In this document: positions 1 through 64,000 of the stretch, in pieces
Layout: the number at the start of each line of letters is the position of its first letter
Numbering within the stretch: position 1 is the first letter of the stretch
NCBI GenBank assembly: GCA_020050685.1
Contig: JAGVKG010000029.1
Coordinates: forward strand, 62,001-126,000
Length of the DNA: 64,000 nucleotides
Direction: 5' to 3'
Source of the DNA: Candidatus Obscuribacterales bacterium
Lineage (GTDB): Bacteria > Cyanobacteriota > Vampirovibrionia > Obscuribacterales > Obscuribacteraceae
Notes under the pieces: generated by a model
Told to the model about the DNA's origin: nothing
The model's database searches: none
Seen by the model: the letters and a program-made list of their open reading frames with translations, nothing else
Made by a program: the position numbers and the translations under genes

Positions 1-1
1 A

Positions 2-340
2 ATCTGCAAAGAATCATTGCCTGATATCACTCGTTGGATTGAACAATACGGACCGAAAGGTTTGAAGGTAATTGCTATTCATATGCCTCGGCAGGAAAGT
101 GATACCAATGTTGAGAAGGTGAAAGAAGCAATTGACGAGTACGAAGTAAAGCAACCTTGTGTTGTCGACAATTGGCATACAATCACCGATGCTTTTGAAA
201 ATAAATATGTGCCGGCTTTCTATATCTTCGACAAGGATTTGAAGCTGCGCCACTTCCAAGCTGGCGAAAAGGCAATCAAAATGGTTGAGCCTGTGCTTGA
301 GCGTCTTTTGGGTGCACAAACAGAAGCAGCACAAACCTAA
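2..340 (+). CDS. Thioredoxin-like/TlpA-type redoxin, C-terminal part
   Basis: The reading frame is open from the window edge, so the N-terminus is missing. The first visible residues are ICKESLPDI. They match the segment just after the second cysteine of a thioredoxin-fold CxxC motif (C-K/R-x-x-x-P). Downstream come the typical strand-helix elements: VIAIHMPR, a helix rich in Glu and Lys, CVVDNWHTITDAF, then VPAFYIFDKD with the cis-Pro-containing loop and final strand. This fits a TlpA/ResA or NHL-type thiol-disulfide oxidoreductase or redoxin. Cellular location cannot be judged without the N-terminus. It ends 52 bases before hemL on the same strand and may share its transcript. Confidence 0.75.
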   Translation: MCKESLPDITRWIEQYGPKGLKVIAIHMPRQESDTNVEKVKEAIDEYEVKQPCVVDNWHTITDAFENKYVPAFYIFDKDLKLRHFQAGEKAIKMVEPVLERLLGAQTEAAQT

Positions 341-392
341 TTGATGCGTCTCGGCGCCGACGCCACCTACTTTCCCCTCTAAAGGTACATAC

Positions 393-1694
393 ATGAGCCA
401 GCCAGTTTTGACCGCCACTAAGTCCGAGCAAGCTTTTGCCAAAGCAGAGAAAGTCATTGCCGGTGGTGTGAACTCACCAGTTAGGGCTTGCAAATCTGTC
501 GGTGCTACGCCAATTTTTATCGATCGAGCCGATGGTCCTTATTTGCACGATATCGACGGCAAGAGCTATATCGATTACGTTGGTTCGTGGGGACCAATGA
601 TTCTTGGGCATTCACATCCAAGAGTTTTGGAAGCCCTTGAGCATGCTATCCAGCATGGTACATCATATGGTGCACCAAGTATTGGCGAAGTTGATCTGGC
701 AGAATTAGTCTGCCGCCTTGTTCCTTCTATGGAAATGGTGCGCATGGTTTGCTCAGGAACCGAAGCTTGTATGTCGGCCATTCGCCTAGCGCGTGCATAT
801 ACCAAGCGCAAAATGGTAATCAAATTTGATGGTTGCTATCACGGTCATGCAGACTCGTTTTTAGTACGCGCCGGCTCAGGACTTGCCACACTAGGCATTG
901 CCAGTTCACCTGGTGTGCCGGAAGAAATTAGCAAGCTTACTTTGTCGCTTCCTTATAACGATCTTGAAGCTGTGAAAAAGGCGTTCGAGAAATTCCCGCA
1001 AGAAATCGCTTGCATTATTGTTGAACCAATTGTCGGTAATTCCGGATTGATTCTGCCGAAGGAAGGCTACCTTGCCGGACTAAGAGAGCTTGCCACCAAA
1101 TATGGTGCCTTGCTTATTTTGGATGAAGTGATGACGGGTTTCCGGGTTTCTGCTGGTGGTGCGCAAAAGCTTTATAACATTACGCCCGATCTGACTTGCC
1201 TAGGCAAAATCATTGGTGGTGGTTTGCCGGTTGGTGCTTATGGCGGGCGCAAAGAAATAATGGAAATGATTGCGCCGCTTGGTCCTGTCTATCAAGCCGG
1301 TACCCTTGCCGGTAATCCACTTTCGATGGCGGCAGGATTGGCTCAGCTTAAGAGCCTCTCGCCCTCTGGCACCTATGAGAAATTAGAATTTCTAACCAAA
1401 CGTTTAGCTGATGGGTTAATTGCCTGCCAAAGCAAAACCAAGGTGCCATTCCAAGTCGTTTCAGTCTGCGGCATGATTTCCGTGTTTTTTACCGACAAAC
1501 CAGTAGTCGATCTTGAATCGGCAATGACCTCAAACACCGAGCGCTTCGGTAAATTCTGGCGCAAGATGATTGATTCGGGAACTTATTGGCCGCCTTCGCA
1601 ATTCGAATCGGCGTTCATTTCTTTGGTGCATTCCAACAGGGATATTGACGAGACAATTAGCGCTTTTGAGCAAGCCGTCTCGCAGTTAGATTAA
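393..1694 (+). CDS. hemL: Glutamate-1-semialdehyde 2,1-aminomutase
   Basis: Converts glutamate-1-semialdehyde to 5-aminolevulinate, the last step of the C5 route to tetrapyrroles; cytosolic and PLP-dependent. The 433-residue length is normal for the family. Visible family marks are the N-terminal GGVNSPVRA, the YIDYVGSWGPMILGHSHP segment, the GTEA(C)MSAIRLAR loop, FDGCYHGHAD, and the PLP-lysine segment CLGKIIGGGLPVGAYGG. C5-type haem synthesis is the rule in Cyanobacteria and their relatives. The ATG at 393 gives a full N-terminus. The next gene lies 100 bases away, so hemL may be transcribed alone or with the redoxin upstream. Confidence 0.97.
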   Translation: MSQPVLTATKSEQAFAKAEKVIAGGVNSPVRACKSVGATPIFIDRADGPYLHDIDGKSYIDYVGSWGPMILGHSHPRVLEALEHAIQHGTSYGAPSIGEVDLAELVCRLVPSMEMVRMVCSGTEACMSAIRLARAYTKRKMVIKFDGCYHGHADSFLVRAGSGLATLGIASSPGVPEEISKLTLSLPYNDLEAVKKAFEKFPQEIACIIVEPIVGNSGLILPKEGYLAGLRELATKYGALLILDEVMTGFRVSAGGAQKLYNITPDLTCLGKIIGGGLPVGAYGGRKEIMEMIAPLGPVYQAGTLAGNPLSMAAGLAQLKSLSPSGTYEKLEFLTKRLADGLIACQSKTKVPFQVVSVCGMISVFFTDKPVVDLESAMTSNTERFGKFWRKMIDSGTYWPPSQFESAFISLVHSNRDIDETISAFEQAVSQLD

Positions 1695-1794
1695 TCTTCG
1701 CCGGCTCATTTGAGCTTAAATCAATCCTATTCTGGGAACAAATATATTGCTAGGTCGACTAAGCAAGTAGTGGGATACTGGCGGAGTCAAATCT

Positions 1795-2625
1795 ATGTTT
1801 TTGAATGGGAATAAGTATTGGCGTTTAGCCAGCCTGGCAGTGGTCATGTTGGTTTCTTGCTCGCCTGCCTACAGCAAAAAGCAGAAGGAAGAAGCAAAGG
1901 CTCAGTCTGCAGCAACTGCTCCTGTGCCGGAGGCGAAATTAGAGCCGGCAGAATGTCAGCCAACTCCAGAGGGTCAGTCATCTTCCGCAGGTCAGTCAAC
2001 TCCCAGTAAGTCCACTTCCGGTCAGACCACGTTTGAGCAAAAGCCTCCGGCAATTGATAACTTTCGTGTCGTGGATTCAGGTTTATTTCGTGGTGCTCAG
2101 CCTGGAGTACTTGATCTAAAGTCACTGAAGGCATCAGGCGTCAAGACTGTGATTAATCTCCGGGCCGACGAAAACATCGATGTTTCTGAGGCCAAGTTTG
2201 CCCGCCAAGCCGGACTGAAATACATAAATATTGCTATGACTGGTGTCAAAGGGCCAACGGAAGGGCAAATCAAACAATTCCTCAAAATCACTCAGGACCC
2301 CGATTTGCGCCCCGTTTATGTCCACTGCCAATATGGTCGTGATCGCACAGGCACCATGGTTGGCTTGTATAGACTTTATGAAAGTGGCTGGGGCTTTGAT
2401 CAAGCCTATCAAGAAATGCTTGATTCCGGTTTTAGACCATTTTTTGCTCAGCTTACTTCCGTCGTCTACGAGCATTCCATGCTGCTCGGCAGAAAGCCGC
2501 AAAGACCATTGGCAGATTATTTAGTGCGCGATATTGAAGCCTGCATGAAAGGCTATCAGCAGACCTTCAAGCAATATCAATCGCAATTCAAAGGCTCGAA
2601 AAAAGGTATCTTGTCGAGATTCTGA
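1795..2625 (+). CDS. Exported lipoprotein with tyrosine/dual-specificity phosphatase fold
   Basis: The N-terminus (residues 1-22) is a lipoprotein signal: positive start, hydrophobic run, then LVSC, so Cys22 would be lipidated. Residues about 28-85 are a low-complexity Lys/Ala/Glu then Ser/Gln/Pro/Thr linker. The phosphatase domain follows, with FRGAQP near 98-103, VINLR near 119-123 and the P-loop HCQYGRDRTG carrying Cys178 and Arg184 (CX5R). This matches plant/fungal-type DSP-like and bacterial tyrosine phosphatase-like proteins that act on phosphotyrosine or phosphoinositides/inositol phosphates. The substrate here is unknown. A surface-attached or periplasmic phosphatase is inferred. It converges with the ComF-like gene, whose stop lies two bases away. 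Confidence 0.85.
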   Translation: MFLNGNKYWRLASLAVVMLVSCSPAYSKKQKEEAKAQSAATAPVPEAKLEPAECQPTPEGQSSSAGQSTPSKSTSGQTTFEQKPPAIDNFRVVDSGLFRGAQPGVLDLKSLKASGVKTVINLRADENIDVSEAKFARQAGLKYINIAMTGVKGPTEGQIKQFLKITQDPDLRPVYVHCQYGRDRTGTMVGLYRLYESGWGFDQAYQEMLDSGFRPFFAQLTSVVYEHSMLLGRKPQRPLADYLVRDIEACMKGYQQTFKQYQSQFKGSKKGILSRF

Positions 2626-2627
2626 TG

Positions 2628-3599
2628 CTAATCCCGAAGAAGCGTGAGATCTCTGGCATTTTTACTTTCTCCTGTGGGCAGGTGTTTCTCTGCTCTGGCA
2701 ATAGTTAGTGCTAATACTTTGGTGGCTCCGCAGCTGTGTACTTCTTTGGCTGCTGCGGCTAGGGTTGAACCGGAAGTGTAAATGTCGTCTATTAGGACAA
2801 CGACTTTGTCTCTGATTTCATCGGCATTGCCTCTGAACGCAGACTGTAGATTGTCTTGTCTTTCTGCGCGCGAAAGTCCAAATTGCGGTTTGGTTTCTTT
2901 GATGCGCGTGAGGGCGTGGGTGTATTTCACATGCAAGTGCTGAGCGGCATGGCGACATATTAGTTCGGCTTGATTGTATCCACGACTGGCTAGGCGTTTT
3001 TTGCTCAATGGAATCGGGATGAGAACCACGTCGCGCTCTGCAATCATTGGTAGGATCATCGGCCAAGCGTGAACTATCAAATGGCTCAAATCGTGAGCCA
3101 ATACCGGATCGTTTTGATATTTCAGTCTGTGGATCAAATCTCGAATTGCACCGGAATAGGTGACGCAGCTGGCAATATTGATGCCATATGAATTATCAAT
3201 TGCCAGCCATTCACTGACAGGTTTGTAAATGATCTTTGATGTCCAACATTGTTTACATAGGGTTTTGAGCTGTGGTTTATGATCTGACTTTCCAATAAAT
3301 TGAAAGCAGATTCGGCATGGCTCCATACAAAATGTGTCTAGGATTATCTCGAGAAGTTTGCCTATCAAATGCCACATGTAGAGACAAATTTTGCGCGTGC
3401 GATTTTCTCTGCCCCAGACTTGGTGATACCAGGATGCCGTAAAGCAGAAAATCTGCTCAGCGTGATTCCATAGACGCAAGCGTAATAGCTCAAGTGACTT
3501 TAGCTGTTTCAAGATGCACCTCCAAAATTTCCCAGAAATTCTCACGAAATCAAACGCAATCCACGCAAACGCAATCCAGACAAAAACCAGCCATATCAT
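2628..3599 (-). CDS. ComF family phosphoribosyltransferase-like protein
   Basis: The C-terminal half is a type I PRTase domain: VVVLIDDIYTSGSTLAAA is the PRPP-binding loop and RGYNQAELICRHAA is the ComF signature near residue 205. Before it sits a Cys4 zinc-ribbon (CRIC ... CKQC) that ComF proteins carry at the N-terminus. The ~75 residues ahead of the ribbon are unusual (very hydrophobic, Trp-rich start), so the true start may be an internal ATG near 3377 (MWHLIGKLLEI). ComF proteins are linked to DNA uptake in naturally competent bacteria; some have other uses. No other competence gene is nearby. It is convergent with the phosphatase-like gene. Confidence 0.85.
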   Translation of the reverse strand: MIWLVFVWIAFAWIAFDFVRISGKFWRCILKQLKSLELLRLRLWNHAEQIFCFTASWYHQVWGRENRTRKICLYMWHLIGKLLEIILDTFCMEPCRICFQFIGKSDHKPQLKTLCKQCWTSKIIYKPVSEWLAIDNSYGINIASCVTYSGAIRDLIHRLKYQNDPVLAHDLSHLIVHAWPMILPMIAERDVVLIPIPLSKKRLASRGYNQAELICRHAAQHLHVKYTHALTRIKETKPQFGLSRAERQDNLQSAFRGNADEIRDKVVVLIDDIYTSGSTLAAAAKEVHSCGATKVLALTIARAEKHLPTGESKNARDLTLLRD

Positions 3600-3730
3600 T
3601 GGCTACGATTTCCGCTTGATGTCAGGCAGTAAGAATTCTTCCGCCGGTTTTTATGATGGTCTCCATATATAAAGACGTTCGAGGGTGCAAAAAAGTTCAA
3701 TGGAAAAACATAAAATTTTCGATTGCCCTC

Positions 3731-3736
3731 TATAAT
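3731..3736 (+). promoter_or_regulatory. Candidate -10 box (TATAAT)
   Basis: A perfect TATAAT lies 27 bases before the preferred start of the PLP lyase gene. No good TTGACA-like -35 is present 16-18 bases upstream, where the DNA is A-rich, so this is a partial promoter call. A start of transcription near 3743 would leave a short leader that still contains the AAAGGA ribosome-binding site at 3750-3755. Confidence 0.4.
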
Positions 3737-3763
3737 CGATAAAAATTGCAAAGGATGCCTGTT

Positions 3764-5026
3764 GTGAAGAAGTTGTTTGATGCCACGGAATTAATTGCTG
3801 AAGCGGAAAAGTCTTTGGCTTGCGCAAGAGCCGAGATGGACGAGATTGCTTTCGTCAATCAAAAGCGAGTGCTTGAGGCATTTCACAAACATCGTTTGTG
3901 CGAAGAATACTTTGTCGAAAAAACCGGCTACGGCATAAACGATAAAGCGCGTGAAGTGATCGACGAGATTTTTGCCGATGTTTTCCAGGCAGAGGCGTGT
4001 GCTGTGCGCATGCAATTAGTCTCGGGCACACATGCGCTTGCTTGTGCGCTCTTCGGCAATCTCAAGCAAGGACAATCGCTGGTTAGCGTCACCGGTGCCC
4101 CTTATGACACGCTGCAGGAAGTGATTGGCATAACGGGAGAATCAACGGGATCGCTGAAAGCACTAGGAGTTAATTACGTTGAAATTGATCTGATTGCCCA
4201 AGACGAAAAGGCAAGAAGAAGTGAACTTGAGAAAATCGCCAAGAGCGCGAGTCCCGTTTTTTATATTCAAAAGTCGCGCGGCTATTCTTTTGATCGACAG
4301 TCGCTTTCCAATCAGCAGATCTCAGAGCTAATTAAATTGATGCGCGCGATCCATCCAGGTTGCAAAGTGCTGGTGGACAACTGTTATGGTGAATTTGTCG
4401 AGGAATGCGAACCAACAGCCTTGGGTGCCGATCTAGTTGCTGGCTCTTTGATCAAAAATCCTGGTGGTGGCCTGGCGATTTCCGGCGGATACATTGCCGG
4501 CAAGAAGGCCTGTGTTGAGGCAGCGCTTGATCGCTTGACTGCTCCAGGCATTGGCGGACATTTAGGTCTTTTGTACAACCAGAATCGTTTACTTCTACAA
4601 GGATTGTTTGTGGCCCCAGGCATTGTCAGTCAAGCGGTGCAAGGTGCACAACTGATCGCCTATGTGTTTGAAAAGTTGGGCATGGAAGTTAGCCCAGGAC
4701 CATTTGACAAGCGGTCGGACATTATTCAGGCAATTCGTTTTGGTAAAGCCGAGCCCTTAATCAATTTTTGCCGGGCAATACAGCGATTCTCTCCTGTCAA
4801 TTCTCATGTCTTGCCTGAACCCTCGTCCATGCCTGGCTATCAACATCAAGTGATTATGGCTGGCGGTACTTTTGTTTCTGGCTCGACCATTGAGCTTTCC
4901 GCCGATGGACCGATTCGGCCGCCTTATGCTGCATACTTGCAAGGAGGATTGAGCCTGATGCATGTAAAGTGCACATTGGCTGGTGCCTTGGAAGCCTCAA
5001 ATTCCGGACAATTTCCTTTCTTTTGA
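3764..5026 (+). CDS. Methionine gamma-lyase/aluminium-resistance family PLP protein
   Basis: A PLP fold-type I protein of about 420 residues that resembles the so-called aluminium-resistance or methionine gamma-lyase family (YnbB-like). Visible features are GYGINDKAREVIDEIFADVF, the substrate/cofactor loop LVSGTHALACALFG, IQKSRGYSF, LVDNCYGEFVE, and the lysine segment GSLIKNPGGGLAISGGYIAG. The protein is cytosolic and its true substrate is not known for most members. The frame also offers TTG at 3746 and ATG at 3755. GTG at 3764 is preferred because AAAGGA at 3750-3755 is then correctly spaced (8 bases). It is followed after 94 bases by prs on the same strand. Confidence 0.88.
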   Translation: MKKLFDATELIAEAEKSLACARAEMDEIAFVNQKRVLEAFHKHRLCEEYFVEKTGYGINDKAREVIDEIFADVFQAEACAVRMQLVSGTHALACALFGNLKQGQSLVSVTGAPYDTLQEVIGITGESTGSLKALGVNYVEIDLIAQDEKARRSELEKIAKSASPVFYIQKSRGYSFDRQSLSNQQISELIKLMRAIHPGCKVLVDNCYGEFVEECEPTALGADLVAGSLIKNPGGGLAISGGYIAGKKACVEAALDRLTAPGIGGHLGLLYNQNRLLLQGLFVAPGIVSQAVQGAQLIAYVFEKLGMEVSPGPFDKRSDIIQAIRFGKAEPLINFCRAIQRFSPVNSHVLPEPSSMPGYQHQVIMAGGTFVSGSTIELSADGPIRPPYAAYLQGGLSLMHVKCTLAGALEASNSGQFPFF

Positions 5027-5120
5027 GTTTGGTAACGAAGATTAACTAAGTCGCTTTCCCAATTCCCCGAATATTCTTTACAATGAACTTGTTTCACGCA
5101 CGTTTAGCGAGGGAAGGATC

Positions 5121-6113
5121 TTGGTCGCCGAGATGACATCTACCAGGCATTTGATAAATGCTACTGATAAGAGCAAACTAAAGATTCTCTCCGGTACTGC
5201 TAATCCGGAGTTGGCCAAAGAAATTGCCGACTACCTTGAGATGGATTTGGCCAATGTGCGCATTTCGCCATTCTCTGATGGTGAGATTTACGTGCAGTTG
5301 CAAGAGTCGGTTCGTGGAGTTGATTGTTTTGTGATTCAATCCACTTGCAGCCCGGTCAACGAAAATCTGATGGAGCTTTTGATTTTGCTGGATGCTTTGA
5401 AGAGAGCATCGGCAGGACGCATTACTGTGGTGATGCCATATTTTGGTTATGCCAGACAAGATAGAAAAGCTGCTGGTCGCGAAGCAATTACAGCAAAGTT
5501 GGTGGCAGATCTTTTGACCACTGCAGGTGCTGAGAGAGTGGTGGCACTCGATTTGCATGCTCCGCAGATTATGGGCTTCTTCAACATTCTTGTTGATCAC
5601 TTGTATGCCAGCCCGGTTTTGCTGGAATACATTCGTAACCTTGGTCATGAAGACATCGTGATTGTCAGCCCGGACGTCGGTGGCGTGGCTCGTGCACGTG
5701 CTTTTGCGAAAAAGCTTAACGATGCACCAATTGCGATTATCGACAAACGCCGTAACCCACAAATTCAAAACATGGCTGAAGTCTTGAGTGTGGTCGGTGA
5801 AGTTAAGGGCAAAGTGGCAATTATGGTCGATGACATGATTGACACTGGTGGCACAATAACCAAAGGTGCAGAACTCTTGGTAAAAGAAGGCGTGAAAGCC
5901 GTTTACGCTTGCTGCACACATGGTGTGCTTTCTGGTCCTGCCATGAAGCGCATTGATGACTCGCCAATTGAAAAACTTGTGGTTACCAATTCCATACCGC
6001 ACGACGGCAAGAACTCATCTAAAAAAATCGTTCAACTTTCCGTGGCTAAGTTACTGGGCGAGGCCATTGCTCGCATTCACGACGATTCATCCGTCTCGGA
6101 ATTATTCGAGTAG
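5121..6113 (+). CDS. prs: Ribose-phosphate pyrophosphokinase (PRPP synthase)
   Basis: Makes PRPP from ribose-5-phosphate and ATP for nucleotide, His, Trp and NAD synthesis. The 330-residue protein shows the class I pattern throughout: [59 protein letters not shown], the [11 protein letters not shown] metal/ribose region, [15 protein letters not shown], and the PRPP loop [11 protein letters not shown]. The frame opens with TTG at 5121, just behind GGGAAGGA; ATG at 5133 is an alternative that removes four residues. No unusual residue was seen. PRPP is also the partner of quinolinate in NAD synthesis, which the kynurenine pathway could feed, but linkage to that pathway is not implied. Confidence 0.97.
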
Positions 6114-6143
6114 ATACAGATTTTAGCAACATGGATTTTGTAG

Positions 6144-6162
6144 GGGCGGGGTTTCCCCGCCC
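6144..6162. repeat. Perfect GC-rich hairpin between prs and MBL gene
   Basis: An 8-bp perfect stem (GGGCGGGG / CCCCGCCC) with a TTT loop lies 30 bases after the prs stop. No T-run follows, so it is a poor intrinsic terminator. The sequence resembles short GC-palindromes that recur in many bacterial genomes as mobile or repetitive extragenic elements. Only one copy is seen in this window. Confidence 0.6.
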
Positions 6163-6206
6163 ACAACTAGCCAAGGCGCGCCAATGATCCGAGTTACGAG
6201 GTAAGC

Positions 6207-6836
6207 ATGCTATTAAACTCATTTCCTGTTGGTCCGTTGCAGTGCAACTGCTCAATCATCGTCTGTCCGGAAACCAAGGAAGCCGCCATTGTTGATCCGG
6301 GCGGAGACGCTGAAGACATCATCAAGCAAGCAGAAGATGCCGGTCTTAAGATCAAATATTTGTTGCACACGCATGCGCATTTTGATCATGTGCTGGGATC
6401 TGCAGAAGTGAAAAAGGCAACCGGTGCAAAAATCTTGTTGCATAGTGGTGACAAATTCCTCTACGACAATCTTGCTCAACAATGCAAACTGTTTGGATTC
6501 TCTGCCGGCGAAACTTTACCTGTAGATGATTGGATAGAAGATGATCAAGAAATTGTGATCGGCAAAATCAAATTGAAAGTTATTCATACTCCAGGACATA
6601 CACCAGGCTCCTTGAGTTTTTCCTTGGCTGATAAGGAAAGTATATTATTTTCTGGTGACACGCTATTCCATCGTTCCATTGGCCGAACAGATCTCTGGGG
6701 CGGTGATTACGATCAGATAATCAAATCCATTTCCGACAAACTGTTCACCTTAGATGATTCCACAAGAGTGATACCAGGTCACGGCCCGGACACAGACATT
6801 TGGCATGAGAAAAAGGAAAATCCCTTTTTGTCTTAA
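6207..6836 (+). CDS. MBL-fold metallo-hydrolase (glyoxalase II-like)
   Basis: A 209-residue metallo-beta-lactamase-fold hydrolase. The zinc motif HTHAHFDHVLG spans residues 54-64 (HxHxDH = H56, H58, D60, H61). Further ligands are visible in HTPGHTPGSLSF, FSGDTLFHRSIGRTDL and the C-terminal VIPGHGPDTDI. The arrangement and length match the widespread small hydroxyacylglutathione-hydrolase-like group (YcbL type) that hydrolyses thioesters such as S-lactoylglutathione. The exact thiol partner in this organism is unknown. The protein is cytosolic with no signal peptide. It converges with the 601-residue gene of the next locus, with four bases between stops. Confidence 0.92.
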   Translation: MLLNSFPVGPLQCNCSIIVCPETKEAAIVDPGGDAEDIIKQAEDAGLKIKYLLHTHAHFDHVLGSAEVKKATGAKILLHSGDKFLYDNLAQQCKLFGFSAGETLPVDDWIEDDQEIVIGKIKLKVIHTPGHTPGSLSFSLADKESILFSGDTLFHRSIGRTDLWGGDYDQIIKSISDKLFTLDDSTRVIPGHGPDTDIWHEKKENPFLS

Positions 6837-6840
6837 GGTG

Positions 6841-8646
6841 TTATTCCATTCTGTTGAAGACTAATTTTCTTGCTACAGCGATGATTTCTCTGAAGTGAAA
6901 AGTTTTGGAAACATCATCGTCTAACTTGCAGTGCCGTAGTACGCCTTTGTCATCCTTGAATGATAGTTCAAAAGGTTTACCTTTGGGAAACTCAATGTGT
7001 ACTATGCCTGAGGCTCTTTTCGGATCTGTCTTTATTATGAAATGATCGTGTTTTAGTTCAGCATCAATAAGACCAACCGTATCCATTTCTTTCTGGTTAG
7101 GTAGTTTCGCCAATCGCTCGGGACTGATGGGAGCCTTTTCATCGTAAGGCACCATTTCCTTTCCGGTCTTGGGGACTTCCGATTTCGGAGCCGCTTTTGG
7201 TGCTTGCTTGGCAGCTTGTTTTGCTAGTGCGGAGGCCTTGGTCTCTGCAAAAAGTTGCTCCTGATTTATATCAGGATCGTCTTTAGCTTTTCTAGGCTTG
7301 AATGACCCTCTATCGAACTGTTTGCCAGGCGCTTGATCTCCAGGTCTCGCAGGATAAACCTCTGTGTCACGCATAGTCTTAGGATCAAATTCCATGTACT
7401 TCCCATCTTTGTTGACATACCTGGCACGACCAGTAGGATCTTTTATGATCGGCGGATTATTATCGTGTGTTGTCGTTTTGACGCCGTCAGGCGATTCATG
7501 CAGAACCCTTGCTTGCGGTCCAGGACTTTTGGTCGGTCCTGTAGTACGCAGCGAATAATCCTGTCCTGGCCTGTGAGTTGTCTTGCCAGTTGCCTGTGAT
7601 TCAGTCCAATAATAGTCTTCTAAATCAGTTCGCACCGTTTTGCCGTCAGGTGTTCTTATAGTAACTTCGCCAGCCTTGCCTCTCTGAGGATGAAATTCAA
7701 CAACGTGACCATCCGGATAAGTGGTTTGATTACCACCATCGGCTCGCATTCTAGTCACGGGCTCTGTTTGAACCGGGATCGGTTCAACCGGGATCGGTTC
7801 AACAGGAAGCCGCGGTTTTGTAAGCGCATTCGTAAGTGCAATCTGGCCAACTCTAGCGCTCGCACCCATAAAGCCGGCGCCAGCCACCACGTAGGTATGA
7901 GCCATATCTTTGCCAACGCCATAGCCGGCAAGCTGTTTTGCCTGCTTGCAAATCTCGAAGTAATCGGTAGACTTGGCATTCCATATATCACTGGTAATTT
8001 GCGGTAGCATCTTGTTGCGTTCAGCGTATTTTGAGTTTAGTGTTTGATCTCCTGCAACACAGAGGGTCCCGCCTACACCCAAAGTGGTTGCTACCGCTGG
8101 GTTTAGGAAAGTAGCGCCATATCCAAGAAGAGCACTCACTCCAATTTCGGCACCTGTCCCTGGCAAATTCTCCTTGTTGAACATCTTTTGAAATGTGACT
8201 GCCATAGGAAGACCAATACCTAGACTGCCAACCATTACTGCGCGTCCAGCTTTTTCAGTTATGCCGGGAAACTGTTGTTCAAAAGAATAGGCAGGGGTAA
8301 ATAAAGAACCTATAGCCTTTGCCGGATCTTTGGGAGATAGCTTTCCGATTCCCTCTCCGTGCAATTCTCTTGCTTTTTCATTTATCTTTGGAGTCAACAA
8401 AGCCATGCCGAGAGCTCCAAGGGCTATTTTTTGAGTTATCTCTTTTTCTTCCTGCGCGAGCTTGGCAGCTTCCTTGGATGCTTGTTTTTGTGCCTCTGTA
8501 ACTTCATGCAACCCTTTGTTTGACGCCCGTGCGACGGCCTTATCAGAGCTTGCGAGCTGAGTCATTTCTACTGGCTTGTCACCTGAGGGCGATTTGCTCT
8601 TTTGCTTTTGGGAATCTGTATGGTCTGCCAACTGCCTGGTCTCCAA
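6841..8646 (-). CDS. Unrecognised modular protein: hydrophobic block plus YPDG block (601 aa)
   Basis: I do not recognise a named family. Residues 1-65 are polar and charged (DSQKQ, Lys/Glu/Ala-rich helix). Residues about 72-277 form a Gly/Ala-rich block with several hydrophobic stretches (ALGALGMALLTP, MVGSLGIGLPMAV, ALLGYGATF, ATTLGVGGTLCVAG). A short duplicated Pro-Ile-Pro linker near 280-290 comes from a 15-bp tandem repeat. Then comes a YPDG block near 310 (TTYPDGHVVEF, VTIRTPDGKTVR, WTESQATGKTT), and a charged C-terminus with a compact last ~90 residues. The hydrophobic and YPDG blocks are clearly homologous to those of the 746-residue protein two genes upstream. There is no signal peptide. 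Last gene of a three-gene operon, 9 bases behind the 552-residue gene. Function unknown. Confidence 0.8.
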   Translation of the reverse strand: METRQLADHTDSQKQKSKSPSGDKPVEMTQLASSDKAVARASNKGLHEVTEAQKQASKEAAKLAQEEKEITQKIALGALGMALLTPKINEKARELHGEGIGKLSPKDPAKAIGSLFTPAYSFEQQFPGITEKAGRAVMVGSLGIGLPMAVTFQKMFNKENLPGTGAEIGVSALLGYGATFLNPAVATTLGVGGTLCVAGDQTLNSKYAERNKMLPQITSDIWNAKSTDYFEICKQAKQLAGYGVGKDMAHTYVVAGAGFMGASARVGQIALTNALTKPRLPVEPIPVEPIPVQTEPVTRMRADGGNQTTYPDGHVVEFHPQRGKAGEVTIRTPDGKTVRTDLEDYYWTESQATGKTTHRPGQDYSLRTTGPTKSPGPQARVLHESPDGVKTTTHDNNPPIIKDPTGRARYVNKDGKYMEFDPKTMRDTEVYPARPGDQAPGKQFDRGSFKPRKAKDDPDINQEQLFAETKASALAKQAAKQAPKAAPKSEVPKTGKEMVPYDEKAPISPERLAKLPNQKEMDTVGLIDAELKHDHFIIKTDPKRASGIVHIEFPKGKPFELSFKDDKGVLRHCKLDDDVSKTFHFREIIAVARKLVFNRME

Positions 8647-8655
8647 ATAATCTTG

Positions 8656-10314
8656 CTATGTCGATTTGTTTTTCTTCTCCGGATTGGTATCACTAACTTT
8701 GCTAGCGTCCTTGGTCTTATTTACAACGATTGTTTGTTTGAGGTCTAAGTATGCTTTCATCGCATCTTTGTAGTCCTTGCTAGCTTTATTATCATCGCTG
8801 AGTCTAAGCGCCGAGTTGTAGTCCAAATTAGCTTCTTGGTAGTTCTTGAGCTTCTCGTCGTTCTTACCCTTATCGATCCAGAAGCGAGCATCGAGCGGAT
8901 TTGCTGATTTGTCTGCATGCTTTCTGGCCAAGAGAATGGCTTGGTTAAAGTCTTTATTGGCTTCTTCGTAGTGTCTCAATTCGAACTGAGCCTTGCCTAG
9001 CTTAGCCCATGCAGCTGCATCAAGTGGGTACTTTTTGAGGTACTTCTGTACGACCGCATCATCCTTCTTAGCTTTGGCAATGTTAGCCGCCATCTGTTTT
9101 TCGTGGCTTGCATTTTGCTCAGCGGTTTTATCGATTACTTTGCCTGTGATGGTATCAGCAGGTTTCATTGCTATCTTGTCCGCATCTTTGTCTTTATGCA
9201 CAGGCTTGTCTTGCGATTTCATCGCGATCTTGTCAGCTTCATGATCTTTCGGTACAGGTTTCGTTGCAATCTTTTCTGCTGGTTTGTCTTTCTGGATAGG
9301 CTTGTCCTGCGGCTTTGCTGCAATCTTATCTGGTGCTTTGGCTTCGGCTGCTTGTGCAATCTTCAATTGCTCTGTTAGCCCGGCATTTGCAATTCCTTGC
9401 TTTGCCAATGCCACCATCGTCGGATCTTTAGACTTCAAAAGTTGATTGTAGTCGTTTGCCGCATCTTGGTATTTACGCTCGCCCACTTTGCTGAACGCAT
9501 GAAATAGCCGCGCGGTATCATTTTTTGGATCCTTGGCAAGAATAGCTTCTGTCTTTTGAATCGCTGGTGAATAGTCAGGATGTGCTAAATGAGAATTGGC
9601 GGCAATATAGTAGGAAGACATTGCATCTTCCAGTGGACTAGGTTGTTTTGTCTTTCCGCTGGGTTTTGTAGTAGCAGCAGCTTCCACTTGTGCAGGCTCT
9701 ACTTCGGTTCGTTTGCGAGCCACAGTTTTGCGCGAATCATCCTTAGTGTGAGGATCGTCCCAGGCAACCACATTGTCTCTTGACGTAGGTGAGCTAGTTC
9801 TTTCCGTTTGACCAATTTTGTGACTAGTTACCTCGTATTCCGAGATCTTTGGGCCGTTGAGTCGTGTTCCCCAATAGGACACTTTTCTGCCGTCGATGTC
9901 AACCTCACGATTGTTAATCTGTCCGTCCTCACTGTAGGTGATATGCGTGTGACGCTTAACTCTGTTGCGCTCTTCATAAATATCTTCTGGCTTGCCAGGT
10001 GCATTACCGCCTTGCACATAGCTGACATCAATGGAATATTTTATTGAACCGTCTTTGTTTTGGAAATCGGCCCTTTGAAGCTTACCGTCAGGATAGTTGG
10101 AGTGATTGGTCACATACATATCTGGAGTAATATTTTTCTTCAAGTCCGGAGCCACAGCCGCAAAATCAGAACGACTTAGTTTACGTAATACATCGCGAAC
10201 TTCCGGATCGCTTTCTCCGGGCAAAGTGGAATCAGCAATCAATCGCTTGTTCGTTCTGTCGCCCTGGCTAGATTGTTGTCTTTGTTCCAGAGGTTCGAAT
10301 CTATCATTTCCCAT
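8656..10314 (-). CDS. Unrecognised modular protein with Lys/Asp repeats and C-terminal TPRs (552 aa)
   Basis: Middle gene of the three-gene locus. Residues 25-32 carry LIADSTLP, shared with the 746-residue neighbour. A YPDG block follows from about 70 to 170 (NYPDGKLQRADF, ITYSEDGQINNREVD, GRKVSYWG). A first helical TPR-like part covers about 230-325, then an acidic/basic low-complexity zone (about 335-400) built of repeats like DKIAMKxQDKPxxKDK. The C-terminal 120 residues hold TPR units (WAKLGKAQFELRHYEEANKDF, WIDKGKNDEKLKNYQEANLDY) that align with the N-terminal TPRs of the 746-residue protein. No signal peptide or membrane segment. It lies 50 bases behind its upstream neighbour. A scaffold or partner-binding role is inferred only from the TPRs. 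Confidence 0.8.
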   Translation of the reverse strand: MGNDRFEPLEQRQQSSQGDRTNKRLIADSTLPGESDPEVRDVLRKLSRSDFAAVAPDLKKNITPDMYVTNHSNYPDGKLQRADFQNKDGSIKYSIDVSYVQGGNAPGKPEDIYEERNRVKRHTHITYSEDGQINNREVDIDGRKVSYWGTRLNGPKISEYEVTSHKIGQTERTSSPTSRDNVVAWDDPHTKDDSRKTVARKRTEVEPAQVEAAATTKPSGKTKQPSPLEDAMSSYYIAANSHLAHPDYSPAIQKTEAILAKDPKNDTARLFHAFSKVGERKYQDAANDYNQLLKSKDPTMVALAKQGIANAGLTEQLKIAQAAEAKAPDKIAAKPQDKPIQKDKPAEKIATKPVPKDHEADKIAMKSQDKPVHKDKDADKIAMKPADTITGKVIDKTAEQNASHEKQMAANIAKAKKDDAVVQKYLKKYPLDAAAWAKLGKAQFELRHYEEANKDFNQAILLARKHADKSANPLDARFWIDKGKNDEKLKNYQEANLDYNSALRLSDDNKASKDYKDAMKAYLDLKQTIVVNKTKDASKVSDTNPEKKNKST

Positions 10315-10364
10315 AAACTACTCCAAACTGGTAAAGATACTACAAGTGAATTGTGGCCTCGCGT

Positions 10365-12605
10365 CTAAGCACTCGGCTTGTCTGGACTTCCCGATGTGGG
10401 TTTATGTCCCGATTGTGATGAAGCTGTTCCATCAGTATTTTGTTTTGGATATGATTCTGTCCGCTTACCTGATTTGTCGATGTCTACTGCTTTTTGATTG
10501 TGCTTTGTTATGAACCGTAGTGTACCAGTTTCTTTGTTCTTACTTACGATGGAACGTGTGTGTTCGGTAACTGTATATTCGTCTGTATCAAGAAGGTCTT
10601 GTTTCTCTGATTGACGGAATTTCTTTGGTGTCGTGCGCTCATTAGACCACGCACCACGAGAATGGGTTCTCGTATCTCCACTTGGTGCACGCTCAGTCCA
10701 AGATAAATCTCTCTGTATTTTAATCTCATTCCCATGTGGGCTTGTCACAATAGTTTGTTCAGGACGTGTTCCCGTGCGGGGAATTTTATCTACGATAGTT
10801 CCATCAGGATATTTCGTGATTATCCGACCGTCTGGCATAACTGTCCGATGTGGTTCTGCTGCACTTGAATCCTTTCCATGGGGCAAAGACTTTTGTTCAT
10901 CAACTGTTTGTTTCGCCGCAGCTTTCGTACTATCGGTGTGAGGGAGATCTTTTTCAGGCGTGTGTGCTTTTGTAACCTGTGGTGTTGCATGCTCGGCTGG
11001 CGGTGGCACAGGTTCTTCTTTGCCCAATTTCATTCCTTGGCTATCTTTGATAATAGTTTTAGGAGATGATAATTTAGGAGGTGTCACTTGGATTGCGCTA
11101 TAACTGTCGCGCGTACGGATGTCAGCTTTGCTTGTTTGCCTTGCACTATCTGAATGAGTTGATCCAGCTGACTTTGGACTTGCTTGCGCAGCCGTATCAG
11201 CCGCACCTGACCCAACCGGCTCAGGCTTGACAGTTGGTTTCCCCATTCCTCTGAGTGCAGCTGCTGTCCCAGCTCTTGTAAGTCCACCAGCACCGGCCGT
11301 AGTGGTATTGAAACCAAAGTCGTACAATTCCTTGCCTGCTCCCCCATGAGCGACAATCGATGCGGCATGTGCTAGGTCGTAGTAGTTTGATTTTGGATCT
11401 GCAGCTTTCTGGGCTATCAAACCGATGTCGCGATTGCGCTCTTTAAAGTCTGGATTGCCAATCTGATATGCACCATAACCCAGCGCACCGACAAGTCCGA
11501 TGGTCGTGGCGACAACAGGATGCGATTCTAAAGCAGCAGCGGCTCCGTATCCAATGGCGAAGTTGGTACCGGCTTTCGTACCAGTTTTTCCTAAGTTTTC
11601 TTGACTAAAGTCCTTTTGCAATTCCTGAACGGCCGGACCAATCAGACCAGGTCCGAACACAAGAGCCTCTCGCCCAAGCGCTGATACCGCACCGGGTAAA
11701 AATTTATTTGCAAGGCGCGTTGCATCACGTCCCAACATAAGTGAACCAACGGATGTTGCAAGATCTTTATTGCCTTTAGGAATTGCATTCGTTCCCAATA
11801 GCGCTTCATCCGCCTTGACGAATGGAGCAAGCAGGGATGATTTAAGATATTTATCCACTTTAGGATTTACATTCAATCGCTCTTCTGCCATCTTGTTGAT
11901 AGTTGGAGCAAGCAATGCCATGGCAATTGTTCCAGTAAACGCGTCTTTTGCAATGGCTGATTGTCTTTCTTTTTGCTTTTCTTGTTCAGCTTTTTCTTCT
12001 TCTGTCAGAGGTTTTTGAGGTTTCTTCGCTGGCTGATCTTTGGTCTTTTGATCATGAGGCTTCATTGCGTGTTTTGCCGCTTCGCTTCCGATGCGTGCTC
12101 GCTTTGCTAATTCGTCTTGATGCGATGTTCGAGCTCTTATAATTGCTTCGTTATAGTCTAAATGTGCTCGTTGATAGCGATGAAGCTCCATGTTGTTGTC
12201 GGCTTTCTTGAGCCAAAACTCTGGAGTGAGAGGACTTTCGTGTTTAGCCTGATTCTTTCGATCGAGAAGCATTGCTTGGTTGTAATCCAAGTTGGCATCC
12301 TTGCGCTGTCCTTTAGCCACATTGATGTCACCTTGTTCAATCCAAGGCTTGGTCTCGAGAGGATGTTTTTTGAGATACTTTTGTAGGTCTTGTTCTTTTT
12401 TCTGCTCGCTCTTGTGCTGCTCCGTAGTTTTCTTTGGACCGGCACTTTCAGTTTTGTCTGCTGCCTTGCCTTTTGTCTGAGCCCAATCTTTGCTGGGCAA
12501 AGTGGAATCAGCTAACAACTTTTGATTAGCTTTCTCCTGCGACCCAGACTTGTCGTGGGATCCCTTTATCTGTTTTTGCGAGTCCGATCCATCTTTTCCT
12601 GCCAT
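10365..12605 (-). CDS. Unrecognised modular protein: TPR + hydrophobic block + YPDG block (746 aa)
   Basis: First gene of the three-gene operon; GAGGAAGG lies two bases before its ATG. Residues 31-37 are LADSTLP. TPR units occupy about 75-170 (WIEQGDINVAKGQRKDANLDY, WLKKADNNMELHRYQRAHLDY). A Lys/Glu/Gln helix leads into a Gly/Ala-rich hydrophobic block at about 220-455 (TGTIAMALLAPTIN, FGPGLIGPAV, NFAIGYGAAAAL, ATTIGLVGALGYGAY). A disordered Ser/Pro/Lys linker leads to the YPDG block near 590-690 (MPDGRIITKYPDGTIVDKIP, TIVTSPHGNEIK, WTERAPSGDTRT). It therefore contains the modules of both neighbours in one chain. No signal peptide. The hydrophobic block could insert in membranes, as in some secreted effectors, but this is speculation. 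Confidence 0.82.
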   Translation of the reverse strand: MAGKDGSDSQKQIKGSHDKSGSQEKANQKLLADSTLPSKDWAQTKGKAADKTESAGPKKTTEQHKSEQKKEQDLQKYLKKHPLETKPWIEQGDINVAKGQRKDANLDYNQAMLLDRKNQAKHESPLTPEFWLKKADNNMELHRYQRAHLDYNEAIIRARTSHQDELAKRARIGSEAAKHAMKPHDQKTKDQPAKKPQKPLTEEEKAEQEKQKERQSAIAKDAFTGTIAMALLAPTINKMAEERLNVNPKVDKYLKSSLLAPFVKADEALLGTNAIPKGNKDLATSVGSLMLGRDATRLANKFLPGAVSALGREALVFGPGLIGPAVQELQKDFSQENLGKTGTKAGTNFAIGYGAAAALESHPVVATTIGLVGALGYGAYQIGNPDFKERNRDIGLIAQKAADPKSNYYDLAHAASIVAHGGAGKELYDFGFNTTTAGAGGLTRAGTAAALRGMGKPTVKPEPVGSGAADTAAQASPKSAGSTHSDSARQTSKADIRTRDSYSAIQVTPPKLSSPKTIIKDSQGMKLGKEEPVPPPAEHATPQVTKAHTPEKDLPHTDSTKAAAKQTVDEQKSLPHGKDSSAAEPHRTVMPDGRIITKYPDGTIVDKIPRTGTRPEQTIVTSPHGNEIKIQRDLSWTERAPSGDTRTHSRGAWSNERTTPKKFRQSEKQDLLDTDEYTVTEHTRSIVSKNKETGTLRFITKHNQKAVDIDKSGKRTESYPKQNTDGTASSQSGHKPTSGSPDKPSA

Positions 12606-12814
12606 GACCTTCCTCTACGCTTATCTCAAGGCGACAGCTTTTTTCAATCAATTGCCAAGTTGATTCATTAGCTACTATGAATTTGCCTCGAAATAGCCCA
12701 AGTTAAACGGTTTTGGGTCAATCGGGCAGCAGATTAATGCCCCAAAGCCAGCGCCAGTTCTCATTCTTGAGAAGCTTAACGAAAGTTAAGGTGTTGAATC
12801 CTAAGCCCCAGCCT

Positions 12815-13666
12815 TCATTTGCTGCTTTTGGGCAATGGAATGGGATCGCCCTTATAGGGAATTGGTATGTACTGCACGCTCGACTTGGTGAGGTTTTGCT
12901 GGGGATAAAGATCCATCAGCTCGAAGATTTCTGCTGGCAAACCAGTGGTTACCGGCAAACCGATCTCTTTGGCATCTTCAAACGTAATTGGATAATCATG
13001 TGTCCAAATGCCTGATACCAGAGTCTCGGCAATTTTGGGGATTTGTTCTTCTGTGTATTTCGATTGCGGACTGGCGTCCGATAGTATCTTCCTGACAGCG
13101 GCTTCTTCCTGGCGCAAGGCTTTATTGGCAATATCGGCATAAATCAGGAATTGGTCGGCAATCTTTTCAACTGGTTTTGCTTCTACCAATTTCAATAAAC
13201 TGACGGCCGGATATTCACCAATTTGCGGATCGATAGGTCCAAGCACGGCGTTTTCATTCATGACGATTTCATCGGCAGAAAGTGATATCAAAGTGCCACC
13301 GGACATGGCGTAATGTGGAATGAATACGGTGACCTTGGCCTTATGCCGAACTAAAGCTGCAGCAATTTGTTGTGCTGCTAGTACGAGTCCTCCAGGTGTA
13401 TGCAAAATTAGATCGATGGGCATATCAGCTGGAGTCATATGAATGGCGCGCAAAATGCGCTCGGAATCTTCAATCGTAATATAACGAGCAATTGGAATGC
13501 CGAGAATGCTCATCGTTTCTTGGCGGTGAATTAGGGCAATCACACGGCTGCCGCGTCTTCTTTCCATGCTGGAAATTAGTTGATGACGTTTATTCTCCAG
13601 TAATGCTTGAGCGATGCCAGGCATCATGACGCTCAGAAATATGAAAAACACAATCCAATCAGTCAT
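12815..13666 (-). CDS. Membrane-anchored ClpP-fold serine protease (SDH family)
   Basis: A 283-residue protein with an N-terminal transmembrane helix (residues about 4-22) and a Clp/crotonase-type serine protease domain (the SDH proteinase family, PF01972-like). Visible motifs are LILHTPGGLVLAAQQIA near 87-102, where HTPGG forms the oxyanion side, and the nucleophile loop HYAMSGGTLISLSADEIVM with Ser122. ENAVLGPIDPQIGEYPA follows, as in the family. Members are membrane proteases with poorly known targets. It is the last gene of a minus-strand operon, 17 bases behind the Usp-like gene, which suggests a stress or quality-control role for at least this end of the operon. Confidence 0.88.
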   Translation of the reverse strand: MTDWIVFFIFLSVMMPGIAQALLENKRHQLISSMERRRGSRVIALIHRQETMSILGIPIARYITIEDSERILRAIHMTPADMPIDLILHTPGGLVLAAQQIAAALVRHKAKVTVFIPHYAMSGGTLISLSADEIVMNENAVLGPIDPQIGEYPAVSLLKLVEAKPVEKIADQFLIYADIANKALRQEEAAVRKILSDASPQSKYTEEQIPKIAETLVSGIWTHDYPITFEDAKEIGLPVTTGLPAEIFELMDLYPQQNLTKSSVQYIPIPYKGDPIPLPKSSK

Positions 13667-13683
13667 ATAAGTAGATTACCTCT

Positions 13684-14562
13684 TTAGTGTAATTCCCGTG
13701 ATTTGAAACACGTGAGCGCAGTCGAACAAGGTGCATTGAGAAACATTGCTTCGGAAGGAGAATTTGTGATAGCTTGGTGAGTAGTATCTGCAAGTGTACG
13801 GGTGATAAATAGAAGTGCTGGTTCTTGCTTGTCCTTAGAGTCGGCCATCCAAGTTTCGAAGGAAGTGTCAATGACTGATGTTTCGTACAAACGTTCCTGT
13901 GCAGATAAGATTTTGCCTGCTTCAATTAGAGTACTTTCGGTATCACCATTTGATGAGCCGGGACTGCTGGAACTGAGACTAGACCAAGTTCGGCTAACCG
14001 GTGCCTCAAAACCGATTCGGGAAGCCAATAAAAGCAGAGGAAACTTTCTATTCAACAATGGCAGGTTTATTTTCAGTGAGTCATAGGATTCTTGTGTGCC
14101 ATCTAAGAGAAAAACTATTTGACCCTGCTTGGGGAGTTTCTTGCGAGCGGAGATTAAGGTACCTTCCCAAGTAAAGCGCATCAAATCCCTTGTCAGGGAA
14201 CCCTTGAGTAAAAGTTCTTGGGGCGTATGTTTGCCTGGAGCACAGACAATTACGTTTGCTTTCTTTGCCTCGGCCGTTGCTTTCACAAGCGCTGAAACCG
14301 GTCCATACTCAGCTTGTGTAGAGACTTCGGCGCCAGCTTTAATTAGTGGTTCTGCAAGTAATTGCAAAAGTTTCTCGACTTCTTTAGTTGCCAACTTTCG
14401 CGACTCTTGGCGGGCCTTTTCAGGTTGATCTTCTTCTGCTTCATCTTCTTCAAGCACATGCAACAAAAGAATTTGTTTATCCACCAAATCAATAGTTTGC
14501 TGCACCAAATCGACCATTTGTTGCGAATGGGGCTTTCCATCAAGGGCAATCAGCAAGTTCAT
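13684..14562 (-). CDS. Universal stress protein-like, two-domain
   Basis: The first ~145 residues look like a UspA domain: MNLLIALDGKPHSQQMVDLV at the start, ILLLHVLEEDEAEEDQPEKA, a long helix ending in LLQLLAEPLIKAGAEV, then NVIVCAPGKHTPQELLLKGSLTRDLMRFTWEGTLI, which matches the usual ATP-loop/last-strand region of the fold. The canonical G-x2-G-x9-G-S/T pattern is only partly kept (KGSLTRDLM). The second half is a diverged repeat of the same fold (IVFLLDGTQESYDSLKINLPLL). Tandem Usp proteins bind ATP or ligands and help in stress survival. Its ATG overlaps the stop of the upstream dehydrogenase by four bases, so translation is likely coupled. Confidence 0.75.
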   Translation of the reverse strand: MNLLIALDGKPHSQQMVDLVQQTIDLVDKQILLLHVLEEDEAEEDQPEKARQESRKLATKEVEKLLQLLAEPLIKAGAEVSTQAEYGPVSALVKATAEAKKANVIVCAPGKHTPQELLLKGSLTRDLMRFTWEGTLISARKKLPKQGQIVFLLDGTQESYDSLKINLPLLNRKFPLLLLASRIGFEAPVSRTWSSLSSSSPGSSNGDTESTLIEAGKILSAQERLYETSVIDTSFETWMADSKDKQEPALLFITRTLADTTHQAITNSPSEAMFLNAPCSTALTCFKSRELH

Positions 14563-15740
14563 TTGTCTTTTACTTTTTGACCGGCTGGACTTAAGTCCTC
14601 TTCAGTCATTGATAGACCGATGCCACGGCTTGCCAATTCTGCCAAATAAAGTTTGACGTTTACAGCACTTTCCTGAGTAAGCGCTCCTTTTTCGGTTATA
14701 TCTTGTCTGGCAATCATTTGGGCAATCACAGAAGTGGGGAAAGCTTTCATTCGTACTGATGCAGGCAGACCTTCGGCTTGATCCATGTAGTCAATGCAAT
14801 CCCAAAGAATTCTGACTTCCTTTTTCTCTCTTGTGCCGACAACATTTATACGCACCAGTACAGCATCCGGTTCGCTCCTTGAGCCGTTCTTGTCCAGGAG
14901 ATAGTTGAGCATTTCTTGCGGGGCAAGAGTTGCGTCAGCCAAAGTAATTGGATGCGAGTCGAACAAACCCAAATCACGCAGAAGCAGCATTTGCTGGCTG
15001 TATCCAGGATAATGCAAGACCTTAAAGTCAAACTGATCGACCTTGCTTGCCAAATTGGTAATGTATTTTGCCATTCCGCCTGAGGCATTAAAAGCTTCCA
15101 GTTCGCCAAATGGCAGAGGCAAAGCAATAGTTTCTACTTCGGTAAGTGGTGGCACGCGCATCAGTTTGCCGTTACGAACAATGGTGGCATTTTCCAAGGC
15201 TTCATTCAAAATTCTCTCGGCAGACAATGCCGGTAGTACCACCGTTTGCATTTCTTGCTCTGCCGGCACGGAGCCCACTTGAATGTGGATGCTGTAGACT
15301 TGCTCCAAACTTTCTATGGCGTTTGTCGTGAGAATTGACACCATTCCTGGCGTCAGACCGCAACCTGGTACGATGGCAATACCGGCTTGTTTGGCTAAAT
15401 CATTGAGCAAAAATTGCATGCGTGATGATTCATCATCTGAACCCATGTCACAGAAATTGCAACCAGCCTGCAGTGCCATTTTTGCAAGCTCATAATTGAC
15501 AGAAGATGGCAGTGTACTGATTGCTACATTGCAGTTGCCCATTAAATTGAGAACTTGCTCAGTGTTCTTTAGATCTACCTGGCACGGAACGATTTTCTCA
15601 TCGACAAAGCGTTCCATGATGCAAGTGATTTTCTGGGGATTGTTGTCCGCTAAAAGAATTTGATCAACGTGCATACTGCGCACTAAATCATAAACAACAG
15701 CGTGTCCTAATTGATCTGCACCTAATACTAGAAAGTTCAT
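14559..15740 (-). CDS. Saccharopine dehydrogenase-like NAD(P)-dependent oxidoreductase
   Basis: A 393-residue protein with the saccharopine dehydrogenase NADP-binding fold at the N-terminus (MNFLVLGADQLGHAVVYDLV, then an acidic LLADNN end to strand 2) and the family segments VAISTLPSSVNYELAKMAL, AGCNFCDMG and GIAIVPGCGLTPGMVSIL. The second half contains the substrate domain (VPPLTEVETIALPLPFGELEAFNASGG). Relatives act on lysine/saccharopine, carboxynorspermidine or related amino acids; the substrate cannot be told. It sits in an operon with a RidA-like deaminase and an aminomuconate-semialdehyde dehydrogenase, so an amine or imine intermediate of amino-acid breakdown is a reasonable guess. 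Confidence 0.82.
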   Translation of the reverse strand: MNFLVLGADQLGHAVVYDLVRSMHVDQILLADNNPQKITCIMERFVDEKIVPCQVDLKNTEQVLNLMGNCNVAISTLPSSVNYELAKMALQAGCNFCDMGSDDESSRMQFLLNDLAKQAGIAIVPGCGLTPGMVSILTTNAIESLEQVYSIHIQVGSVPAEQEMQTVVLPALSAERILNEALENATIVRNGKLMRVPPLTEVETIALPLPFGELEAFNASGGMAKYITNLASKVDQFDFKVLHYPGYSQQMLLLRDLGLFDSHPITLADATLAPQEMLNYLLDKNGSRSEPDAVLVRINVVGTREKKEVRILWDCIDYMDQAEGLPASVRMKAFPTSVIAQMIARQDITEKGALTQESAVNVKLYLAELASRGIGLSMTEEDLSPAGQKVKDK

Positions 15741-15761
15741 TTAAGTTGCTCCCGCTTTCTA

Positions 15762-16553
15762 TCAAACTGTTGATCGTCTCTTGCCGCCGTCTACACAAAT
15801 TGTCGAACCAGTAACATAAGATGCCTGCTCTGAGGCCAGGAAGGCAACTACATTTGCTACTTCATGTGATGTACCGAGTCGACCCATTGGCACCGACTTG
15901 ACATAGTCTTCCAGCAGTACTTCTCGAGTGTTGCCGGTACGTTCAATGTTGGTGGCAATTCGTTCTTCTGTGCGCTCCGTATGAATTACTCCCGGTGCCA
16001 CACAATTTACGGTGATATTGTGTGGTGCAAGCTCATCGGCCAAAGTCTTGAGCATGGCTGTTGTTGCTGCCCGCATGGCATTAGAAACGGCCAGATTTGG
16101 TATTGGTTCGATAACGCTCAAGGAAGTAATACACAATATTCTGCCCCACTTGTTCTTTTTCATTTCTGGAACAAATGCGTTATTCAAATGAGCGACTGAA
16201 TTGAATAATTGTTCAAAACCATTGTCCCAATCATTCAAGCTGGTGCCTTCGGCAGTAGATGGTTTTGGACCACCAACGTTGTGAATCAAAACATCAATTG
16301 AGCCAATTGAATCTTTTGCCTTGGCTATCAATTCATTACGTGAGTCTGCATTGGTCAAATCGCAAGAAAGGCTGTGTACTGGACCGAATCCTGCTTCTGT
16401 AATTTCTCGTACTGTTTCGGCTAAGGCTTCCGGTCCGCGTGCGCACAAAAACAATTCAACGCCTTCAGCAGCAAGTGCTGCAGCAGTGGCTTTGCCAATT
16501 CCTTTCGAAGCTGCACAGACGAGAGCCTTTTTCCCTGCTAGACCAAAATTCAT
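15762..16553 (-). CDS. SDR-family oxidoreductase with altered catalytic motif
   Basis: A 263-residue classical-length short-chain dehydrogenase/reductase. The cofactor motif is AASKGIGKATAAALA, followed by LFLCARG (NADP-type Arg) and HNVGGPKP. The catalytic region reads CITSLSVIEPIPNLAVSNAMRAA. The serine is present, but the usual YxxxK is replaced by SNxxR. This same replacement is seen in a recognisable subgroup of SDRs annotated as FabG-like, so it is a family trait rather than damage. C-terminal GSTICVDGGKRRS closes the fold. It stands between the aminomuconate-semialdehyde dehydrogenase gene (67 bases) and the saccharopine-dehydrogenase-like gene (21 bases). Substrate unknown. Confidence 0.88.
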   Translation of the reverse strand: MNFGLAGKKALVCAASKGIGKATAAALAAEGVELFLCARGPEALAETVREITEAGFGPVHSLSCDLTNADSRNELIAKAKDSIGSIDVLIHNVGGPKPSTAEGTSLNDWDNGFEQLFNSVAHLNNAFVPEMKKNKWGRILCITSLSVIEPIPNLAVSNAMRAATTAMLKTLADELAPHNITVNCVAPGVIHTERTEERIATNIERTGNTREVLLEDYVKSVPMGRLGTSHEVANVVAFLASEQASYVTGSTICVDGGKRRSTV

Positions 16554-16620
16554 TGTTACCTACTAGTCCTTTTTGAGTTGCCTAATTGAGTTGCCTTTGC
16601 CTGCCCACTGACCTAGTAAC

Positions 16621-18090
16621 TTATTCCTTGTACTTGTATGTAATTGTCTTTGCTTCGGAAAAGAACTCCAGACTCCATCTTCCACCTTCTCTGCCAATTC
16701 CGCTAGCCTTTTGTCCGCCAAATGGCGTGCGTAAATCGCGCACAAACCAGCAATTCACCCAAACAATGCCTGTTTTGATTTGTTTGGCGACACGCTCGCA
16801 GCGAGCCGCGTCTTTGCTCCACAAACTGGCTGATAATCCATAGGTCGTGCTGTTGGTATAAGCGATAACTTCCTCTTCGCTGGCAAATGGTACTACCGTT
16901 AATACCGGACCAAAAATTTCTTCTTGACATAATTTTGATGAATTATCGATACCTGCGATCAATGTTGGCGCCAGCCAATTTCCTTGAGCAAACTCTTTCA
17001 GTCGCTCACCGCCAGCCAGAACTTTTCCTTCCTGCTCGCCGAGCTTGACATATTTTTCAACTTTCTCAAGTTGTTCTTTGCTGATGATTGCCCCCATTTG
17101 GGTTTGCGGATCTTGTGGATCGCCAACTCGAATCGCTTTGACCTGCTTGGTTAACTGTTCGATGACTTTGTCAAATATGCCTTCTTGCACGTATAGCCGA
17201 GAGCCAGCCAGGCAGATTTGTCCTTGATTGCGAAATCCAGCCCGAACTGCAGTTGGAATTGCCTCTTCCAGATCCGCATCTTCAAAAATAATATTGGCGC
17301 CTTTGCCACCAAGCTCAAAGGAAAGTTTCTTGAGCGTTGACGAGGCAGAGGCCATAATTGCTTTGCCAGTGGTGGTTTCGCCTGTAAAGGAAATGCAGGA
17401 CACATCAGGATGACGAGTCAGGGCTTCGCCTGCACCATTGGCGCCAAAGCCGTGCACGATATTTAGTACGCCTGGCGGCAGACCGGCATCGTTGGCTATC
17501 CCACCGAGCAAAGTAGCTGTGTATGGTGTCCATTCGGCTGGCTTAAGCACACAGGTATTGCCCATGACCAATGCCGGAGCAATCTTCCACGTGGCCAGAT
17601 ACAAAGGTAAGTTCCAAGGTGTAATCAGCCCAGCTACACCCAGTGGTTCGCGAACGGCAAAATGTTTTTCTGTTGGGCTGCCTGTGAAACATTCTGTTTC
17701 CAGTGTTTGGGCATAGTCGGCAAAGAAATGGAAGTTCATTGCCGAGCGCGGGATATCACCTTCCAGCGATTCGGTAATCGGCTTTCCCGTATCCAAAGTT
17801 TCAGCCAGAGCAATTTCTGCTTTTCTTTCTAAGATGATGTCACCAATGCGTTTGAGAATCGCGCATCGTTCTTTCAGGCTCATCTTGGGCCAAGGACCAT
17901 GCTCAAATGCATGTTTAGCTGATTTGACCGCTTCATCAATTTCTTTGGCTGTGCCAAGCGAGACCGTAGCTAATACATCGCCTGTGGCAGGGTTCATAGT
18001 TTTAAAAACTTCACCACTTGCAGATGAACGAAATTCACCATTGATGAAATGATCAAGATGCTTGATTTTCTTTAGTATCTCAGTGGTCAT
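16621..18090 (-). CDS. nbaE: Aldehyde dehydrogenase, probable 2-aminomuconate-6-semialdehyde dehydrogenase
   Basis: A 489-residue NAD-dependent aldehyde dehydrogenase. Visible elements: ITPWNLPLYLATWKIAPAL, the Rossmann FTGETTTGKAIM, the general base in KKLSFELGGKGANIIF, the nucleophile loop NQGQICLAGSRLYV, and EEIFGPVLTVVPF. Family members closest in pattern (2-hydroxymuconate- and 2-aminomuconate-semialdehyde dehydrogenases, ALDH8 type) oxidise the product of ACMS decarboxylase to 2-aminomuconate. That assignment rests on the adjacent RidA-like deaminase gene and on the other kynurenine genes in the window; sequence alone supports only the ALDH family and subgroup. The gene follows the deaminase gene by 46 bases and leads into the SDR gene. 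Confidence 0.83.
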   Translation of the reverse strand: MTTEILKKIKHLDHFINGEFRSSASGEVFKTMNPATGDVLATVSLGTAKEIDEAVKSAKHAFEHGPWPKMSLKERCAILKRIGDIILERKAEIALAETLDTGKPITESLEGDIPRSAMNFHFFADYAQTLETECFTGSPTEKHFAVREPLGVAGLITPWNLPLYLATWKIAPALVMGNTCVLKPAEWTPYTATLLGGIANDAGLPPGVLNIVHGFGANGAGEALTRHPDVSCISFTGETTTGKAIMASASSTLKKLSFELGGKGANIIFEDADLEEAIPTAVRAGFRNQGQICLAGSRLYVQEGIFDKVIEQLTKQVKAIRVGDPQDPQTQMGAIISKEQLEKVEKYVKLGEQEGKVLAGGERLKEFAQGNWLAPTLIAGIDNSSKLCQEEIFGPVLTVVPFASEEEVIAYTNSTTYGLSASLWSKDAARCERVAKQIKTGIVWVNCWFVRDLRTPFGGQKASGIGREGGRWSLEFFSEAKTITYKYKE

Positions 18091-18136
18091 ATGAGACCCG
18101 CTCCGTCGCCATCACTGCGCTCTGCTTCTACGCTCA

Positions 18137-18622
18137 TTAGCTCATTTCCTTGTCTTGGCAAAGAGCTATGGCTTTTATTTCGATGAAATTCTTTCCTGGC
18201 AATGCCGCTGCTTGAATTGTGGTGCGTGCCGGCGGATTTGGGAAAGAAAAATACTCGGCATAGACTTCGTTGTAACTTTTGAAGTCTTGCATGTCGGCCA
18301 GAAATACCGATACGTCTACGAGATCTTCCAATGTACAGCCGGCTGCTTGCAAAACAACCGACATGTTTTTGATCACGGCATGGGTTTGTGCCTTGATGTC
18401 GTAAGCGGTGACTTTGCCTGTGGCATCACAGCTAATACCAACCTCTACTCCAGATTTGGCATCACGCGCTCCTTGTCCGGAAAGGTACAAGAAATTGCCG
18501 GCTTTCACTGCGTGTGAATAGGCGCCGAGTGGTGATGGTGCTTCCTTGCCTAAAGTAATTGCCGTCTTTTTCCCTTTCGCTTGTGGGAGAGATTCAGACT
18601 TTGCTGGACTTCCGCTTGGCAT
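18137..18622 (-). CDS. RidA-family protein, candidate 2-aminomuconate deaminase
   Basis: RidA/YjgF/Rid family enzyme: APSPLGAYSHAVKAGNFLYLSGQGARD at the start of the fold, then VIKNMSVVLQAAGCTLEDLVDVSVFLADM and a C-terminal PARTTIQAAALPGKNFIEIKAIAL in which the family Arg and Glu are kept. RidA proteins hydrolyse imines/enamines. Bacterial 2-aminomuconate deaminases of the nba type belong to this family and work directly after the dehydrogenase encoded next door, so that role is likely but not proven. The frame opens at 18652; ATG at 18622 is preferred because GGAG then sits six bases upstream. A ~25-residue Ser/Lys-rich N-terminal extension precedes the fold. First gene of its operon. Confidence 0.82.
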   Translation of the reverse strand: MPSGSPAKSESLPQAKGKKTAITLGKEAPSPLGAYSHAVKAGNFLYLSGQGARDAKSGVEVGISCDATGKVTAYDIKAQTHAVIKNMSVVLQAAGCTLEDLVDVSVFLADMQDFKSYNEVYAEYFSFPNPPARTTIQAAALPGKNFIEIKAIALCQDKEMS

Positions 18623-18810
18623 GCACATCTCCAATTGAATTGAAATTTCCATTCTTAATTTTAATTCTATTAGTGCTGTACCGGCGAAAAATTTTTCTTC
18701 TTAGCCAAGGAAATTTGAACTTTTTATCTACTCAAACGTCTTATGTATAGGGAGGAGTAGAGTTGGTTGTCAATCGAACCTTGTTGACAAGCTATATCAA
18801 ATTTTATATA

Positions 18811-19128
18811 ATGAAAGAACTGATTTGGTTAGGTAACAGTCGTGAGAGACTGAGAAAATTTCCGAATGAAGCAAGAAGGCAAGCTGGCATTGAACTGCGC
18901 AGGGTCCAACGAGGATTGTCGCCTACCGACTGGAAATTTATACATGGGGTCGGAACTGGTGTCATGGAAATTAGGATTCATTTACCCTCTGAGTATCGGG
19001 TTGTCTATTTAGCAAATCGTCCTGAAGGCGTTTATATTCTTCACGCCTTTTCTAAGAAGAGTCAGAAGACGCTATTTCATGAACTTAAGATAGTGAGACA
19101 AATGTATGCCGAAATCGCAAAAACCTGA
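18811..19128 (+). CDS. RelE/HigB-like toxin (phage-derived Gp49-like family)
   Basis: A 106-residue protein from ATG 18811 (the frame extends to 18763, but the extra residues do not fit the family). It matches the Gp49-like/RelE toxin group: ELIWLGNSRERLRKFPNEARRQAGIELRRVQRG at the start, then TDWKFIHGVGTGVMEIRIHLPSEYRVVYLANRPEGVYILHAFSKKSQKT with the characteristic central sheet and the FxKKxxKT tail. Such toxins are ribosome-associated mRNases. The antitoxin gene follows and overlaps its end by 23 bases, in toxin-first order like higBA. Confidence 0.9.
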   Translation: MKELIWLGNSRERLRKFPNEARRQAGIELRRVQRGLSPTDWKFIHGVGTGVMEIRIHLPSEYRVVYLANRPEGVYILHAFSKKSQKTLFHELKIVRQMYAEIAKT

Positions 19129-19444
19129 AAAGAAAACACCCAAGAGAAGTGTCAAGCAGACCAAAAGCTCTGGCAATGTTTTTAAGGATGTTGGATTCCC
19201 TGATGACGAATCGGTGAATCTGCTGTGTCGCGCGGACCTTATGATCGCAATTGAAAAAATCATCGAGGAACGAGGATTGAGCCAGACCAGGGCTGCCAAA
19301 ATACTTGGTACAAGTCAGCCGCGCCTCTCGGATATGTTGAACGGTCGAATAGAAAAGTTCACTGTGGACATGTTGATGAAGTGGATAGTCAAGCTTGGTA
19401 AGGAAGTTGAAGTTACGGTGAAGGACAGGGCTCAAGTCGCCTGA
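19106..19444 (+). CDS. XRE-family antitoxin (HigA-like)
   Basis: 112 residues. The first ~25 are Lys/Ser-rich, followed by the helix-turn-helix LSQTRAAKILGTSQPRLSDMLNGR at about residues 55-78. The remainder (FTVDMLMKWIVKLGKEVEVTVK) is the standard tail of the HTH_37/HigA-like antitoxin group. It would bind and silence the toxin made from the overlapping upstream gene and repress the shared promoter. No clear operator palindrome was found ahead of the toxin gene, unlike the second TA pair at 38.6-39.4 kb. Confidence 0.9.
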   Translation: MPKSQKPEKKTPKRSVKQTKSSGNVFKDVGFPDDESVNLLCRADLMIAIEKIIEERGLSQTRAAKILGTSQPRLSDMLNGRIEKFTVDMLMKWIVKLGKEVEVTVKDRAQVA

Positions 19445-19471
19445 TTCAAATCACCCGGAAAGGTCCAAATT

Positions 19472-19858
19472 GTGTTTGATCTCGTTGGTTATTTAGCAAA
19501 TTTGACACCGGCTCGCATCACCCTGTTTTGTTATCTGATTTGGTATCTGGTGGTGGCAATCAGATATTTTGATCCGAACCCCTGGCTTTGGCTAACATCA
19601 CTGGGTTTGAGCTTGATTGTTGGCTATGCTTTGCTGATCAATGCAACATCTTCTGGTGCTACCAAAGTATCGCTTGGTGGTTGGCAAAAAATTCGCTTCT
19701 TTGTCGTACCGTTTTGTGTCTCGAGCTTTTCGGCATTGGTTAAAGGGCATAACTTTATATTGATCTTCTCGCCCAATCCGACTGATACACTCATCGTGCT
19801 TGGTCTTTGTCTCGCTCTGCTTGGCGCAATTGCCTTGGCTAAGAAAGTAAAGTCATAG
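19472..19858 (+). CDS. Small integral membrane protein, unknown function
   Basis: 128 residues from GTG 19472, with GGAAAGG about eight bases ahead. The protein is almost wholly hydrophobic, with about four predicted transmembrane stretches: LVGYLANLTPARITLFCYLIWYLVVAI, WLWLTSLGLSLIVGYALLI, FFVVPFCVSSFSALV and TLIVLGLCLALLGAIALA. Short positive loops and a KKVKS tail suggest a cytoplasmic C-terminus. I do not recognise the family. It follows the antitoxin gene by 27 bases and might be cotranscribed, but nothing ties it to toxin action. Confidence 0.7.
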   Translation: MFDLVGYLANLTPARITLFCYLIWYLVVAIRYFDPNPWLWLTSLGLSLIVGYALLINATSSGATKVSLGGWQKIRFFVVPFCVSSFSALVKGHNFILIFSPNPTDTLIVLGLCLALLGAIALAKKVKS

Positions 19859-19942
19859 ATCTTGGGGAAAACGATATCAAGCAGCAGCCTGTCGCTCTAA
19901 ATTGTGCTTTGATTAGGCAGGGATAAATTCGTTGGGGGTTGT

Positions 19943-21190
19943 ATGAAGGTCGCTTATTTTGATTGTCAATTTGGTGCTGCGGGCGATATGTTGGTGGCAG
20001 CACTTATCGATGCTGGCTTAAATGAAACGCAGTGGCGTGCAGAACTGGCAAAAATTGCCCTACCCAAAGATAGTTTTTCAGTTTCCTTTGAGGATGTGAT
20101 TCGTTGCAGTGTGACTTGCAAAAAAATGAAAATATCTCCGGATGAAATGGATGTTGATTATGATGATGAACATGCACACGAGCATGAGCGTAGTTATGTT
20201 GAGATTCGGGAGATAATCAATAAGTCTCAAATCTCCCAGAAAGCCAAAGATCTTGCCTGCGCCATTTTTCAACGTCTAGGTGAGGCGGAAGCAAAAGTGC
20301 ATGGTGTGAAACTTGAGGATGTTCATTTTCACGAAGTTGGATCCATTGATAGCATTGTCGATATTGTTGGCTTTGCCATTGGCTATGATTTGCTCCGCAT
20401 TGAAAAGAGTTTTGTTTCTCCTTTGCCGCTTGGTGGTGGCACTGTCAAAACAGCACACGGATTGTTTCCTGTTCCTGGTCCGGCAGTGGTTGAACTTATA
20501 TCAAAAGCGTCCGTGCCGATTGCGCCTTCTGATTTTCAATATGAATGTTTGACACCGACTGGTGCGGCCATTCTGACGACAATTGCCTCAGGTTTTGGTA
20601 ACAATGCAAATATTCAATCCTTAGAAAGTACCGGAACCGGTGGTGGCACATTCAATCCCAAAGATCACCCTAATGTTTGTCGCATAATGATAGGAGAAGG
20701 GGTGGACAATTTGCTAAATGGCGAGGGAGAGCGATTTGCCACTGAAACAATTCTGGTGCTAGAAGCAAACATTGATGATTGTTCTCCGCAAGCCTTGGCC
20801 TATGCCCAAGAACAATTATTTGCCGCCGGTGCCTTGGATGTCTTTGTCGTGCCAGCTTTGATGAAGAAAAATCGCAGCGGGCATTTGCTCACTGTCTTAT
20901 GTAAATCGCCTGAGGCAAACAAGTTAAAAGAAATCATTCTTTGTCAAACCACAACCATTGGTGTGCGTAGTTATTTTGCAGAGCGCACGTATGCTGAGCG
21001 TAAATTTGAAGAAGTAACTTTGGCCAAAGGTGGCAGAGTTAGAGTCAAGATTGCTTTTGATAAGTTTGGCAAAGTAATCAACATTCAACCGGAATATGAA
21101 GATTGTGCTTCGTATGCCAGTGCTCATAACTTGCCGCTCAAAGATGTGATAAGCGAAGCTCAGAGCAAATTACAAGTTGCGGCTAAATGA
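19943..21190 (+). CDS. larC: Nickel insertion protein LarC (nickel-pincer cofactor biosynthesis)
   Basis: Inserts nickel into the pyridinium dithiocarboxylate precursor to complete the NPN cofactor of lactate racemase and related enzymes. The 415-residue protein has the family start KVAYFDCQFGAAGDMLVAALIDAGL, a metal-rich HAHEHERSY stretch near residue 75, FHEVGSIDSIVDIVG, TAHGLFPVPGPAVVEL, TPTGAAIL, and ANIDDCSPQALAYAQEQLFAAGALDVFV. It is one continuous frame, unlike the lactobacillar gene that needs a frameshift. It is convergent with larB; the two stops overlap by about 21 bases. The larA gene itself is not in the window. Confidence 0.95.
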   Translation: MKVAYFDCQFGAAGDMLVAALIDAGLNETQWRAELAKIALPKDSFSVSFEDVIRCSVTCKKMKISPDEMDVDYDDEHAHEHERSYVEIREIINKSQISQKAKDLACAIFQRLGEAEAKVHGVKLEDVHFHEVGSIDSIVDIVGFAIGYDLLRIEKSFVSPLPLGGGTVKTAHGLFPVPGPAVVELISKASVPIAPSDFQYECLTPTGAAILTTIASGFGNNANIQSLESTGTGGGTFNPKDHPNVCRIMIGEGVDNLLNGEGERFATETILVLEANIDDCSPQALAYAQEQLFAAGALDVFVVPALMKKNRSGHLLTVLCKSPEANKLKEIILCQTTTIGVRSYFAERTYAERKFEEVTLAKGGRVRVKIAFDKFGKVINIQPEYEDCASYASAHNLPLKDVISEAQSKLQVAAK

Positions 21191-21970
21191 TCCGGAAATA
21201 TTTGCCAAGTTAGTTTTGCGGCTAGATAGCATTCTCATGGCTGCGAAGGCTGCGCCAAAACCGTTGTCGATATTTACGACGGTGATGCCGGATGCGCAAC
21301 TATTTAGCATGGTTAGCAAAGCCGATAGTCCTTCAAAGCTTGAACCATAGCCAACGGATGTTGGCACGGCAATTATTGGGCAAGCAATCAAGCCACCAAT
21401 TACCGATGGCAGGGCGCCATCCATGCCGGCAACCACAATCGTTGCTGAAACATCGTTGAGTAGTTCCAGATTGGCCAGCAGGCGGTGCAAACCAGCAACA
21501 CCCACATCATATATACGGCGCACGGAAACTCCGCAAACTTCTAGAAAACAAGCGGCTTCTTCGGCCACTGGTAAATCCGAAGTTCCAGCGCTTACGACAG
21601 CGATAACTTCAGATGAGGAGTGATCAACTTCTCTTTGTCCCCAAATGATCATTTGCGCGCGTTCCTCATAAATTGCTCCCGCAAGAGCGTTGAGAATGTG
21701 CTCTGCCTGATCGCTTCTCACCCGTGTTGCCACCACAATTTGATTTTGCTCTCGTAGTGATTTAGCAATTTCAATTATTTGATTGATAGTTTTGCCTGGA
21801 GCAAAAATTACTTCAGGAAGCCCTTGGCGAATTGCCCGATGTAAGTCAACCTTAGCAAAGCCAAGATCTTTAAATGGCAAAAGTTGCAATTGTTTGAGGG
21901 CATCTTCTGGTGTCAAATCCTGATTGGCAATTTCGTTGAGTAAATCTAGGAGTCTGTTTCTGTCCATCAT
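21170..21970 (-). CDS. larB: LarB, pyridinium-3,5-biscarboxylate mononucleotide synthase
   Basis: Carboxylates and hydrolyses nicotinic acid adenine dinucleotide to start NPN cofactor synthesis. The 266-residue protein carries the PurE-like C-terminal domain: VSAGTSDLPVAEEAACFLEVCGV, IYDVGVAGLHRLL, IVVAGMDGALPSVIGGLIACPIIAVPTSVGYG and VNIDNGFGAAFAAMRML. The N-terminal ~90 residues include FAKVDLHRAIRQGLPEVIFAPGKT, also typical. Its start overlaps the larE stop by four bases. It ends the transcription unit that begins with the kynurenine genes. Confidence 0.95.
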   Translation of the reverse strand: MMDRNRLLDLLNEIANQDLTPEDALKQLQLLPFKDLGFAKVDLHRAIRQGLPEVIFAPGKTINQIIEIAKSLREQNQIVVATRVRSDQAEHILNALAGAIYEERAQMIIWGQREVDHSSSEVIAVVSAGTSDLPVAEEAACFLEVCGVSVRRIYDVGVAGLHRLLANLELLNDVSATIVVAGMDGALPSVIGGLIACPIIAVPTSVGYGSSFEGLSALLTMLNSCASGITVVNIDNGFGAAFAAMRMLSSRKTNLANISGSFSRNL

Positions 21971-22812
21971 AGATTTGCTCCACCTTGCTTGTAACCATCT
22001 TTGGCGATCGTCACATCTTTATAGCCAATGCGTTTCAATTCATTTGTTACTTTGTCAATCAAAACTTGATCTTCAAGCAGTCTGTCTACCTCATCTTGAC
22101 CGACTTCAATGCGGGCAAGCTCTCCGAGATGCCGAACCCGTACTTGGCGAAAGTTCTCTGCAAGCAATACTTCTTCCGCTCGTTCTACCAGTAATAGATC
22201 TGAAACAGTAACTGGCTCCAGTTCAGGAAAACGCGAAGAGAGACAAGCCGCTTGTGGTCGGTCCCAAGACGGCAGTTGAGCTTTGTGCGCAAGTTCTCTA
22301 ATTTCATCTTTCGCTAAACCGGCAGTTTGAAGCGGACTGTGCACTTTGAATTCCTGGGCGGCAATATGCCCCGGCCGAAAATCGGAAAGATCATCGAGAT
22401 TGGCTCCATAGGCGATATTTCCGATACCTAATTGTCCGGCCAACCTTTCCATACTGGCAAACAGAGTTTGTTTGCAAAAATAACAACGCATTGAATCATT
22501 GCGTTGATATTCTTGCCTAGTCACTTCATCGGTTTCAAGTTCGATGAGGTTCCAATTGAATAATTTCGCTTGTTGTCTGGCTGCAGCTAGCTCTCTTGTC
22601 GCTAAACTTGGCGAGACGGCGATGACAATTTTGGCATTATCTCCTAGGACTTTCCTCACATAGTACGCAAGCAGAGAACTATCCACGCCACCAGAGTATG
22701 CCACCATAACCGTTTGCAATTCTTGGATGCAATTGATTAACGCTTGTTCTTTGGTTTCTAGTAAATTGGTGGGCAAATGATTGTCCTCAATGTTTGGAGG
22801 CTTGAAGTTCAC
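21967..22812 (-). CDS. larE: LarE, ATP-dependent sacrificial sulfur transferase
   Basis: Transfers sulfur to the pyridinium biscarboxylate precursor of the NPN cofactor. PP-loop motif AYSGGVDSSLLAYYV lies at residues 38-52, the pair C110/C113 in MRCYFCKQTLF, and Cys190 in RPQAACLSSRFPE at the place where sacrificial-type LarE keeps its sulfur-donor cysteine. 281 residues, the family's usual length. Its start lies inside the last codons of kmo (26-base overlap), and no alternative start fits before the PP-loop. Production is therefore probably coupled to the kynurenine operon. Confidence 0.93.
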   Translation of the reverse strand: MNFKPPNIEDNHLPTNLLETKEQALINCIQELQTVMVAYSGGVDSSLLAYYVRKVLGDNAKIVIAVSPSLATRELAAARQQAKLFNWNLIELETDEVTRQEYQRNDSMRCYFCKQTLFASMERLAGQLGIGNIAYGANLDDLSDFRPGHIAAQEFKVHSPLQTAGLAKDEIRELAHKAQLPSWDRPQAACLSSRFPELEPVTVSDLLLVERAEEVLLAENFRQVRVRHLGELARIEVGQDEVDRLLEDQVLIDKVTNELKRIGYKDVTIAKDGYKQGGANL

Positions 22813-24199
22813 CAGCGTGTGGTGACAAAAGTGGTGCTAAGTGTTCTTCAATTAGTGAATGAGCTTGCTCAAGATCGACATCATCCGGATCTACTAAGTT
22901 TTGGCAGAGTTGCTTGAGGATTTTCTCGTCTGCAATTCCGACATCATAGGCCAAGCGATAGGGCAAGTTGCTAAAAGTGACCAAAGAGTAGCGGGAACGA
23001 TAGTGTCCGGGAAACTTCTTTTCTAATATCTTCTCTAAGCCTTTGCGCATAAGGAAGTCTTTGTCTGCGACTTTATCTCGCATTTCGACAAAGTTCTCAA
23101 CCGCCATGTCTGCAATGGCATCTGTGTTCGGCCGCCTGAGTGTTGTAAATTCCTCAAACAGTTGTGTCCATTCACCGTCTGTCTTCGGAATGGATTGATT
23201 GAGCAAATCACTAAATTGCGTGCAGTCTTCAAATCCACAATTCATACCTTGACCAAAAAATGGCACAATACCATGAGCAGCATCGCCCATCAAAAGTGTC
23301 GAGCCGTCCACGTACCATTTATTGCCTTTAACTGTCACCATGCGCCCGGTTGGATTGGCAAAGAAAGTCTCCTCCAGGTTTTCTATTAGAGGCATGGCAT
23401 GAGCGAACTCGTCTTGAAAAAAACATTTTACATCATTGGCAGTTGGCAATTCAGCAAAGCTAACTGGACCTTCAAAGGGAAGGAATAATGTGCAAGTAAA
23501 ACTGCCCTCAAAATTGGGCAAGGCAATGAGCATGAATGTTTTGCGCGGCCAAATATGCAGAGCATTTTTCTCTAGTTGAAAGGAACCCGCCTTTCCTGGT
23601 GGTATCACAAGCTCTTTATAGCCGTAATCCAATGCTGATTCGTCAAATGAATAGCCAGGGAGAGTTTCCATTCTTTGCCTGATAGCCGATGCCGTGCCAT
23701 CGGTACCAATGACGATGTTGGTCTTGATTGTTTTGTGTTCCCCAGACTGCTCATCAAAAAGTCTGAGAGTCTTATTCGTAAAATCGATATCTTCAACCTT
23801 TTGATTGAAGTGGATTTTTACTTGCTTGGTTTCCTCAGCAAAATTCATCAGCACTTTGTTTAAGGTGGCACGGGAAATCGAATTGATGAATTGAGAGTCG
23901 TCGATTCCATAAGGTTGAAATGTGTCTTGTCCGGACTGGTTGTGAATCATGCGTCCTTTCATGGGGATTGCATGCGAAAGAATTTCTTTGTCGATATTTA
24001 GACGCGCAAGGGCCTCTATCCCTCTTGTCGAAATTGCCAAATTGATTGATCGACCAGCACTGATTTCGTGGCTACGCATATCAGGTCTGCGCTCATAGAT
24101 TTCTGCAGAGAAGCCTTTGCGTGCCAAAATTATCGCCAGAAGCGAGCCGACTAATCCTGCTCCAACTATTGTGATGTCAGCTTGTGCCTTGTCATTCAT
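22787..24199 (-). CDS. kmo: Kynurenine 3-monooxygenase
   Basis: FAD-dependent hydroxylase turning kynurenine into 3-hydroxykynurenine. From ATG 24199 the protein has 470 residues. It begins with the FAD fingerprint ITIVGAGLVGSLLAIILARKGF, then RSINLAISTRG, VIGTDGTASAIRQRM (DG motif), DYGYKELVIPP and LLMGDAAHGIVPFFGQGMNCGFEDC (FAD ribityl site). The open frame extends upstream to 24334 but only inside kynU, so the ATG four bases after the kynU stop is chosen. The C-terminal ~90 residues hold a helical tail as in bacterial KMO. Fourth gene of the nbaC-nbaD-kynU-kmo-larE-larB unit. Confidence 0.95.
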   Translation of the reverse strand: MNDKAQADITIVGAGLVGSLLAIILARKGFSAEIYERRPDMRSHEISAGRSINLAISTRGIEALARLNIDKEILSHAIPMKGRMIHNQSGQDTFQPYGIDDSQFINSISRATLNKVLMNFAEETKQVKIHFNQKVEDIDFTNKTLRLFDEQSGEHKTIKTNIVIGTDGTASAIRQRMETLPGYSFDESALDYGYKELVIPPGKAGSFQLEKNALHIWPRKTFMLIALPNFEGSFTCTLFLPFEGPVSFAELPTANDVKCFFQDEFAHAMPLIENLEETFFANPTGRMVTVKGNKWYVDGSTLLMGDAAHGIVPFFGQGMNCGFEDCTQFSDLLNQSIPKTDGEWTQLFEEFTTLRRPNTDAIADMAVENFVEMRDKVADKDFLMRKGLEKILEKKFPGHYRSRYSLVTFSNLPYRLAYDVGIADEKILKQLCQNLVDPDDVDLEQAHSLIEEHLAPLLSPHAGELQASKH

Positions 24200-24203
24200 A
24201 TTG

Positions 24204-25526
24204 TCACTTTTGCGTCTTAACTTCTGGTGAATTGGCCTTGCGCTCAAGCAGCTGAGCAAATTTATAAACATCAGCGAAACTGTTATAAAGCGGTGCTGGT
24301 GCGGCGCGTAAAATATCCGGTTGGCGGAAATCACAAATTGCGCCGGACAGTTTCAATTCCTCAAGCATTGTCGGCGCATCGGTATTTACTTTGAAGGAAA
24401 GTTGACAGCCTCGTGCTTGTGGATCTTTGGGAGTAATAATTGTCACGAAATCATTTGGTAGCTGATTGAGTAAATATTCCAAATAGCCGGTCAATAATTC
24501 ACTTTTCTTGCGCAAGGCTGGCATGCCTGCCTGATCAAAAACATCCATTGATGCTCTTAGTGCAGCTAATTGAAAAATCGGCGGATTACTTAGTTGCCAA
24601 CCTTCTGCACCTGGTATTGCCTCAAATTCCGGACCCATTTCAAAGCGGGTCTGTTTATTGTGTCCCCACCAACCAGCAAAACGTGGTAGCTGTTTTTTGT
24701 TGCCATGCTTTTCATGAATAAAGCAACCGGCAATTGCTCCCGGTCCGGCGTTTAAATACTTGTAGCTGCACCAGACGGCAAAATCTACATCCCAGTCATG
24801 CAGGTTCAAAAGTAAATTGCCTGCTCCGTGCGCTAAATTGAGACCGACTGGAATATCTTTTTTGTGGGCGGCTTTGACTATCGCCGGTATGTCAAAAGCT
24901 TGTCCGCTTAAGTAGTTACATTGACCAAGCAAAATCAGAGCAATTTCACTGCCCCGCGTTTCAATTGTTTCCAGAATGTCTTCTGTGCGCAAAATATATT
25001 CGCCTGCTTTTGGACATTGTTCGATGATTGCTTTGTGGTGATTGTAGCCATGAAAGGTGGCTTGCGATTGAACGGCATATTGATCGGAAGGAAAGGCATT
25101 GCCTTCGATCAAGATCTTGAACCTGTCTTTAGTTGGTCGATAAAAAGATACCAGCATCAAATGCAAATTTACGGTCAGTGTGTTCATCACCACGACTTCG
25201 TTTGGCTTGGCACCGACCAGGCGTGCTGTGCTTTCGGTCAAGAATTCATGATAAGGCAGCCAGGGAGTCTTGGCTTGTAAGTGACCTTCCACGCCAAGGA
25301 ACGCCCAATCAGCTAATTCTTCTGCGATGTATTCTTTTACCTTGATTGGTTGTAAGCCAAGCGAATTACCGGTGAAGTAAAGTTGATCTTCACCAGTAAG
25401 AGATTTTGGCATGTGGAATTGCTCACGAAATTGTGCCAGTGGATCATCTTTATCCATTTGTTCTGCAAAAGAAAGAGTATTTTCAAACCGTGGCAGAGTC
25501 TCTTTCAGATTCGGCATCTTGCTCAT
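24204..25526 (-). CDS. kynU: Kynureninase
   Basis: PLP enzyme that splits (3-hydroxy)kynurenine into (3-hydroxy)anthranilate and alanine. The 440-residue form starts at ATG 25526, because AGGTGGAAG sits just upstream and the longer GTG start at 25538 would sit inside that site. Family marks: YFTGNSLGLQP, NTLTVNLHLMLVSFYRP, FPSDQYAVQSQ, NLAHGAGN, and the PLP lysine segment WCSYKYLNAGPGAIAGCF (Lys256). WWGHNKQTRFEM near the middle is also diagnostic. It follows nbaD without a gap, since the upstream stop codon forms part of the ribosome-binding site. Confidence 0.96.
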   Translation of the reverse strand: MSKMPNLKETLPRFENTLSFAEQMDKDDPLAQFREQFHMPKSLTGEDQLYFTGNSLGLQPIKVKEYIAEELADWAFLGVEGHLQAKTPWLPYHEFLTESTARLVGAKPNEVVVMNTLTVNLHLMLVSFYRPTKDRFKILIEGNAFPSDQYAVQSQATFHGYNHHKAIIEQCPKAGEYILRTEDILETIETRGSEIALILLGQCNYLSGQAFDIPAIVKAAHKKDIPVGLNLAHGAGNLLLNLHDWDVDFAVWCSYKYLNAGPGAIAGCFIHEKHGNKKQLPRFAGWWGHNKQTRFEMGPEFEAIPGAEGWQLSNPPIFQLAALRASMDVFDQAGMPALRKKSELLTGYLEYLLNQLPNDFVTIITPKDPQARGCQLSFKVNTDAPTMLEELKLSGAICDFRQPDILRAAPAPLYNSFADVYKFAQLLERKANSPEVKTQK

Positions 25527-25538
25527 AATTTCTTCCAC

Positions 25539-26600
25539 CTATTTGGCCTTACTTGCGCCTTTGCCCGTCAATGCACCATCGACAAGGTTTAAGTCTGCGC
25601 GTGTCATACCAAGCCACTCCAAGGCTGTACCTGAGAATAATCTTTCACGCGTAGATTCCGATAGTTCGCTTATCGAATCAATTAGTTTTCCAGCCGGTGT
25701 TTCGCCGAGGGGAAAAGGATAATCGGAACCAAGGGCGATTCTTTTTTCACCAAATAAATCAAGTATGTATTTGAAGGCCGCCTTATCATGCACGAGTGAA
25801 TCAACATAAAAGCGATCAATGTATTCTCTCGGATTGATGGCATTGTCGACCGCACAAAGATCTGGTCTGACTTCAAAGCCGTGGGCAATTCTGCCAAGCG
25901 TGTGTGGAAAAGATCCACCACCGTGCACAAAGGCAACCCGCAGTTTTGGCAGTCGCTCAAATATGCCGCCAAAGATCATTGAACATATTGCTAAAGAAGT
26001 TTCAGCTGGCATGCCGACAACATAAGGGAGAAAGTATTTCTTCATCAAGTTAGCGCCCATCATGTCCCAAGGGTGAACCATGATGCAGGCTCCCAAGTCT
26101 TGGGCGGCTTGAAAGACGGGGAAAAGACTTTCTTCCGCTAAAGTCCAATCGTTTATGTGTGTGCCAATTTGCACGCCAGGCAAACCAAGTTTGGTCACAC
26201 AACGTTCAAGTTCGGCAATTGCCAGATCTGGTGCTTGCATGGGCAAAGTACCTAAGCCAATAAAACGCGTTGGATTTTCAGCCACAACTTGGGCAATGTG
26301 ATCGTTGAGAAACTTAGATACTTCCAGACCATCTTTTGGCTCGGCAAAATAACTGAACATTACAGGCACGGTCGAGATGACTTGAATATTGACACCTTGC
26401 TCATCGCAATCTTGAATGCGCAAAGCTGGATCAAAACAATTGCTCTCAATGTCTCGAAAGGCAACACCACTATCGCTTACAAGTGTGGCATTGCAAGTGC
26501 CAATTTTCTCCAAGGAAACGAATCCACCATAGCCAAACTTTTCTTTGAACTTTGGCAAGTCCGGTGGCAAGATATGTGTGTGAATGTCAATTTTGATCAA
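25539..26600 (-). CDS. nbaD: 2-amino-3-carboxymuconate-6-semialdehyde decarboxylase (ACMSD)
   Basis: Amidohydrolase-family decarboxylase that diverts ACMS away from quinolinate toward 2-aminomuconate semialdehyde. The 353-residue protein shows the zinc site IDIHTHILPP (HxH = H7, H9), GVQIGTHINDW, MVHPWDMMGANLM with the family His, AFVHGGGSFPHTLGR, and the Asp in IALGSDYPFPLGETP. These match ACMSD closely, including the HPWDMM segment. It lies between the 3-hydroxyanthranilate dioxygenase and kynureninase genes, which supports the specific call over a generic amidohydrolase. Confidence 0.94.
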   Translation of the reverse strand: MIKIDIHTHILPPDLPKFKEKFGYGGFVSLEKIGTCNATLVSDSGVAFRDIESNCFDPALRIQDCDEQGVNIQVISTVPVMFSYFAEPKDGLEVSKFLNDHIAQVVAENPTRFIGLGTLPMQAPDLAIAELERCVTKLGLPGVQIGTHINDWTLAEESLFPVFQAAQDLGACIMVHPWDMMGANLMKKYFLPYVVGMPAETSLAICSMIFGGIFERLPKLRVAFVHGGGSFPHTLGRIAHGFEVRPDLCAVDNAINPREYIDRFYVDSLVHDKAAFKYILDLFGEKRIALGSDYPFPLGETPAGKLIDSISELSESTRERLFSGTALEWLGMTRADLNLVDGALTGKGASKAK

Positions 26601-26662
26601 TTTGTTGGCTCCTGTTATGGCTCTTGCGTCAGCTCAAACTCTGGTGAGTATAACTTTCCTCA

Positions 26663-27175
26663 CTATCCTTTGACTTTGGCGCTGGTGCCACATTTTTTGC
26701 AGACAGCCGCATCGCTTGCATAAAAGCGCTCAAATATAGGTTGAAATTGTGTTTGTACGTTAGTCAAATGGAAATATTCATCGTAAAGTTTTTCGCCGCA
26801 ACTTTCACAATGCCAGACCAGACCATCTTGTTCATGCGCTAGTCGTTTTCTCTCGATGACAAGACCGACTGTATTGGCTGGACGGCGTGGCGAATGTGGA
26901 GTGTTGGCGGGCAAAAGAAATATTTCGCCTTCTTTGATTTCAATATCGATTGGTTTGCCGTCGTCGATTACCTTGAGAACCATATCGCCCTCGAGCTGGT
27001 AGAAAAACTCTTCACCGCCATTGACATGGTAGTCAGTCCGTTCGTTTGGACCGCCAACCACCATGACGATGAATTCTCTGTCTTCCCAGACGCACTTGTT
27101 GCCAACTGGTGGCTTAAGCAAGTGGCGATTTTCATCGATCCATTTTTTCAGATTTATGGTTGAGAACATATTCAT
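26663..27175 (-). CDS. nbaC: 3-hydroxyanthranilate 3,4-dioxygenase
   Basis: Cupin-type Fe(II) dioxygenase opening 3-hydroxyanthranilate to ACMS. The 170-residue protein has the iron ligands H50, E56 and H94 ([16 protein letters not shown] ... NTPHSP), Arg46, and the bacterial C-terminal rubredoxin-like iron site C123xxC126 ... C159xxC162. This matches the Cupriavidus-type enzyme almost position for position. The ATG at 27175 has GAGG eight bases upstream. It is the first gene of the minus-strand kynurenine operon and is divergent from the asparaginase-kynB pair; a 14-bp palindrome lies between. Confidence 0.96.
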
Positions 27176-27229
27176 GCCAGCATCCTCGGCGTGTGGGCAA
27201 TCAGATTATTGTCCCATCTGACAGACTAA

Positions 27230-27243
27230 AATATCATGATATT
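27230..27243. promoter_or_regulatory. Perfect 14-bp palindrome in the divergent kynurenine promoter region
   Basis: AATATCATGATATT is a perfect inverted repeat placed 55 bases before nbaC and 62 bases before the asparaginase gene. It could be an operator for a dimeric regulator controlling both directions. No regulator gene is adjacent, and no experiment supports binding; the call rests on symmetry and position. Confidence 0.45.
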
Positions 27244-27304
27244 CTTAAATAAACTTTGGGGCGTTCACGGCGATTCGGTGAGCTTTTAAAGGGGAGTCTT
27301 CGCG

Positions 27305-28387
27305 TTGAAATCTTTAGATAACTATTCATTGCCCTGGGCTCCCCTATTTACGATTGAAAGATCGGGAAAAGCGGAGGTCACCAGATCGGGGATTATTTCT
27401 GTTGTCGATGGCAAAGGCAAAGAACTCCTGACCATTGGTGATGTCGACTTTGAACTTTGGAGCCGATCGTGTTTGAAGCCCTGGCAGCTTCTCAGTCATC
27501 TGCCAATTCTCAAGCAAGCATATCCTGATCTTGAGCCGCATCATTGGGCGCTTGGTCTTTCTTCGCATTCAGGCGAATCGTTCCATGTTGAGAATGTCCG
27601 CCAGATGTTAGCTCTTGGTGGCTTGTCCGAGGATCTGCTTCAGTGTCCGCCTGGTTATCCGATGTTGCCCGAGGCACACTATGCATTGAAGGCAGCCGGT
27701 GAGCCACAAAGATCTATTTATCACAATTGCAGTGGTAAACACGCTGGTTATCTTTTGGCGATGTCGGCACGCAAACAAGACCTCAAAACATATTTGCAAA
27801 AAGATGGTGAGCAGTTCGTCGGCTTGAAACATTTGCTTGCTTGGTTAGTGGACAAACGTTCAAGTGAGTTTGATGCCACCATTGATGGTTGTCGATTGCC
27901 AAACTATCCACTTTCTGCCAAGCAAATGGCCTTTCTTTATTGCCGTTTAACTCATGATTCAGCCAAGGAAAAGACTAGCGATTTGCCATCGGATTTAAAA
28001 CCTGTGCTCCAACCAATGTTGGATGAATGGCATCAGGTCAAACAATTTATGCATAAGCATTCAGATCTAGTTGGTGGCACAGGCAGATTGGATACGCGCA
28101 TCATGAAATCAGAATTCCATGAAGATAAGAACTTACTGGTTTTAGCTAAGCAAGGTGCTGATGGTCTTTTGGCAATTGGTGTCAGTCCGTCTAAGCAATT
28201 TCCAGATGGCTTAGGCATTTTGATCAAAATTGCCTCCGGCTCTTTGGAAAGACATCACGAAATGTTAGTCACCAAGGTTTTTGAAGATTTAGGCTTGCAA
28301 CGTCCAAATGAAAAAATTGATCCATACAACGCCCATATTCAAAATCACTTTCACTTTAAAGTGTCATCGTCTGTATTGAGCAAATGA
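27305..28387 (+). CDS. L-asparaginase II family protein
   Basis: A 360-residue protein of the asparaginase_II (PF06089-like) family: ERSGKAEVTRSGIISVVDGKG near the start, RSCLKPWQLLSHL, ALGLSSHSGESFHVENVRQML, IYHNCSGKHAGYLLAM, DGCRLPNYPLSAKQMAFLYCRL and DTRIMKSEF. The family hydrolyses asparagine to aspartate and ammonia, although few members have been tested. It starts with TTG at 27305 behind a strong AAAGGGGAG. Its stop overlaps the kynB start by four bases, so the two are translated together. Why an asparaginase-type amidase pairs with kynurenine formamidase is unclear. Confidence 0.9.
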   Translation: MKSLDNYSLPWAPLFTIERSGKAEVTRSGIISVVDGKGKELLTIGDVDFELWSRSCLKPWQLLSHLPILKQAYPDLEPHHWALGLSSHSGESFHVENVRQMLALGGLSEDLLQCPPGYPMLPEAHYALKAAGEPQRSIYHNCSGKHAGYLLAMSARKQDLKTYLQKDGEQFVGLKHLLAWLVDKRSSEFDATIDGCRLPNYPLSAKQMAFLYCRLTHDSAKEKTSDLPSDLKPVLQPMLDEWHQVKQFMHKHSDLVGGTGRLDTRIMKSEFHEDKNLLVLAKQGADGLLAIGVSPSKQFPDGLGILIKIASGSLERHHEMLVTKVFEDLGLQRPNEKIDPYNAHIQNHFHFKVSSSVLSK

Positions 28388-29049
28388 AATTAGAAGAGCC
28401 ATACAGAATTATTGATATATCGCAGCCGGTAACTTCTCATTCGGCGTGTTTTCCTGGTGATACGCCTTTTCAGAAAAAGATTACGGCACGGATTGAGGAC
28501 AATCATTCTTACAATTTATCCAGTTTGACTATGAGCCCCCATGTTGGCACTCATGCAGACGCGCCGCTCCATATTCTCGGTGATATGGCAGCATTGCTTG
28601 TCGACGGTGCCATCGGCAGTCAATCGTTATCACCATTTATTGGTGATACCCTGGTTATCGATCTTTCCGATTGGAAAAACGAGATTACATATAAGGATGT
28701 TGAAAGTCAGCTGGAAGGCGACATACCCAGACGTATCTTATTTAAGACAGCAAAGAAAATAAATTACGATGTATTTGAAAATGAATATGCATATATATCT
28801 AGTAATTTAGTTGAACATTTAGTCAAGGCAGGAATTGTTCTCGTCGGTCTGGATGTTCCTTCTGTGGATCAAATAAATTCCAAATCGCTCGATACCCATC
28901 ATGCCTTGTTGAAGCATAATCTTGCCTGGCTTGAGAATCTCGATCTCAGCCAAGTTGATGCTGGGCGGTATTTTTTGATTGCCCTGCCAATTAAATTCAT
29001 GGAGCTTGAGGCATCGCCTGTGCGAGCCGTCTTACTGGCCAGTGCCTGA
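28384..29049 (+). CDS. kynB: Kynurenine formamidase (cyclase family)
   Basis: Hydrolyses N-formylkynurenine to kynurenine and formate. 221 residues of the cyclase/KynB metal-hydrolase family: YRIIDISQPVTSHSACFPGDTPF, then the metal motif SPHVGTHADAPLHILGD (H53, H57, D59, H63), and VGLDVPSVDQINSKSLDTHHALLKHN toward the end, as in KynB. The family also contains other cyclases and isatin hydrolases, but the surrounding kynurenine genes support KynB. It overlaps the upstream asparaginase gene by four bases. Confidence 0.92.
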   Translation: MKLEEPYRIIDISQPVTSHSACFPGDTPFQKKITARIEDNHSYNLSSLTMSPHVGTHADAPLHILGDMAALLVDGAIGSQSLSPFIGDTLVIDLSDWKNEITYKDVESQLEGDIPRRILFKTAKKINYDVFENEYAYISSNLVEHLVKAGIVLVGLDVPSVDQINSKSLDTHHALLKHNLAWLENLDLSQVDAGRYFLIALPIKFMELEASPVRAVLLASA

Positions 29050-29108
29050 GAATGGTTAGCTGGGATGGCTAGCCTGGCAGCAGATTTCAACTTGCAGATA
29101 AAATATGC

Positions 29109-29137
29109 TTGACATCCAGATGAGCGTCCGCTAATAT
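29109..29137 (+). promoter_or_regulatory. Sigma70-type promoter for the first TadG-like gene
   Basis: A perfect TTGACA (29109-29114) and TAATAT (29132-29137) are separated by exactly 17 bases. Transcription would begin near 29144, giving a leader of about 130 bases to the ATG at 29274. This is the clearest promoter seen in the window. Confidence 0.75.
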
Positions 29138-29273
29138 TAGCCCAAGTTCATTTTTGCCGACTCAATTTGGGTCCGCAATTTACTAGTACCAAATCGCTAT
29201 TCATTAGTTTTGATGTCCAATTTGTTTGGACTGTTTTTGCATGTCATTTAGCCGATGGAGGAGTCATCTATAT

Positions 29274-32200
29274 ATGAGATCTGCAACAGGGAGCACATTC
29301 GTTTTAGTCGTTGTATCGCTTTTTGCCTTACTTGTGGTGGCATTCATAGCAATTAACTTTGCTCAGCTAATCGGCACCAACAAAGAAGCACAAACGGCAA
29401 TTGATGCGGCTAGTTTGGCAGCAGCCAAAGACATGACTCATATAGTGATTGACGAAAGCGATGGATGTCACTTCGGTGTGATTGGTCTTACAGATGATAC
29501 GCCAAGAAAGCGCGACAATCGTCCGGTTCTCGGCATCAACACCGTGATGGCGACCATACGCCTTGATGCAATCATCGCTAACAAATTGGGTAGCTCAACC
29601 ATGCTTGTCTTGGCTGCCAATGATTTACAAAGAGCCCAAGCCGATTGCCTCACGTTGCGTAAGAAGATTGTCAAAGCGTTTTCCAACAAGAGTTTCCTCG
29701 ATAAAGATGGAAACAAGATCAATATTTTGGATGACGCGAACAATACCTATGATGAAAATGCAATTCGCCTTGGAAATGGCAAGCGCATTGGCGATGTAGC
29801 TCTGAGTGCTGGTTCTTATAAGTCGCCCGAAGGCACAACAAACGTTCCAGTTCCCGTGCCACAAAATTATGGTCAAGTTGACGGTGCTACATCGGCAGGA
29901 TTTGGTAATAAAGCAGTTTACAAACCATTGGTTGATGTGCCGGTAAGCTTTTCTGCCAATGGCAGCCAAGGAAAATTGCACTTCACATTTCTGCCGATTG
30001 GCAATGACATTTCTCTTGTCAGTGGACAGTCAGTTGAGTTTGTTGATCCCGGTCAAGTAAATAACCTGTCCGGTTACTTGCCACCATATTTGGTGAAGGC
30101 TGAAGTTGATCAAGAAGTTAACGCTGCTGCCACCATGGGTGGAAAGTCTGGGCATGCATGTGGAAGACCATCAAGTAAGATGCACGTTGCCGCAGTAGCA
30201 GCCTGTGGTTCGCCAATTCATTCGTTTGGTACTGGTCTATTTCAAATTGCCATGCCTGGTGGTCCGCCGCCCAAAGGACAAGGTCCTGATTGCACCTCTG
30301 TTCAATCAATCATGAATTCAACGCAAATCAAGTTGACTCAACTGCCAGCCGAAATCAATAGCCGCAATACTACTCCGCTTACGGCCGCTGACATTGCTTC
30401 TGCTAGTCCGTATGTGCCGGCATGGAACCAGACAAGTCCTGGAGCTTGGCTTACTTCATCCGGTGGTGCTGTGCCTGCCAATGCCGGTGCGAGAATAAGA
30501 ACAAGCAGTTTTCGTGGCAGAAGCACAGATGACCCAAGCGTCGTACTTGCTTGCTGTATTTATGACTGGCTTCATGCTATGTATCTTCGTCCAAATGCCG
30601 AAGCGGTTGTTAATGCTCTCACGGCCAATCTGAATTTGTATGGCAACGGTGCACAACAAACCAGTTGGAATTTTGGTCACGGAGATTCCTTTATACCGGC
30701 TGCCTATGCCAGCTCGGCACCAAGATATCCGGTAACGTTTGGACTTTTCTCCGTGCCAACCGATGGAGTCAACGATCCTCGTGATTTGAGAAACTATGAC
30801 AAAAATCCGGATGGATACAGAAGACAATTACCAAACGTATTTGGTTATGTACCAGCCGATATGACATTGCCGGATCAATCCTTAGTGGTGGCAATGGACG
30901 AAGAAAGCAATGTCGTCACAACCAATGGTCAACCACCGGAAACACTTGTTGATTTCTTTGATTCGGTCATACGCACAAATCAGATCTCGGCTCAAACTTT
31001 CAATGCCGCAATGTCTGTGCTAAGTCAAAAGGTTGAAGAAGGCAAAGTTTTAGCTGAAAGCCTGAAAGCAGCCGAACACTCGCAAGATCAAGCAGCAATT
31101 GCTCAGCTGACTCAGCAAATTTCAACTGTTAAGGCAAAAGTAAAGCGAGCGGAAGCTGCTGCAAAGAACGCTAACTATGGTGTCACTCTTTCACTTGCCT
31201 TACTAAACGATCGCAAAGCCATTAGTGGTCAAGGTATCACCGAGCTTAGCGCGAACAAGTACGAAATAATTGGCGGCTACTTCTTGCCACCAACTAAAGC
31301 CGCTACTGTAGACCAAATCAACAGTGATGGTCCAGTTTCGACTGGTCAAGATTCTGGAGCTCATACGCGCGATTGGTGCGCTGAGCCGAAGAAAGACAAA
31401 CCACAAGTCAATTTCTTCCAGAGCGCTCAAGCGGTCAGTTCTAACAATGTGCCGGATTCTGGATTTCTTGCTCCGGTGTTTGCCGCCAGCGTCATTCCTC
31501 AATCACAAGCCAACATTATTGACTTCAAAGTCGTTGGTGATGTGACTCATGATTCCAATTCCGGAATGGTATCAATGAATAGACCGACCACGACGCCTGC
31601 CGGATCCAATGTCATTTCTGGTCAGTTGATTTACCAAAATACTGCTGCACTAATTACTAAAGCGCCTAAAAACAAAGTGCAAGAAATTTGGAATTGTATT
31701 GCCAGAGACAACGGTGCAAACTATTCCGCTAATACCGCTTTCTTTGGTAATGCATCTGATAGTGGTTACAATCTGAATCTTGCATCCGGTGACAATCCTC
31801 CCTTGGTAGCGGAATGGTCATTGCGCTGTCCGGCACCGAGTTTGGTTCCGACCACACCGACAACGCCTTTCACTCCAAGTATTCCGACTACCCCAGGTAC
31901 TCCTACAACACCGGGTACTCCAACCACTCCGCCAATATCATCTAACCCGCCCACTACACCGCCTATCATTACTACCACACCGAGTTTGCCTAACGTGCCT
32001 TCAACACCATCGACTCCAAGCGGTACTTGCACGAAGGCACCAGTGGTCACTATAGGTGGTGTCGGATTTGTAGACATGCGCGAAAATACAAGAGATAGCA
32101 ATCTTCACAAAGTTATGCCGGTAGCAGATTCCGCTGGTAATGTTACCTATATGTTTGAAGGTAATGTTCTGCACTTCTTCAATACAGCGGACAGCTGGCT

Positions 32201-32537
32201 TGCTGCAGCTAACTACTACCAAGGCAATTACTATCAGGGCATGCCAGTGACAAACAAGCTACATGTGAAGAATCCCAAATTGCTCGATGTACATGGAAAT
32301 CTCCAAGATACGTCGGCCGAAAAATACGGTACTCAGGCAGACTTGAGGAATTACTACAACAATCAACTGCAAGGTGCGAACAAGTTAGTTACCAATATAG
32401 GTCAGCTGGATAGTAATGTTCAAAGTCAAGGAACTGATTTCATGAATGAGGTTATGCAATGGCAAGTTTACCGCCAAGCATTCTATTACTCATACGATGC
32501 CGATATGTGTGCTCATCTGTTTGCTTGGAGCAGTTAA
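29274..32537 (+). CDS. Giant TadE/G-like exported protein A
   Basis: 1,087 residues from ATG 29274, chosen because GGAGGAG lies ten bases upstream and the start then aligns with the paralogue (both MRS...). The N-terminus has one membrane helix (FVLVVVSLFALLVVAFIAI) followed by QTAIDAASLAAAKDM, the Flp-pilus TadE/TadG signature. The long remainder is predicted extracytoplasmic, with many paired cysteines, a helical Ala/Lys/Gln stretch near 610-640, and a Pro/Thr-rich linker at about 855-920 made of TTPGTP units. Conserved islands shared with protein B include PNVFGYVPADMTLPDQSLV and the C-terminal CAHLFAWSS. TadG-like proteins are pilus-associated or surface-anchored; no other tad gene is nearby. 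Confidence 0.85.
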   Translation: MRSATGSTFVLVVVSLFALLVVAFIAINFAQLIGTNKEAQTAIDAASLAAAKDMTHIVIDESDGCHFGVIGLTDDTPRKRDNRPVLGINTVMATIRLDAIIANKLGSSTMLVLAANDLQRAQADCLTLRKKIVKAFSNKSFLDKDGNKINILDDANNTYDENAIRLGNGKRIGDVALSAGSYKSPEGTTNVPVPVPQNYGQVDGATSAGFGNKAVYKPLVDVPVSFSANGSQGKLHFTFLPIGNDISLVSGQSVEFVDPGQVNNLSGYLPPYLVKAEVDQEVNAAATMGGKSGHACGRPSSKMHVAAVAACGSPIHSFGTGLFQIAMPGGPPPKGQGPDCTSVQSIMNSTQIKLTQLPAEINSRNTTPLTAADIASASPYVPAWNQTSPGAWLTSSGGAVPANAGARIRTSSFRGRSTDDPSVVLACCIYDWLHAMYLRPNAEAVVNALTANLNLYGNGAQQTSWNFGHGDSFIPAAYASSAPRYPVTFGLFSVPTDGVNDPRDLRNYDKNPDGYRRQLPNVFGYVPADMTLPDQSLVVAMDEESNVVTTNGQPPETLVDFFDSVIRTNQISAQTFNAAMSVLSQKVEEGKVLAESLKAAEHSQDQAAIAQLTQQISTVKAKVKRAEAAAKNANYGVTLSLALLNDRKAISGQGITELSANKYEIIGGYFLPPTKAATVDQINSDGPVSTGQDSGAHTRDWCAEPKKDKPQVNFFQSAQAVSSNNVPDSGFLAPVFAASVIPQSQANIIDFKVVGDVTHDSNSGMVSMNRPTTTPAGSNVISGQLIYQNTAALITKAPKNKVQEIWNCIARDNGANYSANTAFFGNASDSGYNLNLASGDNPPLVAEWSLRCPAPSLVPTTPTTPFTPSIPTTPGTPTTPGTPTTPPISSNPPTTPPIITTTPSLPNVPSTPSTPSGTCTKAPVVTIGGVGFVDMRENTRDSNLHKVMPVADSAGNVTYMFEGNVLHFFNTADSWLAAANYYQGNYYQGMPVTNKLHVKNPKLLDVHGNLQDTSAEKYGTQADLRNYYNNQLQGANKLVTNIGQLDSNVQSQGTDFMNEVMQWQVYRQAFYYSYDADMCAHLFAWSS

Positions 32538-32572
32538 TCTGTCCAGTTGATAGAGAGCTAATTCAGATAAGC

Positions 32573-32613
32573 AATTGCCGGCCAGCTCACCATAGCTGCG
32601 CCGGCAATTTTTT
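32573..32613 (+). terminator. Rho-independent terminator after protein A
   Basis: A perfect 10-bp stem (AATTGCCGGC / GCCGGCAATT) with a further inner CAGCT/AGCTG pairing is followed directly by a run of six T. It lies 36 bases after the stop and separates the two TadG-like genes into independent transcripts. Confidence 0.92.
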
Positions 32614-32829
32614 GCTTGCTGGGCTTGTATTGCCTGCCCTGACGGAATATCGGCATTTTGGCTTTTGGGGGTCTCTATATTAGTTTGGTTTAAGAATGTC
32701 TGTCCTTGGGTATATCTAGCTCGATAGCCCTCATTGAATCTCGATGCCCACAAAGGGCAATTAGACTTGTTCGCCTTCATTGACATATGTCGTCCTTTCA
32801 CTAGCGGTATCTCCTAGAGGTCTCAGAAT

Positions 32830-35800
32830 ATGCGCAGCAATTCCAACCGGGGTAACACCCTTGTTCTTGTGGTGGTCGCGGTTTTTGCAATGCTTGTCGT
32901 TGCGTACATTGTAATTAACTATTCACAGTTATTAGCCACTCACAAGGAAGCGCAAACCGCAATTGATGCTGCTTCACTCGCTGCTGCTAAAGATATGAGT
33001 CACATTATCATCGATGAAAAGGATGGCTGTCATTTCGGCGTAGTGGGACTTGTCGACGATGCGCCACGATTGAAAGACAAACGTCCCGTCCTTGGTATCA
33101 ATACGCTGATGGGTACAATCCGTTTGGATGCGGTTATTGCTAATCGACTTGGCAATTCGACAATGCTTGTTTTTGCTGCGCATGACTTGCAACGATTGCA
33201 GGCGGATTGCCTAACCTTACGTAAAAAAATTGTCAAAGCAATGCAAGACAAAAGTTTTGTTGATAAAGACGGAAATAAAATTGATCTGCTTGCTGATGCT
33301 AATGGTACTTACGATGAAAATGCGATTAAATTCGGCAATAGCAAACGCGTGGGAGATGTAAAATTGTCTGCTGGCTGGTACACCAGCCCGCAAGGACTGA
33401 CTAGCATTCCGGTCATTTCGCCTAATACTCTGGCGCAGGTTGATAATACTAATTCCGCAACGGCTGGCACAACTACCGTGTATAAAGCTATGGTGGATGT
33501 ACCGGTGACGTTTTCTGCCAATGGCAGTCAAGGAAAGTTTGTATTCAAATTTATTCCAGTAGGTGATGCAATCAGCCTAGCAAGCTCAAGTGAGTGTGAA
33601 TTTCCTGACCCTGCAAAAGTCAATACTTGGCCAGGATATTTGCCACCATATTTGATCAAGGCGGAAGTCGATCAGGAAGTGAACCCGGCAAGCCCAATTC
33701 CCAAGGACCGCCCACAGTCAAGTTTATTCATAAGCCCAGCATTTGCTGGGGAGCACAATTGTCCTAAGTCTGGATCTAGCAGTACGACTGCTGCGCCAAC
33801 TTCTTCGACTCCGACGCCTCCAGCTTCGCCTACACCAACTACTAATACAGAGCAAGCATTAAAGATGAAAGCTGTAGCCGTATCAATTTGTGGGGGCATG
33901 CGTCAGACTTTCGGATCAGGCCTATTGCAAGTCGCTTTGCCGGGTGGTCCTCCTCCGCGTGGAGAAGGCCCTGATTGTACGTCCGTTCAAACAATCATGA
34001 ATGCAACTCAAATTAAATTGACTTCCGTCCCCAACGAAATAAACAATCAGAATCGCACCGTTATTGATCCTGATAGATTAGGTACGGCAAGTACCTATAC
34101 TCCAGTTTGGAATAAGGAAGACCTGGGTCAGTGGTTCATAGCCGCTGGTGGACCAGTGCCAGTTGCGAATGCTGCCACTTTGCCGCAAAGTCATTTCCGG
34201 CTCAGAGGCACGGATGATCCATCTGTTGTTCTCGCTTGTTGTGTCTACGATTGGTTGCATGCCATGTATTTGCGTCCCAATGCAGATCAAGTTATAAACA
34301 AACTTGCGGAAAATTTGAATCTCTATTCCGCCACGCAAACGGGAGCTTGTTTACCAGGCAGGCAAGATGGATTTATTCCTGCTGCCTATGCTGATTCCAC
34401 GCCTAAATATCCGGTGACTTTTGGTCTTTTTGATGTGCCGGTAGATGGAGTTGGAGATCCTAGGGACTTGAGGAATTTTGAGGAAAACCCGGCAGGCTAT
34501 CGCCGACAGTTGCCTAATGTATTTGGTTATGTACCGGCGGACATGACCTTGCCTGATCAGTCGCTCGTGGTGGCGATGGATGGGAACAGCAATGTAGTAA
34601 CTACTAATGGTCAGCCACCCTCAACTCTGACTGATTTCTTCGAAGCAATTGCTCGAACCGATACTGTCGGAGCAGAAACTTTCAAGACTGCTCAGAAAGT
34701 GTTGAAGAAGAAACTTCACGAAGCGAAGATATTGGAAACAGAAATGAATGCTGCGAAGCGTGCTGGCAATGATGCGCTAGCTGAGCTAAAGAAAGCGGAG
34801 CTCTATCATGCGTTGCAAAAGGCCGAAAGAGCAGCGGCTGCTGAAAGAAATTCCTATTACATCGTTATGAGTGCGCTCGCCATGCTGAACGATCGCAAAG
34901 CTTTATCAGGCTTGGGTCTGACAAAAATAAACGAGAATAAGTTTGAAATGATTGGTGGTTATTTCTTGCCGCCAAACGAGGCTGCTACTGAAGCTGCACT
35001 ATTAGGAGATAGTCCTGTCTCAACTGGTCAGGATTCGTTGGCTCCGGTGCGGGATTGGTGTGCGTTGTTAAAGGACCAAAAAATACAATTGGATATTTTT
35101 CAACCCATTCATCAAGCAACTAGTATCAACACGCCGGATCAGGGTTTCTTAGCTCCAGTGTTTGCAGCTAGTGCTCAACCGCAAGCACTGCAGAATATTT
35201 TTACCTTCAAAGTTACTGGTGATGTGACTGGTAGCAATGCACCGCTTGGTGTGGTCGTCTCGACAAGAGGTAATTCCACTCTTTGCGGAGTAAATGTTAT
35301 TCGCGACCAATTGCTTTATCAAAATACGGCCTCATTAGTTACCAGCTCCAAACAAGTGACGGTGGAGCTAATCTGGAATTGCATTGCTCGCGATAATGGT
35401 GCAAATTACGGTGGTAGCACGGCCTATTATGGTAATCCATCAGATCCTGGATACAACCTGATATCTTCATCCGGCGATAATCCTCCCTTGGTTGCCGAAT
35501 GGAGCTTGCGCTGTCCAGCTCCAAGATCGAAATGCAAAAATACTAAGGCCGTTCAAATGCCGGTTGGTGGTGGTCTAAACGAGGCTATTGTTAGTTCGCA
35601 AATCATAGACAAAGGCACATGGACAGGGAATTACCAGCTTTCTAGAATCACACCTGTAGCGGATGCAGCCGGAAATATTAGTTATTACCTAAATGCTACT
35701 GCCGCAACATCAGGCAACTCTGCACAACAATTGCATTTCTTTGGCGATGAAGCTAGCTGGGTCGCTAACATGCAGAAAGCCAATGCCGAAGGTCGATTCT

Positions 35801-36057
35801 ATGGTGCATATACGTTTGGTGCTACGCGAGGAACACAAAACCTCTCAGACGGTGCTACATGGAAAGCCGATTTGTTCGCATCACCGCAGTCCTTGTCCGA
35901 TTGGTATAACAACGGCAAAGACCCGATTGGCAGTGATTCGACGCCAGGATTTACGGTAGCTGAAAAAACGGCAATGCGTGCTTCGATCTACAGCAATCTT
36001 GTTTTCTACACCATAGATCAAAGCTACTGTGCTCACTTGTACGCTTGGGCCAGCTGA
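32830..36057 (+). CDS. Giant TadE/G-like exported protein B
   Basis: 1,075 residues and a full-length paralogue of protein A. N-terminal helix LVLVVVAVFAMLVVAYIVI is followed by QTAIDAASLAAAKDMSHIIIDEKDGCHFGVVGL, almost the same as in A. Shared segments run to the end: PVTFSANGSQGKFVFKFIPVGD, DDPSVVLACCVYDWLHAMYLRPNA, PNVFGYVPADMTLPDQS, WNCIARDNGANYGG and CAHLYAWAS. The Ser/Thr/Pro linker sits in a different place (about 312-342) than in A (about 855-920), so the linkers were gained independently. A coiled region rich in Lys/Glu/Ala lies near 620-680. Likely surface-exposed; function unknown. Confidence 0.85.
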   Translation: MRSNSNRGNTLVLVVVAVFAMLVVAYIVINYSQLLATHKEAQTAIDAASLAAAKDMSHIIIDEKDGCHFGVVGLVDDAPRLKDKRPVLGINTLMGTIRLDAVIANRLGNSTMLVFAAHDLQRLQADCLTLRKKIVKAMQDKSFVDKDGNKIDLLADANGTYDENAIKFGNSKRVGDVKLSAGWYTSPQGLTSIPVISPNTLAQVDNTNSATAGTTTVYKAMVDVPVTFSANGSQGKFVFKFIPVGDAISLASSSECEFPDPAKVNTWPGYLPPYLIKAEVDQEVNPASPIPKDRPQSSLFISPAFAGEHNCPKSGSSSTTAAPTSSTPTPPASPTPTTNTEQALKMKAVAVSICGGMRQTFGSGLLQVALPGGPPPRGEGPDCTSVQTIMNATQIKLTSVPNEINNQNRTVIDPDRLGTASTYTPVWNKEDLGQWFIAAGGPVPVANAATLPQSHFRLRGTDDPSVVLACCVYDWLHAMYLRPNADQVINKLAENLNLYSATQTGACLPGRQDGFIPAAYADSTPKYPVTFGLFDVPVDGVGDPRDLRNFEENPAGYRRQLPNVFGYVPADMTLPDQSLVVAMDGNSNVVTTNGQPPSTLTDFFEAIARTDTVGAETFKTAQKVLKKKLHEAKILETEMNAAKRAGNDALAELKKAELYHALQKAERAAAAERNSYYIVMSALAMLNDRKALSGLGLTKINENKFEMIGGYFLPPNEAATEAALLGDSPVSTGQDSLAPVRDWCALLKDQKIQLDIFQPIHQATSINTPDQGFLAPVFAASAQPQALQNIFTFKVTGDVTGSNAPLGVVVSTRGNSTLCGVNVIRDQLLYQNTASLVTSSKQVTVELIWNCIARDNGANYGGSTAYYGNPSDPGYNLISSSGDNPPLVAEWSLRCPAPRSKCKNTKAVQMPVGGGLNEAIVSSQIIDKGTWTGNYQLSRITPVADAAGNISYYLNATAATSGNSAQQLHFFGDEASWVANMQKANAEGRFYGAYTFGATRGTQNLSDGATWKADLFASPQSLSDWYNNGKDPIGSDSTPGFTVAEKTAMRASIYSNLVFYTIDQSYCAHLYAWAS

Positions 36058-36098
36058 CCTGAGTGGATGCCAATAAGATAAACTATTTGCACTGATGA

Positions 36099-36229
36099 AC
36101 TGGCGAAGCCAGTGAGGAAGTGCCTAAGTAGAATCACGTGCAAGCCAGCGAGCAAATGATTGCGTTGAGCAATCAGCAGCGAGCGGCAATACGCACGGAC
36201 GAGCCATGGAGGCGACCCAGCGAGTCGCC
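36099..36229. other. GC-rich intergenic region with three stem-loops
   Basis: Three perfect hairpins stand in a row: ACTGGC-GAA-GCCAGT (36099-36113), TGATTGC-GTTGA-GCAATCA (36057 offset: 36157-36175) and GGCGAC-CCAGCGA-GTCGCC (36211-36229). The region is rich in AGCGAG words. A 38-codon GTG frame (36138-36254) ends one base before the BtpA-family start, but the hairpin-rich composition argues against a real peptide. It may be a structured leader or a degenerate extragenic repeat. Confidence 0.4.
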
Positions 36230-36255
36230 GGACGGCGAAGGAGTGCTTAAATAAG

Positions 36256-37038
36256 ATGTTCGGGCGAAGATGTTCAGTAATCGGTGTTGTGCATGTATTG
36301 CCGTTGCCAGGCTCGCATGGATGGCGTGGTTCCATGGAAGAAATTCTTGGTGGTGCGCTGGAAGATGCGCTCACCTATAAAGAATCTGGTGTCGATGCAA
36401 TTATTTTAGAGAACATGCATGATGCTCCGTACTATGTTGGACATGTAGATCCGGAAGCCACAGCAGCTATGACAGTGATAGCAAATGCAATTAAGTACGA
36501 AACCGTACTGCCAATTGGTGTGCAACTTCTTGCTGGAGCAAATATCGAAGCACTTGGTGTAGCTGTCGCCGCTGGATTGGATTTCATTCGGGCTGAAGGT
36601 TTTGTCTTTGCTCACGTTGGCGATGAAGGTATACACGAATCTTGCGCCGCGCAACTTTTGCGTAAACGCACTCAACTCAAAGCAGAAAGAATCAAAATAT
36701 TTGCTGACATCAAAAAGAAACATTCAGCACATGCTATTACGCAGGATGTGAATTTGGCCGAAACTGCCAAAGCTTGTGAATTCTTTGGTGCAGATGGTGT
36801 GATCGTCACAGGCATTTCCACAGGTCAAGCTGCTGATGTGGAAGAAGTGAAAATTGCTCGTGCCAGCACTTCAATCAAAGTATTAGTTGGCTCTGGTGTC
36901 ACTTCAGAAAACTTCAGTCGCTACGCAAGTTATGCCGATGCCGTGATTGTTGGTTCGGATTTTAAACATGGTGGCAACTGGCGCAATCCTGTTGACGAGG
37001 AGCGCGTGCGTCGCTTTCTGTCCAAAGTATCCAACTGA
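36256..37038 (+). CDS. BtpA/SgcQ family protein
   Basis: 260 residues of a TIM-barrel family known from cyanobacterial BtpA, which stabilises photosystem I, and from SgcQ-type proteins elsewhere. Marks: GVVHVLPLPGS at the start, GGALEDALTYKESGVDAIILENMHDAPY, IGVQLLAGANIEALGVAVAAGLDFIRAEGF, FADIKKKHSAH, GADGVIVTGISTG and LVGSGVTSENFSRYASYADAVIVGSDFK. The last segment is a phosphate-binding loop typical of TIM barrels. No photosynthesis genes are visible, so the role must differ from photosystem assembly. It stands alone between intergenic hairpin-rich sequence. Confidence 0.93.
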   Translation: MFGRRCSVIGVVHVLPLPGSHGWRGSMEEILGGALEDALTYKESGVDAIILENMHDAPYYVGHVDPEATAAMTVIANAIKYETVLPIGVQLLAGANIEALGVAVAAGLDFIRAEGFVFAHVGDEGIHESCAAQLLRKRTQLKAERIKIFADIKKKHSAHAITQDVNLAETAKACEFFGADGVIVTGISTGQAADVEEVKIARASTSIKVLVGSGVTSENFSRYASYADAVIVGSDFKHGGNWRNPVDEERVRRFLSKVSN

Positions 37039-37078
37039 GAACGGGATCGCGAAAAGCGATTTGCCTCAGCGAGCAAGA

Positions 37079-37696
37079 TCATATGCGACCACGCCTGGCA
37101 CGGAAGCCGCCTACATTTTGAAATTGGTTGCCAGTGAAGGCAGCATAAGGTGCAATTTGTGGGTTACTACCAAATATACCTTGCCCTGATTGCCTGGAGG
37201 CAATTAGGTTGCGAACGTGTTGTCTAAGTTGTGATTTTTCAGCCTTGTCCAATCTACCGTTACGGTTGATGTCAAATTGTTGGACTAATTGTTGTCTCCA
37301 GGCAAGCATTTGCGGTGAAGCCATTTGTTGTGAAAACAAATTTTGATAGCCGTTCTGTGACATCAATGAACCGTACACATTTTGTTGCCATGGTGCCCCA
37401 TACCCTCCACCGTACGCACCTTGATACTGTTGTTGCCATGGTGCGCCGTATGCTCCTTGGTATTGTTGTTGCCAGGGAGCGAATCCACCACCTAAACCGG
37501 TCTGTCCCATTTGATTTTTCCACCAGCTGCCATTTCCATTCCCATTGAAGTTTCGGGAAAATTTCGGCCCGCGGCCCGGCTTGCCATCGCCAAACATTGG
37601 ATTACCGCCACACCCTTGTGCAAACGCACTGGGCAATTGTGTGCCGGCAATCGCCAACACTGACATAACACTAAAAAGTCTAACTACGTAATTCAT
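37079..37696 (-). CDS. Exported protein with Gln/Tyr/Gly repeats and EF-hand-like loop
   Basis: 205 residues. The first ~26 form a signal peptide (VVRLFSVMSVLAIAGTQLPSAFAQ). A Gly/Asn/Phe-rich part leads to tandem units of QQQYQGAYGAPW (about residues 75-110) and then a helical part with FDINRNGRLDKAE, which has the DxNxNGxLxxxE pattern of an EF-hand calcium loop. The C-terminus is again Gly/Arg-rich. It looks like a secreted, possibly calcium-binding, low-complexity protein. The family is not recognised. The next gene upstream on this strand also encodes an exported protein. Confidence 0.75.
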   Translation of the reverse strand: MNYVVRLFSVMSVLAIAGTQLPSAFAQGCGGNPMFGDGKPGRGPKFSRNFNGNGNGSWWKNQMGQTGLGGGFAPWQQQYQGAYGAPWQQQYQGAYGGGYGAPWQQNVYGSLMSQNGYQNLFSQQMASPQMLAWRQQLVQQFDINRNGRLDKAEKSQLRQHVRNLIASRQSGQGIFGSNPQIAPYAAFTGNQFQNVGGFRARRGRI

Positions 37697-37832
37697 GTAG
37701 CACCCCCGACAAGTAGTAATAATCCGGCAACTAGCCCAGCCGCTTTAAATTCAGACGACCACGCATTTACTATGTTCCTAAAAATGACATCTATTTATAA
37801 ATAACTATTAGCCAACAGTTGAACAGCAGTTT

Positions 37833-38522
37833 CTAGAATCCCATTTTGCCCAAAACCATTTTTAGACCTTGGTTTATTAGGTGTTGTTTGAAGGAAAGCT
37901 TCGGTTGACCCATTTGTGGGAAACCGTTTGATCCTTGGTTGCTTAGGGGGCTGCTATAAGCAGGCGACTGTCCAAATTGATTTTGGTTCAATCCCGGCAA
38001 ATCAGGATTTTCATCGCGTGCTCCTGGAAGTCCGGGCGTCATGCCAAGATTGCTACTGGCGAATCTAGGATACTTGCGGTCCAGATCAGAAACTTGTACT
38101 TTCAGTTGCTTGATCTCGCTTTGCAGATTGCGCGCATGAATATCACTTGCGTCATATCCTTGCGTCTGCATGTTCTGCAATGTATCGATACGGTCATTCA
38201 ATCTTTCAGTCAATGACTGGCGATAAGACCAGTACTCGGTTTCCGAAAGTAAGGCTCCGTCAGCATCACGTCTTTTTGGTGCGCCTGATACTGGGCGCCC
38301 ATCAACGAAGCGACCGCCATATCGATGCAGGTCCGCTTGAGCAACAGTACCTTGAATGACGCCGGTTGCATCATAGTAGCCACCATAAGCACTGACAGCC
38401 CAAACTGGCTCGTGTCCAGGCACGGAGACAAAAGTATCATCAGCAATTGCTGGCGCAGAAATTAACGCCGACAAACTAAGCGCGAATGCCAAAAATGGCC
38501 AAACCAATAGTGCCCTGCCCAT
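37833..38522 (-). CDS. Exported protein with coiled coil, unknown function
   Basis: 229 residues with a signal peptide (ALLVWPFLAFALSLSALISAPAIAD). The mature part has VSVPGHEPVWAVSAYGGYYDATGVIQG, a charged coiled-coil-like helix from about 110 to 155 (SLTERLNDRIDTLQNMQTQG, IHARNLQSEIKQLKVQVSDL), and a Pro/Asn/Gln-rich tail ending in a basic-hydrophobic helix (FKQHLINQGLKMVLGKMGF). I do not recognise the family. Location is probably periplasmic or outer surface. It is transcribed in the same direction as the EF-hand-like gene, 136 bases ahead of it. Confidence 0.72.
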   Translation of the reverse strand: MGRALLVWPFLAFALSLSALISAPAIADDTFVSVPGHEPVWAVSAYGGYYDATGVIQGTVAQADLHRYGGRFVDGRPVSGAPKRRDADGALLSETEYWSYRQSLTERLNDRIDTLQNMQTQGYDASDIHARNLQSEIKQLKVQVSDLDRKYPRFASSNLGMTPGLPGARDENPDLPGLNQNQFGQSPAYSSPLSNQGSNGFPQMGQPKLSFKQHLINQGLKMVLGKMGF

Positions 38523-38604
38523 AACATCACCTCGGAGCGTACCCCATTTGCTAACTGGGACTAAAGACGCCTGGTCTTTGTTAATGTTCCTAAGAGAAAA
38601 TCAG

Positions 38605-39087
38605 TTATTTGGAGTGGCTGGGCAAAAAGGCCGTTGGCGAGAGCTTGAATCTATCGGCTAGTTTGAGAACCTGAGGTAGAGACAAATCTCGCTTACCAGA
38701 AAGGAACTCGGAGGCTCGGGAGGACGTGCCAAACTCAGGTATTAAATCTGTTTGAGTAAGATTGTTCTGTTCCATAAGGAAACTGAGAAGCTCACGAGGC
38801 TCGACATTGTTTTCTTCTTGCCATTGAGACTCGAAATGTTCGACAAGATCGGAAAGAACATCAAGATAGTCTCGCTCCCAAGCAGATAGTGAATCAACCT
38901 TTTCCAAAAGCTGATCGCAAATCTGAGCTGCCAGTTCGTTTTCCTCCTCAGTACGAATTGGCTTCAGGGGAAAGCGCTTGATGCAATCAAGATACTTCTT
39001 GTCAGGATTTACAGCCAGTTTCACTATCTCTACCTCTTGTCTCAGTCCTTTTACTATCTCTTTTGCTTCTGGTAACGCTTTTTCCAA
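38605..39087 (-). CDS. higA: HigA-type antitoxin (XRE family)
   Basis: 160 residues with an N-terminal helical part (LRQEVEIVKLAVNPDKKYLDCIKRFPLKPIRTEEENELA) and a C-terminal helix-turn-helix, NLTQTDLIPEFGTSSRASEFLSGKRDLSLPQVLKLADRF. The HTH-at-the-end arrangement matches the HigA family that pairs with the HigB toxin encoded just upstream; the two overlap by 34 bases. The PTAFLP end is also typical. It should neutralise HigB and repress the operon through the twin palindromes at 39389-39439. Confidence 0.93.
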   Translation of the reverse strand: MEKALPEAKEIVKGLRQEVEIVKLAVNPDKKYLDCIKRFPLKPIRTEEENELAAQICDQLLEKVDSLSAWERDYLDVLSDLVEHFESQWQEENNVEPRELLSFLMEQNNLTQTDLIPEFGTSSRASEFLSGKRDLSLPQVLKLADRFKLSPTAFLPSHSK

Positions 39088-39362
39088 CTTCCCCTGTCAT
39101 ATTCTTCGTGAGTCATTACTTTATCAATATAGAGTCTGCCCAAATCAAATCTACAGACGGCAACCAAGCGAATATTATTTCCAGCTATGTCAAAAATAAT
39201 TGCTCCTTCAAACCAGTCCACACTATTAAATGTATTTTTTACATCCGGAAAGTTAGCCCAATTGGCTTCAATTACCGTTCGCTTCCAGATTCGGAGAGGT
39301 CTTTCGGCTTCGACATGCTTTTTGATGAACTGTCTAGCCCGCCCCCAGTGATTAATCTTCAT
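39054..39362 (-). CDS. higB: HigB-type toxin
   Basis: 102 residues of the HigB_toxin family (mRNA interferase): MKINHWGRARQFIKKHVEAERPLRIWKR, then WANFPDVKNTFNSVDWFEGAIIFDIAGNNIRLVAVCRFDLGRLYIDKVMTHEEYDRGSWKK, with the family's FN(I/G)xGNxxRL core and the final THxEYD. Toxin-first order with overlap to higA is standard. AAGGA lies ten bases before its ATG. Confidence 0.94.
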   Translation of the reverse strand: MKINHWGRARQFIKKHVEAERPLRIWKRTVIEANWANFPDVKNTFNSVDWFEGAIIFDIAGNNIRLVAVCRFDLGRLYIDKVMTHEEYDRGSWKKRYQKQKR

Positions 39363-39388
39363 ACAGTCCGAATCCTTTATACAACTAT

Positions 39389-39439
39389 TCTCCCATATTG
39401 GGAGACGGCATTCTACAGTATTTTTCCCAAAATGGGAGA
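39389..39439. promoter_or_regulatory. Two palindromic operators upstream of higBA
   Basis: TCTCCCATATTGGGAGA (39389-39405) is a perfect 7-bp-arm palindrome. TTTCCCAAAATGGGAGA (39423-39439) is the same site with one mismatch. Their centres are 34 bases apart and both lie 27-77 bases before the higB start. This is the classic layout for cooperative autorepression by a HigA-containing complex; the binding itself is inferred. Confidence 0.8.
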
Positions 39440-39613
39440 ATTAATCTAGCTAATTATACGCAGATGTAGGCATGTAGCTGACGCACGCTGACCACTCACC
39501 TTCGTAAAGCGCAGTCTTGTTAAGCATTGAAACTATTTTGGATCTTGAATGTTGGGGTGCTGGCTAGCGTACGGGCATAAAGCTGCTAGATCAGACAACG
39601 AGAGGAAGGGAGA

Positions 39614-40621
39614 ATGAACAGTCCAATTGGTCCAGCCACAGTGGAAATATCAAAAGCCAAGCTTGACTTTCTTTGGCTGGAAATTACAGCCAAATGTAAT
39701 TTGGAGTGCATTCATTGCTATGCGGACTCCAGTCCGATTCTGCCCCTTCATGAGAAAGTGACGTTTGAGGAATGGTGCCAAGCTTTATCGGAAGCGGCGG
39801 AACTTGGGTGCCAAAAAGTGCAATTCATCGGTGGTGAACCGACACTCTATCCCCGATTGATTGAGTTAATTGAGCATGCAAAAGCTAATAAGTATTTATT
39901 GATTGAAGTATACACCAATGGTACAAACTTAACTCCCGCGCTGATGCAGTGTGTTGTAGACAATAAGGTACACTTGGCTTTTTCGCTTTACGCAGACGAC
40001 TCAAGCATTCATGATGAAATAACCAATCGTCCCGGCAGTTTCGACAAGACAATTGATTCCATTAAGTGGGCGACGCAGTCTAAGGTTCCTGTGCGCGTTG
40101 GAATCATTGAAATGTCTCTCAACAATGGATTAGCTGAAAGAACAAAGGCAATGCTTCATGAGCTTGGGGTTGATAACGTTGGTATTGATAGAGTAAGGGG
40201 AATTGGCCGTGGTACAAGATTGCAATATACAGAATCTGAGAAGGACGATTTCCAGTATCTGCAGCTTTGCGGGCAATGTTCACAAGGTAAGTTATGTGTT
40301 ACTGCTAGCGGTGCGATATTCCCTTGTGTGTTTTCGCGCTTCTACACAGTTGGTACTATCAAAGCGGGTCTAGCTAAAGCAGTTACATCTTTGGAGATAA
40401 GGAAGTTTAGAGAAAGACTTACAAATGTGATGGAGTCATCAAGCTTGGGATGTTCTCCATCACCATCCTGTAATCCGGATCATCCACCAGATCCGAAGTG
40501 TAATCCTGATAGTCGGTGCCGTCCTGAAGATTACTGCCAGCCGGAGACTACCCAGCCCTGCTCGCCAAATATGGGTGTAAATGAGCCGGAATCAGAGCCG
40601 GATGATGATAGCGAGAAATAG
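39614..40621 (+). CDS. Radical SAM/SPASM protein with Cys/Pro-rich C-terminal tail
   Basis: 335 residues. The radical SAM cluster motif is CNLECIHC (CxxxCxxC) near residue 27-34, followed by the GGEPTLYP glycine motif. A SPASM-like auxiliary-cluster region follows near 216-240 (CGQCSQGKLC ... GAIFPCVFSRF). After about residue 280 comes a tail of repeated C-x-P-[DS] units (CSPSPSC, CNPDHPP, CNPDSRC, CQPE, CSPN), then an acidic end. SPASM enzymes usually modify ribosomal peptides, so the tail looks like a fused substrate or carrier, but that is inference. GAGAGGAAGGGAG precedes the ATG. No separate precursor, peptidase or transporter gene is adjacent. Confidence 0.88.
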   Translation: MNSPIGPATVEISKAKLDFLWLEITAKCNLECIHCYADSSPILPLHEKVTFEEWCQALSEAAELGCQKVQFIGGEPTLYPRLIELIEHAKANKYLLIEVYTNGTNLTPALMQCVVDNKVHLAFSLYADDSSIHDEITNRPGSFDKTIDSIKWATQSKVPVRVGIIEMSLNNGLAERTKAMLHELGVDNVGIDRVRGIGRGTRLQYTESEKDDFQYLQLCGQCSQGKLCVTASGAIFPCVFSRFYTVGTIKAGLAKAVTSLEIRKFRERLTNVMESSSLGCSPSPSCNPDHPPDPKCNPDSRCRPEDYCQPETTQPCSPNMGVNEPESEPDDDSEK

Positions 40622-40628
40622 GCTGTTG

Positions 40629-41075
40629 CTATTTGGGAGTGTCAACAAGTTCGATTATTCGCGTAACTTCTATCATCTTTGGTGACAGCTTGCCGGTTAT
40701 CGTAACTAGAACCCCTTTTTCTCTAATGCTGTGCCTAGTAATGTTATGAGCCATTGAATTGCCTTGTTTGTCAAGCTTTAGCCATTGTCCTTCTGTGAAT
40801 AAATAATATGCCGGGATTTGCGCGGTCAAGGACTTGGTGCATCCGCGAGCATGCTCGCGTGCTGTGACAAGTGGATTTGCCGAAGCGCGAAAGGATTGCG
40901 CGCATTCTTGATCGACTAGGTAGCCCGTCCAAGACTCCGCTAATGCAGGTGGTGCAAATGCGAGGAATAGACTCAGGCAAACCTGATATGAAATAGGACA
41001 ACCAGAAGAGTAATTATGAATCATATCTATCATCTCCCGATAACTATACGTTGATATAGGCATTGTAGCCGACAA
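40629..41075 (-). CDS. Small exported protein, unknown function
   Basis: 148 residues at most; a hydrophobic stretch (YQVCLSLFLAFAPPALAE) ends in an ALAE signal-peptidase-like site near residue 46, and internal ATGs (about codons 15-18) are plausible starts. The mature part contains SWTGYLVDQECA, ARGCTKSLTAQIPAYYLFTEGQWLKLDKQGN and VLVTITGKLSPKMIEVTRIIEL. This pattern, two cysteines and a compact beta-rich domain, resembles small secreted proteins of unknown role found in several phyla. It is the last gene of the folE-phosphoesterase-kynA unit, 43 bases after kynA. Confidence 0.65.
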   Translation of the reverse strand: MSATMPISTYSYREMIDMIHNYSSGCPISYQVCLSLFLAFAPPALAESWTGYLVDQECAQSFRASANPLVTAREHARGCTKSLTAQIPAYYLFTEGQWLKLDKQGNSMAHNITRHSIREKGVLVTITGKLSPKMIEVTRIIELVDTPK

Positions 41076-41118
41076 ACGTTAAGCACCACGGACGAGTTAC
41101 AAAATTCTATCGATATGA

Positions 41119-41940
41119 CTATTCGCCGATGCGAGTTCTTAATTGCCAGAGTTCTGGGAAGCAACGTTTGCGTAGTGTGGTTTGTAGATAGCCGACGCCT
41201 TCTGAGCCACCGGTGCCGCGCTTGAAGCCGATGATCCGCTCAACGACTGTAACGTGGTGGGTGCGCCAGAGATAAATCAGCTCGTCGAAATCAACAAATA
41301 GCTCGGCTAAGTCATAGAGATCGGGATATTTTTCTGGCTGTTCGTAGATTTTTAAAAGCTGCGTAATTCGCTCTTGTTGAACGGACTCTTCATTGCCTGA
41401 GCTATCGGGCATCTTGAAACCTTTTCGATCCAACAACTTGTAAAAACATTCTGCAAGCGAGGGAGCTTGCCAGCGAGCTTGGAGATTGGCATACGCAACC
41501 GGATCCTGCTCAAAATGTTTCAGCAAGGCCTCATCACGAGCACCGCCGGCAATTTCAATTTCGCGAAATTGGCTTGATTGGAAACCGGATGCGGGATTCA
41601 AGTTGTAGCGAAATCCAAGAAAGTCTTTTGGGGACATTGTTTCCAAAATGTGAATTTGTTGCACAAGCAATTTCAAAATAGCAACGATGCGGCGCATGAA
41701 AAACGTTGCTTTAAATACATTGTCTTGATTGAGAAATTCAATCACGCTGTCAATTTCATGCAAGATCAATTTAAACCAAAGTTCGTAAGCTTGGTGAATG
41801 ATGATAAAGAGTGGTTCGTCATGATGTGCAGGCGAGGACTGACATATCTGCAGCTGTTTGAGCTCATTGACTTTTAAATATTGATTGTAACTAAGCGGCG
41901 AATGTTTGCTTGCCGTATCGGACTTAGTCGAGCTGCTCAT
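41119..41940 (-). CDS. kynA: Tryptophan 2,3-dioxygenase
   Basis: Haem dioxygenase opening the indole ring of tryptophan to N-formylkynurenine, the entry step to the kynurenine pathway. The 273-residue protein has LSYNQYLKVNELKQLQ, HHDEPLFIIIHQAYELWFKLILHEIDSV, the FLGFRYNLNPASGFQSSQFREIE substrate/haem segment, and WRTHHVTVVERIIGFKRGTGGSEGVGYLQTTL with the proximal His and the GTGGS loop. All are full matches to bacterial TDO. It sits far (12 kb) from the other kynurenine genes, in an operon with folE and a metallophosphoesterase gene. Confidence 0.97.
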   Translation of the reverse strand: MSSSTKSDTASKHSPLSYNQYLKVNELKQLQICQSSPAHHDEPLFIIIHQAYELWFKLILHEIDSVIEFLNQDNVFKATFFMRRIVAILKLLVQQIHILETMSPKDFLGFRYNLNPASGFQSSQFREIEIAGGARDEALLKHFEQDPVAYANLQARWQAPSLAECFYKLLDRKGFKMPDSSGNEESVQQERITQLLKIYEQPEKYPDLYDLAELFVDFDELIYLWRTHHVTVVERIIGFKRGTGGSEGVGYLQTTLRKRCFPELWQLRTRIGE

Positions 41941-41962
41941 TTGTTCTCCGTTTATTCAGGCG

Positions 41963-43045
41963 CTATTTGCGTTTGGCCACGCCTTGTTTTTTTGTATTGG
42001 CTGCTTCTGCAATTAAAGATAGTTTGGTGTAATGATCAGTTTTGCTACCATTTGCAAGCTCATCAAGTTTGTAAGCATGGTTAATTCCACTTTGTCTCAA
42101 TGGGCTTTCCGCCAGGAAAGCACCCTTTGCTTTTTTCACGAGAGCCGGAAAGTTTACCGAATGTGTTTCCATGACAATTTCTTCTGGACTGACGTGGAAA
42201 ACCTTGTAAGCACAGGGATAAACATTCAAGCTTGGACAGGAAATATACCAAATGCCATTTTCACTGCCTGTGTGATTGATATGCACGTGTCCTGACAAGG
42301 ACATTCTCACTTGTGGATTAGCAGCAAGAATTTGCCTGACCGGATCTGGTTTGGTAACTAGGTAGGTTTCCAAACTGCTTTCGCTATCAAACGGCGGTGG
42401 CGGCAAAAGTGGATGGTGTGAAAAGACAACGGTGACTTTGTCTTGGTTCGCACTGAGGTCCTTCTTCAACCATTCCATTTGATCGTTTGATATGAATCCG
42501 ACCGTGTTGTCGACAACTGATGTGTCTAGTCCAATAATATGTACGGTCTTCAAAGGATTCAGGGACCAGTAAGGTGCCTTCGTTTCAATGCCATGAGAGC
42601 GCCAATCGGCACCAAAAGCTTGCAGCTTTTCTTGCGGGTAATTGGAAGCAATATCCTTTTCGCCGAGAATAAATGACCATGGTGCAGTGAGAGTCTGAGC
42701 AATATCTTGGAATAGTGACCAGTTGGCTTGATCTTTGCCTGGTCCTTCTACCTGATCGCCGCCGAAAATAATGAAGTCCAGCCTTTGGTTGTTAAGCTCT
42801 TTCACAACTTCTTGCAAAAAGAGCTGACTTTCTTGCAAGAGTTTGTAATTGTCCGGCTGACCGTTTGTCAGATGAGTATCGCTAACAAAGGCAAAAGAAA
42901 ATGGCTCGAAGTTTTGCCAGTTGCCGGCAGAAGCCACTGCTTTAGTTTGGCAGAGTCCGGCAAGCGATGCCAGAGACGTGCAAGTTGCCAGACCGGACAG
43001 CGCATTTGCCATGCCAACCATGAAAGACCGTCTTGTCAGTTGCAT
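41963..43045 (-). CDS. Tat-exported metallophosphoesterase
   Basis: 360 residues of the calcineurin-like phosphoesterase family. The N-terminus has a twin-arginine signal (TRRSFMVG followed by a hydrophobic stretch), so the folded enzyme probably acts in the periplasm. Metal motifs: FVSDTHL (D-x-H), FIIFGGDQVEG (GD), ILGEKDIA (in place of GNHD), FSHHPLLPPPP (H) and LSGHVHINHTG (GHxH). The GNH motif reads GEK, a variation also found in some relatives. Substrate unknown. It lies 24 bases behind folE and 22 bases ahead of kynA. Confidence 0.9.
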   Translation of the reverse strand: MQLTRRSFMVGMANALSGLATCTSLASLAGLCQTKAVASAGNWQNFEPFSFAFVSDTHLTNGQPDNYKLLQESQLFLQEVVKELNNQRLDFIIFGGDQVEGPGKDQANWSLFQDIAQTLTAPWSFILGEKDIASNYPQEKLQAFGADWRSHGIETKAPYWSLNPLKTVHIIGLDTSVVDNTVGFISNDQMEWLKKDLSANQDKVTVVFSHHPLLPPPPFDSESSLETYLVTKPDPVRQILAANPQVRMSLSGHVHINHTGSENGIWYISCPSLNVYPCAYKVFHVSPEEIVMETHSVNFPALVKKAKGAFLAESPLRQSGINHAYKLDELANGSKTDHYTKLSLIAEAANTKKQGVAKRK

Positions 43046-43069
43046 ATTTTTCCCACAATTGCTGAGTGT

Positions 43070-43771
43070 TTAGCCACGCACAATCAAGGACATCGCTTCA
43101 GCACGAGTAGCTTGATTTGATTCAAAAATACCACGAACCGAAGAGGTTACGGTTCGGCTGCCTGGTTTGTGAATACCGCGGATAGACATACACAAGTGCT
43201 CTGCTTCGATAACGACTATTACTCCTTGTGGAGATAATTTCTTCTCCAATGCATCGGCAATTTCCGTCGTCATTTTTTCTTGCACTTGCGGGCGCTTGGA
43301 AGCAACCTCGACAACACGAGCCAGTTTGGAAAGACCGGTAATTTGTCCGGCTTTCGGTATATAGCCGACGTGGGCCACGCCCATAAAAGGAACTAAGTGG
43401 TGCTCGCAAATAGAAGCAAATTGAATATCGCGCACCAAAACTAATTCGCTATCCGCGACAGAAAATGTTGTGGTCAATTCATTTGCGCAATCAACGCCAA
43501 TGCCATAACAAAGTTCCTGATACATGCGAGCCACGCGAGCCGGTGTATCAAGCAAGCCTTCGCGACTGGTATCCTCACCAATGCCTTCCAGGATCAGGCG
43601 CACTCCTTGAGCCACCTTTTCTAAATCCATTTGGGCAAGTTGTGTGCCCGCATAATCCAGATCTTCTTCTTGGCAAGTGCTGCTATTAGCTAAACGCACG
43701 CCCAAGCGCGTAGCGCTAGGAATGGCTGGCTTAAAAAGTGGGGGAGAAAAATTATCCTTGCTCGATGTCAT
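43070..43771 (-). CDS. folE: GTP cyclohydrolase I
   Basis: Makes dihydroneopterin triphosphate from GTP, first step of folate and pterin synthesis. The frame opens with GTG at 43795, but ATG 43771 has GAGG nine bases upstream, giving 233 residues. Marks of zinc-dependent type IA: FASICEHHLVPFMGVAHVGYIP (Cys and His ligands), ITGLSKLARVVEVASKRPQVQEKMT and VIVVIEAEHLCMSIRGI with the third Cys ligand, ending in VTSSVRGIFESN. The first ~35 residues are a Ser/Pro-rich extension. First gene of the folE-phosphoesterase-kynA operon, divergent from fabZ. Confidence 0.96.
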   Translation of the reverse strand: MTSSKDNFSPPLFKPAIPSATRLGVRLANSSTCQEEDLDYAGTQLAQMDLEKVAQGVRLILEGIGEDTSREGLLDTPARVARMYQELCYGIGVDCANELTTTFSVADSELVLVRDIQFASICEHHLVPFMGVAHVGYIPKAGQITGLSKLARVVEVASKRPQVQEKMTTEIADALEKKLSPQGVIVVIEAEHLCMSIRGIHKPGSRTVTSSVRGIFESNQATRAEAMSLIVRG

Positions 43772-44022
43772 AAGCGGATTCCTCGAAGATGCCACCTTGG
43801 CAACTGCTATTGCGATTCAATATATAGATGATAATCGCTTATTGGCAAATTCGCCGGAATTTCAAATGAATCTGACCAAAGGCTAATCTGCCGGCCTGGC
43901 AATTCAGCCTGTGTCCTATTTTCATGGGGTTATACTTATAAGTTCAGCTAAAAAGGCCTGAAAACTTGCGATGACAAGAAAGCGGCAAGATTTGTTGTGC
44001 AGGCCCAATTTGAGAGGTAGAA

Positions 44023-44523
44023 ATGACTGTAGTGGAAGCAGGGAAGCAACCTGATTTGCAAAACGGCTTGGATATAAATCAGATTAAGGCATTATTGCCA
44101 CATCGTTATCCATTCTTGCTTGTCGACCGGGTAACTTACGTTGAGCCGGGCATTAGAGCTAAAGGCTACAAAAATCTCACAGCCAATGAGCAATTTTTTG
44201 AAGGACATTTTCCTTTCAAGCCAATCATGCCTGGTGTATTGATGGTCGAGGCATTAGCACAGCTCGGTTGCATTGCGCTTTTGGTTAAGCCGGAATACAG
44301 AGAATTTTTGGGAGTATTCACTGGCATTGATGGTTTCAAGTTTCGCGCCATGATTCAACCTGGTGACAGGCTGGATATGGAAGTTGAGCTTTTAAAAATG
44401 AGGGGTGCGCTTGGTCGCTTCAAAGCAACAGCTCGTCTTGGTGACAAGCTAGTTTGCGAAGGTGAAATTAGTTTCGCCTTGGTGAAGCAGGCGGAAGGCG
44501 AAGTAGTGTCGGCGCGACACTAA
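44023..44523 (+). CDS. fabZ: 3-hydroxyacyl-ACP dehydratase FabZ
   Basis: Dehydrates 3-hydroxyacyl-ACP in fatty-acid elongation. 166 residues with the full signature: ALLPHRYPFLLVDRV, then FFEGHFPFKPIMPGVLMVEALAQLG, where His and Glu are the catalytic pair. AGAGG precedes the ATG. lpxA follows by 25 bases; the fabZ-lpxA pairing is common in diderm bacteria because both use 3-hydroxyacyl-ACP. Confidence 0.97.
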   Translation: MTVVEAGKQPDLQNGLDINQIKALLPHRYPFLLVDRVTYVEPGIRAKGYKNLTANEQFFEGHFPFKPIMPGVLMVEALAQLGCIALLVKPEYREFLGVFTGIDGFKFRAMIQPGDRLDMEVELLKMRGALGRFKATARLGDKLVCEGEISFALVKQAEGEVVSARH

Positions 44524-44548
44524 GTAAATTTTTTAAGGGGAACTTTAA

Positions 44549-45367
44549 ATGACGATACACAAGACAGCTGTTTGCGATCCTCAAGCTCAGATTCATGATC
44601 AAGCTGAGATTGGACCTTATGCGGTAATTGGCCCGAACGTTAAGATTGGTCGTGGTACCACTATTGGTGCTCATGTCGTAATTGATGGACACACAACAAT
44701 TGGTGAAGACTGCCGCATCTTTGCTGGCGCCATCATTGGACTTGAGCCGCAAGACTTGCACTACAAGAATGAACCAACCGGTGTGGTAATTGGTAATCGC
44801 GTCACGATTCGTGAATGCGTCACAATTCATCGTGCCACCGGCGAAGGCTTCACGGAAATTGGTGATGATTGTTTCTTGATGGCCTATAACCATATTGCCC
44901 ACAATTGCAAACTTGGTAAAGGTGTAATCATGGCCAACTCAAATGGTCTTGCTGGTCATGTGACGATTGGTGACTATACAGTTATGTCTGGCATGTGTGT
45001 TTTCCATCAACATGTGCGCGTCGGCCGCATGGCGATGCTCTCTGCCATGACAGGAACACGTTCCGATTTGCCGCCATTTGCCACCATCGATGGACGCCCA
45101 GCCGCAGTGCGTGGTGTTAACTCGATTGGTCTCAAGCGCAATGGTGTCAGTCTGGCTGTCAGATCTTGCGTCAAGGAAGCTTATCGCCTGCTTTATCGCT
45201 CCGGTCTGAATACGAGCCAAGCCTTGACCCGTATTGAAGAAGAAATCGAACAATATCCGGAAATCAAGGAAATTGTCGAGTTCTATCGCACGAGCAAGCG
45301 TGGCGTGGCTGGCCTTTGCAAACCTGATGCGGAAATCTTGGAAGAAGTGCCCGCTGATGCGATTTGA
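44549..45367 (+). CDS. lpxA: UDP-N-acetylglucosamine acyltransferase LpxA
   Basis: Catalyses the first step of lipid A synthesis, moving a 3-hydroxyacyl chain to UDP-GlcNAc. The 272-residue protein has the left-handed beta-helix hexapeptide repeats (IGPYAVIGPNVKIGRGTTIG), then the conserved LEPQDLHYKNEPTGVVIGNRVTIRECVTIHRAT with the catalytic-region His, MAYNHIAHNCKLG, and the C-terminal helical domain GLKRNGVSLAVRSCVKEAYRLLYR. It shows that the organism makes LPS or a related outer-membrane lipid. AGGGG lies before the ATG. Confidence 0.97.
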   Translation: MTIHKTAVCDPQAQIHDQAEIGPYAVIGPNVKIGRGTTIGAHVVIDGHTTIGEDCRIFAGAIIGLEPQDLHYKNEPTGVVIGNRVTIRECVTIHRATGEGFTEIGDDCFLMAYNHIAHNCKLGKGVIMANSNGLAGHVTIGDYTVMSGMCVFHQHVRVGRMAMLSAMTGTRSDLPPFATIDGRPAAVRGVNSIGLKRNGVSLAVRSCVKEAYRLLYRSGLNTSQALTRIEEEIEQYPEIKEIVEFYRTSKRGVAGLCKPDAEILEEVPADAI

Positions 45368-45424
45368 CCCAGTAATCGAGATTCGCTTCGGCAATTTCCT
45401 TACTCTGTTTGGTGACAATTGATC

Positions 45425-46774
45425 GTGAGTTTACCTGACATAAAACAAGATTCCGTCTTGCCTGTCCGCCGTTCTGGTTATGGATCGTTATTCCAGAACA
45501 AGAACTTTATGTGTTTGTGGATTGCGCAGATTTTCTCGCAATTAGCGGACAGGGCTGTCTTTGTTTTGTTTGTTGCCATATTGACCGCACAACAAGCTGC
45601 TTCCACCCAAAAAGGTTTCTTTATCCCGAATGGGGCAGCCCAAATGACAAGCTGGCTGTATGTGGCATTCACAATTCCGGCCATTTTGCTTAGCCCTTTA
45701 GCCGGCGTTTATGTCGATCGCTTTTCTAACCGCAACGTGCTTGTGTTTTCCAATTTAGTGCGCGGGATTTTTGTTTCGTTACTGACGTTTTCGATTGTCG
45801 GTGAGCATCCAATGCTTGCCTATACACTGGCCTTCTTTATTTCGATTGGTGCACAATTTTTTGGACCGGCAGAAACTGCCTCGATTCCACGCTTAGTGGC
45901 GCATGAAGATCTTTACAGTGCAAATTCTTTGTTCTTCACGACAATGATGATTGCTTTGGGTTTCGGCTTTGCCGTTGGTGAGCCGATTATTGCTCACATT
46001 GGTGAACATGATGCACCCATATTTATTGCTGGTTGCTTTTTCCTAGCCGCCTTTTTGCTTTGTTGGGTGAGAGACAATAAGCCGCGTCCGAAAAGCGAAG
46101 AGCCTTGGTGGGAAGAGTTGCGCTTTGGCTTGGCTTATATTTCCAATAGTCCTTTGGTCTTTCGTGCCATTCTCAAAATCACAGTTTTGTTCAGTACAAT
46201 CATCACTCTGAATATCATTGCTGTCGGTCTTTCCCAACAAGTCTTACATATCAAACCATATCAATTCGGTTACATCGTGGCGGCAGCTGGTGCCGGCATG
46301 GGGATTGGCAATTTTTGTGTGGCACATTATGCCCAGCACGTTAAGCCAACTACTCTTGCTTATGCCGGATTTACGGGACTGGGCTTGTTTATGAGCATGC
46401 TTGGCACACTTGGTTTTATTCAAGATCAGCTGTGGCCGGCGCTGAATATTCACGGACTTTCCTGGCAGGGAGCAATGATGACTGTTCCTCTTACTTTGGC
46501 TGCTTTGACCGGAGCATCGTGCGCCATGGTGGCTGTGCCCACGCAAGCCGCCCTGCAAGCCGCAGTGCCAGAAGAGCTCAGAGGTAAAGTTTTTGGCGCA
46601 CAGAACACAGCCATGTCTGCAGCATCTACAATACCAGTAGTACTCGCTGGTATTTCGGCTGACAATTTGCCGGGAGGCGTTTCGACAACGCTAATGATTA
46701 TTGGTATTCCAATTTTGATTATCGGTTTTTATCACCTTCGTCGTACAATGCGGAATGCAGGGGGCGCAACATAG
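45425..46774 (+). CDS. MFS transporter
   Basis: About 449 residues with roughly 12 transmembrane helices and an MFS-like loop pattern (YVDRFSNRNVLVFSNLVRG after helix 2). LRGKVFGAQNTAMSAASTIPVVLAGISADNLPGG near the end matches the MFS_3/enterobactin-exporter-like group (EntS type). The frame opens at TTG 45419; GTG 45425 with GGTGA eight bases upstream is preferred. It stands 57 bases behind lpxA in an envelope operon, so export of a glycolipid or related product is a reasonable but unproven idea. Confidence 0.88.
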   Translation: MSLPDIKQDSVLPVRRSGYGSLFQNKNFMCLWIAQIFSQLADRAVFVLFVAILTAQQAASTQKGFFIPNGAAQMTSWLYVAFTIPAILLSPLAGVYVDRFSNRNVLVFSNLVRGIFVSLLTFSIVGEHPMLAYTLAFFISIGAQFFGPAETASIPRLVAHEDLYSANSLFFTTMMIALGFGFAVGEPIIAHIGEHDAPIFIAGCFFLAAFLLCWVRDNKPRPKSEEPWWEELRFGLAYISNSPLVFRAILKITVLFSTIITLNIIAVGLSQQVLHIKPYQFGYIVAAAGAGMGIGNFCVAHYAQHVKPTTLAYAGFTGLGLFMSMLGTLGFIQDQLWPALNIHGLSWQGAMMTVPLTLAALTGASCAMVAVPTQAALQAAVPEELRGKVFGAQNTAMSAASTIPVVLAGISADNLPGGVSTTLMIIGIPILIIGFYHLRRTMRNAGGAT

Positions 46775-46832
46775 AAGCCAAGACGCGAGTCAAGATGCTT
46801 GGACTTGCTAGCGGCTTTTGCCAGAAGAATAA

Positions 46833-48119
46833 ATGGTCAATGTAGCCTTACGATCGCAAAATCAAGGGAAGCGGACAAACCGCTCAGATTTCCGTGTCTT
46901 TATTTCCGTCAATGGTGAGGGTTACGGCCATTCGACGCGTGCCTTGGCAATCGCCCGTTATTTCCATCCGGATTCGGTTGTCATTGGCAGCTATGGCTAT
47001 GTTTTAGACAGAATTCGCCGTGCTGGTTTTGACACAGTCGAGATTAGCCCGGAAGTAAAGTTCTTTGGTGAAGATGGTTCATTTGAGTTAGCTAAGACAA
47101 TTCTTAAGAACTCCAGCTTGCCACTGGTGATCAATAAACAAATTCGCGAAGAGCAACGCATCCTCAAAGAAGTTGGTGCCACCTGTGTTTTGTCAGACTG
47201 TCGCGCGGCAGCTGTCTTTGCGGCAGCCAAAATTGGTTTGCCTTGTCTTTATATGACCAATCAAACCGAGTTTGAGCATTTCTTCCAAAGGCGCAAGTAT
47301 CGCGAATACAACGGTACAGTTTCCGTCGGTCGCAAAAGACGCACGCAAACGCCATCCTTCAGCGAAGCACCAAAAGCGATTCAAGAAGCGATTCTCAGTG
47401 GTGCGGCTGAACCATCTATTGATCTAGCAGCGCGGGCGATGTTTCGCGAAGTCAACGAAATCCTGATTCCGGATTTCCCACCGCCCGATACGATTTGTTT
47501 GCCCATTCTCAGCCATCGTCCGCAAGTCATGCGCTTGCAACGCATGGTTGGTCCAATCACACTTTGGGATCCACTGTCAGTCGTACCACAGCCAAGACCG
47601 CTTGCCTATTCATATGTAGTCGGCACACTTGGCGGACATCAGTATCGTGAACCATTATTCAATGCCTTAATTGAAGCGGCACATTTATTGCCTGATGTGC
47701 ACTTCGATATCATTTCCAGTTTTAAGGCACGCGGCATTCCCGCAAATTTGCGCTTGTTGGAATTTGCCGATAATCCGGAGCAATATTACAAGGCTGCCGA
47801 TTTAGTCGTGACGCAGGCTGGTCACTCAACGGCGATGGAAATTCTTAGTCTGGGCAAGCAGTCTCTATTGGTGCCCGACTATAAACAAATTGAACAAGAA
47901 AGCAATGCTCAAAGAATGGTGGAGTTGGGCTGTGCCAGTCAGATTGTTTATCCTGAACTTTCGGGCAAGACCTTGGCTGATCGCATAAGCCATCATCTCA
48001 AAACCAGATCATATGAATTTGCGGCTCAGCGCCTGGCGCGCTTGGCTAATCAGTTGGATGGAGCACGCCATGTAGCTCAAATTGTCTCAGAGTACGCTAT
48101 GAGGGTTAATGCATACTGA
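46833..48119 (+). CDS. Glycosyltransferase, MurG/GT28-like
   Basis: 428 residues of GT-B fold. N-terminal domain: VFISVNGEGYGHSTRALAIARYF (the GxGH-like loop), VLSDCRAAAVFAAAKIGLPCLYMTNQTEF. C-terminal nucleotide-sugar domain: VVGTLGGHQYREPLFNALIEAA, LLEFADNPEQYYKAADLVVTQAGHSTAMEILSLGKQSLLVPDYKQIEQESNAQRMVELG, in which GH-S-T and E-x5-K are the sugar-nucleotide contacts. Similar proteins include MGDG-synthase/MurG-type and archaeal MJ1255-like enzymes. Acceptor unknown, likely an envelope lipid. It lies two bases from the next GT gene. Confidence 0.87.
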   Translation: MVNVALRSQNQGKRTNRSDFRVFISVNGEGYGHSTRALAIARYFHPDSVVIGSYGYVLDRIRRAGFDTVEISPEVKFFGEDGSFELAKTILKNSSLPLVINKQIREEQRILKEVGATCVLSDCRAAAVFAAAKIGLPCLYMTNQTEFEHFFQRRKYREYNGTVSVGRKRRTQTPSFSEAPKAIQEAILSGAAEPSIDLAARAMFREVNEILIPDFPPPDTICLPILSHRPQVMRLQRMVGPITLWDPLSVVPQPRPLAYSYVVGTLGGHQYREPLFNALIEAAHLLPDVHFDIISSFKARGIPANLRLLEFADNPEQYYKAADLVVTQAGHSTAMEILSLGKQSLLVPDYKQIEQESNAQRMVELGCASQIVYPELSGKTLADRISHHLKTRSYEFAAQRLARLANQLDGARHVAQIVSEYAMRVNAY

Positions 48120-48121
48120 GT

Positions 48122-49519
48122 ATGTACAATCGCATCCTATTAATACTATTGATTCTGGGAGTTTGGCTTTTAGTCAAACTTGTCGACAATGTCATGCCGG
48201 CACCAACTTTATTGATAGCGCTTTTAGCAATTTTGACCTTGATGTTCATTCACTCTGCCTGGCTTCTGGCTGCCCAAAGACGCTGGCGGCGTAAACTGCG
48301 TAAGCTCAAGGGGCTTGGTGACCAGCTAGGCGTTTTGCTTCCCTCGCAAGATGCCAGTCAGCCTCCAGAAGATGATTTGAATGATCTATTGAATGATTGG
48401 GAAGCTTCTACCTGGAGACCTTGGGTGGACATTTTCATCTCTGCCAAAAACGAAGCAAAAGTAATTGAAAGCACAGTGCGCAATATGTTTGCCATTGATT
48501 ATCCCAACTATTCAGTTTGGATCATCGACGACAATTCTACTGATGACATGCCGCAAGTGCTCGACAAGCTCAGGCAAGAATTCCCTCGCTTGAATGTTTT
48601 GCAAAGACAAAAAGGATCGTATCCAGGCAAGTCGGCTGCCTTGAATGAAGCTCTGGCTTTATCAAAAGGGGAAGTGATCGCTGTATTTGACGCCGATGCA
48701 AATGTCGATCCAAACTTCTTTAAGATCCTCATGCCGGTTCTGGAAACAGAAGAAGTTGGCGCCGTACAAGCCCAAAAGAAACTTTACCCGCATCACAGAA
48801 GCGCATTAATAGAATGCCAATCAAGCGAGTATGCAGTTGATGTTTATTTCCAAATGGGACGAGATCTGATTGGTGGCATTGTTGAGCTGAGAGGCAATGG
48901 TCAATTGATTAAGCGTAACGCTTTAATTGATGTGGGTGGCTGGAACAACAAAGCAATCACAGACGATTTAGATTTGACTATGCGTCTGGTTATCGCGAAA
49001 TGGGATATCCGCTTTTGCCCGCAAGCTGTTGTTTGGGAAGAAGGCGTGCCGACCGTCAAGTCTTTGATTCGGCAACGTAGGCGCTGGGCGGAAGGTTCCA
49101 TTAGGAGATATCTGGATTATATCTTCCCTCTCAATACTCCTTCGGGAATGAATATTATTGAGCGTTTTGATGTTTTGACCTTTGTCACTGAGTTCACGAT
49201 ACCGGCATTGGTGTTTTTAGAAATTGTCAGTGAGGCTGTCAATCTTGCCACGGGTGGTCCTGTGCATCCGCGCTTATTGCTTGCTGTATTGATTGGTTGT
49301 TCCTTCGTCAGTCAGTTCAATTTCTTCTCTGCATTTAGACTTTATCGTCCCGAACTTTCAGTCAAAGAAGCCTTGATAGACACTTTCCAATTGACGTCCT
49401 ATGTGTTCCCGTTGTGGTTGCCATGTATCTTTTATTCACTCTGGCAGATAATGTTTAGGCGCGGTACTTCCGCCTGGCATCCGACTGAGCACTTTGGTCA
49501 AAGGTCGGTTGAAAATTAA
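48122..49519 (+). CDS. Membrane glycosyltransferase family 2
   Basis: 465 residues: two N-terminal transmembrane helices (about 3-50), a GT-A catalytic domain and three to four C-terminal helices. Catalytic residues appear in WVDIFISAKNEAKVIESTV, WIIDDNSTDD, VFDADANV (DxD), ITDDLDLTMRL (the TED-like acid) and QRRRWAEGS (QxxRW). This is the processive polysaccharide synthase layout seen in cellulose, hyaluronan, chitin and poly-GlcNAc synthases. The product cannot be told. It ends the fabZ-lpxA-MFS-GT28-GT2 unit. Confidence 0.92.
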   Translation: MYNRILLILLILGVWLLVKLVDNVMPAPTLLIALLAILTLMFIHSAWLLAAQRRWRRKLRKLKGLGDQLGVLLPSQDASQPPEDDLNDLLNDWEASTWRPWVDIFISAKNEAKVIESTVRNMFAIDYPNYSVWIIDDNSTDDMPQVLDKLRQEFPRLNVLQRQKGSYPGKSAALNEALALSKGEVIAVFDADANVDPNFFKILMPVLETEEVGAVQAQKKLYPHHRSALIECQSSEYAVDVYFQMGRDLIGGIVELRGNGQLIKRNALIDVGGWNNKAITDDLDLTMRLVIAKWDIRFCPQAVVWEEGVPTVKSLIRQRRRWAEGSIRRYLDYIFPLNTPSGMNIIERFDVLTFVTEFTIPALVFLEIVSEAVNLATGGPVHPRLLLAVLIGCSFVSQFNFFSAFRLYRPELSVKEALIDTFQLTSYVFPLWLPCIFYSLWQIMFRRGTSAWHPTEHFGQRSVEN

Positions 49520-49902
49520 TGTCATTGCAGTGTCCGATAACGAATACGTAACTTTTGATGTTCGTTGAAAAGTGGCGAGCTCATGACATACGCCAATGTG
49601 CGCTTGGTAACGGAAATCATGTAAAGCAGTTTGTTACATCAACATACTGCAATCATATGTGTGGCATATCTTTTGGTCTGCTTGGAAAGTGATTTTTTCA
49701 CTTACCAAAAAATTTTTGTAAGTTGTAGTTGGTGCAAAAAAGCGCGCAAAGGCAGATAAATATAGTGTTTGCAGATTTTTAGGTGAGATTTGCGCTCAAA
49801 AGGAAAGTGTAGATCTATTGCAGAAAACGGGTAAAATAAATTTGTCTTGTGGCCGACTTGGTCCAGGATAGAACAGATGATTGCTAAAAGATGGAGATTG
49901 CC
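49520..49902. other. Gene-free AT-rich stretch before the four-paralogue cluster
   Basis: About 380 bases without a credible gene. It holds a small hairpin (AAGTGA-TTTTT-TCACTT, 49687-49703) followed by an imperfect A/T-rich palindrome near 49701-49722, which may end the GT operon. Downstream, 49745-49880 is AT-rich and probably carries the promoter of the first small exported protein, but no clear -35/-10 pair was found. Confidence 0.5.
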
Positions 49903-50292
49903 ATGCGTAATAAGTTAGCGTCCTCTTTAATGCTAGCCTTGGCTCTGGTCGGCACTCTGGTAGCGCCGTCCTTTGCTGATGATGATACATTCAAGAGCGT
50001 TGTAATGATTCCTTGGAAGGTGGCTGGTTCAGCCGTTAGTACAGTTATTGGATGCCCGGAAGGTGCTGTGAAAGATGGCACCAGAGGTGCTATCAAAGCA
50101 AGTAAGTGGGTTGCTGGAAAATTGGGCAACGAAGATGGTACATACCAACTTTGGTTCGGTTCAATTCTCGGCGGACCGGCTGGTGCTCTTGGTGGTGCCG
50201 CTTATGGTTGCTTTGATGGTACATGGCACGGTATGAAGACCGGATACGAGAAGCCATTCACAAAAGATTCGTTTACCTTCAAGGATGAGTAA
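49903..50292 (+). CDS. Small exported Gly-zipper-like protein, copy 1
   Basis: 130 residues from ATG 49903 (GGAG sits about six bases upstream; the frame opens four codons earlier). Signal peptide: MRNKLASSLMLALALVGTLVAPSFAD. Mature part: VMIPWKVAGSAVSTVIGCPEGAVKDGTRGAIKASKWVAGKLGNEDGTY, then a glycine-zipper-like hydrophobic run (GSILGGPAGALGGAAYGCFDGTWHG) and the ending TGYEKPFTKDSFTF. The same plan recurs in the three genes that follow. Probably an outer-membrane or periplasmic protein; family not recognised. Confidence 0.85.
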   Translation: MRNKLASSLMLALALVGTLVAPSFADDDTFKSVVMIPWKVAGSAVSTVIGCPEGAVKDGTRGAIKASKWVAGKLGNEDGTYQLWFGSILGGPAGALGGAAYGCFDGTWHGMKTGYEKPFTKDSFTFKDE

Positions 50293-50386
50293 TCACCTTG
50301 TGTAACGAGTTGCCTTTGTAGTTAGTAGTTCGAAGAGGGTGGCTCATCTAGCCATCCTCAATTTCAAAAAAAATGGTGATAGAAAA

Positions 50387-50758
50387 ATGAAAATGAAATC
50401 TCTCGCTATGCTTGCAGCTTCAGTACTTTGCATGGGAACGGCAATGCCCTCCTACGCAGATGGAATGTTGGGCGGTGTAGCTTCGTTCTTCGGTTCAACG
50501 ACCGCGCTTATCATTGATATTCCAGAAGGCATATTGGTGCATTCTCTTTGGCGTACACCAAAGGAAACATCACATATCCTGGCTGAGAAGTTCGGTGATG
50601 AAAAAGGTCTTGGTCAAAACTTGGCTGGTCTCGCCCTTGGCGTTCCAACCGGTTTTGTGTGGGGAATTCCTCTGGGTGCAATTCATGGCGGACGTCATGC
50701 ATTGGATACCGGATGGGAAAAGCCATTTAGCACCGAGTCTTATTTAGTTAGCGAGTAA
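50387..50758 (+). CDS. Small exported Gly-zipper-like protein, copy 2
   Basis: 124 residues from ATG 50387; the open frame begins at 50339 but the first 16 residues precede the signal peptide MKMKSLAMLAASVLCMGTAMPSYAD. The mature part has FGSTTALIIDIPEGILVHSLW, AEKFGDEKGLGQ, a Gly-spaced run LAGLALGVPTGFVWGIPLGAIHGGRHALDTG, and WEKPFSTESYLVSE. The [DN]E[DKN]G-x2-Q and KPFS-x2-SY elements tie it to copies 1 and 3. Confidence 0.83.
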   Translation: MKMKSLAMLAASVLCMGTAMPSYADGMLGGVASFFGSTTALIIDIPEGILVHSLWRTPKETSHILAEKFGDEKGLGQNLAGLALGVPTGFVWGIPLGAIHGGRHALDTGWEKPFSTESYLVSE

Positions 50759-50847
50759 AGATAAATAGGCGGTAGGGGCTCAGGTTCTACTTGGGTCCCT
50801 ACTGCAATTAACTGACATCTAAACAGTCACTAGAAAGACGGTATAAG

Positions 50848-51249
50848 ATGAATAAGGGAACGGTAAGTCGCCTGCTTTTGGCAGCGGCTTTATTTGCGTC
50901 TGTTGCGCCAAGTTATGCAATAGACTATCAGGCCAAGCCAATCATGTGGTGCATCCAAGCGCCAGTTAGATTGGTTGCAGCCACTTCCGCCGCACTTATT
51001 TGTGGTGGAATAAATGGACCGATTGACGATAGCTACCATTGGTTTTTGAAAGGTACCAAACACGTTGCCGGAAAATTCGGCGATGAAAATGGAGCCGGAC
51101 AAATTGCAATGGCAGTGCCAATTGGTGGCACGACCGGTGCAGTACTCGGAGCAGGCTATGGTGTTTTAGATGGCGCCTGGCATGGCTTCAAAACCGGTTG
51201 GAATAAGCCATTCAGTAGATGGTCCTATATTACTTCCGAAGAGAAATAA
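50848..51249 (+). CDS. Small exported Gly-zipper-like protein, copy 3
   Basis: 133 residues. Signal peptide VSRLLLAAALFASVAPSYAI. Mature part: IMWCIQAPVRLVAATSAALICGGINGPIDDSY, KHVAGKFGDENGAGQIAMAVPIGGTTGAVLGAGYGVLDGAWHGFKTGWNKPFSRWSYITSEE. The C-terminal 70 residues align well with copies 1 and 2. It contains two cysteines in the first half that could pair. Spacing to copy 2 is 89 bases and to copy 4 is 52 bases, so each could have its own promoter. Confidence 0.83.
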   Translation: MNKGTVSRLLLAAALFASVAPSYAIDYQAKPIMWCIQAPVRLVAATSAALICGGINGPIDDSYHWFLKGTKHVAGKFGDENGAGQIAMAVPIGGTTGAVLGAGYGVLDGAWHGFKTGWNKPFSRWSYITSEEK

Positions 51250-51301
51250 TCTGGCTATACTGGAAGATAGATGTCTTCCCTAGAATGTCGATGGTGATCT
51301 T

Positions 51302-51781
51302 ATGCGGAATAAAGTTCTTTCGTTGGCGCTTGCACTCACAGCTCTTAGTTGTGGATCGGTTAGCCTGGCTGACAGTAAGTCAGAGTCGTCTGTTTATTTA
51401 GGCGGCTACCCAGAGCGACCGGATGCTGCACGCGTCCAATATGAGCTTTGGTATTTCCCGGTTCGTTTGGTGTCGATGGTATCAGCGGTAGCATGGGACG
51501 TTCCGACAGGAGCATTTCAAGCTGGCGTCAAAGGAGCAATTGGTTTTACCAAGATGGTTGCTCGTAACTTGGGCAAAGAAGATGGTGTCTACGAAATGAT
51601 TGCCGGTGGCATGTTTGGTGGACCCGTTGGACTTGTGGAAGGTTCGCTTTATGGTGTAGTCCAAGGGTTTGGCTATGGTGCCGCCCACGGATTTGTTGGC
51701 TATCCAAGCCCATCATCCGGCAGCCACTCCATGCTTTTCCAAGGTATGGCCTACCGTGTTCCTTACGACGACAACTACTAA
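51302..51781 (+). CDS. Small exported Gly-zipper-like protein, copy 4 (diverged)
   Basis: 159 residues. Signal peptide VLSLALALTALSCGSVSLAD. The middle matches the family (YFPVRLVSMVSAVAWDVPTGAFQAGVKGAIGFTKMVARNLGKEDGVYEMIAGGMFGGPVGLVEGSLYGVVQGFGYG), but the C-terminal KPFSxxSY element is replaced by a Ser/Pro/Tyr-rich tail (GSHSMLFQGMAYRVPYDDNY). It is the most diverged copy. Two hairpins follow the stop and may close the cluster. Confidence 0.8.
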   Translation: MRNKVLSLALALTALSCGSVSLADSKSESSVYLGGYPERPDAARVQYELWYFPVRLVSMVSAVAWDVPTGAFQAGVKGAIGFTKMVARNLGKEDGVYEMIAGGMFGGPVGLVEGSLYGVVQGFGYGAAHGFVGYPSPSSGSHSMLFQGMAYRVPYDDNY

Positions 51782-51813
51782 ATAGTTGCTCTACAATCTG
51801 AGTCGTTCCAAAG

Positions 51814-51877
51814 CCCCGCTATGCGGGGTCCGGAATTGACTGGAGAAAAATTCGATCGGCGCAGAATGCTCTGCGCC
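51814..51877 (+). terminator. Tandem hairpins after the four-paralogue cluster
   Basis: CCCCGC-TAT-GCGGGG (51814-51828) and GGCGCAGA-ATGC-TCTGCGCC (51858-51877) are both perfect. Neither is followed by a T-run, so they may act as weak terminators or protect transcript ends, or be a structured leader of the next gene 98 bases downstream. Confidence 0.45.
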
Positions 51878-51974
51878 CGTTGTGGTATGTCTTGAAACTT
51901 AATACTGAGTTTGACGGTTTGAATTTAGGGGCAAATGGCTGAGGGAATCGCATTTTTGGCAAACGGATAAATCG

Positions 51975-53456
51975 ATGCTGGGAAAATCGAAATACGCCTC
52001 GCGAAATCTTGTTTTGATTTCTATGCTATTGCTCCTTTCGGGCACCCTTAGTTGTTTTGCTCAAGAAGAAGGCAAAATACAATCAGACGTCTCAGCCAAG
52101 ATTGAAACGGCAGATGGTTTGGAGAAAGTTGAGTTTGATACTTTGACCGGGACAGTCGAAGTAAATTTGCCGGATGATTTGGCCGATACTGATACCATTT
52201 CCGGCACCGTTTTGACTGAACCGAAAGGTGAGACTAAAGAAGAAATTGCCCAGAATGAATCTGAGCTGATGGGTTATGTAGTTGAAATTGTCAAAACGCA
52301 AGAGGTGCAAGAACCTCCATCGACAACAAAAATACCTCCTGCTGAACACGTGCCACCACGAGTAATAACAGGAGTGCCACTTCCGCCTAAGAGCACGCCG
52401 CCATGCGATAAACCAACTATTTGCAAGGATCCGCCCTGCGTAAATGTAGTGCCGGGAAAAACGCCTGACTTTACCTGCTCGATCCCACAAGGTACGCCAA
52501 ACATTGTAATTAGGCTGACGACCAGAAACGGCCAAACAGTTTGCCAGCAATCTGTACGTTGTCGCCCTCATCCTCAACCACTGGCTACGTCGCCAGGTTG
52601 GCGGTCTCGAGGCCGAGGTAACACAGCAGCTCCGACACCATCGTGCCAGTTACCGACCACTGCCATTAGCAGCCGGCCATTACGTATTCGCGGCATTTGT
52701 GATGGACGTCTTGCCACTTCGAGAATCTCTGTCAATCGCCGACCATGCATCATGCTTGCCGAGTCTCCACGTCAGCAAATTTGCCAGCCTTCAGCCGGAG
52801 TTACAGGTCGCTGTGAAATTGAACGGAGCGAAGCCGGCTCAATCACTAGAGGCTGGATCACTATGCGTCCGGCGCCAATTGTAGCTACCGTCGTGCCGGC
52901 TAAACCGTCGAGATCACAAGTACAAAGAACAACTGCGCCCATAAAATACACGTTTCGTCGTACTGGACCTTTTGTTACGCAGGAGCAAGCATCGTGTTAT
53001 GTAAACCAAGGGAATAGAGTTTCAATTTCTGAAGGACAAATTACTTGGACTGGACCGGAATCTATTCCTGGAGATCCTATGGTATCGGCGACGGTGGTCT
53101 TTCAGTCACCACCAGAAATTATCACAGTTGGAGATAAATTCAGTGTTTCAGCATCCATTTCTGGTGATGAGCATGTGAGCACACAAGGACAATTCAATGA
53201 AGACCATAGCTGGATAAAAACTGTTGGATCGCGTGGACGAAGCGTCACACTTTCGCCTGGATACGGAGAACCTACGCTGACAAGACAATTTGAGGTAACA
53301 GACTACAAGCAATTTTTGAAGGATGCAATTAAGCAATATCCAGACAAAGCTCATCTAATCACGCCAGAGATAGAGCAAAAATTGCCTTCGATATCTTTCT
53401 TCTGTCCTGGTCGTGTTAACGTGAAGATCGAATGGAAGTATGTGCCAATAAAATAG
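51975..53456 (+). CDS. Exported Pro/Ser/Arg-rich protein, unknown function
   Basis: 493 residues with a signal peptide (NLVLISMLLLLSGTLSCFAQ). The first 120 mature residues are acidic (DLADTDTISGTVLTEPKGETKEEIAQNESEL). A Pro/Cys-rich section follows (PPAEHVPPRVITGVPLPP, CDKPTICKDPPCVNVVPGKTPDFTC), then an Arg/Ser/Pro-rich middle, and a more structured C-terminal ~170 residues (VSISEGQITWTGPESIPGDPMVSATVVFQSPPEI) that could be a beta-sandwich. At least ten cysteines suggest an extracytoplasmic location. No known domain is recognised. Confidence 0.72.
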   Translation: MLGKSKYASRNLVLISMLLLLSGTLSCFAQEEGKIQSDVSAKIETADGLEKVEFDTLTGTVEVNLPDDLADTDTISGTVLTEPKGETKEEIAQNESELMGYVVEIVKTQEVQEPPSTTKIPPAEHVPPRVITGVPLPPKSTPPCDKPTICKDPPCVNVVPGKTPDFTCSIPQGTPNIVIRLTTRNGQTVCQQSVRCRPHPQPLATSPGWRSRGRGNTAAPTPSCQLPTTAISSRPLRIRGICDGRLATSRISVNRRPCIMLAESPRQQICQPSAGVTGRCEIERSEAGSITRGWITMRPAPIVATVVPAKPSRSQVQRTTAPIKYTFRRTGPFVTQEQASCYVNQGNRVSISEGQITWTGPESIPGDPMVSATVVFQSPPEIITVGDKFSVSASISGDEHVSTQGQFNEDHSWIKTVGSRGRSVTLSPGYGEPTLTRQFEVTDYKQFLKDAIKQYPDKAHLITPEIEQKLPSISFFCPGRVNVKIEWKYVPIK

Positions 53457-53572
53457 TAGAAGATTGATAAGCTCAAAAATACGGCCGATTCGGGCGATTG
53501 TTAAACGAGTAATCTGCCGCTTTAAAAACCATGCCGGGTATAGAATGGTTAAAGAGATTCGAGGTCGCGAAA

Positions 53573-54346
53573 ATGGGAAACAACTTCGAGCAATCTGATG
53601 GGTCATCGCTTAATCGGAATGATTCGTCGAACCCATCGCAAAGTGCATCCGAACAGGCAATGGCATTACTTCGCGAACGGCGGAATAATCAATCTGATTC
53701 AAGGATGCCGGCTGGCTTTCCCGACAGCAACAGTGTCATTGCTTACGACAACACGCCAAATTACCTTCAAGGACGAGTGCAGGACGGCCAGTATTATCCT
53801 GGGCAGCAGGCACCTAAGCCTTACTATCCAGCTTATCCAACTTTAGCGTCAGTGCTGCATAAAAGTGACAACCACTATCAGGCTCAGGTGCAGGGCTATG
53901 GCGATCATCATTTGACTGCCAATGTGCAACAAAATCACCATCAATTTAATCCCCGCTTGCAGGCGCAATTGAATCACCATCAGTATCAGGCAGGCGATCA
54001 TCGAAACGATCACAGACTACAAAGTGGTGTGCAACATCAAGCGCGAATGGATATGGATGTTGGTCATTTAAGTGTTCGCACTCCCCAGGGAAACCTTCAA
54101 CGCATTGATTTTTGGACCCCCCACAATACACAGCCGGGGCTGCACTGGGAGGGAAACATTCCTAACGTGGGTGGACACGTCCCATACTACAAACACATGG
54201 ATGGACATGTAGTACAAAATCAATACGGGCAAAAATACTTCCAAATAGACAAGATTAGTCACACAGACAAAGCGCATGCAGAGACGTTGAGGCAACCTTG
54301 GTACATTCCTTTGAACATCGACAATCGCTTCCGTCCGAGAACCTAA
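53573..54346 (+). CDS. His/Gln-rich low-complexity protein
   Basis: 258 residues from ATG 53573 (GAGG eight bases upstream; the frame opens 14 codons earlier). There is no signal peptide. Residues about 1-85 are Asn/Ser/Gln/Arg-rich; from about 100 to 160 the chain has imperfect repeats starting with HH or NHH (GDHHLTANVQQN, HHQFNPRLQAQLN, HHQYQAGDHRND) spaced 10-13 residues. The rest (LQRIDFWTPHNTQPGLHWEGNIPNVGGHVPYYKHMDGHVVQNQYGQKYFQID) looks like a small folded domain. The His pattern hints at metal binding. Family not recognised. The MGN-start and low-complexity style recall the 552-residue protein at 8.7-10.3 kb. Confidence 0.68.
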   Translation: MGNNFEQSDGSSLNRNDSSNPSQSASEQAMALLRERRNNQSDSRMPAGFPDSNSVIAYDNTPNYLQGRVQDGQYYPGQQAPKPYYPAYPTLASVLHKSDNHYQAQVQGYGDHHLTANVQQNHHQFNPRLQAQLNHHQYQAGDHRNDHRLQSGVQHQARMDMDVGHLSVRTPQGNLQRIDFWTPHNTQPGLHWEGNIPNVGGHVPYYKHMDGHVVQNQYGQKYFQIDKISHTDKAHAETLRQPWYIPLNIDNRFRPRT

Positions 54347-54389
54347 ATAGACATTTGTTTAAATCTGGTGATTGCTCTGTTTTCTTATC

Positions 54390-54626
54390 TAGTAGACAAC
54401 CGGTTAACCATTTGTATTGAGATAAGTATAACCAGTCGACTGGTAGACAAGGTTGTTAATGTATATCCATGGGACAGTGAAGTGGTTAACCGGTCGACCG
54501 GTGGACGAGCTGACGCATTGAACAGTCCCCCGGAGCTGATCGGCAGCCGAGATTTTAGTAAGCGAGCCGTTTGCACGATCCGATGACCACTCTTTAAATG
54601 GTCGACAATATGACAGGTGGACTGGT
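54390..54626. repeat. Cluster of GTCGAC-centred palindromic repeats, block 1
   Basis: At least four related units: AACCGGTTAACC (about 54399-54410), CCAGTCGACTGGTAGACAAG (about 54432-54451), CCGGTCGACCGGTGGACGAG (about 54489-54508) and GACAGGTGGACTGGT (54612-54626). In the second and third units the palindrome arms differ by matched changes (A-T to G-C), which keeps the symmetry. The same motif recurs in the next two intergenic regions. Confidence 0.65.
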
Positions 54627-54691
54627 CTTATTGGTTGAGGATTTTTTTACGCACAGAAAATCTTTGTCTTCGAATTTTCGAATCATAATTT

Positions 54692-54717
54692 GTTAGATTT
54701 TCAGCCGAAAATCTAAC
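54692..54717. terminator. Perfect 11-bp hairpin in intergenic region
   Basis: GTTAGATTTTC-AGCC-GAAAATCTAAC is perfectly paired with a 4-base loop. It stands 345 bases after the His-rich gene. The flanks are AT-rich but no strong T-run follows on either strand, so terminator activity is uncertain. From here to about 54980 no gene is seen; 54797-54813 holds ATGGTCGTATGGTCAAC, identical to 58278-58294. Confidence 0.5.
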
Positions 54718-54981
54718 AGACCAATTTCCAAAATTTTGAATGGCAGCTCGAAATTTTTTTGCTCGCTCAATTAATGAGATGAAAAACGATTGTTAAATGG
54801 TCGTATGGTCAACTGGAAGAATTGCCGGAAGCAGAAGTGCGTGATTTCAAAGAGGAATTAACTTCGGACAATCGGGAGTAGAGATTCGCCTTTGCGAACC
54901 TAGGCTTAACTCTCCGGTTTTTAGGGGCTGGTTGCTTACTATGTTGTGATCGCCATCCTTTATAGTGGAAGTAGCCAGTTT

Positions 54982-55090
54982 CGAGCCGGATCCGATAATG
55001 TATATTATGTTTCATCGGATCGAGGCGAGTCCGAAAAGGCAAGCCGGGTAAGGGTTTCCGGGCTCGGCGCTTATAGCCCGTTTAAGGCGT
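54982..55090 (+). ncRNA. Possible structured leader before the TPR gene
   Basis: GATCCGAT (54989-54996) pairs with ATCGGATC (55014-55021) around an AT-rich loop, then follows a GC-rich section (GGCAAGCCGGG, TTCCGGGCTCGGC) with further pairing options and a GGGCT/AGCCC stem, then TTTTTT just before the ATG at 55098. The layout suggests a transcribed structured leader or attenuator. It does not match any riboswitch consensus I know. Confidence 0.3.
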
Positions 55091-55097
55091 TTTTTGC

Positions 55098-55559
55098 ATG
55101 ATCAGGGTATGTTTCCTTACCGCCATTTTTCTTACGATCGGTTTTCAATCGATCGCTTACGCAGGCAATCAGCCAAAGTCCGAAATCGCCGCTTTGCAAA
55201 AAGCGGATTTGCTTCTTAAGCAAGGAAAGTTCGATCAAGCAAAAACGATTTACCAAAAGGTATTAGCAAACAATCCCAAAAGTTCATCAGCACATTCCGG
55301 ATACGGTTGGGCACTGTATGTAACTGGACAAAGAGAAAAGGCGATTGCTGAACAACAAATGGCTATCGCTCTGAATTATCGTAACGCTCATGCTCATCAT
55401 CACCTTGGCTCAATTTATTATGCCACTGGTGAAATTGATCAGGCCGTCAAAGAATTCAACATCGCAATTTCAATTGATCCGAAAATGAAATGTAATTGTG
55501 GTGTCTTGGAAGCGCGCCTAAAAAATGCGCGGACAAATGAAGTTCAGCCCACTCACTAA
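55098..55559 (+). CDS. Exported TPR protein
   Basis: 153 residues with a short signal peptide (VCFLTAIFLTIGFQSIAYAG). The mature chain is three TPR units: LLKQGKFDQAKTIYQKVLANNP, SAHSGYGWALYVTGQREKAIAEQQMAIAL, and AHAHHHLGSIYYATGEIDQAVKEFNIAISIDP. A Cys pair and a basic tail end it (CNCGVLEARLKNAR). It is probably periplasmic and binds partner proteins. It stands between repeat-carrying intergenic regions and has no close operon partner. Confidence 0.85.
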   Translation: MIRVCFLTAIFLTIGFQSIAYAGNQPKSEIAALQKADLLLKQGKFDQAKTIYQKVLANNPKSSSAHSGYGWALYVTGQREKAIAEQQMAIALNYRNAHAHHHLGSIYYATGEIDQAVKEFNIAISIDPKMKCNCGVLEARLKNARTNEVQPTH

Positions 55560-55570
55560 ACCGCTTTTCT

Positions 55571-55600
55571 AGTCGACTTGTCGACTGGTGGTATGGTGTA
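55571..55600. repeat. GTCGACTGGT repeat, block 2
   Basis: The sequence holds AGTCGACTTGTCGACTGG and the longer unit GTCGACTGGTGGTATGGT at 55580-55597. It matches copies at 58223 and 58336 (consensus GTYRACTKGTGGTMTGGT). It lies 12-40 bases after the TPR gene stop. Confidence 0.65.
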
Positions 55601-55734
55601 TGGGGCAAATTGTATTTATCGGAAACTGATCAAGACATTTGATAGAAAATCAAAATGCTGATCACTTCAGTGAATTTTGATCAGCATCCTTATAAAATGG
55701 CTGAGAGAATCCCACAACAACCGGCAGCCTCAGG

Positions 55735-58116
55735 ATGATACGACCAACACGCTCGATCTATCTCGGCATCTTTCTTCTTTCACTATCCATATTGGTCTTT
55801 GAGCTTTCATTGACCAGGTTATTTAGTGTTACCCTCTACTACCACTTGGCCTTTTTTGTCATCTCCATGGTCATGCTCGGCACCAGCCTGGGGGCCATGC
55901 TTGTCTATTGTTATAGTAGTCACTTTCCGAAAGAGAAAGTTTCTGAGCTCTTAACCAAGTACTGCCTGGGCTTTGCGGTCATATCTACGCTAGCCATTTT
56001 GGTGCACGTGTCTTTGCCATTATCAGCAGCAGACCCGATTAGTTATTCCTTGTACGTTTTACTTTCCTGTCTCTTACTGCTTTCTGCTTTTGTTTGTGGT
56101 GGCATCTGCGTTTGCCTTGTGCTCACTCAATTCAGCCAGGACGTCGGCAAATTGTATGCAGCAGACCTAGCAGGCGCAGGACTTGGTTGCTTTGCCTTCA
56201 TCCTCACGCTGGGTCCTTTTGATGGCATTTCAGAGGTGATTCTGGTTGGGGCAATTGCTTGTTTGGCTGCCTTTTGTTTTTCGCAGAATAAGAAGGGGCG
56301 TCTGAGTGCTTTGGCATCTGCTGCTTCAGTTGTCTTTCTTGCTTTTGCCTTTATCAATGCTTACCTGGTTAATTCCGGCAATTCCGGAATGAGAGTTCAA
56401 TGGATGCACGGTGCCTATGTTGGCACGCCATTGTTCGAGCGCTGGAATTCGCTAGCTCGAGTTACTGTTTCCGGTGATTTAAATAAACCAACTGCATATC
56501 ATTCGACCGGGTACTCAAAAGTTGGTCCGGTTACTCCGGTGCAAGTTTTGGATATTGACTTGGATGGTTCGGCTCGCACGTCAATCATTCGCTACAACAA
56601 TGATCCGAACACGATTCAGTTTCTCAAAAATGATGTTGTTTATTTGGCTCACTATGTCAAACCGAATTCGAAAGTCCTGATTATTGGCTCTGGCGGGGGG
56701 CGTGATGTCATCGCCTCGCTTGCTTTTGCTCAGCCGCTTGTTAGGGGGGTGGAAATCAACCCTGTAGTTCTGCATATTGTGACTGATAAATTTGCAGATT
56801 TCGCGGGACACCTTGAACGTTTGAAGAATGTTTCCTTCGTCAATGACGAGGCACGAAGCTATGTTTCAAGAGCTAAGCAGAAATATGATTTGATCCAAAT
56901 GTCCCTAATCGATACTTGGGCTGCCACTGCCAGTGGTGCCTTCGTATTATCGGAGAATTCACTTTATACGGTTGAAGCTTGGAGAGACTTTTTAAAACGT
57001 CTGGAACCAGATGGCATTTTTACTGTCTCTCGCTGGTATCGCGGAGATCCACCGGCTGAGGTTCTGCGCACTGTATCGCTTGCGGCTAGTGCGCTTAAGC
57101 AAATTGGTGTGACAAACCCCGACGGTCATATCGTCCTTGTCCGCAGTGGGAGCAAGGAGAGAGGGGCTGCCACCATTCTCATTTCGCCATCCGGATTTAC
57201 TGATAAACAAATCCAGACTATAAACGAAACCTGCAAGGCCCTTAAGTTTGACTACATTCTTGGACCAGGTGTGGTGCCGGAAATAAGCTTCGATGATGTA
57301 TTACATCATCCAGAAAATCTGCAAGACAGCCACTTCAATTTGGCCGCACCGACAGACAATAGTCCCTTCTTCTTCAACATGATCAAGACCGATCACTTGT
57401 TCTCTTCCAAGATTCAATGGGGGGTTGATGCAAACTGGCAGGCACTTTCCATTGTCACAGTTGCTGCACTTCTGACTGTCTATGGCACAGTGCTTTTGAC
57501 CGTCTTGCCCCTGCGAATAGTCAAAACTAGACCCAACCGCCAAGCGATTTTGCTCGCGATTTATTTCCTTGCCATTGGAATAGGCTTCATGTTCGTGGAG
57601 ATATCGCAAGTGCAGAGGCTGATTGTATTTTTGGGCCATCCTGTTTATGGGCTTACGTGCGTGCTGTTCACTTTGTTGTTGTCGACCAGCCTGGGTAGTT
57701 GGTTTATTTCGCGCGCCGAAAGGTTTGCCACCACGCTAACTTTGCCACTTGCTTGTCTTGTAATTGCTCTCAGCTTCTTCGGAATCGTAACCCAGCCTCT
57801 CTTCTTAGCCTTCCGCCAGGCTCCGGAATTGACCCGGATACTTTTGTGTACTATCTCTCTGGCGTTGCCCGGTTTTTGCATGGGATTTGCCTTGCCTCTA
57901 GGCATGCAAGCAGCAACAAAAAAAGGACTACAGAATTTGAGTCCTTGGTTCTGGGGTCTAAACGGGGCTGGTTCCGTTCTAGGCTCTGTTTTGGCGCTCT
58001 GTGTTTCTATTGCATTCGGAATAAATGAATTGTTTTGGGTAGGAGTTGCCGCTTATTGCTTTGCTTGGATTGCTTGTTTCTTTTTCGAAAGGCCAAGCAG
58101 CGAAGTGACAAAGTAA
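55735..58116 (+). CDS. Membrane-fused spermidine synthase-like protein
   Basis: 793 residues. The N-terminal ~220 residues contain about six transmembrane helices (ISMVMLGTSLGAMLVY, LSCLLLLSAFVCGGICVCLVL). A soluble SAM-binding domain follows, resembling spermidine synthase: SKVLIIGSGGGRDVIASLAFAQPLVRGVEINPVVL, then FVNDEARSYV, YDLIQMSLIDTWAATASGAFVLSENSLYT. After it come another ~7 helices (about 560-785). The aminopropyl-transfer Asp pattern is not evident (SLIDTW), as usual in this bacterial membrane-fused group, whose substrates are unknown. It is flanked on both sides by GTCGACTGGT repeat regions. Confidence 0.85.
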   Translation: MIRPTRSIYLGIFLLSLSILVFELSLTRLFSVTLYYHLAFFVISMVMLGTSLGAMLVYCYSSHFPKEKVSELLTKYCLGFAVISTLAILVHVSLPLSAADPISYSLYVLLSCLLLLSAFVCGGICVCLVLTQFSQDVGKLYAADLAGAGLGCFAFILTLGPFDGISEVILVGAIACLAAFCFSQNKKGRLSALASAASVVFLAFAFINAYLVNSGNSGMRVQWMHGAYVGTPLFERWNSLARVTVSGDLNKPTAYHSTGYSKVGPVTPVQVLDIDLDGSARTSIIRYNNDPNTIQFLKNDVVYLAHYVKPNSKVLIIGSGGGRDVIASLAFAQPLVRGVEINPVVLHIVTDKFADFAGHLERLKNVSFVNDEARSYVSRAKQKYDLIQMSLIDTWAATASGAFVLSENSLYTVEAWRDFLKRLEPDGIFTVSRWYRGDPPAEVLRTVSLAASALKQIGVTNPDGHIVLVRSGSKERGAATILISPSGFTDKQIQTINETCKALKFDYILGPGVVPEISFDDVLHHPENLQDSHFNLAAPTDNSPFFFNMIKTDHLFSSKIQWGVDANWQALSIVTVAALLTVYGTVLLTVLPLRIVKTRPNRQAILLAIYFLAIGIGFMFVEISQVQRLIVFLGHPVYGLTCVLFTLLLSTSLGSWFISRAERFATTLTLPLACLVIALSFFGIVTQPLFLAFRQAPELTRILLCTISLALPGFCMGFALPLGMQAATKKGLQNLSPWFWGLNGAGSVLGSVLALCVSIAFGINELFWVGVAAYCFAWIACFFFERPSSEVTK

Positions 58117-58493
58117 TCCGAACCACGAATCAGCAAAATTCTGATCCGTTTGTTTGAAGACAAATCAAATGTGGAAATTTTTGCCAAAGTAATTTGTTAG
58201 GCCCCCTTTAAAAGGTCGGCAAGTCAACTGGTGGTCTGGTTGATATGGCTGCTTGATATCCTTTGTATTGCCGTTCTATGGTCGTATGGTCAACAAGAGA
58301 ACAATGGTATTGAGTGTATATGCACGGGTTAACTGGTTGACTTGTGGTCTGGTCTAAGGTGTGTCTGGACGACAAGAGGTCAATTTTAGTAGTCAACTGG
58401 AACTATGGTTTGCTGGTCAATCTTTGTCGCGTCTATCCTGCACATATTCTTAGATAGTATTGGCAAGTTAACGTCTCGATCTGTCGTACTATA
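58117..58493. repeat. GTCAACTGGT repeats, block 3
   Basis: A 377-base gene-free stretch. It holds GTCAACTGGTGGTCTGGT (58223-58240), ATGGTCGTATGGTCAAC (58278-58294, identical to 54797-54813), GTTGACTTGTGGTCTGGT (58336-58353, preceded by GTTAACTGG) and AGTCAACTGG (about 58392-58401). Together with blocks 1 and 2 this is one repeat family confined, in this window, to three neighbouring intergenic regions. Confidence 0.65.
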
Positions 58494-60221
58494 TTGGCTT
58501 CTATAGCGAGCTTGCTTGTGACTACTTTGTCCGAGAACAAACATACTCACATCTCATCTGATTCCGAGCCACAAAAGGATTCAGCTTTCAATCCTTTGGA
58601 TTTAAATTGCCTTGCATGGCTGGCAATTATTTCAATTATTGCTGGTCTGATTTTCTTCACCGGGCTAGGTGGCTTTCCACTCTTCAATCCGGACGAAGCA
58701 CTTTATGCAGAGCCGGCTCGTGAAATGCTTGAGACAGGTAATTGGATGACTACTTATCTCAATTATGCCGTTCGTTTTACCAAGCCACCTCTATGTATTT
58801 GGATGATGGCAATTAGTTATCAGATATTTGGTGTTAACGAATTTGCCGCGCGCTTTTTTGGTGCAGCCTGTGCCACCATTATAGTCGCAATTACGTATTT
58901 GTACATTAGAAAGTTCGTGAGCAATCGTGCTGCTGTTTGTGGTGCTCTTAGTCTTGTGGTGGCACCTTTATTCTTTGGTACTGCACGTGAAGCAATTACG
59001 GATATGCCGCTTACTTTATTTATTGCCGGCGCACTCATGGCTTTCCATCGGGCTTTTACTGCTCAGCGTTGGAGCTTTTGTCTTCTGGCATATGTATTGC
59101 TTGGCTTGGCTGTGATGACTAAGGGACCGGTAGCAATTGTCTTACCGGCATTGGTTTTATTCGCTTATCATTTCCTGCGTGGCAATCTTATTTCTGCGCT
59201 GAAGTTCTACAAGCCGTGGTTCGGTGCGGCAATTGTTGCTGCTATTTCTTTGCCCTGGTTTATCGGGGAGATAGCCATTACTAAGGGTGCTTATTTCCGC
59301 GAGTTCATTTTGCGCGAGAATTTGCAACGATTCACAGGAGTCGTTGATCAACACAAGGGCGGTCCTTTGTATCATGTCGTCGCCATGTTTGGCGGCTACC
59401 TTCCTTGGTCTGTCTTCTTGCCTCAAGCTTTGGTAGGCGCTTTTATTTTGCCGGGCAAAAAATTGCTTAGTCGCTATCGCGAGCTAACGCCGTCGCAAGA
59501 TGTTGCCTTGTTTGCCTCATGCTTTGCGCTAATAACTCTGGCATTTTTTACTGCTAGCGTTTCAAAATTATTGCCGTATACTCTGCCGGCATTTCCAGCA
59601 TTAGCTATTCTGATTGCCCTTGAACTCGAGAAAATATTTTCAGGATTCTCAATCAAAAGACTTCTTGTGCCCTGCGCAGTGCTTGGTATCGCCTATGGTG
59701 CCTGCGGTTTGGCAGCCCCCCACCTCGCCCACGCTATCAGGCACTTGCCGAATGGCATTATGCCAATTGCCGGTGGATATTTATCCTTCCAAAGTTTGCT
59801 CATGGTTCTCGTCTTGGCGCTCGTTGTGCTCAGGCGATCCCAAGCTGCGATCACTGTATTCACGATTGGCACAATATTGTCGTCTTCGTATTTTGCTTCC
59901 AAGGCACTACCAATAGTCTCACAAGAATTTGAAGGACCAATTCCAGCCTTCTCCACATTCGCCGGCGCATCTGGTGAGGCGATGTTCGTTTACAAAGTGC
60001 GTAAGCCCAGTATTCCGTTCTATGCTCATCGTGCAACTGTATTGTCGCCTAACCAGGAATTTCTTACGACAACGGTAGAAGAAGAAGTGCCAAGACACGC
60101 TAGCGCCTACATTATCGCCAAGAAAAAAGATTCAGGCGTTTTTCTCAATCAACCTGGATATAAGTTGGTCAAGCAGGAAGGCCAATATTGCCTTTTGCAT
60201 TGGCGTAAGTCTTCTCAATAG
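58494..60221 (+). CDS. Glycosyltransferase family 39 (ArnT/PMT-like) membrane protein
   Basis: 575 residues with about 11-12 transmembrane helices. The diagnostic first periplasmic loop is FPLFNPDEALYAEPAREMLETGNWMTTYLNYAVRFTKPPL, where Asp-Glu is the catalytic/metal pair of GT-C enzymes and the KPP triad is typical of ArnT-like transferases. AVMTKGPVAIVLPALVLFAYH and LPWFIGEIAITKGAYFREFILRENLQRFTGV also match the family. It uses a lipid-linked sugar donor and modifies lipid A or proteins outside the inner membrane; the acceptor is unknown. TTG 58494 is the longest start, with GTG 58518 as an alternative. Confidence 0.9.
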   Translation: MASIASLLVTTLSENKHTHISSDSEPQKDSAFNPLDLNCLAWLAIISIIAGLIFFTGLGGFPLFNPDEALYAEPAREMLETGNWMTTYLNYAVRFTKPPLCIWMMAISYQIFGVNEFAARFFGAACATIIVAITYLYIRKFVSNRAAVCGALSLVVAPLFFGTAREAITDMPLTLFIAGALMAFHRAFTAQRWSFCLLAYVLLGLAVMTKGPVAIVLPALVLFAYHFLRGNLISALKFYKPWFGAAIVAAISLPWFIGEIAITKGAYFREFILRENLQRFTGVVDQHKGGPLYHVVAMFGGYLPWSVFLPQALVGAFILPGKKLLSRYRELTPSQDVALFASCFALITLAFFTASVSKLLPYTLPAFPALAILIALELEKIFSGFSIKRLLVPCAVLGIAYGACGLAAPHLAHAIRHLPNGIMPIAGGYLSFQSLLMVLVLALVVLRRSQAAITVFTIGTILSSSYFASKALPIVSQEFEGPIPAFSTFAGASGEAMFVYKVRKPSIPFYAHRATVLSPNQEFLTTTVEEEVPRHASAYIIAKKKDSGVFLNQPGYKLVKQEGQYCLLHWRKSSQ

Positions 60222-60315
60222 CAAATCTTATTAGTTGCTATATTGCCGTAACCCTCCTGCGATAATGTACCTTCGCTCTATAAATAGTTCGAAGCTTCCT
60301 CAAGTTGTTCTGGTT

Positions 60316-61857
60316 TCATTTCTCAAAACCGGCAAATGCTTCTTGGACGAGTTTCTCGAGAAGTGCAGCTTCTGTATCAGTAAGCATGGCAAATTCGCCT
60401 TCGCGTCTTGTCTTTGGTAGCTTCCAGTTGTTCTGGCGCATGAACATAATTAAGTCTTCTGCCTTACGATCGGGCATTTCGACTTCGTTCATAATGCCTT
60501 GCATCGCTTGGTCATGGCGCTTTAAATATTCGATTTCATGCGGCAAGTCACTGTTGATCGTTCGCTCGACGCATCGGTAGAGAAATTCGCAAGCCTCTGT
60601 GCAATCAAAGTAGCGATAAAGGTCAGCAGTGTCGTTGGTTACCTCTACATTACCCTTTGTTGTTGGCTGCCATTCTATAAAAGGCATAAGTGGTGCTGAG
60701 TGATTTTGAAGGACATTTCGATATTCATTTATCCAGTCAAGCATTACTGATGATACTGGAAATACCAGCCCGGGCGGTGAGTAATTGCGCTGTGTCAGAA
60801 CATGATGAATGAGATAGCGGTGCAAACGACCGTTACCATCTTCAAAGGGATGAATATAGACAAAGCCGAATGCGATAGCTGCTGCTTGCAAAACGGCATC
60901 GAGCTGCGACGTGTTCATGAGATGATTGGCATCAATGAGCGCGGACATCAATTCTTCAAGATCATTTGGGCGGGCACCGATGAATTCCGGTAATGGTTCT
61001 CCATCAGTTGCTCTCTCTCCAATAAATACGCCTTCCTTGCGGAAGTTTGTTTGAGTGAACTTGCTATCTTCAATCAAGACTTTATGCAGACGTATAATTT
61101 CGGCCGAAGTCAAATCATGTCTGCCGGCTTGCTGAATCGCTCTGCCCCAGCGTTCTAAACGATTGCGCGCCGGGCGCTCGCCTTCGATTTCAAAGCTGGC
61201 GCGACTGTCAGCCAATAGCAAGAAGCTTGCTGCACGTGCAACTGTGCGTGAACTTATTTTCCCGATAATTTGTTGGGCTTTGATTGCATATTCTTGATCT
61301 ACATAGTGTGTGAGTTTTTCGCTCCGCCTGATTATTGGGCAGAAGAGTGAATTTCCCAATAGGTTGTTGCGAACTTTATGTCGTTTCGAGACAAGACCCG
61401 CTGCGGCAAAATATTTCTTCGCATCAAGGACATCTATGGTTGTCACTTTTGGTGCGTCAGCAATTTTTAGTTTCTTGCCGGTTAGAAACTCATAGAGAAA
61501 CCAAGCTCGACGATTAGCTATGCCAGTTGGTGCCGATTGCACATATTTTGCCAGATGAGATTCGGGTAGTGCTAAAAAGATGCGCTTGAGCACAAGCAAA
61601 TTCAAATATTCATGCGTAAGGCTAAAAGTCAGATGCGCTTCGAAAGTATTTTCCGGTAGGTAACGTTTGTCAAAAATTCGCCATTCTCGTTCTTGGCGAA
61701 TCGAGCCCTTTACATAATGGTCGGCTACACAGGAGGGATTTCTAACTGGGGCTTGGACGTTCAATGATTGAACAAGTGCAGCTGTACCGGCCAAAGTCGT
61801 CTGAGGCGGGACTTGTTTTTCCTGAAAGTATGGCGATTTCTGCCGTTCCAATTTCAT
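60316..61857 (-). CDS. Fic-domain protein (probable AMP transferase)
   Basis: About 513 residues from ATG 61857. The Fic motif HPFEDGNGRLHRYLIHH near residues 333-350 is complete (catalytic His, GNGR-x2-R), so activity is expected. Upstream, SFEIEG near residue 218 fits the inhibitory (S/T)xxxE(G/N) helix; Glu would block ATP binding, as in class II Fic proteins. The flap ILTPEFIG-like GEPLPEFIGARP precedes it. The N-terminal ~200 residues are unusual and the C-terminal part is helical/winged-helix-like. Targets unknown. Its start lies at one end of a seven-copy TTTTCGACC array that probably regulates it. Confidence 0.92.
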   Translation of the reverse strand: MKLERQKSPYFQEKQVPPQTTLAGTAALVQSLNVQAPVRNPSCVADHYVKGSIRQEREWRIFDKRYLPENTFEAHLTFSLTHEYLNLLVLKRIFLALPESHLAKYVQSAPTGIANRRAWFLYEFLTGKKLKIADAPKVTTIDVLDAKKYFAAAGLVSKRHKVRNNLLGNSLFCPIIRRSEKLTHYVDQEYAIKAQQIIGKISSRTVARAASFLLLADSRASFEIEGERPARNRLERWGRAIQQAGRHDLTSAEIIRLHKVLIEDSKFTQTNFRKEGVFIGERATDGEPLPEFIGARPNDLEELMSALIDANHLMNTSQLDAVLQAAAIAFGFVYIHPFEDGNGRLHRYLIHHVLTQRNYSPPGLVFPVSSVMLDWINEYRNVLQNHSAPLMPFIEWQPTTKGNVEVTNDTADLYRYFDCTEACEFLYRCVERTINSDLPHEIEYLKRHDQAMQGIMNEVEMPDRKAEDLIMFMRQNNWKLPKTRREGEFAMLTDTEAALLEKLVQEAFAGFEK

Positions 61858-62023
61858 AGTCGAAAAGCCTTCACCGTGGTCGAAAGTAGCTATATTTTGC
61901 CACAAAAGGTCGAAAAGTATTCACTTTTATTATCGCGGGTCGAAAATTAATGTTCGAGCCTTGGTCGAAAACACCCCATCGGCGTCGAATTTCCCTCACC
62001 TTGTGGTATTCCGGTCGAAAAAT
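61858..62023 (-). promoter_or_regulatory. Seven-copy, helically phased TTTTCGACC array upstream of fic
   Basis: On the plus strand, GGTCGAAA-type units begin at 61858 (A for the first G), 61878, 61908, 61938, 61963, 61983 (CGTCGAAT) and 62013. Start-to-start steps are 20, 30, 30, 25, 20 and 30 bases, mostly whole turns of B-DNA. Read toward fic the unit is TTTTCGACC. All copies have the same orientation and the intervening bases are not similar. This looks like an operator array for a protein that binds along one face of the DNA. Confidence 0.75.
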
Positions 62024-62094
62024 ATAGTCAATGACCTTCTGGAATTGCCCCTGCTCAAACTATGTAGCTCCCCTAGACTTCTGACGTTCGGCGA

Positions 62095-62622
62095 TTAGCC
62101 TGTGGCAACAACAGCGGCGGGTGCCACCATTGTCCATGGTTCGGCACCATGCTTGCTAAAACCATCAGCTTTGTATCCCGCTTTTGCCAGCTCGGTTTTG
62201 TATTTGGCCGGATCATTGGCGGCTTCGATCATGACATTCGATACGAATTCCAGCGCTGATTGCCAGGTTCTCTTCATGTCTTCAGTCCAAGCCCCCTCTT
62301 TTGACAAATGTTCTCCCAGAACGGCGACTAGATTCTCACCAACAGCAGGATAATGTGCATTGTCTGTTTTGTATGCCAAATGGCGAATACCCATGGCGTG
62401 AAGATACGGTACTAGTGCTTCCGGGTTTTCTACTGCAGCAACAATTGCACCAACAGACGCCATCAACTTCTTGTGTTGTTGTTCCGTTGGCGTGGTGAAA
62501 AGTGGACGGACCGCTGGATACTTCGCAAATAGACGAGCATAGAAACTCAAGCCTAAGCTTCTTAATCCGCCATTTTCATTTTTTGCGCGTTGAAATGTCT
62601 CTCTTAAAAGTTCAATATCCAT
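62095..62622 (-). CDS. Single-domain globin (flavohaemoglobin-type)
   Basis: 175 residues. The fold runs LLRETFQRAKNENGGLRSLGLSFYARLFAKYPAVRPLF (helices A-C with the CD Phe), QHKKLMASVGAIVAAVENPEALVPYLHAMGIRHLAYKT (helices E-F, with His of GIRHLAYK as the proximal haem ligand) and LVAVLGEHLSKEGAWTEDMKRTWQSALEFVSNVMIEA (G-H). There is no reductase domain. Such globins handle oxygen or nitric oxide. A ~20-residue Ala/Lys C-terminal extension is present. A 7-bp inverted repeat just before the ribosome-binding site and a larger hairpin upstream may regulate it. Confidence 0.93.
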   Translation of the reverse strand: MDIELLRETFQRAKNENGGLRSLGLSFYARLFAKYPAVRPLFTTPTEQQHKKLMASVGAIVAAVENPEALVPYLHAMGIRHLAYKTDNAHYPAVGENLVAVLGEHLSKEGAWTEDMKRTWQSALEFVSNVMIEAANDPAKYKTELAKAGYKADGFSKHGAEPWTMVAPAAVVATG

Positions 62623-62637
62623 AAGATTGTCTCCAAA

Positions 62638-62657
62638 CTAAATTTGCTCCAATTTAG
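62638..62657. promoter_or_regulatory. Inverted repeat just upstream of the globin start
   Basis: CTAAATT-TGCTCC-AATTTAG is a perfect 7-bp-arm inverted repeat ending 15 bases before the globin ATG (minus strand) and close to its GGAGA ribosome-binding site. It could be an operator or could mask the site in RNA. Confidence 0.45.
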
Positions 62658-62699
62658 TCTGTTTTTAGTTCCGTTTTATCGTGCTTCGGGATGAATTTC

Positions 62700-62745
62700 A
62701 AATACTTTAGACAATCATTCTTGCGGATGATTGACTAAAGTATTT
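62700..62745. terminator. Long inverted repeat between exported-protein and globin genes
   Basis: AAATACTTTAG-A-CAATCAT is answered by ATGATTG-A-CTAAAGTATTT: 18 paired bases with one mismatch and an 8-base loop. It lies after the stop of the exported-protein gene and 78-123 bases before the globin start. It is either a terminator without a clear T-run or an operator for a large regulator. Confidence 0.5.
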
Positions 62746-62774
62746 GCTAAATTGTTGCCAGAAAAGCTGATTGT

Positions 62775-63155
62775 TTATTCAGGGTGGAATAACAAGACAA
62801 TTCGTGCTCGTGTTAAATGAATCCTTGGGTCCAGGCTGATATGAAAGGCAACTTTGTCGGATTGTTTCGTAGCTCGGAGTACGGAATAATCGGAAGTCTG
62901 CATGCCACCACTTGTGAGTGTCCAGCCTTTTGCTTTGAGATCTTGTGTGTAAAATTCACTTATCTGCTTAGCTGATTCGGTAGTTGTGTACTCCGCGATC
63001 TGAGCTGCACTATTATCGCTCGACTCTACTAGAGTTCCACCAGGGCAGGCGGCAAATGGAAAACCTTTAGGCAAAGTTTCTGCTTGGGCAATTGGGCACA
63101 GCGTGAGTGTGGCAATCGCAAACGCAAAAACAGCGATTCTTCTTATCGTGCTCAT
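62775..63155 (-). CDS. Small exported protein, unknown function
   Basis: About 126 residues from ATG 63155 (the frame opens five codons earlier). Signal peptide: IAVFAFAIATLTLCPIAQAE. The mature domain has GFPFAACPGGTLVESSDNS, then a helix with ISEFYTQDLKAKGWTLTSGG, a motif common in small periplasmic/lipoprotein-like domains, and ends in a beta-rich FHISLDP ... RIVLLFHPE. I do not recognise a named family. It lies 27 bases after the VOC gene on the same strand. Confidence 0.72.
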   Translation of the reverse strand: MSTIRRIAVFAFAIATLTLCPIAQAETLPKGFPFAACPGGTLVESSDNSAAQIAEYTTTESAKQISEFYTQDLKAKGWTLTSGGMQTSDYSVLRATKQSDKVAFHISLDPRIHLTRARIVLLFHPE

Positions 63156-63182
63156 GTATTTCTCCAGCAAGGTAAATCTAGA

Positions 63183-63578
63183 TCACTTCTTAGGAACAAA
63201 TCCGAAGATGGAAAGCAAGTTGCCGTCTGGATCTTTGAAGTCAGCGGAGAGCCCTGCGGAATCTCCCTCTTCGCAGACTTGTCGCGGCTCGGCATCAAAT
63301 TTCACACCGTTTGCCTTGAGTGCCTCGAATGTTTCGTGAATCTTCTCGACATGAAAGACCATAATCGGTTGTCCTTGACCGCGCGCAACTGAAGGTTTCT
63401 CTTCTCCATGTAATGCCAAAATCGTATGTCCTGTTTCCAGTTCAACCCAACCTGGATGTTGCATTTTTACTTTGATGCCGAGCAAGTCTCTATAAAATGG
63501 AACTGACTTTTCTGTGTCCTTCACGTAAATGATCACGTACGCCAAATTAGACAGGGATACGTTTGCTTTGACCGTCAT
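63183..63578 (-). CDS. VOC-family (glyoxalase/bleomycin-resistance fold) protein
   Basis: 131 residues. The vicinal-oxygen-chelate fold is clear: LAYVIIYVKDTEKSVPFYRDLLGIKVKMQHPGWVELETGHTILALHGEE, then IMVFHVEKIHETFEALKANGVKF and GLSADFKDPDGNLLSIFGF. Potential metal ligands are in VELETG and the final DPDGN-LLSIF. Members include glyoxalase I, dioxygenases and drug-binding proteins; no substrate can be given. It precedes the small exported-protein gene by 27 bases and is divergent from the Rieske-type gene. Confidence 0.9.
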   Translation of the reverse strand: MTVKANVSLSNLAYVIIYVKDTEKSVPFYRDLLGIKVKMQHPGWVELETGHTILALHGEEKPSVARGQGQPIMVFHVEKIHETFEALKANGVKFDAEPRQVCEEGDSAGLSADFKDPDGNLLSIFGFVPKK

Positions 63579-63737
63579 AATTCATTCTCCGGAATGTACA
63601 AAGTGGTGCCACCACGACAACCAGATCATCATAAAGCCATTACATTGGATGTTCGCATTTAATTAGATTCTCTAAATGAATGATGTATATTATAGGAACT
63701 TAGTTTAAGACGCACTAGAAATGGAATCCCAATAGAT

Positions 63738-64000
63738 ATGCACTCGATAGCCAAGTTTTCACCACAACCAAATAACGAATATGCATTCGATGAGATATTC
63801 AACGTAGATTCATCGTATATGCCAAATGGTGTTGGGAAAACATTTACTCGAAATATCTGGTATTACGCAGTTGCAGGAAATGATTTAAAACCAGGAAAGA
63901 TGATCGCCAAGACCATGCTTGGTGAGCCGGTCTTGGTTGGACGCGATTCAAATGGTGTGGCATTTGCTCTAAAAGATGTCTGCCCGCACCAAGCCGTACC
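63738..64000 (+). CDS. Rieske-type oxygenase, N-terminal part
   Basis: The frame opens with ATG 63738 and runs off the window after 87 codons. It contains FTRNIWYYAVAGNDLKPGKMI, LGEPVLVGRDSNGVAFALKDVCPHQAVP, the standard start of the Rieske [2Fe-2S] domain of aromatic ring-hydroxylating dioxygenase or Pao/VanA-like oxygenases; CPH gives the first Cys and His ligands. A start at the ATG near 63822 is also possible. The remainder, including the second cluster pair and catalytic iron site, lies outside. Confidence 0.85.
   Translation, partial: MHSIAKFSPQPNNEYAFDEIFNVDSSYMPNGVGKTFTRNIWYYAVAGNDLKPGKMIAKTMLGEPVLVGRDSNGVAFALKDVCPHQAV

Follow-up and report, generated by a model that had tools for sequence, protein, structure and literature searches.

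The window, by which we mean the whole stretch of DNA analysed (64,000 nucleotides), contains a stand-alone fic gene on the minus strand (60316..61857), whose neighbours are a globin gene and a glycosyltransferase-like gene. It encodes a protein of 513 amino acids in which Fic is the only Pfam domain (E=3.6e-16), and a Pfam search of the family likewise found nothing consistent apart from Fic. The protein is a member of PADLOC PDC-S24 (PDLC04966) and matches that profile over its full length (residues 20-509 on profile positions 4-490 of 497; E=5.9e-183). PADLOC lists PDC-S24 as a candidate single-gene phage-defence system; the entry is a sequence model only, with no operator described, and the name was not met in a literature search. 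The catalytic Fic motif HPFEDGNGR (residues 336-344; 60826..60852, minus strand) agrees with the class II pattern HPFx[D/E]GN[G/K]R and is near-invariant in 36 aligned proteins. An inhibitory pattern, [S/T]xxxE[G/N], is found N-terminal to it as S221-FEI-E225-G226 (61180..61197, minus strand), a putative motif assigned by sequence pattern alone, and in the alignment E225 and E227 are invariant. By both motifs the protein is a putative class II AMP-transferase. No linked antitoxin gene lies beside fic in the window, and the annotated relatives have no common neighbour.

The full-length AlphaFold model is confident (mean pLDDT 86.8). Its Fic part matches known Fic structures, and CbFic2 is among the best full-length matches. 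The N-terminal 200 residues are modelled at pLDDT 88.4; within them lies a candidate DNA-reading domain (residues 20-131; 61465..61800, minus strand) that varies with the repeat word described below. Foldseek searches with this domain against the PDB and BFVD returned no relative, and it matched no known DNA-binding fold. A second region that varies with the word is formed by three helices at the C-terminus (residues 456-513; 60319..60492, minus strand).

The repeat array and the fic promoter

Seven direct copies of the word (C)TTTTCGACC, read toward fic and all in a single orientation, precede the gene, with core starts at 61859, 61879, 61909, 61939, 61964, 61984 and 62014 (GTCGAA on the plus strand, TTCGAC toward fic). 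These positions confirm the seven same-direction copies and the steps of 20, 30, 30, 25, 20 and 30 bases that had been reported in the first-pass annotation. Exact GGTCGAAA is present in five of the seven copies; the two that deviate are copy 6, with CGTCGAATT, and the one at the start of fic, with AGTCGAAAA. Copy 1 (CTTTTCGACT; 61858..61866, with the left arm GGTGAA upstream) ends one base ahead of the fic ATG (complement of 61855-61857), bearing out the earlier statement that the first copy abuts the start codon. It is followed, moving away from the gene on the same minus strand, by copy 2 (CTTTCGACC; 61878..61886), copy 3 (TTTTCGACC; 61908..61916, left arm AGTGAA), copy 4 (TTTTCGACC; 61938..61946), copy 5 (TTTTCGACC; 61963..61971), the degenerate copy 6 (AATTCGACG; 61983..61991, left arm GGTGAG) and copy 7 (TTTTCGACC; 62013..62021). 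It had also been proposed that all of the sites lie on one face of the DNA; this holds within copies 1-4 and within copies 5-7 but not between these two groups, since the 25-base step from copy 4 to copy 5 is half a helical turn out. The gap between fic and the globin gene, the next gene upstream, is 237 bases, so the array occupies most of the intergenic region.

The clustering of the word is far beyond chance, as seven of the 29 GTCGAA/TTCGAC cores in the 64-kb window are packed into 160 bases. Frequent occurrence of the 9-mer throughout the genome would have counted against a selected array; GGTCGAAAA was found only 25 times in 4.2 Mb, four times inside the array and otherwise always singly. 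A loose three-copy pattern, searched for genome-wide, gave no match besides the window array, and when the entire window was scanned for triplets at 20/30 spacing with a score of 24 of 30 or more, the array and one other site came up.

A -10 element, CAAAAT, is predicted inside the 30-base interval from copy 3 to copy 2 (61894..61899, minus strand). It is weak here; in orthologs the element lies at the same offset and often reads TGnTATAAT or TAAAAT. When 25 promoters were aligned on copies 1-3, the first base of a TATAAT-like hexamer fell 14-16 bases ahead of the core of copy 2. These promoters show no evident -35 hexamer at the canonical spacing; a canonical -35/-10 promoter was set aside, and an extended -10 fits better. 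Transcription would then start at about copy 2, with copies 3 and up lying upstream of the start, which suggests that the array acts as DNA and not as RNA. Copies 1 and 3 agree closely over offsets -3 to +6, which is the word itself, and once more at -8/-7, the GA of a left arm GTGA that lies about one turn from the word. In the clade of the window, copy 1 stands in for the Shine-Dalgarno sequence (TTTTCGACTATG; 61855-61866). In Agrobacterium-type members (L039) the array lies 13-16 bases further upstream, and AGGAGG is found between copy 1 and the ATG.

The array grid is kept across phyla while the word changes

The source genome belongs to Candidatus Obscuribacterales, and about 16 genomes of the same family carry an ortholog of 55-61% identity. 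A comparison of upstream regions from relatives showed that the array is kept with fic, though the word differs: in the same-family orthologs the array again runs up to the start codon, built from a word unlike that of the window. Searching the relatives for the 9-mer of the window was the wrong target, as the grid alone is common to them. The word is TTTTCC[A/G]CC at seven loci (L006, L008, L011, L013, L014, L018 and L020) and TTTGGAACC or TTTGGACCC at nine others (L007, L009, L010, L012, L015-L017, L019 and L021). Of the orthologs with 28-61% protein identity, whether from Obscuribacterales, from other bacteria or from viral contigs, most have an array in the same place, with words that include TTTTCCACC, TTTGGAACC, TTTTCGATA, TTTTCATG and TTAGCGTTTT; TTTTCGAC and TTTGGAAC members are among the family. 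Plasmid-borne members with arrays were found in Alphaproteobacteria, Campylobacterota, Bacteroidota and Gammaproteobacteria. A Sinorhizobium plasmid member (K101) uses TTTTCGACC, identical to the window word, and a Pseudomonas aeruginosa plasmid member uses AGTTAAGAAT; the word is TTTTCGATA in Agrobacterium, TTTTCATG in Phaeobacter and Bosea, TATAATTACT in Adhaeribacter and GTTTTCATAC in Ketogulonicigenium. The viral-contig members, some merely 28-37% identical, likewise have 20/30 arrays.

To quantify the grid, 9-mers differing at no more than one position were paired and counted by lag over the 170 bases that lead up to the start of each of 46 family genes, with dinucleotide shuffles as the control. 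A repeat was found at lag 20 in 19 of the 46 loci, at lag 30 in 19, at lag 50 in 22 and at lag 51 in 13, against a shuffle expectation of about one locus at each lag; lags 25, 35, 40 and 45 gave 2, 0, 1 and 0 loci. Enrichment at 20 and 30 with lag 40 at background means that the geometry is specific, beyond a placement on the same face. The best 20/30 triplet scored at least 22 in 33 of the 46 family promoters, as against 0.5% of random stretches of the window. Where the Fic gene had another architecture, promoters from the same genomes scored 13-18 in 21 of 22 cases, with one scoring 20. The 20/30 array is thus specific to the PDC-S24 Fic family and absent from the other Fic architectures in these genomes, and its grid is kept across several bacterial phyla whilst the word changes by lineage, sampling beyond the phylum being made up of plasmids and viral contigs. 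That orthologs keep the array on the same grid supports the earlier view of a selected, phased array of binding sites for fic.

Several observations concern the margins of the family. By the triplet-score method the array is weak or absent in three distant members (L041, L045 and L047). Before another distant member, on a Spartinivicinus plasmid (L088, about 855-975), lies a near-perfect 20-base tandem, GTAAGTGTTTTTCTGGATTT, in which the left-arm word is GTAAGTG, the conserved word of distant clades being located to the left of the T-run. C-terminal fragments alone occur in one Obscuribacterales genome (L076, G021:C101:19000-27000; residues 439-511) and on Rhizobium beringeri plasmids (L086, 2513-2938; residues 368-511), and are probably decayed copies. 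An AAA family ATPase gene directly follows fic on the same strand in Fuscovulum and Phaeobacter (L049, 3131-4539; L055, 3011-4482), and some members may thus be two-gene units. The scan of viral contigs yielded eight members with an alignment as query and none with a single query sequence; those on IMG/VR contigs (L078-L085) may be proviral or lie on misassigned host contigs. No family member was found in annotated phage genomes, nor in E. coli genomes by a DNA search with a Pantoea relative.

The reader of the array and the proposed self-repression

Word differences were compared with local protein distances at 30 loci, with whole-protein distance removed and the words assigned by eye using DNA alone. 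The windows that stood out were residues 40-86, 107-126 and 460-484, and the Fic core did not. For residues 35-131 the partial r was 0.37 (simulated P 0.003 or less) and for residues 456-513 it was 0.22 (P about 0.01), the limits of both segments having been chosen after the scan was viewed; for the Fic core the partial correlation was negative (P above 0.95). When words simulated along the protein tree served as the control, the top value among all windows had P values of 0.11, 0.03 and 0.00 at three assumed rates. It is therefore suggestive, and not proof, that word differences track the N-terminal domain (35-131) and more weakly the C-terminus, but not the catalytic core, since the segments were delimited once the scan had been seen and the grouping of words is for the most part that of the protein tree. 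Fic itself is probably the reader of the array.

A row of repeats on a kept grid with a changing word is found most likely because Fic reads the row to shut down its own gene. We give a probability of roughly 0.7 to the reading in which the array is the fic operator, Fic binds its copies cooperatively and represses its own gene, and the N-terminal domain and C-terminus have drifted with the word. Each copy would consist of two parts within about 17 bp, GTGA-N4-TTTTCGACC: a left arm that is conserved and, roughly one helical turn from it, a right word specific to the lineage. Fic would occupy the copies cooperatively and in one orientation, the 20/30-bp grid being dictated by the protein. The word would be read chiefly by the N-terminal domain (about residues 20-131), assisted by the C-terminus (about 456-513), and both regions would have drifted in step with it. 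Bound Fic would mask the sites where transcription (copy 2) and translation (copy 1) begin, as well as the -10 in the gap that separates copy 3 from copy 2. With these two copies occupied by a repressor, the -10 would be blocked. We infer that fic, with its promoter covered, would be repressed by its own product, by which the potentially toxic AMP-transferase would be kept at a low level.

Autoregulation of the gene for a Fic-fold toxin is a feature of Doc/Phd and other type II toxin-antitoxin operons. Such operons have an antitoxin gene, whereas the window fic is without one and has its putative inhibitory motif in the same chain. A further parallel is CccR of Yersinia pseudotuberculosis, a Fic toxin known to shut off its own promoter through an inverted repeat; its operator consists of two inverted 10-bp repeats, AGATAATCAT-N26-ATGATAATCT, bound by a dimer with a C-terminal HTH (PMC9755527). 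By analogy, the PDC-S24 Fic is a probable self-repressor in the manner of CccR, both being single-gene Fic enzymes with binding sites (predicted here) in their own promoters. In contrast to the inverted repeats of CccR, the PDC-S24 family has direct repeats, 4-7 in number and set on a 20/30 grid; its protein (513 aa in the window) has an apparently unrelated N-terminal domain, and its word shifts between lineages. An inverted-repeat search found no matching pair built from the word. CbFic2 of Coxiella burnetii was tested with random DNA (PMC10628234, PDB 8cil) and shares with the window protein the class II architecture with an N-terminal inhibitory motif and DNA binding (predicted here). Unlike PDC-S24, it has a DUF4172 domain and a DeoR-type HTH, and no promoter array is described for it (PMC10628234). 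The literature search for Fic operators found only CccR-type inverted repeats and CbFic2. Fic autorepression on inverted repeats is thus already known, and what is added here is the direct-repeat array, its conserved grid and its drifting word.

It is unlikely that the array is instead read by a separate host transcription factor, a repressor or an activator whose gene lies elsewhere. Ordinary regulators commonly use phased direct repeats placed around a promoter, but this Fic is often plasmid-borne and patchy in distribution, the grid nevertheless accompanies it from phylum to phylum, and close genera differ in their word. Two paralogs in one genome (G046) have different words, TGGAACC (L017) and TTCCGTG (L066), which argues against one host reader. 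The neighbours of fic differ among the annotated loci, so a linked regulator is conserved nowhere, and no second cluster of the word exists in the genome. Very improbable, in our view, is an origin of the repeats as a by-product of transposon ends, plasmid iterons, a centromere or a leader RNA. Iterons and centromeres do have direct repeats at helical spacing and many members are located on plasmids; against this, the array lies at the fic promoter in every case, whether on a plasmid or on a chromosomal contig, with no constant adjacent transposase or replication gene, and arrays apart from fic and paired with a transposase or rep gene were not seen in the genomes examined. The copies also flank the -10 on both sides, so that most of them lie outside the transcript.

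Somewhat less likely than a host factor is a reading in which Fic binds the array mainly to park or control its own enzyme activity, as a storage or sensor site, with control of transcription secondary. CbFic2 has been proposed to turn from an AMPylase into a deAMPylase upon DNA binding (PMC10628234), five to seven copies exceed what a minimal repressor needs, and the family counts as a candidate for defence. Plain repression is nevertheless in keeping with a -10 that lies inside the array and with the array's overlap with the start of fic. Extending the self-repression reading, it is possible, although the odds are against it, that the N-terminal domain is a new type of DNA-reading domain seen only in this Fic family, that its specificity co-diversifies with the operator and so insulates paralogs, and that the DNA-bound enzyme is inactive until its occupancy is disturbed, for example by phage infection.

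For the family, the analysis predicts a function for the N-terminal domain of the PDC-S24 Fic and a control mechanism for a widespread candidate defence enzyme. With a spacing that would be fixed by the protein whilst the DNA word drifts, the PDC-S24 arrays may offer an experimentally easy system, whose many natural pairs of protein and cognate word would allow the study of how DNA specificity evolves.
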